A stretch of 37,384 nucleotides of DNA from the NCBI GenBank assembly GCA_903887275.1, contig CAISPD010000027.1, positions 1-37,384 on the forward strand, given 5' to 3'. The position numbers and the translations under genes are program-made. Shown here piece by piece: positions 1-37,384 of the stretch. The notes beneath the pieces were generated by a model. It made no database searches. It had not been told where the DNA came from and worked only from the letters and a program-made list of their open reading frames with translations. The DNA is from an uncultured Mucilaginibacter sp. (GTDB taxonomy: Bacteria > Bacteroidota > Bacteroidia > Sphingobacteriales > Sphingobacteriaceae). How positions within the stretch are numbered: the first letter of the stretch is position 1; each line of letters begins with the position of its first letter.

Positions 1-165
1 AATAACTATGCCTGGAAAGCATAGTTCGACTAAATTGATTAAATGCAGTTAGTTTTGATTGTATCCTAAAACAACCGTATTTAGTATAATCAAAAAAAGT
101 ACAAACCAGTTTACTAATTACCGGTTAACAAATCACAAATCACAAGTTAACTAATCACTGCCACC

Positions 166-1794
166 ATGGATCTCGAATTCAATAAAAATGAAGATATCAA
201 CCTGCAACTGGTGTCGGAATTAAAAAATAGACTGAAAAAAGTTTATGCTGGTGGTGGTGAAAAAGCTGCGGGCAAACAAAAGGAGAAAGGTAAAATGCTT
301 GCCCGTGAACGGGTGGCCTACCTCATCGATAAAGATAAACCCTGGCTCGAGATCGGTGCATTGGTTGCCGATGGTATGTATGCTGAGCACGGTGGCTGCC
401 CATCAGGAGGTGTAATATGCGGAATAGGATATGTATCAGGCAGGCAATGCGTAATTGTTGCAAATGATGCAACCGTGAAAGCCGGGGCCTGGTTCCCCAT
501 TACAGCCAAAAAGAACCTGCGCGCGCAGGAAATTGCTATTGAAAACAAGTTACCGATCATCTACCTGGTTGATTCTGCCGGTGTATACCTGCCGCTGCAG
601 GACGAGATATTTCCGGATAAGGAGCATTTCGGTCGTATTTTTCGCAATAATGCAATCATGAGCAGTATGGGTATCATACAAATAGCCGCTATCATGGGTT
701 CATGTGTGGCAGGTGGCGCCTATTTGCCCATTATGAGCGATGAAGCAATGATCGTGGAAGGCACCGGCTCGGTTTTCCTGGCGGGATCGTACCTGGTTAA
801 ATCGGCTATAGGAGAGGAGGTAGATAACGAAACCTTAGGCGGGGCCATAACCCATTGTGAAATATCGGGCGTTACCGACTATAAACAGCCCAACGACCAG
901 GCCTGCCTTGATTCGATCCGTAATATTTTTAGTAAGATAGGCGATTATACAAAAGCCGGCTTTGATCGTATCAAGCCAACGTCACCAAAATTGAACGAAC
1001 GTGATATCTATGGCATCCTCCCCGAAAACCGCGAAAAACCCTATGATATGCGGGAGATCATCCTGCGTTTGCTGGATGACTCCGAACTGGAAGAATATAA
1101 AACAGGGTACGGCCAATCCATTATCTGCGGGCTTGGTCGTATTGACGGCTGGGCAGTAGGTATTGTAGCCAACCAGCGCAAAGTGGTCAAATCGCGCAAG
1201 GGCGAAATGCAGTTTGGCGGGGTCATCTATTCTGATTCGGCTGATAAAGCCACCCGCTTCATTATGAACTGCAATCAAAAGAAAATACCATTGGTGTTTT
1301 TACAGGATGTAACAGGATTTATGGTAGGCAGCCGGTCGGAACAAGGTGGTATCATTAAAGATGGTGCCAAAATGGTAAATGCAGTTGCCAATTCGGTAGT
1401 GCCCAAATTTACCATTTTCATTGGTAACTCATACGGTGCAGGTAACTACGCCATGTGCGGAAAAGCTTATGACCCTCGCCTGATCTATGCCTGGCCATCG
1501 GCGAAAATCGCGGTGATGGGTGGCTCACAGGCTGCAAATACGCTCATGCAAATTCAGGCAGCTTCATTAAAAGCAAAAGGTGAAGCGATCACCCCGGAAA
1601 AAGAAGCAGAATTACTGAAAGAGATCAGCGATCGCTACAATACCCAAACCACACCCTGGTATGCCGCAGCCCGCCTCTGGGTAGATGGTATCATTGATCC
1701 GCTCGAAACCCGTAAAGTGATATCGATGGGTATTGAAGCCGCCAACCACGCGCCTATTGAGAAGGCGTTTAATGTAGGGGTGATACAGACTTAG
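166..1794 (+). CDS. Acyl-CoA carboxylase, carboxyltransferase (beta) subunit, methylcrotonoyl-CoA carboxylase-like
   Basis: This is the carboxyltransferase subunit of a biotin-dependent acyl-CoA carboxylase, which moves CO2 from carboxybiotin to an acyl-CoA. The 542 residues are the usual length for the family and contain both crotonase-fold halves: an N-terminal half with KMLARERVAYLID and GGAYLPIMSDEA, and a C-terminal half with FGGVIYSDSADKA, FLQDVTGFMVG and the glycine-rich GNSYGAGNYAMCG. The sequence style (AEHGGCPSGGVICGIG, DSAGVYLPLQDEIFPD) fits the methylcrotonoyl-CoA (leucine breakdown) branch better than the propionyl-CoA branch, but substrate choice is inference. The biotin carboxylase/biotin carrier partner is not in the window and may lie upstream of base 1. 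The ATG is the first in frame. The stop codon runs directly into a 9-bp tandem repeat. Confidence 0.9.
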   Translation: MDLEFNKNEDINLQLVSELKNRLKKVYAGGGEKAAGKQKEKGKMLARERVAYLIDKDKPWLEIGALVADGMYAEHGGCPSGGVICGIGYVSGRQCVIVANDATVKAGAWFPITAKKNLRAQEIAIENKLPIIYLVDSAGVYLPLQDEIFPDKEHFGRIFRNNAIMSSMGIIQIAAIMGSCVAGGAYLPIMSDEAMIVEGTGSVFLAGSYLVKSAIGEEVDNETLGGAITHCEISGVTDYKQPNDQACLDSIRNIFSKIGDYTKAGFDRIKPTSPKLNERDIYGILPENREKPYDMREIILRLLDDSELEEYKTGYGQSIICGLGRIDGWAVGIVANQRKVVKSRKGEMQFGGVIYSDSADKATRFIMNCNQKKIPLVFLQDVTGFMVGSRSEQGGIIKDGAKMVNAVANSVVPKFTIFIGNSYGAGNYAMCGKAYDPRLIYAWPSAKIAVMGGSQAANTLMQIQAASLKAKGEAITPEKEAELLKEISDRYNTQTTPWYAAARLWVDGIIDPLETRKVISMGIEAANHAPIEKAFNVGVIQT

Positions 1795-1795
1795 G

Positions 1796-1911
1796 TTGGT
1801 TGTATTGGTTGTGTTGGATGTATTGGTTGTGTTGGATGTAGAGGTTGTATTGGTTGTAGTGGTTGTACTGGATGTGGTGGTTGGAATGTTGTAATGTTGT
1901 AATGTTGAAAT
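1796..1911. repeat. Degenerate 9-bp tandem repeat (TTGGTTGTA-type)
   Basis: Ten consecutive 9-base units start two bases after the preceding stop codon. Consensus is TTGGTTGTA, with variants at positions 1, 2, 5 and 9 (for example TTGGATGTA and TTGGTTGTG). From about 1886 the period drops to 8 (ATGTTGTA twice, then ATGTTGAA). The array is strongly strand-asymmetric, with G and T on the + strand. It creates an apparent Thr/Asn/Ser-rich reading frame on the - strand that is only a by-product of the repeat. Confidence 0.9.
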
Positions 1912-1989
1912 ATTCGAACAACTAATCAAATTGAAAATCTTGAGCGATCCGATCTTAAACTCGATCAATTTTATTTATATCTTTCAGCT

Positions 1990-3174
1990 ATGAAAAAAAT
2001 ACTCCTGCCAATACTAGTGCTTCTTGCTGCAACAGCAAATGCCCAAAATGCTAAAGAAATACATCAAAAAGCCATCCTGGTTGATACGCATAACGATGCG
2101 CTTTCGAATGAACTGATCACAAAAGTTGATCTTTCAAAGCGCCAGAACACTGGCAACCTTGATCTGGTGCGTGCGAAAGAAGGTGGGCTTAATGTGCAGG
2201 TATTTTCTATCTGGTGCGGTGGCGACTATGGGAAGGGCAGGGCATTTAATTTTGCTAACCGCGAGATCGATTCGCTTTATGCCCTGATCAAACGTAATCC
2301 CGGAAAAATGGTATTGGCCAGAAATGCTGAAGAAGTGCAAAATGCAGTAGCCAAAGGTCAGTTTGTGGCGATGATAGGTGTGGAAGGCGGTCACATGATC
2401 GAAGACCGCTTAGACTACCTCGATGCCCTTGCCAAACGCGGCATGCGTTACCTCACACTTACCTGGAATAATAGTACCTCCTGGTCCACTTCAGCTGCCG
2501 ACGAGACTCATCACAAAGACTCCCTGCTCAAAGCAGGGCATATTGGCCTTAGCGACTACGGTAAGCAGATCGTACACCGATTGAACGACCTGGGTGTCAT
2601 CGTAGATATCTCGCATGTTGGCGAAAGGACGTTTTATGATGTGATCGCTACTACAAGCAAGCCGGTGATCGCATCACATAGCTGCGCTTATGCGTTGGAT
2701 CCAAATCAGCGCAATATGAAGGATGATCAGTTAAAAGCGCTCGCCAAAAATGGTGGTGTGATATTTTTGAACTTTTACAGCGGCTTTCTTGATAGCACCT
2801 ATTCGCGTAAAGAAGTGAGGTTTGCACGTGCCCATAAGGCCGAACTCGACTCGCTTGAAAAAGTATACCACGATGCCGACCTGGCGCGCATAAGGCTGAA
2901 TGTATTACATAAAGCCGAATCGGATCAGTTGCGCCCGCCGCTTAGCCTGTTGATCAAACATATCGACTATATTGTAAAACTGATCGGTGCCGATCATGTG
3001 GGTATTGGTTCCGATTTCGATGGTGCCGAATCTTACCCCCTGGGCCTGGATGATGTAAGCGACTATCCAAAGATCACCCAGGAATTATTAAAACTCCATT
3101 ATAGCGAAGCAGATATCGACAAAATTCTTGGTGGCAATTTCTTGCGTGTTTTGAAGGCCAATACCGCGAAATAA
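1990..3174 (+). CDS. Secreted/periplasmic membrane dipeptidase, peptidase family M19
   Basis: A zinc dipeptidase of the renal dipeptidase family (M19), which cleaves dipeptides and sometimes D-residue or modified dipeptides. The first 19 or so residues form a signal peptide (KKILLPILVLLAATANAQ), so the enzyme acts outside the cytoplasm. Family metal-binding features are visible: VDTHNDAL near residue 31 (the DxHxD motif), GVEGGHMIED with the bridging Glu, VDISHVGERTF and VIASHSCAYAL for the His ligands, and GIGSDFDG near the C-terminus. The length of 394 residues is normal. It stands alone; the next gene starts 23 bases downstream but is of unrelated function. The exact substrate cannot be told. 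Confidence 0.93.
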   Translation: MKKILLPILVLLAATANAQNAKEIHQKAILVDTHNDALSNELITKVDLSKRQNTGNLDLVRAKEGGLNVQVFSIWCGGDYGKGRAFNFANREIDSLYALIKRNPGKMVLARNAEEVQNAVAKGQFVAMIGVEGGHMIEDRLDYLDALAKRGMRYLTLTWNNSTSWSTSAADETHHKDSLLKAGHIGLSDYGKQIVHRLNDLGVIVDISHVGERTFYDVIATTSKPVIASHSCAYALDPNQRNMKDDQLKALAKNGGVIFLNFYSGFLDSTYSRKEVRFARAHKAELDSLEKVYHDADLARIRLNVLHKAESDQLRPPLSLLIKHIDYIVKLIGADHVGIGSDFDGAESYPLGLDDVSDYPKITQELLKLHYSEADIDKILGGNFLRVLKANTAK

Positions 3175-3197
3175 TTATTTAACTTATATTTGTATTT

Positions 3198-3491
3198 GTG
3201 GAACGCAGGCAGCAAATAAAGTTATGGTTAAAACAGGTATTGGAAAAGAATCTTTCTGGTGTAAGTTTTAATGCTTTTATTTTCGGCTCGCAAGCCAATA
3301 AGGCTACATTATCGCGCTCAGATATTGATCTGGGTATAAAGTCCGATACCGAAATAACAAATGTTCAATTGGCTGGTATACTTTCTGACCTTGAACAATT
3401 ACCAATGCTCTACAAAATTGACCTTGTAAACTTCAATCTGGTCGACGAAAAATTCAGTTATATCGCCCTACAGAATTGCGAAAGTCTATGA
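3198..3491 (+). CDS. MNT-type nucleotidyltransferase, putative antitoxin of a MntA/HepT pair
   Basis: A 97-residue minimal nucleotidyltransferase. The diagnostic GSx10DxD motif is complete: G30-S31, ten residues, then D42-I-D44. In the known MntA/HepT systems this protein is the antitoxin, neutralising the HEPN toxin by adding AMP units to a tyrosine near its active site. Translation appears to start at a GTG, since no in-frame ATG precedes the conserved core. The stop codon overlaps the start of the next gene in an ATGA arrangement (3488-3491), so the two are translationally coupled. The motif supports catalysis, but activity and antitoxin role are inferred from the family (HI0073-like). Confidence 0.85.
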   Translation: MERRQQIKLWLKQVLEKNLSGVSFNAFIFGSQANKATLSRSDIDLGIKSDTEITNVQLAGILSDLEQLPMLYKIDLVNFNLVDEKFSYIALQNCESL

Positions 3492-3865
3492 ATTACCTTG
3501 ACTCCAAACTAGCCACGTTCGAACAGGCCTTGAAAACTTTCAATGAAGCACTGCTCATAAACCCCTCGCAACTTGAACGGGATGGGGCGATCCAGCGTTT
3601 TGAGTATTGTTTCGATCTTTGTTGGAAAACTTTGAAGCTGGTGCTTGAAAAGCGCGGTTTACTTGATCTCAATAGTCCCCGTTCAGTTTTTGCTGCAGCC
3701 TATGCCGAAAATTTGATTAGCGACGAAATTTTATGGTCAACCATTATTCTGAAAAGGAATGCTTCTGTACATACCTATAACGAAGCACTGGCTGCAAGCC
3801 TTTTTAGCGAACTTCCGATATACTATGCGGCGATGTCTGCGTTGTTAGTAAAGCTTAAAGTATAA
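3488..3865 (+). CDS. HEPN-domain protein, HepT-like putative toxin (HI0074/NTase substrate-binding family)
   Basis: A 125-residue all-helical protein of the HI0074 / nucleotidyltransferase substrate-binding family. The HEPN RNase-type motif RX4HXY is intact as R90-NASV-H95-T-Y97; in characterised HepT toxins this motif forms the RNase site and its Tyr is AMPylated by the partner. The reading frame extends upstream to a TTG at 3476, but the ATG at 3488 overlaps the stop codon of the antitoxin gene and starts at the family's usual N-terminus (MNYLDSKLATFEQAL), so it is chosen here. Other parts typical of the family are FEYCFDLCWKTLK and SPRSVFAAAYAENLI. A toxin function is inference. Confidence 0.85.
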   Translation: MNYLDSKLATFEQALKTFNEALLINPSQLERDGAIQRFEYCFDLCWKTLKLVLEKRGLLDLNSPRSVFAAAYAENLISDEILWSTIILKRNASVHTYNEALAASLFSELPIYYAAMSALLVKLKV

Positions 3866-3899
3866 GGATTTTGTATGGCATTGGGCTGACGATAATTTA

Positions 3900-3930
3900 T
3901 TGGCAAATTGCAGTCAAAATGGTAAATTTG
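3900..3930 (+). promoter_or_regulatory. Putative promoter of the thioredoxin reductase gene
   Basis: A TTG (3900-3902) lies 20 bases upstream of TAAATTTG (3923-3930), which matches the Bacteroidota -7 consensus TAnnTTTG exactly. The expected transcript start would be near 3937, giving a short leader before the ATG at 3951. This is a pattern match only. Confidence 0.5.
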
Positions 3931-3950
3931 ACACCTATTAATTTGCTATA

Positions 3951-4907
3951 ATGTCACAAGAGAACGAACACGTTAAATGCCTCATCATAGGCTCTGGTCC
4001 CGCTGGTTATACTGCGGCTATATATGCTGCCCGGGCCGACCTGAAGCCAGTTTTATATACCGGATTATTAGCCGGCGGCCAGTTGACCCAAACCACCGAA
4101 GTTGAGAACTATCCAGGTTACCCGGATGGTATTCAGGGCCCTGCTATGATGGAAAATTTCGAGAAACAGGCCAGCCGCCTGGGTACCGATATCCGATTTG
4201 GATATGTGAGCTCAGTTGATTTTTCAAGCCAGCCGCATAAAGTGGTTATTGATGAAAGCAAAACTGTACTTGCCGACACGGTAATTATTTCAACCGGCGC
4301 CTCTGCCAAATGGTTGGGTCTGGAGTCAGAACAAAAATACAATGGTTTTGGTGTTTCTGCCTGCGCTGTATGCGATGGTTTCTTTTTCCGCGGGCAGGAT
4401 GTAGCTATAGTTGGTGCTGGTGATACGGCTGCCGAAGAAGCTACTTACCTGGCCAAACTTTGCCGTAAAGTTTACATGCTTGTTCGCCGCGATGAATTTC
4501 GCGCTTCAAAGGCGATGGTGCACCGGGTGCTTAATACGCATAATATCGAAATACTCTATAATTCTGAAACTAAAGAGATATTGGGAGACGGTCAGGTGGT
4601 TACTGGTTTAAAAGTATTCAATAACAAAACTGGCGCAGAAAAGGACCTGGATATCACCGGTTTCTTTGTTGCTATTGGTCACCATCCGAATACCGAAATA
4701 TTTAAAGGCTGGATAGATATGGATGAAAATGGCTATATCATAACCCAGCCGGGTTCGAGCAAAACCAATATTGAAGGCGTTTTTGCCTGCGGCGATGCTC
4801 AGGATCATGTTTATCGGCAGGCGATAACTGCAGCTGGTACGGGTTGTATGGCCGCTATTGATGCCGAACGATATCTGGCGGCTAAAGAACATACTATCCC
4901 AGCTTGA
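3951..4907 (+). CDS. trxB: Thioredoxin-disulfide reductase
   Basis: A flavoprotein that transfers electrons from NADPH to thioredoxin in the cytoplasm. At 318 residues it has the standard length. In order: the N-terminal FAD-binding motif IIGSGPAGYTAAIYAARA; the redox-active CAVC at C138-C141 followed by DG; the NADPH-binding motif VGAGDTAAEEA, where a G-to-T change in the last glycine of GxGxxG/A is tolerated in this family; and the C-terminal FAD motif GVFACGDAQD. All key residues are present. A consensus-like promoter lies directly upstream, so the gene is probably transcribed alone. Confidence 0.97.
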   Translation: MSQENEHVKCLIIGSGPAGYTAAIYAARADLKPVLYTGLLAGGQLTQTTEVENYPGYPDGIQGPAMMENFEKQASRLGTDIRFGYVSSVDFSSQPHKVVIDESKTVLADTVIISTGASAKWLGLESEQKYNGFGVSACAVCDGFFFRGQDVAIVGAGDTAAEEATYLAKLCRKVYMLVRRDEFRASKAMVHRVLNTHNIEILYNSETKEILGDGQVVTGLKVFNNKTGAEKDLDITGFFVAIGHHPNTEIFKGWIDMDENGYIITQPGSSKTNIEGVFACGDAQDHVYRQAITAAGTGCMAAIDAERYLAAKEHTIPA

Positions 4908-4969
4908 TTTTGTTTGAACATTGGAATGTTGTAAGGTTATCTGGTTAATTCTGTTAGCTTTATAGGAAA

Positions 4970-5000
4970 TTGAATCCGGATTTAAAATTCAGTAATTTCG
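4970..5000 (+). promoter_or_regulatory. Putative promoter of the THX ribosomal protein gene
   Basis: TTG at 4970-4972, a 20-base spacer, then TAATTTCG at 4993-5000, one base off the Bacteroidota TAnnTTTG box. The start would fall near 5007, about 20 bases before the ATG. Pattern match only. Confidence 0.45.
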
Positions 5001-5026
5001 GGATAAAGTTCAATTACATCAAAACA

Positions 5027-5137
5027 ATGGGAAGAGGCGATAAAAAAACAGGCAAGGGCAAACTTGCAATGGGCTCCTACGGAAAAACAAGGCCGCACAG
5101 ACCTAAAAAGGAAGCAGTAAAAGAAACTGCAAAATAA
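5027..5137 (+). CDS. Small ribosomal protein of the THX (S31) family
   Basis: A 36-codon gene. The product begins MGRGDKKTGKGKLAMGSYGK and continues with TRPHRPKKE, ending in a short Lys/Ala/Glu tail. It is extremely basic and Gly/Lys-rich. It matches the Bacteroidota form of the THX/S31 protein, which usually starts MGKGDKKTRRGK and contains GSxGKxRP; in Thermus this protein sits in the head of the small ribosomal subunit. The gene has its own promoter-like site upstream and a strong terminator four bases after the stop codon, so it is a compact single-gene unit. Confidence 0.85.
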   Translation: MGRGDKKTGKGKLAMGSYGKTRPHRPKKEAVKETAK

Positions 5138-5140
5138 TAT

Positions 5141-5174
5141 AAAAAGCCATTCGTAAATGCGGGTGGCTTTTTTG
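5141..5174 (+). terminator. Rho-independent terminator of the THX gene
   Basis: A hairpin with arms AAAAAGCCATTCG and TGCGGGTGGCTTTTT pairs through 12 or more positions, counting G-U pairs, around a short A/T-rich loop. It ends in a run of T residues. Confidence 0.85.
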
Positions 5175-5261
5175 TTTCGGATTTTTTACATGAATTGAAA
5201 CAGTATTTTTTCAAAATCCGTTAACTTCACCGGTTTAATGCATTATCCCGATTAATTGACT

Positions 5262-7562
5262 ATGTTTAAATTTACCAGATCGCTGTTTTTAGGTGTTTGT
5301 TTATTGTTCAGTGCCTCTGCCTATGCGCAGGATAACGACCCGAATATGGGTATAGTGCCGGCGCCCGTTTCGGTTAAAAAGTCGCCCGGCGAATTTGTTT
5401 TGGGCCAGCAAACCGTGCTTTTTGCCGATAGCGCAAATAAAGCGGTATCTTATCTTACCGACTATCTGCTCAACAAACTTTACCTGCGCAATTCATTAAA
5501 AATTGGCGATGGCGGGAGCACTCCCAACAGTATTTTATTGACCGCCAGGGGATCAGAAAATTTGCCGGCTGATGGTTATCGTTTAACAATTACACCACAA
5601 CAAATTATCATCGCAGGCAAGGGAGCAGGATTATTCTATGGGATACAAACCCTCCTTCAGCTGATTCCTGCCGATCATGGCGCTGTAGTAAAGCTGCCTG
5701 CGGTACAAATAGAAGATTACCCCCGTTTTGTTTACCGGGGGTTGATGCTGGATGTGAGCAGGCATTTTATGTCGGTTGAGTTTGTAAAGAAAACCATCGA
5801 CGCCATGGCTTATTACAAATTGAATAATTTCCACTGGCACCTTACCGACGATCAGGGCTGGCGCATCGAGATCAAAAAATATCCAAAACTGACAACCATC
5901 GGCAGTCAGCGTGCGCAAACGCTGATCGGTGGCTACCGCGAGCGTAATCCTCAGCAATTTGATAATACCCCATATGGCGGCTATTATACCCAGGACCAGG
6001 TGCGGGAGGTTGTTAAATATGCGGCTGACAGGTTTATCAATATAATACCGGAAATAGAAATGCCGGGCCACTCAACAGCAGCTGTAGCAGCTTATCCGGA
6101 ATTGAGCTGCGATCCAACCAAAACCTATAAAACTGCTGAAAGCTGGGGCGTTTTTCACGACGTTTATTGCCCAAGTGATAAAACCTTTGAGTTTTTACAG
6201 GATGTACTTACCGAGGTGATGGCATTGTTCCCCAGCCATTACATTCATATAGGTGGCGACGAAGTTCCCAAGGATGCCTGGAAGAATTCGGTTTTTTGCC
6301 AGAAGCTGATCAAAAAATTAAAATTGAAGAATGAAGAAGAGCTGCAAAGCTATTTCATCCAACGTATAGAGAAGTTTGTTAATGCCAAAGGTCGCAGCAT
6401 TATAGGCTGGGACGAGATTTTGGAAGGCGGATTATCGCCAAATGCAACGGTAATGAGCTGGCGCGGAGAGAGTGGAGGTATTGCAGCAGCGCAACAAAGT
6501 CATAACGTGATCATGACACCCGGTAGCGGCGGCATGTATATTGACCATGCGCAAGGACGCAAAGATGAGCCATTAAGCATTGGTGGATATACGCCACTCA
6601 GTCAAACTTACAGCTATAACCCAACACCTGCTACCCTGACACCCGAACAACAAAAGTTTATTATGGGAGTTCAGGCTAACCTATGGACCGAGTATATTGG
6701 CACCGAAACCAAGGCCGACTATATGTTATATCCCAGACTGCTTGCATTATCAGAAATAGCCTGGTCGGCATTAAGCAATAAGAACTACAAGGATTTTTCC
6801 GAAACCCGTATCCCGGCACAACTGGCCTACCTTGATCGGAATAATTACGATTACCATGTGCCTGAAGCCATTGGCGCACCGGACTCGATACAATTTGGTA
6901 CACAACTCAACGTGCAACTGAAACCATCAGTAGCCGGAGGGAAGATTTACTATACGATCGATGGACACACCCCGCGTGAAACTGATCTGGAGTATCATTT
7001 ACCAATAACTTACAATGTTCCACCGGATCAATACCGCGAACTTCAAACCATTGTAATAAGCCCCTCAGGTAAAAGAAGTCAGCTGACCAAATTAACAGTT
7101 TATAATCGTGCCCCACTGGCGCCGGTAACTTATGCGGCCAATAATCCTGGTTTGAAATACCAGCTATTTCAAGGTAATTTTGATAATACCGGTGAATTCA
7201 AAGACGCAGCGATCATTGATAGCGGCATTGTGAAGAGTTTCAACCTGGCCGAGCTCAAAAAGCAGCGACCTTCTTTCGGCGTAATATATAATGGATATTT
7301 ACGTATTGATAATGATGGGGTATATGTATTTTCGACCAAGTCAGACGATGGGTCGGTGTTGACGATCGATGACCAGCCGGTTGTAAATAATGACGGTAAG
7401 CATCCGCTGACCGAACAAGGCGGAGCAGTGGCACTTCAAAAGGGTTATCATAAACTGACGTTGAAATATTTTGATATTGGTTCGGTACGGGGATTAAAGG
7501 TATATGTGATCATTCCAGGTAAGCCCAAAGCCGAACTTTCACCCGATTGGTTGTTTAACTGA
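5262..7562 (+). CDS. Secreted beta-N-acetylhexosaminidase, GH20, with C-terminal PA14-like domain
   Basis: A glycoside hydrolase family 20 enzyme that removes terminal N-acetylglucosamine or N-acetylgalactosamine from glycans. A signal peptide (FTRSLFLGVCLLFSASAYAQ) is followed by a GH20b-type domain to about residue 150. The catalytic TIM barrel runs to about residue 510 and includes HWHLTDDQGWRIEIKKYP and the paired catalytic residues in HIGGDEVP (D333-E334). A chitobiase/FN3-like segment follows (GGKIYYTIDGHTPRETD), then a PA14-like module (GVYVFSTKSDDGSVLTIDDQ) over the last 130 or so residues. The frame opens at a TTG six bases earlier, but the ATG at 5262 begins the signal peptide. A lipoprotein gene follows after 9 bases. 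Surface glycan scavenging or murein recycling are the likely roles. Confidence 0.93.
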   Translation: MFKFTRSLFLGVCLLFSASAYAQDNDPNMGIVPAPVSVKKSPGEFVLGQQTVLFADSANKAVSYLTDYLLNKLYLRNSLKIGDGGSTPNSILLTARGSENLPADGYRLTITPQQIIIAGKGAGLFYGIQTLLQLIPADHGAVVKLPAVQIEDYPRFVYRGLMLDVSRHFMSVEFVKKTIDAMAYYKLNNFHWHLTDDQGWRIEIKKYPKLTTIGSQRAQTLIGGYRERNPQQFDNTPYGGYYTQDQVREVVKYAADRFINIIPEIEMPGHSTAAVAAYPELSCDPTKTYKTAESWGVFHDVYCPSDKTFEFLQDVLTEVMALFPSHYIHIGGDEVPKDAWKNSVFCQKLIKKLKLKNEEELQSYFIQRIEKFVNAKGRSIIGWDEILEGGLSPNATVMSWRGESGGIAAAQQSHNVIMTPGSGGMYIDHAQGRKDEPLSIGGYTPLSQTYSYNPTPATLTPEQQKFIMGVQANLWTEYIGTETKADYMLYPRLLALSEIAWSALSNKNYKDFSETRIPAQLAYLDRNNYDYHVPEAIGAPDSIQFGTQLNVQLKPSVAGGKIYYTIDGHTPRETDLEYHLPITYNVPPDQYRELQTIVISPSGKRSQLTKLTVYNRAPLAPVTYAANNPGLKYQLFQGNFDNTGEFKDAAIIDSGIVKSFNLAELKKQRPSFGVIYNGYLRIDNDGVYVFSTKSDDGSVLTIDDQPVVNNDGKHPLTEQGGAVALQKGYHKLTLKYFDIGSVRGLKVYVIIPGKPKAELSPDWLFN

Positions 7563-7571
7563 CGATAAGTA

Positions 7572-8330
7572 ATGCGTAAAAATTATTGGATAGCTTGTAT
7601 TGGTATGCTCGCAGTAGCGGGCTTGCTCAGTTGTAGCCAGTCAGCACAGCAGGCAGTAGCTCCACCGCCGCCGCCAGCCAAACCCGACCATGTTGCACCC
7701 TTTCGTTACCATAAGTTACTGGAAGTATCTCCGGGGCAGGAATATGATATATTAAGCTGGGGCCGGGGCTCGGCAACTACGGGTTCGTTTTTGATTCTGC
7801 ACTCTGATTCGGCTGCAAAGAAATTTACAACCACCAGCGGCGACCTGAGCGGAAGTATTGTTGATGTATATAATTCGGATATGGACCTCGATGGTAATCC
7901 GGAGATACTGATACAAGCCCGGGGAACCGATAGCACCAACTACGCCACCATCTATGCCTTTGAATTTACCGGTGGCAAGGCAGATAAACTTAATTTCCCA
8001 AAACTCAGTACATCCCAACAAAAGGGGTACAGAGGTGAAGATAATTTTTATATCAAAGAAGGTAAACTGATTCGTGAGTTCCCAATTTTTTCAGGAAAAG
8101 GAAAGGATGCCAGGGGTACCGGTGCAAAACGAATACTGGAATACGGCTTGCGCGACAATGCCTTTACCGTAAAGCAATTAAGCAAAGACTCGGCTGATAA
8201 AAGTCAGCCGAGGGCTCAGCCAGTTACTGTTAAAAAAACAACAGAACCTGCAAAAGCAACCACTAAAAAGCATACAGTCGAAAAGAAACATAAAAAGAAG
8301 AAGCATCATCGGAATAGCGATGATAATTAA
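7572..8330 (+). CDS. Putative lipoprotein with EF-hand-like motif and basic tail, function unknown
   Basis: A 252-residue protein I cannot assign. It has a lipoprotein signal with lipobox LLSC (C21), then a Pro-rich linker (APPPPPAKP). A central domain of about 130 residues contains DMDLDGNPE (D103-E111), resembling the Ca-binding DxDxDG loops of FG-GAP/VCBS repeats. The tail (about residue 215 to the end) is very rich in Lys and His, for example KKHTVEKKHKKKKHH. The gene begins 9 bases after the GH20 hexosaminidase gene and is probably co-transcribed. A cell-envelope location is likely. The basic tail could contact peptidoglycan, lipopolysaccharide or other polyanions, which is speculation. 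Confidence 0.75.
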   Translation: MRKNYWIACIGMLAVAGLLSCSQSAQQAVAPPPPPAKPDHVAPFRYHKLLEVSPGQEYDILSWGRGSATTGSFLILHSDSAAKKFTTTSGDLSGSIVDVYNSDMDLDGNPEILIQARGTDSTNYATIYAFEFTGGKADKLNFPKLSTSQQKGYRGEDNFYIKEGKLIREFPIFSGKGKDARGTGAKRILEYGLRDNAFTVKQLSKDSADKSQPRAQPVTVKKTTEPAKATTKKHTVEKKHKKKKHHRNSDDN

Positions 8331-8352
8331 GCCAAAAGATTGGCATATTTTT
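8331..8352 (+). terminator. Weak possible terminator after the lipoprotein gene
   Basis: GCCAA and TTGGC form a 5-bp stem around AAGA just after the stop codon, followed by an A/T stretch with five T residues. The stem is short, so read-through into the BatA-like gene is possible. Confidence 0.3.
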
Positions 8353-8413
8353 CTTCGGCGAGGCTGGATCAGAAATAATCAATAAATTCGTCTCATCCAG
8401 GTTTAATTTGTAC

Positions 8414-10468
8414 ATGCATTTCCTTTTCCCATCTTTCCTTTTTGCATTGGTTGTGCTGGTTATACCCTTCATCATCCATCTGTTCAATTTCAGGAGGTAT
8501 CAAAAGGTTTATTTCAGTAATGTTCAGTTTTTAAAGCAAATACAAGAACAACAGGCTTCGCGCCGAAACCTGAAAGAACGACTCATCCTGTTGGCCCGGT
8601 TGTTAACACTTTTATTTCTGGTGCTGGCATTTGCAAGACCTTTTCTCCCCGGTAAAAATTCGGCTGCTACAGGCCGGCAGCAGGTAATAAGCGTTTTTGT
8701 CGATAATTCTTATTCGATGGAAGTTCTTAATCGTGAAGGTACTTTGCTTGATGAGGCTAAACGCCGTGCCAAAGAGATCGCTTCTGCCTACAGTATAAAT
8801 GATCGCTTTCAACTACTTACTCAGGATTTTGAAGGTAAACACCAGCGATTGCTAAGTCGTGATGAGTTTAATGATGCTGTCGATGCCGTAAAGATCAGCC
8901 CGCAAAGCCGGAACTTACAACAGATCGTTGATCGCCAGCAAAGCTTACTTTTGGAGCAGCAGGGAGCCTTGCGGACATCCTTTATACTTTCTGATTTTCA
9001 AAATAATATTGCAGGCCAGCATCCGGTAAAAGCCGATAGCACAGTACGATTCAACCTAATTCAGGTCAAATCAGGAATGCTGCCCAATATTGCCGTCGAC
9101 TCAGTATGGTTACTTTCTGCCGTTCATCGTAGTGGAGAAAGCGAAAAATTAGTTGTTAAACTACATAATTACGCCAGTCAGAAAGCTGATAAAGTGCCCA
9201 TGAAATTGCTGATCAACGGCGAGCAAAAAGCCCAGGGCAGTTATGCGATTGACCCGCATGCGGTGCAGTTGGATACATTGTCTTTTTCCGGCCTTTCACC
9301 AGGATGGCAGCGCGCAGAACTACAATTACAGGATAACCCGGTAACTTTCGATAACCAGTTTTATTTTACTTTCAACGTCAAGCAAAAGGAGCCTGTTTTA
9401 ATTATTAATGGTAGCAGCACCAATACTTTTCTGGATGCAGTGTTTAAAACCGATCCTTTTTTTGCTGCCAAAAGTATAGCTGATGGGAACGTGGACTATG
9501 CCGGGCTTGATAGTTTTCCGCTAATTGTACTATCAGATATTAAAGCCATTTCAACTGGCCTGTCTCAGCAATTAAAAGCCTATGTAGCTAAAGGGGGTTC
9601 ATTGGCTGTGTTTCCGGCAGAGGATGCTGACCTTGCGAATTATAAATCTTTTTTACAATCTGTTGATGCCGGTTGGCCATTACAACTGGTGCTTGAACCT
9701 TCAAGAGTAGCTGCTATAAACCTGCAAAGCGAAATATTTAAACGTATTTTCGAAAATTTCCCGCAAAATCCTGACCTGCCTGTTGTTTCCAAATATTATA
9801 AGCTTAGCGCTACGCCGCGTGGAGAAAATCTGATGGAGCTAGCTGGGAGGCAAGCATTCTGGTCGGCCTACGCCATCGGACGTGGAAAGGTATATGTTTC
9901 GGCTGTCCCATTATCCGATGGTTTCAGTAATCTGCAACGGCATGCACTTTTTGTGCCTGTCATGTTCAGAATAGCCTTATTGAGTGGCCACGATCAGCCT
10001 TTATGCTATACCTTAGGGCAGGATGATTACATTGCAGTTGCGCCATTTCAATCAGACGATAAACAAGTTTTGAAGTTAACTAAAGGAAACTTTTCACTGA
10101 TCCCCGACCTGCGTGATCAGCAGGGAGATGCCCGCTTATTCATTGGCGATCAGCTTCCGGAAGCGGGTAATTACGAATTGAAAAGACAGGACAGTACATT
10201 GGCTGTCGTAGCTTTTAATAATAGTCGCGCTGAGTCTGATATGAGCTACCTGTCACCCTCGGTTTTGCGAGCAGATTTCCCGCAGGCTGCCCCGGTTTTA
10301 CAGCCGGGTTCGGCATCAATAAGGGGCGATGTTGCTGATTTAAATTTGGGACTGCAATTATGGAAACTTTGTATAATTTTGGCATTGATATTTATAGGTG
10401 CGGAAATTTTGCTGGTACGATACTATCACCCTGGTAAACAGGTGTTTTCGCCAAATACAAATCGCTAA
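8414..10468 (+). CDS. BatA-like membrane protein with von Willebrand factor A domain
   Basis: A 684-residue inner-membrane protein. The N-terminus (HFLFPSFLFALVVLVIPFIIHLFNFRR, then LLARLLTLLFLVLAFARPFL) is the two-helix BatA-type domain found in Bacteroidota 'aerotolerance' and related proteins. It is followed by a vWA-like domain with a MIDAS-type DNSYS sequence (VFVDNSYSMEV) and a later region containing FILSDFQNN. A large extracytoplasmic part and a single C-terminal helix (LCIILALIFIGAEILLV) complete it. The frame opens at TTG 8408, but ATG at 8414 starts the membrane helix. Family members act with MoxR ATPases and other Bat proteins; none is in the window. It lies 26 bases upstream of the dihydroorotase-like gene, an arrangement I believe is common in this family of bacteria. 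Confidence 0.85.
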   Translation: MHFLFPSFLFALVVLVIPFIIHLFNFRRYQKVYFSNVQFLKQIQEQQASRRNLKERLILLARLLTLLFLVLAFARPFLPGKNSAATGRQQVISVFVDNSYSMEVLNREGTLLDEAKRRAKEIASAYSINDRFQLLTQDFEGKHQRLLSRDEFNDAVDAVKISPQSRNLQQIVDRQQSLLLEQQGALRTSFILSDFQNNIAGQHPVKADSTVRFNLIQVKSGMLPNIAVDSVWLLSAVHRSGESEKLVVKLHNYASQKADKVPMKLLINGEQKAQGSYAIDPHAVQLDTLSFSGLSPGWQRAELQLQDNPVTFDNQFYFTFNVKQKEPVLIINGSSTNTFLDAVFKTDPFFAAKSIADGNVDYAGLDSFPLIVLSDIKAISTGLSQQLKAYVAKGGSLAVFPAEDADLANYKSFLQSVDAGWPLQLVLEPSRVAAINLQSEIFKRIFENFPQNPDLPVVSKYYKLSATPRGENLMELAGRQAFWSAYAIGRGKVYVSAVPLSDGFSNLQRHALFVPVMFRIALLSGHDQPLCYTLGQDDYIAVAPFQSDDKQVLKLTKGNFSLIPDLRDQQGDARLFIGDQLPEAGNYELKRQDSTLAVVAFNNSRAESDMSYLSPSVLRADFPQAAPVLQPGSASIRGDVADLNLGLQLWKLCIILALIFIGAEILLVRYYHPGKQVFSPNTNR

Positions 10469-10494
10469 CATTTTCCATCCCAAAAGCAACGTAA

Positions 10495-11748
10495 ATGAAT
10501 TTGCTTATCAAATCCGCGACCATCTCTGACCCGGGTTCACCCTTTGACCAACAAGTTGCTGATGTTTTGATCGAAAAAGGCCAGATCGTTATGATCGGCA
10601 AAGGGATCGATTCAGACGCTGAGATATTTGATGCCCGCGGGAAATACCTTTCACCGGGTTTTTTTGACCTCAATTGTAACATCGGCGAACTGGGCCTTGA
10701 AACTAAAGAAGACTTGAAAACCGGTACGCAAGCAGCAGCCGCAGGCGGGTTCACCGGTTTGGCATTAATGCCTAATACACAACCGCCGGCCCATTCTAAA
10801 TCAGAAATTGAGTATCTGGTTAATCGCGCCAAAAACAACCTGGTGGATATTTATCCTCTCGGTGCGATCTCTTATAAACGCGAGGGCAAGGATATGGCCG
10901 AAATGTACGATATGTACCAGCATGGGGCCAAAGCATTTAGTGATGGCAACCGTCCGGTGCAGGATGCAGGTTTGATGGAACGTGCATTGCTTTATACCAA
11001 AGGTTTTGATGCGCTGGTATTTTCGTACCCTGAGGACACCGCCATTGCCGGAAAAGCTAAGGTGCATGAAGGTGAAGTAAGCACTATATTGGGGATGAAA
11101 GGCATACCTGCACTTGCCGAAGAGTTGATGGTAGCCCGCGACCTATACCTGGCAGAATATACAGGCTCAAAAATTCACTTTACCACCATCTCTACCGAGC
11201 GGTCTGTATCGCTGATCAGGGAGGCCAGGAAGAAAGGCATACCAGTAACCTGCGATGTAGCGGTGCATCACTTGCTGTTGACTGATCAGGTGCTTTTAGG
11301 CTTCGACAGCCAATATAAAGTGAAACCACCCCTGCGTACCAAAAAAGATGTAAAAGCGCTGCTGGCTGGCTTAAAAGACGGGACAATAGACGCCATCACT
11401 TCACAGCATACACCACACGAGGTTGAATTTAAAGATGTTGAGTTTGAAGTTGCCGAGTACGGAATGATTAGCCTGCAAACAGCCTTTTCAATAGCTTTGG
11501 AAGCAGGCCTGACTATTGCTACTATCATTGAGAAACTGGCCATCAACCCACGTAAAATATTGGGTGTTGATCTGCCGGTTATAGCCGAGGGGAATCAAGC
11601 GAACCTGGTAGTATTTGATGATAAAGCTGAGTGGACATTTGATAAAGACAATAACCGTTCTAAATCTTATAATTCGCCGTTTATCGGGCATAAGCTAAAA
11701 GGCAGTATCCTGCTCACTATTAATAACAACCAGGTATTTAAACAATAG
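10495..11748 (+). CDS. Dihydroorotase homologue lacking metal ligands (probably non-catalytic PyrC-like protein)
   Basis: A 417-residue amidohydrolase-fold protein that aligns along its whole length with dihydroorotases, the third enzyme of pyrimidine synthesis: LSPGFFDLNCNIGE, AAAAGGFTGLALMPNT, IPALAEELMVARDL, PPLRTKKDVKALLAGLKDGTIDAI. Key metal and catalytic residues differ. The DxHxH pair is DLNCN (N60, N62), HAED is YPED, the HxxHxST histidine is T231, and TDHAPH is SQHTPH with Gln at 304. Such a protein should not bind the zinc centre. Inactive PyrC-like partners of aspartate carbamoyltransferase are known in other bacteria, so a structural or regulatory role is plausible. Annotating it simply as active pyrC would be unsafe. 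It is followed after 3 bases by an acidic unknown protein. Confidence 0.85.
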   Translation: MNLLIKSATISDPGSPFDQQVADVLIEKGQIVMIGKGIDSDAEIFDARGKYLSPGFFDLNCNIGELGLETKEDLKTGTQAAAAGGFTGLALMPNTQPPAHSKSEIEYLVNRAKNNLVDIYPLGAISYKREGKDMAEMYDMYQHGAKAFSDGNRPVQDAGLMERALLYTKGFDALVFSYPEDTAIAGKAKVHEGEVSTILGMKGIPALAEELMVARDLYLAEYTGSKIHFTTISTERSVSLIREARKKGIPVTCDVAVHHLLLTDQVLLGFDSQYKVKPPLRTKKDVKALLAGLKDGTIDAITSQHTPHEVEFKDVEFEVAEYGMISLQTAFSIALEAGLTIATIIEKLAINPRKILGVDLPVIAEGNQANLVVFDDKAEWTFDKDNNRSKSYNSPFIGHKLKGSILLTINNNQVFKQ

Positions 11749-11751
11749 ATC

Positions 11752-12420
11752 ATGATCGATATCAAGGTACAATCGGCAATACGGTCGGCATTGGAAGCAT
11801 ATTCGCAATACGAATACCCCGGTGCAAATGCCCTGGTGCTGAAATTTGTTGACGTTTTTTCGCTGAGCGATGATTTCCTTAAAAAGGTAGCGGCTTTGGA
11901 TAAAATATTTGACGATAACCCTGCTTTGGAAGAATTGCGGGAAGTATTCTTTGATCTCTTGCTGATTAATTTTTTTAGCGAAGATGTTAAAAAACTGGAT
12001 GATGACTACCTTGATAGCAAGGAATGGGAAAGGATAGAGGAACAAACGCTCGATCGCGGCACAGAACTGCTGAATACCTTGCTATACCTGAATGAATGTG
12101 CTGATGAGGACATTGAACCCGGACTTGACGACTACCTCAAAGAGTTTTTGCTGGTAGATGAGGATGAGTTTCAGGACGAGCACCGGATATATGAACCGGT
12201 AATTGTAAATCAGATATTAATTGAGAGTCCGGTTGCAGAAATAAGCAGGGTTTCCAAAATGCTTGCGGATGACGCCGAGATCAAAGAAATATTTTACCCC
12301 TTAATTTGCTTTTTTCAAAATACAAAACCATCAGCCAATGATAAAACTGAAATAGCAAAAAATGCGATCAATGCAGGCTTTGATCTGGCAGTAATTGGTA
12401 TATTAGAGTCGTTTATTTAA
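11752..12420 (+). CDS. Acidic helical protein of unknown function
   Basis: A 222-residue protein I do not recognise. It has no signal peptide or membrane helix and looks fully helical and cytoplasmic. It is strongly acidic in the middle (LNECADEDIEPGLDDYLKEFLLVDEDEFQDE). The ATG lies 3 bases after the stop codon of the dihydroorotase-like gene, so the two are almost certainly co-transcribed and perhaps coupled in translation. A DUF4199 gene follows after 17 bases. The tight coupling suggests a link to the PyrC-like protein, but nothing in the sequence shows what it does. Confidence 0.8.
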   Translation: MIDIKVQSAIRSALEAYSQYEYPGANALVLKFVDVFSLSDDFLKKVAALDKIFDDNPALEELREVFFDLLLINFFSEDVKKLDDDYLDSKEWERIEEQTLDRGTELLNTLLYLNECADEDIEPGLDDYLKEFLLVDEDEFQDEHRIYEPVIVNQILIESPVAEISRVSKMLADDAEIKEIFYPLICFFQNTKPSANDKTEIAKNAINAGFDLAVIGILESFI

Positions 12421-12437
12421 ACCTAACACACAATTAT

Positions 12438-12977
12438 ATGGCAACAACAATAAATCCGACAAAAATAGCCACCAAATGGGCTTTGATCAATCTGCTAGCG
12501 GGTATAATTATGACCTATGCATTTGAATATCTGGTTCCCGATTCTAATTCTCCAATCAGGTATATTACCTTGATACCTTTCATTGCGTTTCTTTTATTAG
12601 CTCAGAAAGAGTTTAGAGATCAAAATGAGGGATTCCTCACTTTTAGCGAAGGATTTTCCGTTGGATTTAGATTTGCTGTATTTTCGGGCTTACTTTCCGC
12701 TATTTTTATCTATTTGTACCTGGCTATTTTAAGCCCCGATGTTATGGTGAAAGCTGCTGAGGATGCTCGGGCACAAATGGAGGCTAAGGGCGGGTTGTCG
12801 AGTGAGCAAATAGATAATGCAGTTTCACTTACAAAAAAACTGGGCCCTGTTTTTGGTGCGTTTGGTGCAGCGATATTCGATGCGATAGTCGGTTCGTTAG
12901 CAGCGTTAGTGGGTGCATCTATCTTTAAGAAAATTAAACCAATAGATTTCGCAGAAACACCAGATCCAACAGTCTGA
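12438..12977 (+). CDS. DUF4199 family membrane protein
   Basis: A 179-residue integral membrane protein with about four hydrophobic segments: KWALINLLAGIIMTYAFEYLV, YITLIPFIAFLLLA, AVFSGLLSAIFIYLYLAI, and a Gly/Ala-rich last helix AFGAAIFDAIVGSLAALVGASIF. The pattern of QKEFRDQNEGFLTFSEGFSVGF between helices 2 and 3 is typical of the DUF4199 family, which is widespread in Bacteroidota and has no known function. It is the last gene of the + strand run and is closed by a strong terminator shared with rseP on the opposite strand. Confidence 0.85.
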   Translation: MATTINPTKIATKWALINLLAGIIMTYAFEYLVPDSNSPIRYITLIPFIAFLLLAQKEFRDQNEGFLTFSEGFSVGFRFAVFSGLLSAIFIYLYLAILSPDVMVKAAEDARAQMEAKGGLSSEQIDNAVSLTKKLGPVFGAFGAAIFDAIVGSLAALVGASIFKKIKPIDFAETPDPTV

Positions 12978-12995
12978 AAGCGATTATTGATCCAT

Positions 12996-13035
12996 AAAAA
13001 AGGGGAAACTGTTGATACAGTTTCCCCTTTTTTTT
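12996..13035. terminator. Bidirectional terminator between the DUF4199 gene and rseP
   Basis: A perfect 17-bp stem (arms 12996-13012 and 13017-13033, with AGGGGAAACTGT in the left arm) surrounds the loop TGAT. A-tracts on the left and T-tracts on the right allow it to end transcription from both sides, fitting its place between convergent genes. Confidence 0.95.
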
Positions 13036-13049
13036 GCGGTGGTCTTAGC

Positions 13050-14387
13050 CTATTTGGTAAAGCCTTTGACAATATCGTTACCAAATGCAAATACCATGAG
13101 GCATATCAGCAATATAAAGCCTACGATCTGTGCCCTTTCCAGGAACTTTTCGCTTAAAGGTTTACCTGTCACCATTTCTACGATCAGGAAAACAGCGTGA
13201 CCGCCATCGAGCGCCGGAATTGGCAATAAATTCATTAGTGCCAGCACCATTGAAATAAAGCCGGTTAGCCGCCAAAAGTTAAACCAGTCGAATTCGCCGC
13301 CATACATACGGGCGATACCAATAGGACTTGTTAATGATTTTTGAGCGCTTACCTTACCGGTAAAGATCTTACCCAGGCCTTTGGCATTATTGGTAAAGTT
13401 ACTCCAGGCTTTGGTAGCGCCAACGGGGAAGGAAGCAAACAAGCCATAACTTACTCGTTTTGGCTTCAGGATATCACCTTTGGTAGAAAAACCCAGTTTA
13501 CCGTCAGGTGTAACTCGTGCCGTTAGATTCAGCGCTGTATTATTGCGATGAATAGCAAGTTGCACCAGCTTCCCTTTTTGCAATTGTAATTGTTGCTGAA
13601 GCTGATCAAAGTATTCGACGCTATTGGCGTTAATAGCTACAATGCTATCGCCTTTTTTCAGACCGGCTTTTGCTGCATTATTGCCCGGGATCACCGAGTC
13701 TACACAGAATTTGGTGCGAGGCAGCGCACTGATAAACTGTTCAATTCCATCGGATCCCTTATCCGAAATATCGTTCAAAAGCGTTGAGGGAACGGTAATA
13801 TTGAATTTTTGAGTGCCGCGTTGAACATTTAAAACAGCGTTATCCAAAAACACTTTTGGATTGGTCAATTCATCATAACGCACCAGGGATTTGCCATTGA
13901 TGCTGAGTATCTGATCTCCAGACTGCAGGCCTATTTTTTGACCTATCGGTCCTGCAACAATACCATATTTAGCCTGACTTGCAGGTATATAAATATCGCC
14001 GTATTTGAGTTCCAGCATCCAGAAAATGAAAATACCAACGAAGATATTAACGATGATACCACCCAGCATTACGATCAGGCGCTGCCATGCTGGTTTTGAG
14101 CGGAATTCCCAGGGTTGTGGTGGTCCTGCCAGCTGTTCCTTGTCCATCGACTCATCGATCATACCGGCTATTTTTACATAGCCACCTAAAGGGAGCCATC
14201 CCACGCCATATTCAACACCTTTATAATTAAACTTGAACAGACTAAAACCCCAGGCGTCAAAGAACAGGTAAAATTTATCCACTTTGATGCCAAAAGCACG
14301 GGCGGCAATAAAATGCCCGAACTCATGCAAAATAACTAAAATTGAAAGGCCCAATAACAACTGGCCCACCATGATCACTATACTCAT
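13050..14387 (-). CDS. rseP: RIP metalloprotease RseP (site-2 protease family)
   Basis: An intramembrane zinc protease that cuts membrane-bound regulators such as anti-sigma factors. The active-site HEFGH is at residues 21-25 in the first helix (LLLGLSILVILHEFGHFIAA), and the second conserved motif, LLPIPALDGGH, lies in a C-terminal helix. Two PDZ-like modules lie between (QSGDQILSINGKSL and KKGDSIVAINANS). At 445 residues the length is normal. The gene starts 12 bases after dxr; dxr-rseP adjacency is common in bacteria. The regulators it cleaves are not in the window. Confidence 0.96.
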   Translation of the reverse strand: MSIVIMVGQLLLGLSILVILHEFGHFIAARAFGIKVDKFYLFFDAWGFSLFKFNYKGVEYGVGWLPLGGYVKIAGMIDESMDKEQLAGPPQPWEFRSKPAWQRLIVMLGGIIVNIFVGIFIFWMLELKYGDIYIPASQAKYGIVAGPIGQKIGLQSGDQILSINGKSLVRYDELTNPKVFLDNAVLNVQRGTQKFNITVPSTLLNDISDKGSDGIEQFISALPRTKFCVDSVIPGNNAAKAGLKKGDSIVAINANSVEYFDQLQQQLQLQKGKLVQLAIHRNNTALNLTARVTPDGKLGFSTKGDILKPKRVSYGLFASFPVGATKAWSNFTNNAKGLGKIFTGKVSAQKSLTSPIGIARMYGGEFDWFNFWRLTGFISMVLALMNLLPIPALDGGHAVFLIVEMVTGKPLSEKFLERAQIVGFILLICLMVFAFGNDIVKGFTK

Positions 14388-14399
14388 TATCTATTTATA

Positions 14400-15581
14400 T
14401 CAGTTTGTAAATGTATTAACCGGCAAATTTTCAACCAATTTTTGCGCAAATATGCGCGTTTCACTATCTGTATTCAAATAATCCACCAGCGTTGGTTCGG
14501 CTATAAATGCTATTTGCCGCATGGCTGTTTCAATAATGCTGCTCATGGCAACAAAGCCTATTGCGCCGTTCAAAAATCCGGCCACTGCTATTTCATTGGC
14601 CGCATTGACAATACATGGCATGTTTCCGCCCTGTTTGATAGCTTCGAAGGCCAGCCCCAGGTTGCGGAATGTCTTTATGTCAGGCGCTTCAAAACTCAGG
14701 TTAGGATACTGCGTAAAATCAAAACGCTTGAAATTGTTTTTTAAGCGCGCAGGGTAAGCCAGAGCATACTGTATAGGCAGTTTCATATCCGGCAGCCCCA
14801 TTTGTGCTTTGATAGATCCATCCTGAAACTGTACCATGGAATGTATAATAGACTGCGGATGTACCACTACTTCAATTTTTTCAGGCTCGATATCAAATAA
14901 CCATTTTGCTTCTATCACTTCCAGCCCTTTGTTCATCAATGAAGCCGAATCGATAGTGATCTTCGATCCCATTACCCAGTTAGGATGCTTCAGAGCAGCC
15001 GCAGGGCTAACGTTTTGCAGAAAATCAAGTCCTTTTCCTCTAAACGGCCCGCCAGAAGCAGTAAGGATCAGTTTTTCGATACTGTTTGGGTTTTCGCCCT
15101 CCAGGCATTGAAAGATGGCTGAATGTTCTGAATCTACAGGCAGGATGTTTACCTTATATTCTTTCGCCAGGCCGGTGATCAGTTCTCCTGCTACAACCAG
15201 CGTTTCTTTATTGGCAAGGGCAATGTCTTTGCCGGCTTTGATGGCATTGATCGTAGGTTCCAAACCGGCAAAACCAACCATCGCGGTTAGCACGATGTCG
15301 ATCTCGGGGTCGCTGACAATTTCATGGATCGCATTGATCCCTGCTAAAACTTTAACCCCTGTCGACGCCAGTGCATCTTTGACATGCGGATAGTACTTTT
15401 CGTTACAAATAATAGCATAAGCAGGCTTGAAAAGTTTAGCCTGCTGTATGAGCAATTCGGCATTGTTCTGTGCAGTAATGACATAGGCGCTGAACAGCTC
15501 CGGATTTTCTCCGATCACTTCCAATGCCTGTGTACCTATACTACCGGTAGAACCTAAAATTGCGATTCGTTTGACGCTCAT
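14400..15581 (-). CDS. dxr: 1-deoxy-D-xylulose 5-phosphate reductoisomerase
   Basis: Converts DXP to MEP using NADPH, the second step of the non-mevalonate isoprenoid pathway. The NADPH-binding motif ILGSTGSIGTQALEVI is at the N-terminus. The catalytic region shows PVDSEHSAIFQ, SGGPFRG, and NWVMGSKITIDSASLMNKGLE, followed by VVVHPQSIIHSMVQFQDGS. All are the standard signatures, and 393 residues is standard length. It is co-oriented with rseP 12 bases downstream. The 149-base upstream region carries an inverted pair of a dispersed repeat. Confidence 0.97.
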   Translation of the reverse strand: MSVKRIAILGSTGSIGTQALEVIGENPELFSAYVITAQNNAELLIQQAKLFKPAYAIICNEKYYPHVKDALASTGVKVLAGINAIHEIVSDPEIDIVLTAMVGFAGLEPTINAIKAGKDIALANKETLVVAGELITGLAKEYKVNILPVDSEHSAIFQCLEGENPNSIEKLILTASGGPFRGKGLDFLQNVSPAAALKHPNWVMGSKITIDSASLMNKGLEVIEAKWLFDIEPEKIEVVVHPQSIIHSMVQFQDGSIKAQMGLPDMKLPIQYALAYPARLKNNFKRFDFTQYPNLSFEAPDIKTFRNLGLAFEAIKQGGNMPCIVNAANEIAVAGFLNGAIGFVAMSSIIETAMRQIAFIAEPTLVDYLNTDSETRIFAQKLVENLPVNTFTN

Positions 15582-15608
15582 ATTTTACTTTGTAACTTCA
15601 TTATTTAC

Positions 15609-15704
15609 GAATCACAGATTTTAGAGAATTTATTTGATTTCACCGATTCGCTGGCAGGAAGTTTCATAAGTGTTATCTGTGGAATCAGGCTAAATCTGTG
15701 ATTC
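15609..15704. repeat. Inverted pair of a dispersed AATCACAGATTT-type repeat
   Basis: GAATCACAGATTT at 15609-15621 and its exact complement AAATCTGTGATTC at 15692-15704 enclose a second imperfect pair (GATTTCACCGATT at 15636-15648, TATCTGTGGAATC at 15674-15686). The element is two half-units facing each other and could fold into a long hairpin. Single half-units recur at 20424-20462 and 31377-31414. It lies between the GH3-family gene and dxr. Confidence 0.8.
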
Positions 15705-15730
15705 AAAAATGTTTGCTTTATGCGTAAATG

Positions 15731-17236
15731 TTAATCAATATATCTTTGCAATTCTTCAGCAATCTTCCTATCATTCGATAATCGCGGAACTTTATTCTGA
15801 CCACCTAATTTCCCTTGAGTTCGCATATAATTGATGAAAGCGTCTTTTTGCAGATTACGGACGATCAAAGGTTGTAAAATGTTCCCTTCTATCAGGTCAA
15901 AATAGTAAATATTTTTCTTTTGCAGGGCCAGGTCCACTTTTAAAGCAAACGCCGTAAAGTCTACCGGCTTTTTGCCGAACTCGATGAACCATTCGTGGTA
16001 GGGTAATTGGCCTTTAGGTGGTGTAACCTGAGGCGCTACTGTAAACTCGATAATATCTACTCCTTCTTCATTAGCTACACCCATTAAGGCTTGTTCAACT
16101 TCTTCGCCAATAACGTGTTCGCCAAAAGCGGAGATATAATGTTTAATGCGACCGGTTACCAGGATCTTGTATGGATTTTTCGATACAAATTTGATGGTGT
16201 CGCCGATACTGTATCCCCAAAGGCCAGCGCTTGTATTCAAAACCAGCGCGTAATTTTTATCGAGTTCTACCTGTTCTAAATTTAGCCGCGTGGGTTGCTC
16301 ATTGAAGAACTCCCCGGCAGGAATAAATTCATAGAAAATTCCCGCGTCAGTTAATAAAAGCAGACTTTTGTCCTTTTGCGAATCCTGAAAAGCGATAAAA
16401 CCTTCGGAAGCAGGGTAGGTCTCTACCGAATTGATAGCGAAGCCGATACTTTCTTCAATGCGTGCCCTGTAAGGTTCATAATTTACCCCACCATAAACAA
16501 AAAGCTTAAAGTTGGGGAATATGTCTTTGATCTTTTTACCGCCGGTTTTGGCACTCAGCCTATCGAAATACATCTGGCACCAGGGAGGTATGCCCGAGAT
16601 CAGTGTCATGTCCTGTGACAAAGTTTCGTCCACGATGGCGTCAACTTTTTGCTCCCAGTCTTCGATGCAATTGATCTGATAGCTGGGCAAGCGGTTCTTT
16701 TGCAGGTATTTGGGCACCAGATTGGCTACGATACCCGAAAGCCTGCCTACTGATATGCCGGCTTTCTGCTGTAGAACGGGACTACCCTGGAGAAATATCA
16801 TTTTGCCATTGACAAAATCTGATCGGCCTGTTTCGTGAATATAGTTGAGCAGCGCATTACGTGCAGCACGGATATGTTCCGGCATGCTTTCCTTGCTGAT
16901 GGGGATATACTTTACGCCTGATGTTGTTCCGGATGTTTTAGCCAGGTACTCAGGTTTGCCGGGCCACAGGATGTCTTCTTCGCCCGCGGTTACGCGGTCG
17001 ATATAGGGTTTAAGGTCTTCATAATCCCGAACCGGCACCAGCTTTTTAAAGTCGTGGTAAGTTTTGATCGCTTCAAAATGATGGTCGATGCCAAAAGCGG
17101 TATTCTGAGCCTTTTTTAGGAGGTACTGGAAAGTTTGATTTTGCAGTTCGACCGACTTTGAGCGGATACGGTTGATCTCCCTGCTTGTCCATGCGGCAAA
17201 TACCCGGCTCAGTACAGCTTTCAGACCCATGATCAT
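15731..17236 (-). CDS. GH3-family acyl-adenylating protein (plant GH3/JAR1-like)
   Basis: A 501-residue member of the GH3 family of adenylate-forming enzymes. Plant members join hormones to amino acids through an acyl-AMP step; bacterial members are common in Bacteroidota, and their substrates are mostly unknown. The nucleotide-binding motif LAKTSGTTSGVKYIPIS starts near residue 98. The other conserved blocks follow: FVYGGVNYEPYRARIE, ETYPASEGFIAFQ, and the C-terminal hinge VTGRIKHYISAFGEHVIGEEVE. The stop codon of the upstream membrane-protein gene overlaps this start in ATGA form (17233-17236), so the two are coupled; a second ATG six bases downstream is an alternative start. Fatty-acyl or aryl substrates are possible, but this is inference. 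Confidence 0.9.
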   Translation of the reverse strand: MIMGLKAVLSRVFAAWTSREINRIRSKSVELQNQTFQYLLKKAQNTAFGIDHHFEAIKTYHDFKKLVPVRDYEDLKPYIDRVTAGEEDILWPGKPEYLAKTSGTTSGVKYIPISKESMPEHIRAARNALLNYIHETGRSDFVNGKMIFLQGSPVLQQKAGISVGRLSGIVANLVPKYLQKNRLPSYQINCIEDWEQKVDAIVDETLSQDMTLISGIPPWCQMYFDRLSAKTGGKKIKDIFPNFKLFVYGGVNYEPYRARIEESIGFAINSVETYPASEGFIAFQDSQKDKSLLLLTDAGIFYEFIPAGEFFNEQPTRLNLEQVELDKNYALVLNTSAGLWGYSIGDTIKFVSKNPYKILVTGRIKHYISAFGEHVIGEEVEQALMGVANEEGVDIIEFTVAPQVTPPKGQLPYHEWFIEFGKKPVDFTAFALKVDLALQKKNIYYFDLIEGNILQPLIVRNLQKDAFINYMRTQGKLGGQNKVPRLSNDRKIAEELQRYID

Positions 17237-17934
17237 TTGGTTTCGGCCAGGTCTTCGTCGATATCCTGGTAACTGTAAACTAATTTACGATAAGCGACTA
17301 CAAGAATGATATTGACAAATGGAATTACAAATAACATACCCACCAATGTCACCGAGCCTACAAATACCATAGCTTCAATGATGAGAAACAATAGCACATA
17401 TTTTAAGAAATTTCCTTTGATCAGCTTATAGCTTTGAACAATTGATTCAAAGGCACCCGAAGCATCATCTACAATAAAGCAAGCACTGATGGGGAAATAA
17501 AAAAGGAAGAAGAACTGGAAAAAAGCCCAAACCAGAATACCTAAAATATTCTGTGTATAGCCTTTCTCGAGCGAGTTGATTGCCCGCGTCAGAAATACCG
17601 AAAGTGTACTAACAATAATTAACAGCAAGAGATAGCTGAACAACATTTTAACTTTCGGGATGATATCACTAAACTCAAAGTCGTAGTACTCCCGGTCGAT
17701 CAGTTGAAAAACGAGTTTTATAAATCCAAGAAAAATAAAGCTGATCGACACCAGCATCGCTATTACACCCAGGGTTTGTGATAAACTGTCTGTTAGCAAA
17801 AATATAAACGTAGCACTTATCAGGCCTATCAGAGTAAGGGTAAGCAACGAGTAGATAGCAATGACAGAAAAATTCTTACGGAGAAGATACCAGGAAGTCT
17901 TTAACGTATCAGCGACCGAAAAGGGGTGGTACAT
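17233..17934 (-). CDS. Multi-pass membrane protein of unknown function
   Basis: A 233-residue protein with about six hydrophobic segments and little else: FSVIAIYSLLTLTLIGLISATFIFLL, LGVIAMLVSISFIFLGFIKLVF, MLFSYLLLLIIVSTLSVFL, ILGILVWAFFQFFFLFYFPISA, YVLLFLIIEAMVFVGSVTLVGMLFVIPFVNIILVV. The helix/loop pattern, with DREYYDFEFSDIIPKVK between segments 2 and 3 and a 'SYKLIKGNF' stretch, resembles the membrane domains attached to some glycerophosphodiesterases. I do not assign a function. It overlaps the GH3-family gene by four bases and starts 6 bases after a glycosyltransferase gene. Confidence 0.8.
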   Translation of the reverse strand: MYHPFSVADTLKTSWYLLRKNFSVIAIYSLLTLTLIGLISATFIFLLTDSLSQTLGVIAMLVSISFIFLGFIKLVFQLIDREYYDFEFSDIIPKVKMLFSYLLLLIIVSTLSVFLTRAINSLEKGYTQNILGILVWAFFQFFFLFYFPISACFIVDDASGAFESIVQSYKLIKGNFLKYVLLFLIIEAMVFVGSVTLVGMLFVIPFVNIILVVAYRKLVYSYQDIDEDLAETK

Positions 17935-17940
17935 ACTCTG

Positions 17941-18909
17941 TTATGATTGTTTTAAAACTATACGCTTCCAGAAATCCTGCATAAATCCTAATCCGTAGGC
18001 AATGAGTTGGGTAAAGGCAGCTATTACGCTCAAAAATGCAACTTTTACCGATTGGTTTTTCCACCAGGCATGAAAAAATATCAACAAAATCCATATTGCC
18101 AGCAAACTGTCGCATACTTCTGCCAACCATCCGCCAAAAATATTGCTGAGCAGTGTAAAGATGAGCCCCAACGTAAAGACGGCAGGGAAGAAGTGCACCC
18201 ATTTTAATTCCTTTGGATAAAAGGTATACAGGTTGATCCTGGCCCTGCCAAAAAAATGTATCTGCTTAAAAAACAGCCTGAAATTGGTACGGCGCTTATG
18301 GTAAACTTTCGCATCCGGTATCAGTCCGATCTTAAATCCGGCCGAATGGATACGGATACTGTACTCCAGATCTTCTGCCGAACGGGTGATAATAAAGCCA
18401 CCTAATTTTTCCCAAACCTTACGCGAAACCCCCATGTTAAAGCTGCGCGGGTGAAATTGGCCTATCCCTTTTTTATTGCCGCGGATACCACCGGTTGTAA
18501 AAGGGGATGTCATGCTGTAACTGATGGCCTTTTGTACATCGGTAAATGATGGATGCGAATCATCCGGACCGCCATAGGCGTCGAGCCAGTTGTTGTTCAG
18601 GAAGTTATTTACGGTCTCGAAATAGTTTTCGGGAATCAAACAATCAGAGTCGAAAATGACGAAATAATCGCCCTTCGCACGCTCAAAGCCAAAATTGCGT
18701 GTGAAACCCTGTCCCTCGTTCTGCTTTTTGAAATAACGGATATCGAGCTTGCCATCAAAGCTTTTAACAATTTCTTCGGCATCATTTACCGAACCATCCT
18801 CAATTACCAATACCTCAAACAGCTTCCAGGTTTGTACCGTAAGCGTCTCCAGCAATTCTTTGATTTCCTGAGGGCGGTTGTAAAGGGGAATGATAACAGA
18901 GAACAACAT
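17941..18909 (-). CDS. Family 2 glycosyltransferase with C-terminal membrane segments
   Basis: A GT-A fold sugar transferase (322 residues). The start is FSVIIPLYNRPQEIKELLETL, followed by the nucleotide-sugar motifs VIEDGSVNDAEEIV and YFVIFDSDCLIPENY, and then ITRSAEDLEYSIRIHSAGF, which carries the acceptor-side ED motif. Hydrophobic segments near the end (VHFFPAVFTLGLIFTLLSNIFGGW, LLAIWILLIFFHAWW) suggest attachment to the inner membrane. The frame extends two codons upstream to TTG, but ATG at 18909 begins the fold directly. It lies 23 bases after a second GT2 gene. Product glycan unknown. Confidence 0.9.
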   Translation of the reverse strand: MLFSVIIPLYNRPQEIKELLETLTVQTWKLFEVLVIEDGSVNDAEEIVKSFDGKLDIRYFKKQNEGQGFTRNFGFERAKGDYFVIFDSDCLIPENYFETVNNFLNNNWLDAYGGPDDSHPSFTDVQKAISYSMTSPFTTGGIRGNKKGIGQFHPRSFNMGVSRKVWEKLGGFIITRSAEDLEYSIRIHSAGFKIGLIPDAKVYHKRRTNFRLFFKQIHFFGRARINLYTFYPKELKWVHFFPAVFTLGLIFTLLSNIFGGWLAEVCDSLLAIWILLIFFHAWWKNQSVKVAFLSVIAAFTQLIAYGLGFMQDFWKRIVLKQS

Positions 18910-18932
18910 TAGCAAATTTTCAAATTGCCCAA

Positions 18933-19886
18933 TTAAATCCGTTCATCGATCTGGTAATTGTTACGGTCGTGCGAGCCACGGGAAACGAGTTCGGCAACGA
19001 AACCGGTAAGGAACAATTGCGATCCGATGATGATGGCAACCAGGGCTATATAAAACCAGGTGTTATTAGTTACATCCCTTGTGATGTGTATTTTATGTGC
19101 GATGTCGTATAATTTATCGGCGATCAGCCAGATAGCAATGATCAATCCAGTAAGGAAACTCAAAACTCCCATAGAACCAAAAAAGTGCATTGGCCTTTTA
19201 CCGAATTTACCTACAAAGAAAATTGAAAGCAGGTCGAGCAGGCCGTTGATAAATCGACTCATCCCAAACTTGGTCTTTCCATATTTACGCGGGCGGTGTT
19301 CCACTATCTGTTCGCCTATTTTAGTAAAGCCGGCCCATTTGGCAATTACCGGGATATAACGGTGCATTTCGCCATATACCTCAATGTTTTTTACTACAGT
19401 GCTGCGATAAGCTTTCAGTCCGCAATTAAAATCGTGCAGGTTTTTTATGCCCGACATTCGACGAGTAGCGGCATTGTATAATTTAGTAGGGATAGTTTTG
19501 GTGATCGGGTCATGTCGTTTAGCCTTCCAGCCCGAAACCAGGTCGTATTTGTCTTCGGTGATACGGCGGTAGAGTTCGGGGATCTCATCCGGACTATCCT
19601 GCAGATCAGCATCCATGGTAATTACCACATTGCCTTTAGTAGCCTCAAATCCAACATTAAGTGCTGCAGATTTACCGTAGTTGCGCCTGAATCTGATACC
19701 TCTTATCTGCGTATTGGCACCCTGTAAGCGACCGATCATATCCCACGACCCATCATTGCTGCCATCATCTACCAAAATGATTTCGTAACTGAAGCCGTTT
19801 TCGTCCATCACGCGGCTTATCCAGGAAGTAAGCTCGGGTAATGATTCTACTTCATTATAAAGTGGTACTACTACTGATATATCCAT
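18933..19886 (-). CDS. Family 2 glycosyltransferase, dolichyl/undecaprenyl-phosphate sugar transferase-like
   Basis: A 317-residue GT2 enzyme of the DPM1/ArnC-like group, which loads a sugar onto a lipid phosphate carrier. Visible are ISVVVPLYNEVESLPEL at the N-terminus, the metal/nucleotide motifs ILVDDGSNDGSWDMI and ITMDADLQDSPDEIPELY, and the acceptor-loop HDFNCGLKAYR. Two C-terminal membrane helices follow (FFGSMGVLSFLTGLIIAIWLIAD and WFYIALVAIIIGSQLFLTGFVAELV). It begins the - strand cluster of two glycosyltransferases, a membrane protein and the GH3-family enzyme. A consensus-like -7 box and a small leader hairpin lie just upstream. Confidence 0.92.
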   Translation of the reverse strand: MDISVVVPLYNEVESLPELTSWISRVMDENGFSYEIILVDDGSNDGSWDMIGRLQGANTQIRGIRFRRNYGKSAALNVGFEATKGNVVITMDADLQDSPDEIPELYRRITEDKYDLVSGWKAKRHDPITKTIPTKLYNAATRRMSGIKNLHDFNCGLKAYRSTVVKNIEVYGEMHRYIPVIAKWAGFTKIGEQIVEHRPRKYGKTKFGMSRFINGLLDLLSIFFVGKFGKRPMHFFGSMGVLSFLTGLIIAIWLIADKLYDIAHKIHITRDVTNNTWFYIALVAIIIGSQLFLTGFVAELVSRGSHDRNNYQIDERI

Positions 19887-19919
19887 TGAAGCTGATCGGG
19901 CGTTTTTCCCGATCTATGG

Positions 19920-19927
19920 CAAAAATA
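19920..19927 (-). promoter_or_regulatory. Possible -7 promoter box of the glycosyltransferase cluster
   Basis: On the - strand this reads TATTTTTG, an exact match to TAnnTTTG. No good -33 TTG is present at the usual distance. The transcript would begin near 19913, at the base of an inverted repeat (GATCGGG at 19894-19900, CCCGATC at 19908-19914), so the leader may start with a hairpin. Confidence 0.4.
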
Positions 19928-20423
19928 GAAAATTTAGTTGAACGATTAAGTCCGAATGACCGAAAGTCCGAAAGTTGAGTTGGGACGTAAAATTGTATTA
20001 ATGTTCACAAAAAAACCTGTTTTGCCCGAAAATGTACTTTTCTACAGCTATTTATCGGCGTAAAATGGCATTGTTATTACTGGTCTTTTGAATGTTTATT
20101 TGCAAGTTGTTGAACAACAGGTGATTAGCTGTTCAAAACGGTGGGCCTGACCGTAAATGGTAATTTATTAATATACAGTTAGTTAGAGTAAAAATTATCC
20201 AGATTTTCACGGTGGTGTGAAATTCTATTTGTAATTGGCTCTGGATCAATAGATTGGTGAAAGTCTGATTGGTCACTTTGGTATATGGCTAATGCGCTGA
20301 TTTTCAGGGAAGACTTTGCTGAAAGTGGATTTCGATTGGGGGACGATTTTTGTTGGTGTTCTAGAGTTTATTTAAAGTGTTGGTAATGAGATTTTTAGAA
20401 GGGATGTTTAATGGGAGTTTTTA

Positions 20424-20462
20424 GAATCACAGATTTTTAAGGATTGGACTGATTTCACAGAT
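20424..20462 (+). repeat. Dispersed AATCACAGATTT-N14-GATTTCACAGAT repeat, single copy
   Basis: GAATCACAGATTT, exactly 14 bases, then GATTTCACAGAT. The same layout with a 14-base spacer occurs at 31377-31414 and in the left half of the inverted element at 15609-15648. Confidence 0.8.
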
Positions 20463-20477
20463 CATTTTGCGCGGAGG

Positions 20478-20510
20478 AGATTTACGAAGTTTTTAAAACT
20501 TTGTAAATCT
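20478..20510. repeat. 33-bp near-perfect palindrome
   Basis: Left arm AGATTTACGAAGTTTT and right arm AAAACTTTGTAAATCT are complementary with one mismatch (G opposite T). Read as RNA, that position is a G-U pair. It sits between two other repeat types. It is not next to a gene end, so a terminator role is unlikely. Confidence 0.75.
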
Positions 20511-20511
20511 T

Positions 20512-20530
20512 TCTTTCGGACTTCCGGACT
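20512..20530 (+). repeat. TTTCGGACT-type repeat
   Basis: TCTTTCGGACTTCCGGACT, related to 31342-31370, 31451-31494 and the reversed copy at 19948-19974. All carry runs of (T/C)CGGACT. Confidence 0.6.
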
Positions 20531-20659
20531 ATTTAAATTAAAAACAACCACCATTTGTAACATTGCTGGTGCATTGGTCGTCTATACGACAGGGTATTTC
20601 TGTATAGAAATATCGTTAACTAAATTTTCTAAATTGCCATTAAAAAATCACTCTCAAAT

Positions 20660-23269
20660 ATGAAACTGACAAGGATAGCTTTATCCCTTCTTTTTTGTGC
20701 CCCGGCTTTGGTAAGCCTGGCACAAAGCACAGACAAACCTGCTGATAAATATGATCAGCATAAGGTTTTTAACCCGTTGTTTTACAAAGGACAGCAGGGT
20801 AACGAATACCGTTCGGCGGCTGGTGCCCCAGGGGTAAAATACTGGCAAAACCGTGCCGACTATAAATTGAATGTTAGCCTCGACACTACCAAACACCGAA
20901 TCAGCGGAACCTCTCTGATCACCTATACTAATAACAGTCCGGATGCCCTTGATTTCCTGTGGCTGCAGGTGGATCAGAATATTTATAAAGCTGATTCGCG
21001 TGCCGAAGCTACCAGCCCGGTTGAAGGTGGTCGTTTTAATAACAAAACTTTCACCAATGGTGACGAGATCAAAGAGGTTTATATCATTCAGAATAAAATA
21101 GCCCAGAAGGTAGATTTTTTGGTTACTGATACCAGGCTTCAGGTAAAATTGCCAACTGCTCTTAAAGCAGGTGGTGGTGTTATCCAGCTGAAGATCAATT
21201 ATGCTTTTGATATTCCTGAATATGGAACCGACCGTATGGGACGCCAGCTCAGCAAAAACGGATGGATATATGAAATTGCCCAATGGTATCCGCGTATGGA
21301 AGTTTATGACGACATTACTGGCTGGAATGTTATCCCTTATCTGGGTGCCAGCGAGTTTTACCTGGAATATGGCGACATAGACTTTACGATCACTGCACCT
21401 TCAAATCTGGTTGTAGTAGGCTCGGGCGAATTACAAAACCCGCTGGAAGTTTATACTCCGAAAGTATTGGGTCGTTTGGCTGCTGCAAAAGCAAGTGATA
21501 AAACTGTGGGTATCGTAGATTCAGCCGATTTGAAAGATCCATCAATTCACCCGGCTAAAGCAACACTTACCTGGCATTTTTTATGTAAAAATACCCGCGA
21601 CGTGGCCTGGGCAGCTTCTAAGGCATTTATATGGGATGCAGCTCGTATCAATCTGCCGAGTGGTAAAAAAGCGCTGGCACAATCAGTATATCCTATCGAA
21701 AGCAAGGGCATAAAAGCCTGGGGACGCAGCACCGAATATGTAAAAGCATGTATCGAACTGTATTCGAAAGAATGGTTCGAATTTACTTACCCGGTAGCTA
21801 CCAATGTTGCCGGTATTGTAGGTGGCATGGAGTATCCGGGTATAGTTTTTTGCGGTGCAAGAAGCCAGGGTGGCGGTTTGTGGGGTGTTACCAACCACGA
21901 GTTTGGTCATAACTGGTTCCCGATGATCGTAGGCTCAAACGAACGTAAATATGCCTGGATGGACGAAGGTTTCAACACGTTCATTAATGATGTTGATACT
22001 AAGGTTTTCAATAACGGCGAATATTTTGAACCTGCTGATGAGCAGAAAGTTGCAGAGTCTATGTTTGCACCCGACGCTGACGCAATTATGAATACGCCTG
22101 ATATTATTCAGCCTAATTTCCTCGGTTTCGCAGCATATGCTAAACCTGCATTAGGTCTTAAGATTTTACGTGAGCAAATATTGGGTGAAGAACGCTTTGA
22201 TTTTGCATTCCGTACCTATATCAAACGCTGGGCCTTTAAACACCCTACACCATGGGATTTCTTCCATGCTATGGACAATGCTGCCGGTGAGGATCTGAGC
22301 TGGTTTTGGAACGAATGGTTCCAGACTACCTGGAAAGTTGATCAGGCTTTAAAATCGATCGACTATATCAATAATGATCCTTCAAAAGGCTCGCTGATCA
22401 CCATCGAAAACAAAGAAGAAATGGCGCTGCCTGTTACGGTGGAGATCAAAGAGGAAAACGGTAAAGTGTCAAGAGTTAAATTGCCTGCTGAAATTTGGCA
22501 GCGTGGTGGAACCTGGACCTTCACCTATAAATCAACTTCAAAAGTGGTTTATGCACTTATCGATCCAGATCATGTTTTGCCTGATACCAACCCCGAAAAT
22601 AATGCCTTAAGTGGTATTGCAATTGATAAAAGCGCTACGGCTCAAAGCGTAGTAAAAGCTTATTTGGATGCTATTGGCGGTGAAGATCACGTTAAAGCAA
22701 TTCATGACCTTACCATCAATTCAAAAGGTTCGGTGCAGGGTATAGAAATTGTTAGGACCAACAAATATAAAGTACCCGGCAAGTTTTTGCAGGAAGTTAC
22801 TATTCCGCAGTTTAACAATGCTGTTTTCCTGCATATTGCCATTAATGGCGACAGCATCAAGTTGGTACAACAAGGTCGCCCGCAGCCGATAACAGACAAG
22901 CAGGAACATGCCGCAGTTAAAGCACGTTATAAACTATTCCCTGAGCTTGATTTTGCCGGTGATGGTTATACTGCAAAACTGGATAGCCAGTACCATATTG
23001 TTGACGGTGCCCCGGCTTATTTGGTGACCGTATCGCAGCCGGATGGTATCAGTGTTAAATACTTTTACGATGTAAAAACAGGTCTTAAATTACAGCAGTA
23101 TGCCGTAGCGCCTAATGCTACTCATATTGTATACAGTGATTACAGAACTGTTGATGGCGGCATTAAGATCCCGTTTGCTGAGTTAACCGGTATTGTAGGT
23201 GTGCCTATCACTTATAAAGTTAGCACTGCAACTGTAAATAGTAATTTAGCCGATACGGTATTTAAATAA
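20660..23269 (+). CDS. Secreted M1-family zinc metallopeptidase
   Basis: An aminopeptidase N-like (gluzincin, M1) protein of 869 residues. A signal peptide ([20 protein letters not shown]) is followed by the N-terminal beta domain with [24 protein letters not shown]. The catalytic domain has GGMEYPG, equivalent to the substrate-binding GxMEN motif, and the zinc site H413-E414-x-x-H417 with E436, matching HEXXH-X18-E. The last 170 or so residues (from [21 protein letters not shown]) form an extra domain resembling LolA/outer-membrane-associated folds in which lipid or protein is bound; this is a guess from the pattern. A strong terminator follows, so it is a single-gene unit. The role is probably uptake of peptides as nutrients. 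Confidence 0.93.
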
Positions 23270-23295
23270 GATATTATCTGGACAATAGATATGAT

Positions 23296-23334
23296 AAACC
23301 CTGCGGAGCAATCGTACTTCGCAGGGTTTTTTTT
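23296..23334 (+). terminator. Rho-independent terminator of the M1 peptidase gene
   Basis: AAACCCTGCG (23296-23305) and CGCAGGGTTT (23320-23329) form a perfect 10-bp stem, extended by AG/CT inside, followed by eight T residues. Confidence 0.95.
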
Positions 23335-23443
23335 ATGAGCTTTTTTAAACCGTTAATACTATTCAGGCACCCTTAAATTCAATACAAACATTTTAATACC
23401 GTTTTCGCCGTCTTTCAGCTATATTTATGGACTTAAACTGGCT

Positions 23444-24424
23444 ATGGTACCCACAAAAACCTCCTTATTATTCATGCTGTTTGCTGTTTTTAATATTGCA
23501 GCAATTGCGCAAACCCAGACCCAAAACAAGCAGCCCGATTCTCTTGTATTTTATCTCGACAAAAATGAACAACTGGCTACAGATAGTGCCGGCATCGCGT
23601 TTGTCCGGATCATAAAAAGAGACACCGCAGATCAAACGTTGTTTACTGTTGAAGATTATTATAAAAACGGCAGATTAAAGCAGGTTGGCAAATCCCTCGT
23701 AGCTAGTCTACCATTACAGCGAAGCGGCTCATTTTTAAGTTTTTTCCCAAATGGGCGCCGAAAGAGCATTGAAAACTTTCAGGATGGCAGGATTGATGGC
23801 GATCAGTATTATTATTATCCTAATGGCAAAGCCTATTGCGTTTCTACTTATGACTATTCAAATCAAAAAATTATAGTTAAAGAATCAAACGATTCAACGG
23901 GTAAAGTTATGGCGAGTAATGGTAACGGTGCTCATATTTTATATGATGAAAATTTTAAACAAATTTTAGAGCAGGGACCGATCCTTGACGGAACAAGGAA
24001 TGGCGAATGGACGGGTACTGTATATGATACTATCTATTATAAATGTACCTATAGCCACGGAAATTCGGTCTCTGGTACAAGCAGGACAAAATCGGGCCGG
24101 GTTTATAATTTTACTAACGATTTTTCAAACCCTGAATTTCAAGGGGGAGAGTTTGCCTTTTATAAATTTTTGGCGCACAATATTAAATATCCTCCGGTTG
24201 CCAGAGATAACAAAGTTCAAGGTAAGGTTTTTATTAATTTCACAATTGATAGTGAAGGCAAACTATCCAAATTTGCAATTCTCCGTGGAATTGGAAGTGG
24301 ATGTGATGAAGAGGCCATCAGGGTTTTATCGCTGTCGCCTCCCTGGATACCAGGGAAAATTTATGGCGTACCTGTAAAAGTTTCTTTTACCTTTCCGATA
24401 AGTTACAGTATAGCGAGTGAATAG
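23444..24424 (+). CDS. Secreted protein with MORN-like repeats and TonB C-terminal domain (copy 1)
   Basis: A 326-residue exported protein: signal peptide (SLLFMLFAVFNIAAIAQ), a stretch of MORN/YwqK-like repeats (FFPNGRRKSIENFQDGRIDGDQ and YYYPNGKAYCVSTYD), and a TonB-type C-terminal domain over the last 90 or so residues (IKYPPVARDNKVQGKVFINF, GIGSGCDEEAIRVL, PWIPGKIYGVPVKVSFTFPI). Unlike true TonB it has no uncleaved membrane anchor, so it probably floats in the periplasm or is surface exposed. It is a tandem paralogue of the next gene, 68 bases downstream. TonB-dependent energy transfer is doubtful; the domain may serve as a binding module. Confidence 0.85.
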   Translation: MVPTKTSLLFMLFAVFNIAAIAQTQTQNKQPDSLVFYLDKNEQLATDSAGIAFVRIIKRDTADQTLFTVEDYYKNGRLKQVGKSLVASLPLQRSGSFLSFFPNGRRKSIENFQDGRIDGDQYYYYPNGKAYCVSTYDYSNQKIIVKESNDSTGKVMASNGNGAHILYDENFKQILEQGPILDGTRNGEWTGTVYDTIYYKCTYSHGNSVSGTSRTKSGRVYNFTNDFSNPEFQGGEFAFYKFLAHNIKYPPVARDNKVQGKVFINFTIDSEGKLSKFAILRGIGSGCDEEAIRVLSLSPPWIPGKIYGVPVKVSFTFPISYSIASE

Positions 24425-24492
24425 CAACAAAGTAATTTTGGCTGTTAAATACCCCTAAACAACGTATTATTAAAATTCCTATCTTCTATACA

Positions 24493-25614
24493 ATGCTAAA
24501 AAAACTTCTTGCTGTATTTGTAGCTCTTATTTTATTGTCCATCAGCGCAAATGCGCAGGAAAAAAAAGAAAGCAGCACTGGTTCAATGTTTTATTTTTTC
24601 AATAAAGCTGCGATGCTGATCGATAACCGCGATAGTGCCTATTTTACCCGGATCATGACGCCGGATTCGGCCAATAGCAAATTATACAACCTGGAGGATG
24701 TGTATTCTAATGGCAAAACCCGCCTTAAAGGGAAGTCGCTCACTGCAGGACCGTATTTTAAAGGGCAGGGCGATTTTGAGCGGTTTTATCCTGGCGGACA
24801 ATTACAGGAGACGGCAACTTATGAAAATGGGCACTATGCCGGAAAGCGAATGACCTTTTATGCAGATGGCAAACTGCAGGATTCTGCTACCTATGCTAAC
24901 GGTAAACTGTATGGAAAACGTATTACTTATTATCCTACCGGTAAAAGACAGTTTTACGGAAATTATGATGGCCAGGGAGTTGCTATAAACCTTGCCTATT
25001 ATTTTCCGAATGGCAAAATTTATTATACAGCGGTTTTTGATACCGCGAAAAAAACGGAGATCATAGGTAATGTATATGACATGGCTGGTAAATCACCCGC
25101 AGTTAATGGTAATGGAACATACGCCTATTATACCGATACTTTTAAAAGAGTTTTTTCAAAAGGACCTATTTATAATGGATTAAAGGATGGCGAATGGAAA
25201 GGTAAATTAACAGACACTCTGAATACCTTCGTTTGTGTCTATGACAAGGGTATTTTAGTTTCGGGCACCACTTTTGAGCGAACAGGTAAAGTGATCCATT
25301 TTACAAAGGAAGAAATAGAGCCAGCCCCAAAAGGAGGTTTGCAACAGTTTTATCGCGATTTGGCGTCGCATGTCATATACCCCAAGAAGGCTAAAGAGAA
25401 TCTGATACAAGGAAAGGTGATACTTAGTTTTGTTATCGGGAAAGATGGCGATCTGGAGCAGATAAAAGTAGAACGTGGCATCGGTGGCGGATGCGACGAG
25501 GCTGCGGTTGAAGCTTTGCAGAAAACAACAAATCCCTGGACGCCCGGATTACAATATGGCCTGCCTGTTCGTGTGCAATATAGTTTACCACTGGATTTTC
25601 ACCTCCAGTTTTAA
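24493..25614 (+). CDS. Secreted protein with MORN-like repeats and TonB C-terminal domain (copy 2)
   Basis: A 373-residue paralogue of the preceding gene with the same layout: a signal peptide ending ISANAQ, more regular MORN-like repeats at about residues 95-165 (FYPGGQLQETATYENGHYAG, FYADGKLQDSATYANGKLYG, YYPTGKRQFYGNYDG), and a TonB C-terminal domain (VIYPKKAKENLIQGKVILSF, GIGGGCDEAAVEAL, PWTPGLQYGLPVRVQYSLP). The extra length comes from additional repeats. The cleavable signal removes any anchor. The gene ends 39 bases before a convergent gene, with no clear terminator between. YwqK-like repeats are sometimes annotated as antitoxin-like, but that name does not fit this exported protein. 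Confidence 0.87.
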   Translation: MLKKLLAVFVALILLSISANAQEKKESSTGSMFYFFNKAAMLIDNRDSAYFTRIMTPDSANSKLYNLEDVYSNGKTRLKGKSLTAGPYFKGQGDFERFYPGGQLQETATYENGHYAGKRMTFYADGKLQDSATYANGKLYGKRITYYPTGKRQFYGNYDGQGVAINLAYYFPNGKIYYTAVFDTAKKTEIIGNVYDMAGKSPAVNGNGTYAYYTDTFKRVFSKGPIYNGLKDGEWKGKLTDTLNTFVCVYDKGILVSGTTFERTGKVIHFTKEEIEPAPKGGLQQFYRDLASHVIYPKKAKENLIQGKVILSFVIGKDGDLEQIKVERGIGGGCDEAAVEALQKTTNPWTPGLQYGLPVRVQYSLPLDFHLQF

Positions 25615-25653
25615 TTGTCAGATACCTGAAGCTTAGCGTTGGCCTGTATGGCT

Positions 25654-26244
25654 TTACATCTCAAAAATGATCCCAACGCGGCGACCGTCAAAGGTAATAG
25701 GATGTTTCTCAAGGAATTGACGTAGTTTGGTACTATTGCCTTTTTCGGCTTTATACATCAAACTATCAAAAATAAGCAGAAAGCCACCCTGCAACAGGAT
25801 CGATTCGCCGTAGCCTTTCATAATAGGCGAATTACGGGAATTACCAGCCAAAGTGAGGTATGCGCCTGCACCCAGATAGCCGATATCAAAATAGCTATTG
25901 ATCTTAAATACTTTTACCAGTTTTTCCTGTCTTTCTAAAAGCTCGGCAGCGCTCAGATTTTTATTCATTAATTTCTTGGTGCCGGTATATCCTAAAAGGG
26001 CAGTCAAAAAATCGGCGCCTCCCCAAATGGTGTTCATCTGGTAAAAATAGCGCGACTGCGGCGTAGTGGAGTTTACCCAACCTATTGCACTGATACCGGT
26101 ATTTGCAATACCCCATGCACCCAAAACCTCAAGCCCGTGGGTGGTAGTATTAATGCGCAGGTTATTATAGTATTTTAAAGAGTCTTTTTGCGCAAAAGCC
26201 TGTAAACTAAAACCAATAAGTAGCAGGGTAATAAGTTTTTTCAT
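25654..26244 (-). CDS. Uncharacterised exported/membrane protein (DUF6992-like)
   Basis: A 196-residue protein starting with a signal peptide (KKLITLLLIGFSLQAFAQ). The frame is open for 25 codons upstream, but that part is not protein-like, and ATG 26244 begins the signal sequence. The mature part has weakly hydrophobic helices (LGAWGIANTGISAIGWVNS, YFYQMNTIWGGADFLTALLGY, YFDIGYLGAGAYLTLAG, ILLQGGFLLIFDSLMY), resembling a Bacteroidota family known as DUF6992. The function is unknown. It lies downstream of the PfkB kinase gene on the same strand with a 71-base gap; a TACCTTTA box at 26266-26273 (- strand) may give it its own promoter. Confidence 0.75.
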   Translation of the reverse strand: MKKLITLLLIGFSLQAFAQKDSLKYYNNLRINTTTHGLEVLGAWGIANTGISAIGWVNSTTPQSRYFYQMNTIWGGADFLTALLGYTGTKKLMNKNLSAAELLERQEKLVKVFKINSYFDIGYLGAGAYLTLAGNSRNSPIMKGYGESILLQGGFLLIFDSLMYKAEKGNSTKLRQFLEKHPITFDGRRVGIIFEM

Positions 26245-26315
26245 AAAACGGTGTTTCGTACAGATTAAAGGTAAAAAATTATACGATAAATGTTTAACCT
26301 TATACTGTTTTAACT

Positions 26316-27188
26316 TCAATAAGTTTTAGCCAGCAGTTCAATTATTTCATTTTCATTGCCGGTAAATGGCCCGGGTGATTCCATTTTCAGGCTGGCAATG
26401 GCCGCGCCGAAATTTCCCGCTTGTTCAACATCATGACCTTTGGATCGACTATATAAGTAGCCTGCCATATAGGTGTCGCCACAGCCTGTGGCATCTTCCA
26501 GTTGTTGAGGCGGGTAGGCAGGTATAGGGTATAGCTGACCATTGTAATATATTGCCGATCCCTGACTTCCGTTAGTGATAACAGACTCTTTTACACCCCA
26601 GTCGGCCAGTACTTTAACGCCATCCTCAACACTTTTGCAGCCTGTAAGTACGGCTAATTCAGTTTCATCAGCTTTTAAAAATGTAACGTTTGCCAATGCT
26701 TTTTCCTTATCGGGCCAGTTAGCAGGCAATACCTTTTTATTTTGAACTTTTCGCAAATATCCCTGCGCATCCAGAGATACTTTACCTTTTTTAGCGAGGT
26801 ATATTATCAGTTCGGTAGGTATGTCACTGGCCAGCAGCGGCCCCAGGTGGAATATGCTTGCCTCAACCTCCTTCAATTGCGCAACTGAAAACGGATCAGC
26901 TTGCTGCAAAACGTTTTGCGTGCGGTTATCCAGGTTCTCACCGTAAATGTTTTCAAAGTAAACGGTATTCCTGCTGGGGTAAGCCCAAATTTCAATACCT
27001 GAATCGCGCAGGGCATCTACCTCGTACATTTCACTTTCGGCAACTGAAGTTACCAGCAAATAGCTGAGGTCCATATTTTGCAATGCAGACGTGAAATATA
27101 GAGCGGTACCACCTGCCATATGGCGTTCGGCATGCGGTGTTACAACCTTGTCCAGTGTAATATGTCCTATACAGCAGATATTGTACAT
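26316..27188 (-). CDS. PfkB-family sugar kinase
   Basis: A ribokinase-like (PfkB) kinase of 290 residues, which phosphorylates a sugar or nucleoside using ATP. It begins YNICCIGHITLDKVV, followed by the substrate-side glycine motif HMAGGTALYFTSAL and by VTNGSQGSAIYYNG. The C-terminal PfkB signature with the catalytic base is EDATGCGDTYMAGYLYSRS. Here GAGD is GCGD, which keeps the catalytic Asp. The frame is open another 26 codons upstream, but the ATG at 27188 matches the family's N-terminus. The substrate cannot be told from the sequence; no sugar-use genes are nearby. Confidence 0.88.
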   Translation of the reverse strand: MYNICCIGHITLDKVVTPHAERHMAGGTALYFTSALQNMDLSYLLVTSVAESEMYEVDALRDSGIEIWAYPSRNTVYFENIYGENLDNRTQNVLQQADPFSVAQLKEVEASIFHLGPLLASDIPTELIIYLAKKGKVSLDAQGYLRKVQNKKVLPANWPDKEKALANVTFLKADETELAVLTGCKSVEDGVKVLADWGVKESVITNGSQGSAIYYNGQLYPIPAYPPQQLEDATGCGDTYMAGYLYSRSKGHDVEQAGNFGAAIASLKMESPGPFTGNENEIIELLAKTY

Positions 27189-27343
27189 TCCAGTGATTTG
27201 AATTTCGAAAGATAAGTAAATAGGTGCAAAAACCGTAAAACCGATATTGCAGTTTAGACAATACAATTTTACCGGGCTTTTTGTTTGCCTGAATTTAAGC
27301 TGATTAAAAAAAATTGAATATTGCTAACGCGACAGTTGGGCAC

Positions 27344-27371
27344 AAAAAAAGCCGGTCGGATGACCAGCTTT
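27344..27371 (-). terminator. Terminator of the cold-shock operon
   Basis: On the - strand AAAGCTGGTC pairs with GACCGGCTTT around ATCC (one G-U pair), and seven T residues follow. It is placed after the last gene of the operon and resembles the terminator at 28509-28539. Confidence 0.9.
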
Positions 27372-27407
27372 AGTAATCGAAAACTCTTATTTAAAAGTCA
27401 AAGGCAA

Positions 27408-27653
27408 TTATTTCTGCCAATTACTTTTCAAGATCTTGTATTTTTCAGTTTCTTCTAAAGTGAGGCTTGAAAGAATGTTCAGAGATTTACCATCGCGTCC
27501 GGTGAAACCATAATTGCTCTTCTGAGCGGTCTCAAAAAACTGGATAGAATACTGGTCCCTTAAACTTGCATTGTTTTTTACGATCTCGGCAAAGCGGCTT
27601 TTGAAATTTTCTTTCTGCTGCGCCGTTGCAGTTGTTTTAACCAATGCTGTCAT
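27408..27653 (-). CDS. Small protein of unknown function in the cold-shock operon
   Basis: An 81-residue soluble, mostly helical and basic protein (for example QQKENFKSRFAEIVKNNASLRDQY and LTLEETEKYKILKSNWQK). I do not recognise a family. Its ATG overlaps the stop codon of the cold-shock-domain gene in ATGA form (27650-27653), so it is translated with it, and it is followed by the operon's terminator. A role in RNA handling or stress is suggested only by context. Confidence 0.75.
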   Translation of the reverse strand: MTALVKTTATAQQKENFKSRFAEIVKNNASLRDQYSIQFFETAQKSNYGFTGRDGKSLNILSSLTLEETEKYKILKSNWQK

Positions 27654-28099
27654 TTCTTTTTCACTTTAATAGCCGATAAGCCTTTCTGACCCTGTTCGGT
27701 TTCGAAAGTTACCCTGTTGTTTTCCTTCAGGGGTTCGGTTAATGCATTAATGTGTACAAAAATACTCTCCTCGGTTTGCAGGTCGCGGATAAATCCGTAG
27801 CCCTTAGCCTCATTAAAAAAGGTTACTATACCATTTCTAACAGTTTCGTAAGGTATGTCCTGCTGTTTGGCGACACCAACCTGAATGTCTTCGGCATTGA
27901 TACTTATTTTCCTGGAGGGATCGGGAGGGGTGGACGTGATATTTCCGTGCTCATCAATATAAGCCATCATATCTTCAAGACTTTTGCCTTTTCCGGCGCT
28001 AGCCTTGCGTTCCAGAGCCTTTTCCTTTTTTTCTTTGGATTTTTTTAGGCGGGCCTTTTCTTTTTCCTTCTTACTGAATGTTTCTGTTGATCTTGCCAA
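27650..28099 (-). CDS. Cold-shock-domain protein with Lys-rich N-terminal extension
   Basis: A 149-residue protein. Residues 1-45 are a highly charged Lys/Glu-rich region (FSKKEKEKARLKKSKEKKEK), followed by a conserved linker (SLEDMMAYIDEHGNITSTPPDP). The C-terminal cold-shock domain keeps both RNA-binding motifs, KGYGFI (RNP1) and IFVHI (RNP2), and should bind single-stranded RNA. The start codon is TTG: no ATG is available and MARSTETFSKKE is the N-terminus I recall for Bacteroidota homologues. The gene lies 6 bases after the small CspA-like gene. The basic extension may bind RNA or ribosomes, by inference. Confidence 0.88.
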   Translation of the reverse strand: MARSTETFSKKEKEKARLKKSKEKKEKALERKASAGKGKSLEDMMAYIDEHGNITSTPPDPSRKISINAEDIQVGVAKQQDIPYETVRNGIVTFFNEAKGYGFIRDLQTEESIFVHINALTEPLKENNRVTFETEQGQKGLSAIKVKKK

Positions 28100-28105
28100 T
28101 GCTGT

Positions 28106-28297
28106 TTATGCTTTTTTTACATTAACTGCGCTTGGACCTTTTTTGCCTTCTTCCACGTCGTAGCTAACTTCGTCGTTTTCGCGGATCTTGTCGATCAAAC
28201 CGGTAACGTGTACAAATACTTCTTTGCCACCAGTAGCCGGGGTAATAAAGCCGAAGCCTTTTGATTCATTAAAAAATTTTACTGTTCCTTTTGCCAT
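28106..28297 (-). CDS. Cold-shock protein, CspA-like
   Basis: A 63-residue single cold-shock-domain protein. It binds single-stranded RNA or DNA and acts as an RNA chaperone. KGFGFITP (RNP1) and VFVHV (RNP2) are intact, with the standard start AKGTVKFFNESKGFGFI and end GPSAVNVKKA. It is the first gene of an operon with the Lys-rich cold-shock-domain protein and a small unknown protein. The A/T-rich upstream stretch has a TTAATTTG box at 28366-28373 (- strand), which would give a leader of about 60 bases. Confidence 0.95.
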   Translation of the reverse strand: MAKGTVKFFNESKGFGFITPATGGKEVFVHVTGLIDKIRENDEVSYDVEEGKKGPSAVNVKKA

Positions 28298-28660
28298 TTT
28301 ACTATAAGTTAAAGGGGCAAGGTACGTTTATTTATCCGAATTATTGTACAAATAGCATATAAAGTCAAATTAAAAACGTATTTAATTGAAAAAGAGGCTA
28401 GTATGCTTTTGGCTGAAGTGTTTGAGCGGATTGATTTTTGGGGTTTTAGACTTTTTTGTGTAGGAAGTGTTTTTGGTTTATTTAATGGACGTGCTTAAAT
28501 TGTTTAGCAAAAAAAAAGCCGGCCCATCAGCCAGCTTTTGTACTCCAAAAGTTACAACTTTCAAATCATTTTTTAGAAGATATTACGCTGTTAGCACGTT
28601 TAATCGCATAATATGAAATAGGCGACGGGAAGATTATCCAATCATTTTTGTGTTTAAAAC
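28298..28660. other. 363-bp spacer: csp leader, terminator and possible gene remnant
   Basis: Next to the csp gene is an A/T-rich region with a candidate promoter box near 28366-28373 on the - strand. A strong terminator for the SRPBCC operon lies at 28509-28539. Between the terminator and the last SRPBCC gene is an open stretch on the - strand that reads like the tail of a protein (28566-28680). Nothing else was recognised. Confidence 0.6.
28509..28539 (-). terminator. Terminator of the AraC/SRPBCC operon
   Basis: On the - strand AAAAGCTGGC pairs with GCCGGCTTTT around TGATGG (one G-U pair), followed by a run of nine T residues in total. It ends the operon about 120 bases after the last SRPBCC stop codon. 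Confidence 0.9.
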
Positions 28661-28680
28661 CTAAAAATGTGCCTTGTTTT
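28566..28680 (-). pseudogene. Possible remnant of a gene (37 open codons with protein-like composition)
   Basis: Directly after an in-frame TGA the - strand reads KQGTFLGFKHKNDWIIFPS and continues PISYYAIKRANSVISSKK before a stop. There is no start codon. The composition, with well-spaced aromatic and charged residues, looks like the C-terminal end of a real protein rather than random sequence. It overlaps the last codons of the SRPBCC gene in another frame and ends just before the terminator. I do not recognise the family; a chance open frame remains possible. Confidence 0.3.
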
Positions 28681-29098
28681 CAGTGATCAAATTATACAAA
28701 TAGTCATTTAAAACAGTATTCCAACCTTTTGAACACATCGCATAACATTCCTTTTCTGGAAACAGCCCTTCGTGTGTAAAATTTAGAATAGTTTTATTGC
28801 CCTCGATGCTTATATTAAAAATCATCTTTGTGTCTGTCCATTCATGCTTGTCTTTTTGAAGCCAGTTTAGCGTGCTTTCAGTGACCAACCAAACCACTTT
28901 TTTATCACGTACAACTTCCACCAATTTCTGTTTAGAATAATGAGCGCCAGGGTGGCTAACGGTAAACTCATCATTTAAGTTAGCGCTATTTCCCGCGAGG
29001 TCAGGCCCTCCCCACCATTTAGCAACATCGTTAGTAATGCTGTTGAAAACGATTTGCGGAGATTTAGAAACTTCGATTGTTGCAGTGAAACTTTTCAT
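28661..29098 (-). CDS. SRPBCC (START/AHSA1-like) protein, copy 3
   Basis: A 145-residue protein of the SRPBCC superfamily, in which a helix-grip fold surrounds a hydrophobic pocket for small ligands. Visible parts are FTATIEVSKSPQIVFNSI at the start, AKWWGG, EVVRDKKVVWLVTESTL, EWTDTKMIFNIS, TILNFTHEGLFPEKECY and SKGWNTVLNDYLY. The frame continues to a GTG at 29116 that overlaps the preceding stop codon, but ATG 29098 matches the starts of the paralogues better. It is the last of three tandem paralogues downstream of an AraC regulator. Ligand and reaction are unknown. Confidence 0.88.
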   Translation of the reverse strand: MKSFTATIEVSKSPQIVFNSITNDVAKWWGGPDLAGNSANLNDEFTVSHPGAHYSKQKLVEVVRDKKVVWLVTESTLNWLQKDKHEWTDTKMIFNISIEGNKTILNFTHEGLFPEKECYAMCSKGWNTVLNDYLYNLITENKAHF

Positions 29099-29112
29099 TT
29101 TTTTGCTAAAAT

Positions 29113-29550
29113 TCACTTCGTTTTGCCATTTACTATAAAGTTATAAAAGAAATCTTTAACGGTCAGGTTACATATTTGAACTAATCTTTCAGATTCTTCC
29201 TTGAGAACAATCCCATCATAGGTGAATTTGAGTTGAGTATAGCCGCCTTTCGGCGTTATTTCAAATATCATTTTTGTTCCTGACCAATCAAAGTTGTCTG
29301 ATTTACGGATGCTCTCGGTTACAAGCCAAACCAGTTTTCTATCTGGAACAAATTCAACCACTTTATTTTTTGAATAATGCGAGTCGCCCGTGCTTAAAAT
29401 AAAATTGCTGTTCAGATTGAGACTTTCGCCTTCGAAGTCTTCGGGCCACCATTTAGAAAGATTAATGAGGTGGTTAAAAACATCATTCGGAGTTTTAGCA
29501 AGCTCAATTTCTACTGAGTATATTGCTTTTTTGTAGTTTTTACCTATCAT
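29113..29550 (-). CDS. SRPBCC (START/AHSA1-like) protein, copy 2
   Basis: A 145-residue paralogue of its two neighbours, with IYSVEIELAKTPNDVFNHLI, LSKWWPEDFEGESLN, VEFVPDRKLVWLVTESI, DWSGTKMIFEI and QLKFTYDGIV. It starts 8 bases after copy 1. It has lost the conserved HEG and C-W/GW residues seen in the others (TYDGIVLKEESERLVQIC), so its pocket has diverged most. Function unknown. Confidence 0.88.
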   Translation of the reverse strand: MIGKNYKKAIYSVEIELAKTPNDVFNHLINLSKWWPEDFEGESLNLNSNFILSTGDSHYSKNKVVEFVPDRKLVWLVTESIRKSDNFDWSGTKMIFEITPKGGYTQLKFTYDGIVLKEESERLVQICNLTVKDFFYNFIVNGKTK

Positions 29551-29558
29551 GTTTTATC

Positions 29559-30008
29559 TCACTTCCGCGATTGATCAAAATCACCTTTCCCTGTGGTGAA
29601 ATAACTGTACAAACTCCGGGTGATCCAGTGCGTCCACCCGGGGGCACAATCTTTATAGCACTCTACTTCCGGAGTTATGCCTTCGTGGGTGAATGTCAAG
29701 CTTGTTTTGCCGTCATGTTCCGTAAGCTCAAATATCATACGAGTGTCTGTCCATTCCTGTTTATCGTTGTACCAGGGCATATAGCATTCATCTACTGTCC
29801 ATACCATTTTTTTTGCCGGGAGAAGTTCCGTTACTGTACAATTAAAATACGCTTCAGGGCCCATTTTAACCACGAAACTGTCACCCTGTTTTTGGGCGCT
29901 GCCTTCAAAATCTACTCCCCACCACGCCGGTACCTCGCTAATCTTTTTGATCGCTTCATTGGCGCTAATATTTGCAGTGATAGTGCTACTGAAATTCTTT
30001 GCTTCCAT
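29559..30008 (-). CDS. SRPBCC (START/AHSA1-like) protein, copy 1
   Basis: A 149-residue member of the same family, first in the tandem set: FSSTITANISANEAIKKISEV, PAWWGVDFEGSAQKQGDSFVV, VTELLPAKKMVWTVDECYMPW, EWTDTRMIFELTEHDGKTSL, FTHEGITPEVECYKDCAPGW. The frame is open back to a TTG at 30062, but ATG 30008 begins the fold and aligns with the paralogues. It follows the AraC-family gene on the same strand. The family includes ligand-binding and stress proteins; no specific role can be assigned. Confidence 0.88.
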   Translation of the reverse strand: MEAKNFSSTITANISANEAIKKISEVPAWWGVDFEGSAQKQGDSFVVKMGPEAYFNCTVTELLPAKKMVWTVDECYMPWYNDKQEWTDTRMIFELTEHDGKTSLTFTHEGITPEVECYKDCAPGWTHWITRSLYSYFTTGKGDFDQSRK

Positions 30009-30070
30009 TTTCTTTATTTTTTCAGTAAAGATAGGACGATGTTTTTCCTGTGTATTGTACAAATCGGAAC

Positions 30071-30901
30071 TCAGGAATTAAAATTCTTGGTACTCAATTC
30101 GTTTGTGCTGTTTTTAAGATCAGTAGGGGTAGCTCCTGTAAACCTCTTGAATGCCCTTATGAAATGGCTTTGGTCGTGATAGTTATAATAAATTTGCTCA
30201 GTTAGGATTTGGTTATTGGCTCCTGCAGAGTACGTCTGGTAAACCTGTTTGAACCGAACGATTTCCGCAAGATTTTTTGGCCCTGTACCCAAATGTTCCG
30301 AAAATTTTGTATGAAGCCAACGTGAACTGTACCCCGTATCCTTTTCCAATTGTTTAACAGTTAGCAAACCGCCGGCCCGCAATATCCTATCGATGCAGTA
30401 ATCATATATTGGGTCGCTTAAGGTTTTTTCTAATTGCTTGATAAGGAAATTTTGCAGCATTTGCAATTTGAGACCTACAGGATTTGCTTCACTCAATTGC
30501 AATCGCAGTTTCTCTGCACGATTGCCGATCAGGTCCCCCAACTCTACAATTTGATTTTTTACCTCGGCGTAGGGTAAATGAAAAAAACGGTATGCGCCAA
30601 TAGGGTTAAATTCGACTATTATCGTGCCGGTATGAGCGTCATTCTGCGCATCAAGCATAACCGGCGAATCGATCAAACCTGTTAAACTTAGTCTGTTTTC
30701 ATGCTGAACAAAAGTCTTGCCGCCTATTCCGGCCACTATCCCGTTACGGTAGGTAAGTGTTAATTTAAAATTCGCATTCGGAACGATCAGTTTTCTTTCC
30801 GCGGCTGGAAGTCGGCCGCTACTTTCAAACACAGATATCTTAGCTAAATATGGACTTAGCAAAGGATCCGGAGCTATAGGAATGAATCGAAATTCCGTCA
30901 T
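30071..30901 (-). CDS. AraC-family transcriptional regulator
   Basis: A 276-residue regulator. The N-terminal 150 residues (FRFIPIAPDPLLSPYLAKISVFE, then KLTLTYRNGIVAGIGGK) form a sensor-type domain of the kind often annotated DUF6597. The C-terminal AraC DNA-binding domain has both helix-turn-helix units: LTVKQLEKDTGYSSRWLHTKF and ILTEQIYYNYHDQSHFIRAF, ending in KRFTGATPTDLK. It is the first gene of a likely operon with three SRPBCC proteins and probably controls that operon, perhaps in response to a ligand bound by one of them. A promoter directly before the start codon would make the message nearly leaderless. Confidence 0.92.
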   Translation of the reverse strand: MTEFRFIPIAPDPLLSPYLAKISVFESSGRLPAAERKLIVPNANFKLTLTYRNGIVAGIGGKTFVQHENRLSLTGLIDSPVMLDAQNDAHTGTIIVEFNPIGAYRFFHLPYAEVKNQIVELGDLIGNRAEKLRLQLSEANPVGLKLQMLQNFLIKQLEKTLSDPIYDYCIDRILRAGGLLTVKQLEKDTGYSSRWLHTKFSEHLGTGPKNLAEIVRFKQVYQTYSAGANNQILTEQIYYNYHDQSHFIRAFKRFTGATPTDLKNSTNELSTKNFNS

Positions 30902-30907
30902 GTTGGT

Positions 30908-30939
30908 TAAAGATAAGGATTGGAGATGACTTTTACAAA
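30908..30939 (-). promoter_or_regulatory. Putative promoter of the AraC/SRPBCC operon
   Basis: On the - strand: TTTG (30936-30939), a 20-base spacer, then TATCTTTA (30908-30915), one base off TAnnTTTG. The predicted start falls at about the A of the ATG at 30901. Confidence 0.5.
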
Positions 30940-30967
30940 GCCGTAATCCTACTACAATTTAACCCAT

Positions 30968-30997
30968 AAAAAAAGTTGCCAACAAAGTTGGCAACTT
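30968..30997 (-). terminator. Terminator of the tRNA-Gly/tRNA-Leu unit
   Basis: On the - strand AAGTTGCCAAC and GTTGGCAACTT form a perfect 11-bp stem with a three-base loop, followed by seven T residues. It lies 11 bases after the end of tRNA-Leu. Confidence 0.95.
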
Positions 30998-31008
30998 GCC
31001 TAAAATAG

Positions 31009-31093
31009 TACTCGGGGCGGGAATCGAACCCGCACGCCTTTGACGGGCACAGGATTTTAAGTCCTGCGTGTCTACCAGTTCCACCACCCGAGC
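31009..31093 (-). tRNA. tRNA-Leu (anticodon UAA)
   Basis: An 85-base cloverleaf read on the - strand. The acceptor GCTCGGG pairs with CCCGAGT (one G-U), with discriminator A. The anticodon arm CAGGA-CTTAAAA-TCCTG gives UAA; a long variable arm follows, as expected for leucine, and the T arm is GCGGG-TTCGATT-CCCGC. CCA is not encoded. It lies about 50 bases downstream of tRNA-Gly and shares its promoter. Confidence 0.96.
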
Positions 31094-31141
31094 GGATGAT
31101 TATCCTTTTAAAAACAAATCCCTTCTTGTGGAAGGGATTAG

Positions 31142-31214
<73 letters not shown>

Positions 31215-31247
31215 ATATTCACAAACTACTTTTGCGTTTGCGGAGTG

Positions 31248-31278
31248 CAAATATAGGCAGATTTGGATATTGTGCAAA
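31248..31278 (-). promoter_or_regulatory. Promoter of the tRNA-Gly/tRNA-Leu unit
   Basis: On the - strand: TTTG (31275-31278), 19 bases, TATATTTG (31248-31255). Both boxes match the Bacteroidota primary sigma consensus exactly. The transcript should start near 31241, about 27 bases before tRNA-Gly. It is the best promoter in the window and a useful reference for the others. Confidence 0.8.
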
Positions 31279-31341
31279 TGTTAATTTTAAAATATTTTAA
31301 ATTGCCTGTGTTTTAGGATGATACAGGTGCCCTTCATTGTA

Positions 31342-31370
31342 TCTTTCGGACTTATCCGGACTTTCCGACT
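31342..31370 (+). repeat. TTTCGGACT-type repeat
   Basis: Three imperfect units (TCTTTCGGACT, TATCCGGACT, TTCCGACT) in a row, related to 20512-20530 and to 31451-31494. They directly precede the dispersed repeat at 31377. Confidence 0.6.
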
Positions 31371-31376
31371 AATTTT

Positions 31377-31414
31377 AATCACAGATTTTTACTGATTATT
31401 TAGATTACACAGAT
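31377..31414 (+). repeat. Dispersed AATCACAGATTT-N14-GATTACACAGAT repeat, single copy
   Basis: AATCACAGATTT, exactly 14 bases, then GATTACACAGAT, the same layout as at 20424-20462. Confidence 0.8.
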
Positions 31415-31450
31415 TTTTGGAACTATTTAAATAGCCTTTTACCAATACCG

Positions 31451-31494
31451 TCTTTCGGACTCCCGATAGCTATCGGGATGCGGACTTCCAGACT
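31451..31494. repeat. TTTCGGACT-type repeat with an 18-bp perfect palindrome
   Basis: TCTTTCGGAC is followed by the perfect palindrome TCCCGATAGCTATCGGGA (31461-31478) and then CGGACTTCCAGACT. The last two bases overlap the recX stop codon (31493-31495), so the repeat lies exactly at the 3' end of recX. Confidence 0.75.
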
Positions 31495-31981
31495 ATAACA
31501 CCGCATCATAATTATTTAAAACATCACGGATAAGATCATTCTCGAATCCGCGGCTTAAGGCATATTGGTGGAGCTTATAGTTTAATTTGAATTTGTCTTT
31601 TTCCTTGATCAATGCTGATTTTTTTTCGATCAGTCGTTTCAGCATGGTCACGTATTCGTTGCTATCAATATGTTGCAAAGCTTTTTTGATCAGGGGTTCC
31701 GAAACTCGTTTTAGCTTCAGCCCTTGTTTTATCTTCACCTTCCCCCAGCCATTTTGCCTGAACTTACCGGTAGCATAGGCCAAGGCAAATCGTTGTTCGT
31801 TCAGGAAATTGTTGGCAATCAATTGCGAGATAATATTTTCAACTACTGATGGATACTGCCCCCATTCGTACAACTTGTCGCGCACTTCCTGTTGCGAACG
31901 TTCCTGGTAAGCGCAATACCGTTCGGCCTTTTGCCGGGCGGTATTTTCGTCCGGTATTTTTCCTTTTTTTGCCTCGTCCAT
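31493..31981 (-). CDS. recX: Regulatory protein RecX
   Basis: A 162-residue, basic, all-helical modulator of the RecA recombinase, which in known cases inhibits RecA filaments. The RecX three-helix repeats are recognisable: ARQKAERYCAYQERSQQEVRDKL, IISQLIANNFLNEQRFALAYATGKFRQNGWGKVKIKQGL, and a third repeat ending LHQYALSRGFENDLIRDVL. The TTG one codon upstream is less likely than ATG 31981. It is divergent from murF-alr with a 56-base gap; recA itself is not in the window. The 3' end touches a palindromic repeat that may act as its terminator. Confidence 0.92.
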   Translation of the reverse strand: MDEAKKGKIPDENTARQKAERYCAYQERSQQEVRDKLYEWGQYPSVVENIISQLIANNFLNEQRFALAYATGKFRQNGWGKVKIKQGLKLKRVSEPLIKKALQHIDSNEYVTMLKRLIEKKSALIKEKDKFKLNYKLHQYALSRGFENDLIRDVLNNYDAVL

Positions 31982-32037
31982 CAAACCAAAATTGCCAAAA
32001 ATTCTTGTATTGACAGAAATATAAGCAAATTCGTAGC

Positions 32038-34500
32038 ATGCAAAGTAAAGGCTACCTTGTTTCAGCGATCAAAACTATTATTGGTGCGGAAGGTGTTATT
32101 GAACAGGATCAATTGATCAGCACCCTGCTAACCGATAGCAGGCGAATCACCAATGCATCGGGGTCGCTGTTCTTTGCACTTAGCGGACGTAGAAACGGCC
32201 ACGAATTTATTGCTGAGGCGTATGCCGCCGGTGTCCGTAATTTTATAGTGACCCGCCATTCGGGGACAAATTTGCAGGGAGCCAATTTTTTGTTGGTCGA
32301 TGATGTACTGGCTGCATTGCAGCATTTATCGGCATACCACCGTAGTCGCTTTAACCTGGAGGTGATCGGCATTACGGGCAGTAACGGTAAAACTATCGTC
32401 AAAGAATGGCTTTTCCAGCTGATCGGAGCCGATCAGCATATAGTCCGTAATCCAAAAAGCTATAATTCACAAATAGGTGGGCCGCTTTCGGTTTGGCAGA
32501 TTGATGAAAACGATACCCTTGGTATTTTTGAAGCTGGTATTTCCACGGTAAACGAAATGGAAAAACTGGAATCCATCATCCAGCCAACTATTGGTATTTT
32601 AACCCATATTGGTCCGGCACATGATGAGGGATTTGCAAGCCGTAGACAAAAGATCGAAGAAAAGCTTAAATTATTTAAGCATGTAAGACTGCTGATCTAT
32701 CAATTTGATCTGCTGGTTGAACATCAGGATAAAAACTACGCCGGGAAGCACTTTACCTGGAGCCGGAATTTTAAAGAAGCAGATCTGTTCATCAAATCAG
32801 CAACGGCAGAAGTTAGTCATTACCGGCTTCGTGCAAGCTACAATGCTGACGAGATAGAATGCCTGGTGCCTTTTACTGATGAAGCTTCCGTTGAAAATGC
32901 CATTACTTGCTGGGCCACGTTATTGGCGATGGGGTATAAGCCTCTGGAAGCAGGTATACGCATGGCAAGGCTGAATCCGGTAAGCATGCGCCTGGAACTT
33001 AAAACCGGCATCAACAACTGTTCTGTGATCGACGACTCGTACAACTCTGATGTTCAATCGCTTGAAATAGCCCTTAATTTTCTAAACCAGCAGAACCAGC
33101 ACCCTAGACGAACGATCATCCTTTCAGATATCTTCGAAACCGGCTTACAACAGGAGGAATTGTACAGACAGGTAGCTGCACTTGTTAGCGATAAGGGTGT
33201 AGATAAGTTTATTGGTGTTGGAGCTTCATTGGCTTATTACCAGTCGTTTTTTAGAGTGGCCGAACAATACTTTTATACCGATACCCAAACATTGCTGCGT
33301 TATTTACCTTCGCTGAAATTAAATGATGAAACGATTTTGATCAAGGGTTCGCGCAGTTTTGAATTTGAACGGATCAGCCAGGCATTGGCCCAAAAGGCGC
33401 ACGAAACCGTAATGGAAATAAGCCTCGACAAATTGCTGCAAAACCTGAATTATTTTCGCGGCAGGTTAAATCCGGGGGTGAAAGTAATGGCGATGGTAAA
33501 GGCTTTCTCCTATGGCAGCGGAACCTTTGAGGTTGCAAATATCTTGCAGTATAATAAAGTAGATTACCTGGCAGTAGCCTATATTGACGAAGGCGTTGCG
33601 CTGCGGCAGGCAGGCATTTCTCTGCCCATCATGGTGCTCAACCCCGAAATATCTGCTTTTGATAAACTGGTTGAATTTGAACTGGAGCCCGAAATATTCA
33701 GCTTTAATTTGCTTGATGAGTTTGAAAAGTATGCCCGCAAACAGGGTATCAGCGAGTATCCGGTTCATATTAAAATTGATACGGGTATGCACCGCCTCGG
33801 TTTCGAGGATCCGGATATCGATCAGCTTTGTGATCGACTCAATAAAAATTCTTACATCAGGGTGCGCTCCGTGTTTTCGCATCTGGTAGCGAGCGATGCA
33901 CAGGAGCACGATGAATTTACGAAGTTACAGATCGAACGTTTTGAACGTGCTTTCACGTTGATTGAAAAGGCTTTAGGTTATTCGGTCATTAAACATTTAG
34001 ATAATACATCAGGTATTACCCGCTGGCCACAGGCACAATATGATATGGTGCGGCTTGGTATAGGTTTGTATGGGATTGATTCGGCCGCCAAAGCTGGTTC
34101 AAATGGCTTACAGCCGATAGCTACTTTAAAAACAAGTGTTTCGCAGGTTCGGGAAATTGAAGCGGGAGACACAATTGGTTACAATCGTAAGGGTGCATTG
34201 CGTAAAGCCGGCAAAATAGCTACTGTACGCATTGGTTATGCCGATGGTTATTTACGGGCTTTTGGCAACGGTGTGGGCAAAATGCTGGTCAATGGGCGGC
34301 TTGCGCCAACGGTTGGCAATATTTCCATGGATATGTGTACCCTGGATGTAAGTGGTGTTGAAGTTAAAGAAGGAGACGAGGTGATTGTTTTTAACGACAA
34401 ATTGCCAATAGAAGAGCTTGCGCGGCAAATAGGCACTATTCCCTACGAAATACTCACCAATGTTTCGCAACGCGTAAAAAGAGTGTATTTTTACGAATAA
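32038..34500 (+). CDS. murF-alr: Bifunctional UDP-MurNAc-tripeptide:D-Ala-D-Ala ligase / alanine racemase
   Basis: An 820-residue fusion typical of Bacteroidota. Residues 1-455 are MurF, which adds D-Ala-D-Ala to the peptidoglycan precursor: the ATP loop GITGSNGKT (G111-T119), KSYNSQIGGPLSVWQ and IDDSYNSDVQSLE. From M459 to the end is a PLP-dependent alanine racemase with the lysine K488 in AMVKAFSYGSG and the catalytic tyrosine Y734 in RIGYADGYLRAFG. Another family motif is IKIDTGMHRLGF. The fusion joins D-alanine supply to its use in the cytoplasm. The start is the first ATG. A DUF502 gene follows after 12 bases. Confidence 0.97.
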   Translation: MQSKGYLVSAIKTIIGAEGVIEQDQLISTLLTDSRRITNASGSLFFALSGRRNGHEFIAEAYAAGVRNFIVTRHSGTNLQGANFLLVDDVLAALQHLSAYHRSRFNLEVIGITGSNGKTIVKEWLFQLIGADQHIVRNPKSYNSQIGGPLSVWQIDENDTLGIFEAGISTVNEMEKLESIIQPTIGILTHIGPAHDEGFASRRQKIEEKLKLFKHVRLLIYQFDLLVEHQDKNYAGKHFTWSRNFKEADLFIKSATAEVSHYRLRASYNADEIECLVPFTDEASVENAITCWATLLAMGYKPLEAGIRMARLNPVSMRLELKTGINNCSVIDDSYNSDVQSLEIALNFLNQQNQHPRRTIILSDIFETGLQQEELYRQVAALVSDKGVDKFIGVGASLAYYQSFFRVAEQYFYTDTQTLLRYLPSLKLNDETILIKGSRSFEFERISQALAQKAHETVMEISLDKLLQNLNYFRGRLNPGVKVMAMVKAFSYGSGTFEVANILQYNKVDYLAVAYIDEGVALRQAGISLPIMVLNPEISAFDKLVEFELEPEIFSFNLLDEFEKYARKQGISEYPVHIKIDTGMHRLGFEDPDIDQLCDRLNKNSYIRVRSVFSHLVASDAQEHDEFTKLQIERFERAFTLIEKALGYSVIKHLDNTSGITRWPQAQYDMVRLGIGLYGIDSAAKAGSNGLQPIATLKTSVSQVREIEAGDTIGYNRKGALRKAGKIATVRIGYADGYLRAFGNGVGKMLVNGRLAPTVGNISMDMCTLDVSGVEVKEGDEVIVFNDKLPIEELARQIGTIPYEILTNVSQRVKRVYFYE

Positions 34501-34512
34501 AACTCCCTGCAT

Positions 34513-35106
34513 ATGAGAAGGATCGTCCGCGCAATTTTCAATTATTTCATCAAAGGATTGATTGTTGTTGTTCCATTGGGCGCTGCAATTTTCCTGGTAT
34601 ACTGGGGCGTTTATAAACTGGATAGCGCATTGAATCTGAGCGGCATATTTCTGACCGACAACCACGGTCAACCAATCTATATACCCGGTTTAGGCATTCT
34701 TAATGTACTGGTCATTATTATCATAGCCGGTATTTTGGTTACCAATGTGGTCACTGACCCCATTAAACGCTGGATCAACCGCTGGATCAACCGTTTGCCA
34801 ATTTTTAAATTTTTGTATTCGTCCATCAAGGACCTCACAGAAGCATTTGTAGGCGAAGAAAAGAAATTCAATGAACCGGTTTTGGTTGAGATCAATGAAT
34901 TCGGTGTTAAAAAGATCGGCTTTCTGGTGCAAAAAGACTTGGCGAAGATCGGTCTGCCGGGCGAGGTTGCCGTATATTTCCCCTGGTCGTATTCCTTTGC
35001 CGGTCAGGTTATCATTATTTCGGCCGATAAAGTCAAGCTTATTGATCGAAGTGCTGCCGATATGATGAAATTTGTGATATCTGGTGGTGTCAGCGGTCTT
35101 GATTAG
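34513..35106 (+). CDS. DUF502 family membrane protein
   Basis: A 197-residue membrane protein. Two hydrophobic segments are clear: YFIKGLIVVVPLGAAIFLVYWGVYKL near the N-terminus and GLGILNVLVIIIIAGILVTNVV. They are followed by the family signature LPIFKFLYSSIKDLTEAFVGEEKKFNEPVLVEI and GEVAVYFPWSYSFAGQVIII. DUF502 proteins are widespread, and their function is not known. It is probably co-transcribed with murF-alr. Its last 17 bases overlap the 3' end of the convergent transporter gene. Confidence 0.9.
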   Translation: MRRIVRAIFNYFIKGLIVVVPLGAAIFLVYWGVYKLDSALNLSGIFLTDNHGQPIYIPGLGILNVLVIIIIAGILVTNVVTDPIKRWINRWINRLPIFKFLYSSIKDLTEAFVGEEKKFNEPVLVEINEFGVKKIGFLVQKDLAKIGLPGEVAVYFPWSYSFAGQVIIISADKVKLIDRSAADMMKFVISGGVSGLD

Positions 35107-36325
35107 CCAAACTTTTAATGCTGATGGCAGCTAAAACCGTGCTGATGAACATCAGCAGCGCCCCAAGGATAAACGGTGCCCCCGGGAAATAGGCAGCTGA
35201 ACCCTTAATGGTAAATATGTTAAAGGTATAGCCCATCAGAATAGGCCCGATGATGAGGCTCAGGCTGGATAGCAAGGCAAGGCCTCCCTGTAATTCCCCC
35301 TGTTCGTTTTTTGCGAATTTACTGGTGATCATCCCCTGCAGCGCGGGACCTGATATGCCCCCGAAACAATAAGGAATCATATACAGGTAGATCATCCAAC
35401 CATGACCCGCAAAAGCGATCAACAGCATACCAGCGCCGTAAGAGAGCAGCCCAATGAAAATATTAAGTTTAAGTCCCCATTTAGGTATCAAATATCGGAT
35501 GAGCCAACCCTGTATCAGGATGAGCAGCATACCGATAAATAAGCCAAGGAAACCCACGCTTTTTTTCGACCATTCAAACTTCTCATAAACGTAAAATGGT
35601 AATTGGTATTCTACAGCTTTTTGGGCGATATATACAAGGGTAAAGGCAATAGCTAAACCGGCCAGTGATGAATATTTACCCAATTGCCTGAAAGAGCCTA
35701 TAGGGTTGGCGCGCTTCCAATCAAAACGGCGCCGGTCTTCCCGGCAAAGCGACTCAGGCAAAACAAAATAGCCATAGGCGGCATTGATCAGCGCTGCCGC
35801 TGCCGCTACCATAAACGGGAATTTGATATTGATCTCACCTAAAAATGCACCGCCGGACACGCCAATAATAAAACCCAAACCCGAGGCTGCACCCACTATA
35901 CCAAAGTTAGCGGCACGCTTTTCTCCGCTGCTGATATCCGCAATATAGGCAGTAGCTGTAGACATTGTAGCTCCTGAGATACCCGCAATAGTGCGCCCTA
36001 CAAAGAGCCAGAAAACGGTCGGCGCGAAGGCCATAAAGGTATAATCGATGCTGAAACCCAAAAGTGATATCAGTAGTATTGGTCGCCTTCCAAAGCGATC
36101 GCTCAGGTTACCCATTAAAGGCGAGAAAAGCACCTGCATAGAGGCATAGGTTGCAGTAAGCAATCCGTTGATACCCGAGGCAGCTGCATAATCTACATGA
36201 CCCAGTTGGCGCAGCAAATCGGGGATCACTGGTATAATGATCGCCAGCCCCATTATATCAATAAAAATGGTGATGAATATAAAACGGAGGGCTGCTGCTG
36301 TCTTAGCCGGAGGTGTTTGGTCCAT
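35090..36325 (-). CDS. MFS transporter, TCR/Tet-like family
   Basis: A 12-helix major facilitator superfamily exporter of 411 residues. The loop 2-3 motif A is GNLSDRFGRRPILL, and the TCR-type signature in helices 4-5 is IAGISGATMSTATAYIADIS. The N-terminal helix pair and the loops resemble TetA-type antiporters, but the substrate cannot be told and drug resistance should not be assumed. It is a tandem relative of the next, incomplete transporter gene: both share AAYGYFVLPESL-type, GGISGPALQG-type and EQGELQGGL blocks. The 3' end overlaps the DUF502 gene by 17 bases. Confidence 0.93.
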   Translation of the reverse strand: MDQTPPAKTAAALRFIFITIFIDIMGLAIIIPVIPDLLRQLGHVDYAAASGINGLLTATYASMQVLFSPLMGNLSDRFGRRPILLISLLGFSIDYTFMAFAPTVFWLFVGRTIAGISGATMSTATAYIADISSGEKRAANFGIVGAASGLGFIIGVSGGAFLGEINIKFPFMVAAAAALINAAYGYFVLPESLCREDRRRFDWKRANPIGSFRQLGKYSSLAGLAIAFTLVYIAQKAVEYQLPFYVYEKFEWSKKSVGFLGLFIGMLLILIQGWLIRYLIPKWGLKLNIFIGLLSYGAGMLLIAFAGHGWMIYLYMIPYCFGGISGPALQGMITSKFAKNEQGELQGGLALLSSLSLIIGPILMGYTFNIFTIKGSAAYFPGAPFILGALLMFISTVLAAISIKSLANQDR

Positions 36326-36561
36326 ATTTAGAAATACAGCGCAGGCCTTATCGCCAGGTGTTGATAATGCATAGTTTAGCTGGAATAGCGGGGGCTAATA
36401 TATTATTTTTAGCGGTTAAACGTATTTGCTACCAACCGTAAATATTTTGTAAATGGGCTAAATTGAAAAAAATATAGTCTGAACTTTCTTGATTTTTAAA
36501 TGTTTGCGGCTATTAAATTCGATAAGTATTTAGCTACAGGAAGCATTTTGTTTAGGATAAC

Positions 36562-37384
36562 TTACTCCTCGTTTAGTTCTGGTGCATTGGCAAAAGGCAC
36601 CTTTTTGAAAGCCTCCGGTTTATTCCTCCTGAAAGATAAGACCGCTAACACAGCACTCAACAGCATCAATATCGCCCCGACAACAAAATGTGCTCCAGGG
36701 AAAATAAATGGTGCATCTGTTGCGGTAAAAACATGAAATATTTTAAACATTACCCAGGGGCCAAAAATGGTACTGAGGCTTTGCAAGCTTGTTAAGCCAC
36801 CTTGTAATTCACCTTGTTCATTGGCGGGTACGTGATTGCTCATATAGCCCTGTAAAGCCGGTCCGGCAATGCCACCCAGGCAATACGGCACTAAAATAAC
36901 ATACATCATCCAACCCTCGCTGGCAAAAGCAAACAAAGCCAAACCTGCACTATACAACAGCAGACCTACCCAAATACTGCGTTCCATGCCAAACTTGGGA
37001 ATGATCAGTCGGGTTAAACCACCTTGCACCACACCATAAACCAAACCAACTATGGCAAGGGAAATACCCACTTGTTTTTCGTTCCATTGAAATTTATAAA
37101 TGGTATAAAAAGTCCAAACGCTTTGAACAGCCTGCGCCGCAAAATATACCAGAAACAAGGTTACTGCCAAACCAAGTACCGCTTTGTATTTGCTCAGTTT
37201 TGCCAGGGTACCAATTGGGTTTGATTTTGATAACTCTAATGGGCGCCTGTTTTCGGGATCCAAGGATTCAGGCAGGATAAAATAGCCGTAGGCCGCGTTT
37301 AAAAACGCCAGTACAGCAGCAGCAATGAAGGGGTAGTGCATATCGTAACTGCCCAAAATGCCACCTAAAAATGGCCCGATAATA
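36562..37384 (-). CDS. MFS transporter, TCR/Tet-like family, 5' end cut by the window
   Basis: The last 273 codons of a transporter closely related to its neighbour; the gene continues past the window edge, where the frame opens IIGPFLGGILGSYDMHYPF. The apparent start at 37356 is an internal Leu codon (TTG) and not the true start. Blocks shared with the neighbour are LNAAYGYFILPESL, PYCLGGIAGPALQGYMS and NEQGELQGGLTSL. About eight helices are present here. The 236 bases between the two transporter genes hold no gene that I recognise. Confidence 0.93.
   Translation of the reverse strand, partial: IIGPFLGGILGSYDMHYPFIAAAVLAFLNAAYGYFILPESLDPENRRPLELSKSNPIGTLAKLSKYKAVLGLAVTLFLVYFAAQAVQSVWTFYTIYKFQWNEKQVGISLAIVGLVYGVVQGGLTRLIIPKFGMERSIWVGLLLYSAGLALFAFASEGWMMYVILVPYCLGGIAGPALQGYMSNHVPANEQGELQGGLTSLQSLSTIFGPWVMFKIFHVFTATDAPFIFPGAHFVVGAILMLLSAVLAVLSFRRNKPEAFKKVPFANAPELNEE

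Follow-up and report, generated by a model that had tools for sequence, protein, structure and literature searches.

A pseudo-dihydroorotase widespread in one class of Bacteroidota and encoded apart from pyrB is a very probable subunit of class A2 aspartate transcarbamoylase

In the class A2 aspartate transcarbamoylases (ATCases) of Pseudomonas aeruginosa and P. putida, a 45-kDa inactive dihydroorotase (DHO) homologue, the pseudo-dihydroorotase (pDHO) or PyrC', assembles with an active ATCase chain; in P. aeruginosa this chain is an inactive monomer on its own, and full activity is reached with the inactive pDHO in a dodecamer (excerpts of PMC7053772). In Sinorhizobium meliloti, disruption of a gene next to pyrB that is annotated as dihydroorotase (smc01361) caused pyrimidine auxotrophy, and the authors proposed that its product, PyrX, is an inactive subunit needed by PyrB, the essential PyrC being encoded elsewhere (excerpts of PMC5929573). 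The type I DHO of Aquifex aeolicus (PDB 3d6n), which forms the class A1 DHO-ATC complex with ATC, is an active enzyme within this assembly and has all six metal and catalytic residues, namely the zinc ligands H61, H63 and D153, the second-site residues H180 and H232, and D305 (excerpts of PMC3880350). A DHO-like domain of a fungal CAD-like protein (5nnl) is non-catalytic and tied to ATCase as part of a fused multifunctional protein (excerpts of PMC7053772).

The DNA analysed here, hereafter the window, is a stretch of 37,384 nucleotides from an uncultured Mucilaginibacter sp. (contig CAISPD010000027.1 of assembly GCA_903887275.1), and carries a gene for a DHO homologue (Table 1). Compared by description rather than by sequence, this protein resembles the Pseudomonas pDHO, including the presence of other PyrC paralogues in the genome (excerpts of PMC2770081 for Pseudomonas), as well as S. 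meliloti PyrX, but it occurs in Bacteroidota and, unlike both, its gene is not adjacent to pyrB. It differs from the Aquifex DHO in lacking all six residues and from the fungal domain, to which its similarity is far weaker (E 6.8e-7), in standing alone. An Azospirillum homologue (L303) has R-L-G-H-H-D at the six positions, keeping three of them, and shares the replacement of R65 by Gly, but its gene overlaps pyrB, unlike the window gene. The location of a pDHO gene beside pyrB is usual in class A2 and is not a defining feature. We consider it very probable, by analogy with these systems, that the window gene encodes a non-catalytic DHO-like subunit of a class A2 ATCase, corresponding to PyrX or PyrC' elsewhere.

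Table 1. Features of the pDHO locus in window coordinates, with the residues of Aquifex DHO that are replaced
Feature	Position	Strand	Remarks
pDHO gene	10495..11748	+	417 aa; homologous to type I DHO, metal site lost
N60-C61-N62 codons	10672..10680	+	replace zinc-binding HxH (Aquifex H61, H63)
G64 codon	10684..10686	+	replaces Aquifex R65, an Arg in all 19 intact DHOs examined
G151 codon	10945..10947	+	replaces Aquifex D153, zinc ligand
Y178 codon	11026..11028	+	replaces Aquifex H180
T231 codon	11185..11187	+	replaces Aquifex H232
Q304 codon	11404..11406	+	replaces Aquifex D305
Acidic all-helical 222-aa protein	11752..12420	+	no Pfam family; computed pI 4.11; pDHO-linked only in own family
BatA-like protein	8408..10468	+	N-terminal PF07584; 26 bases ahead of pDHO
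DUF4199 protein	12438..12977	+	downstream, same direction as pDHO

A preliminary description made from the window alone had regarded the protein as a full-length DHO homologue that had lost its metal site. The homology was borne out by a match to TIGR00857 (score 359 bits, cut-off 279) and by the best match among PDB sequences, the Aquifex DHO (3d6n_A), which covered residues 2-413 with E 1.4e-86. The same structure was the top PDB match of the predicted pDHO structure; the barrel is poorly modelled (mean pLDDT 65.8), and the support from this model is weak. The ORF matched amidohydrolase and DHO families only, with no CAD- or Ura2-type fusion to carbamoyl phosphate synthetase and ATCase. Mapping onto the numbered residues of Aquifex DHO showed directly that all six metal and catalytic residues have been replaced: the positions expected of an active type I DHO (HxH, Asp153, H180, H232 and D305) read N, N, G, Y, T and Q. 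Five of these replacements had been listed before; the sixth, at D153, had gone unmentioned. D150 of pDHO aligns with D152 of Aquifex DHO, which is no ligand. Outside the six, R65 is also replaced (Table 1). N60, T231 and Q304 were invariant in an alignment of 40 sequences (the window protein and 39 chosen from 80 close orthologues), and so the changes are not due to chance. The original observation is thus confirmed and is stronger than first stated: judged from these residues, zinc binding and turnover have probably been lost and the full-length homology retained.

Loss of the site extends beyond close relatives. Among the 47 orthologues examined, which cover eight families in the taxonomic class of the window genome, none of the six residues was kept in 13, one in 31 and two in 3, whereas other DHO homologues of the phylum kept all six in 19 of 19 cases; G006 of family f13, counted apart from these 19, kept none. 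R65, E182, E255, H309 and E313, which are conserved in intact DHOs, are likewise eroded in pDHOs, and other stretches, e.g. around residues 192-216, remain conserved. The loss of every catalytic ligand is also what would be seen if an old pyrC were decaying as a pseudogene, an explanation that is hardly credible given the state of the gene. An ORF of at least 416 codons was found at all 80 close loci, dN (0.04-0.12) was far below dS (1.3-2.4, near saturation) in five pairs of close relatives, with dS saturated in a sixth pair, and the gene is retained in most genomes of the class (see below). Selective maintenance is therefore directly visible, and pDHO is under strong purifying selection. Two different pDHO loci (L034 and L066), 93% and 74% identical to that of the window, are both attributed to one MAG, bin-0192, a bin that is therefore probably mixed.

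A gene under selection could also encode an enzyme that still acts on dihydroorotate or another substrate through an altered or metal-free site. Loss of the zinc residues does not by itself prove inactivity, because a Pseudomonas PyrC paralogue without the conserved zinc residues is cited as active (excerpts of PMC2770081), and the invariance of N60, T231 and Q304 among close orthologues would suit a remodelled site. However, the residues at the six positions differ from family to family (e.g. S-S-Y-F-T-D, F-H-G-L-G-H and R-S-G-R-T-D), which speaks against a new common catalytic site, and the five further positions named above are eroded as well, with no new common site visible. We therefore regard retained catalysis as very unlikely.

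If pDHO is a non-catalytic subunit, a separate PyrC would supply the DHO activity. A second homologue, 30% identical to pDHO, is encoded in the window genome at G000:C122 (L002:1423-2757); it exceeds the cut-off of the dihydroorotase equivalog NF006688 (732 against 535 bits), and its nearest solved dihydroorotase is 2gwn (E 1.8e-162). The second pyrC that the preliminary description had suggested looking for was thus found as a member of an annotated dihydroorotase family, though its site is not intact in the expected form: its Arg, Lys and Asp are retained, as are three His residues, but the first His of HxH is Gln (QxH), as in 2gwn. PyrC was read in 46 of 47 pDHO genomes (G253 was left out, as the region fetched held only a 27% identical amidohydrolase), and 45 of the 46 had QxH; G091 has His, and G115 differs at the aligned Lys. 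The Gln was also present in two genomes read of family f3, in which the search with the pDHO protein, a search that type II PyrC lies outside, found no other homologue, and hence the Gln probably does not abolish activity. With QxH in 45 of 46 genomes, this PyrC is a candidate for the protein that makes dihydroorotate.

The distribution of pDHO was compared with that of PyrB and PyrI. The window protein served as query against 395 genomes sampled from the phylum, 98 of which belong to the class of the window genome. With carriers taken as genomes with a match below E 1e-75 (G072 was left out, its match being an intact DHO), pDHO was present in 82 of the 98. All 98 class genomes were searched for PyrB, and a PyrB matching that of the window genome at E 6.7e-134 or better was observed in 82 of 82 pDHO genomes and in none of the 16 others (Fisher p 1e-18, a descriptive value only, as the genomes are related). 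The 82 and the 16 are not independent events, and the informative switches are few (families f3, f9 and f11/f12). The genomes without pDHO comprised eight of f3, which carry a distant PyrB (about 41-46% identity), five of f11 and f12, which carry PyrI with a different PyrB, G072, in which pyrB adjoins the intact DHO gene, and two of f9. These two f9 genomes (G166 and G387) were without both PyrB and pDHO. At G220:C1:186612-187422, PyrB matched in two overlapping pieces, possibly owing to a frameshift.

In the PyrB tree, the 47 PyrBs from pDHO genomes formed one clade (99/99), the four tested f3 PyrBs joined that of B. subtilis (100/99), and the four tested from PyrI genomes of f11/f12 joined that of E. 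coli (100/100). The PyrB of the window genome, encoded on contig C157, belongs to neither the E. coli-type (PyrI) nor the B. subtilis-type group. PyrI was absent from the window genome and from 82 of 82 pDHO genomes searched, and is rare in the phylum sample (7 of 395 genomes in all). In the order of G230, probably Bacteroidales, 110 of 119 genomes have PyrI, and the best match to the window pDHO did not go beyond E 4.2e-61; this match, in G505, has intact HxH, HxS and TDHAPH motifs. G505, a genome of this PyrI-rich order without a PyrI match, thus carries an intact type I DHO (G505:C6:34406-35590), perhaps of a class A1 pair. G196, from outside the class of the window genome, has PyrI, an E. 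coli-like PyrB and an unlinked intact DHO, which leaves the rule for pDHO unbroken. Judging from gene content, pDHO, PyrI and unaccompanied PyrB replace one another, each along with the matching catalytic subunit. The role first suggested for the protein, an inactive PyrC-like subunit of ATCase, is consequently backed by strong comparative evidence from the PyrB lineage, the PyrB tree and the exclusion of PyrI, and is read by analogy with the described complexes.

The pDHO gene is on contig C27 of the window genome and pyrB on C157, and in none of the 47 class assemblies did the two genes lie side by side, which tells against the subunit reading. Upstream of pyrB in the window genome (L116:2549-3521, minus strand) lie a gene for a phosphoribosyltransferase (PF00156), presumably PyrR, and a 111-residue ORF with a sub-threshold match to a 23S rRNA intervening-sequence protein. 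In other classes, pyrB and the gene for a close DHO homologue were adjacent in 5 of 19 sampled genomes and apart in 14 as assembled. An intact DHO gene directly follows pyrB in four genomes of other classes (G014, G019, G093 and G004) and in G072, and in all four f13 genomes pyrB overlaps by 4 bases a gene for a DHO homologue that keeps none or one of the six ligands. A close relative of the G072 DHO is encoded beside pyrB on a plasmid of Hymenobacter canadensis (L304). A plausible history is that of a pyrB-pyrC pair in which the DHO lost catalysis, the gene in the class of the window genome having also moved away from pyrB.

A single origin of all pDHOs was considered and found less likely. 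In the tree from all columns, the pDHOs of the class of the window genome, of f13 and of Azospirillum fell on one side and the active DHOs on the other (95/97). After removal of the active-site columns this grouping vanished, and the starred branches force at least two changes: f13 joined the active DHO of Hymenobacter (96/98), the Azospirillum protein joined the DHO of Collinsella (92/83), outside the Bacteroidota pDHO group, and the pDHOs of the class of the window genome were still together (92/91). A larger tree also placed the f13 protein of G006 with that of G072. The grouping in the all-column tree probably reflects convergence; the PyrB tree gave three changes for the A2 rows, with one forced by starred branches. 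As the pDHOs are ungrouped without the active-site columns, we lean to the view that DHO catalysis was lost more than once with the fold kept.

Separation from pyrB leaves pDHO among other genes. The order in the window is a GH20 hexosaminidase, an ORF with a weak PliI match, the BatA-like protein, pDHO, the acidic ORF and DUF4199, followed on the other strand by an M50 peptidase (RseP-like) and Dxr. Elsewhere in the window, a GH3-family protein with all three GH3 domains by Pfam is encoded at 15731-17236 (minus strand), a family linked to plant hormone conjugation, and Mur ligase domains are fused with alanine racemase in one ORF at 32038-34500 (plus strand). The acidic 222-residue ORF begins 3 bases downstream of pDHO, as first described. 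In its own family it follows pDHO in all 7 genomes sampled (84 bases off in one), and it does so at 77 of 80 close loci, within 12 bases or overlapping at 73 and at 97-657 bases at four; the three loci without it have less than 500 bases of downstream sequence. Its predicted structure is all-helical and confident (pLDDT 91.5), with no PDB match at E of 0.001 or below; Pfam searches with 39 members yielded nothing beyond isolated weak hits in individual sequences, and its profile gave two hits among PDB sequences, with E 0.09 and 0.49. The BatA-like gene lies upstream at 26 of 47 pDHO loci, the window included; it overlaps pDHO by 4 bases at several f4 loci, and occurs across several families.

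Such an arrangement could mean that pDHO acts for the proteins encoded in its own operon (the BatA-like, DUF4199 and acidic proteins) instead of for PyrB, and BatA-like matches were indeed commoner with pDHO than without, among the genomes searched. Their fit is nevertheless far worse than that of the PyrB lineage, which separates the 82 from the 16 completely: of 36 pDHO genomes searched, a strong match was present in 24, a weak one in 3 and no match in 9, and 7 of the 32 class genomes that lack pDHO had a strong one, so that BatA-like occurrence follows pDHO loosely. The acidic-protein profile, for its part, had no match at 40 pDHO loci of seven other families (E 0.1). The acidic protein, which had been put forward as a natural partner, therefore cannot be a general one and is not required for pDHO in general, though it may be a lineage-specific partner. 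Taken together, service to its own operon in place of PyrB is distinctly unlikely. A wider scheme combines several of these elements: the ATCase scaffold slot in Bacteroidota would be swapped among pDHO, PyrI and none together with the catalytic subunit, pDHO, off the pyr operon, would have gained a second duty linking pyrimidine synthesis to the BatA-like/DUF4199 operon, and the acidic all-helical protein of its own family would be a lineage-specific regulator bound to ATCase-pDHO. We regard this scheme as unlikely in its entirety.

The preferred reading remains that of a class A2 ATCase subunit. By analogy with the Aquifex DHO-ATC complex, whose structure is solved, and the Pseudomonas ATCase-pDHO complex, which has been reconstituted, pDHO dimers would clamp two PyrB trimers into a dodecamer, in which PyrB would be assembled, stabilised and active. 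The barrel of pDHO would no longer bind zinc or turn over substrate. We infer this assembly, the inactivity and the dependence of PyrB on pDHO from the described complexes.

The expectation that the gene would be mis-annotated as active pyrC proved correct for an orthologue of Rufibacter, which has broken ligands and is annotated 'dihydroorotase'. This orthologue (L302), with S-F-G-R-Q-G at the six positions, is encoded on plasmid 2 of Rufibacter tibetensis (12.5 kb), beside a BatA-like ORF, two DUF4199 genes and glycosyltransferase genes. No description of a pDHO in Bacteroidota was found in the open-licence literature among the matches listed, and an earlier description is possible. The best reading of the sequence comparisons is that the widespread pDHO of Bacteroidota would represent a known kind of ATCase assembly, unlinked from pyrB. 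If this is true, a gene present in 82 of 98 genomes of the class is misread as an active dihydroorotase, and metabolic models and essentiality calls are distorted as a result. The mutual exclusion of pDHO, PyrI and unaccompanied PyrB would then provide, inside a single phylum, a natural series of quaternary ATCase types in which the exchange of an enzyme's scaffold can be put to the test.
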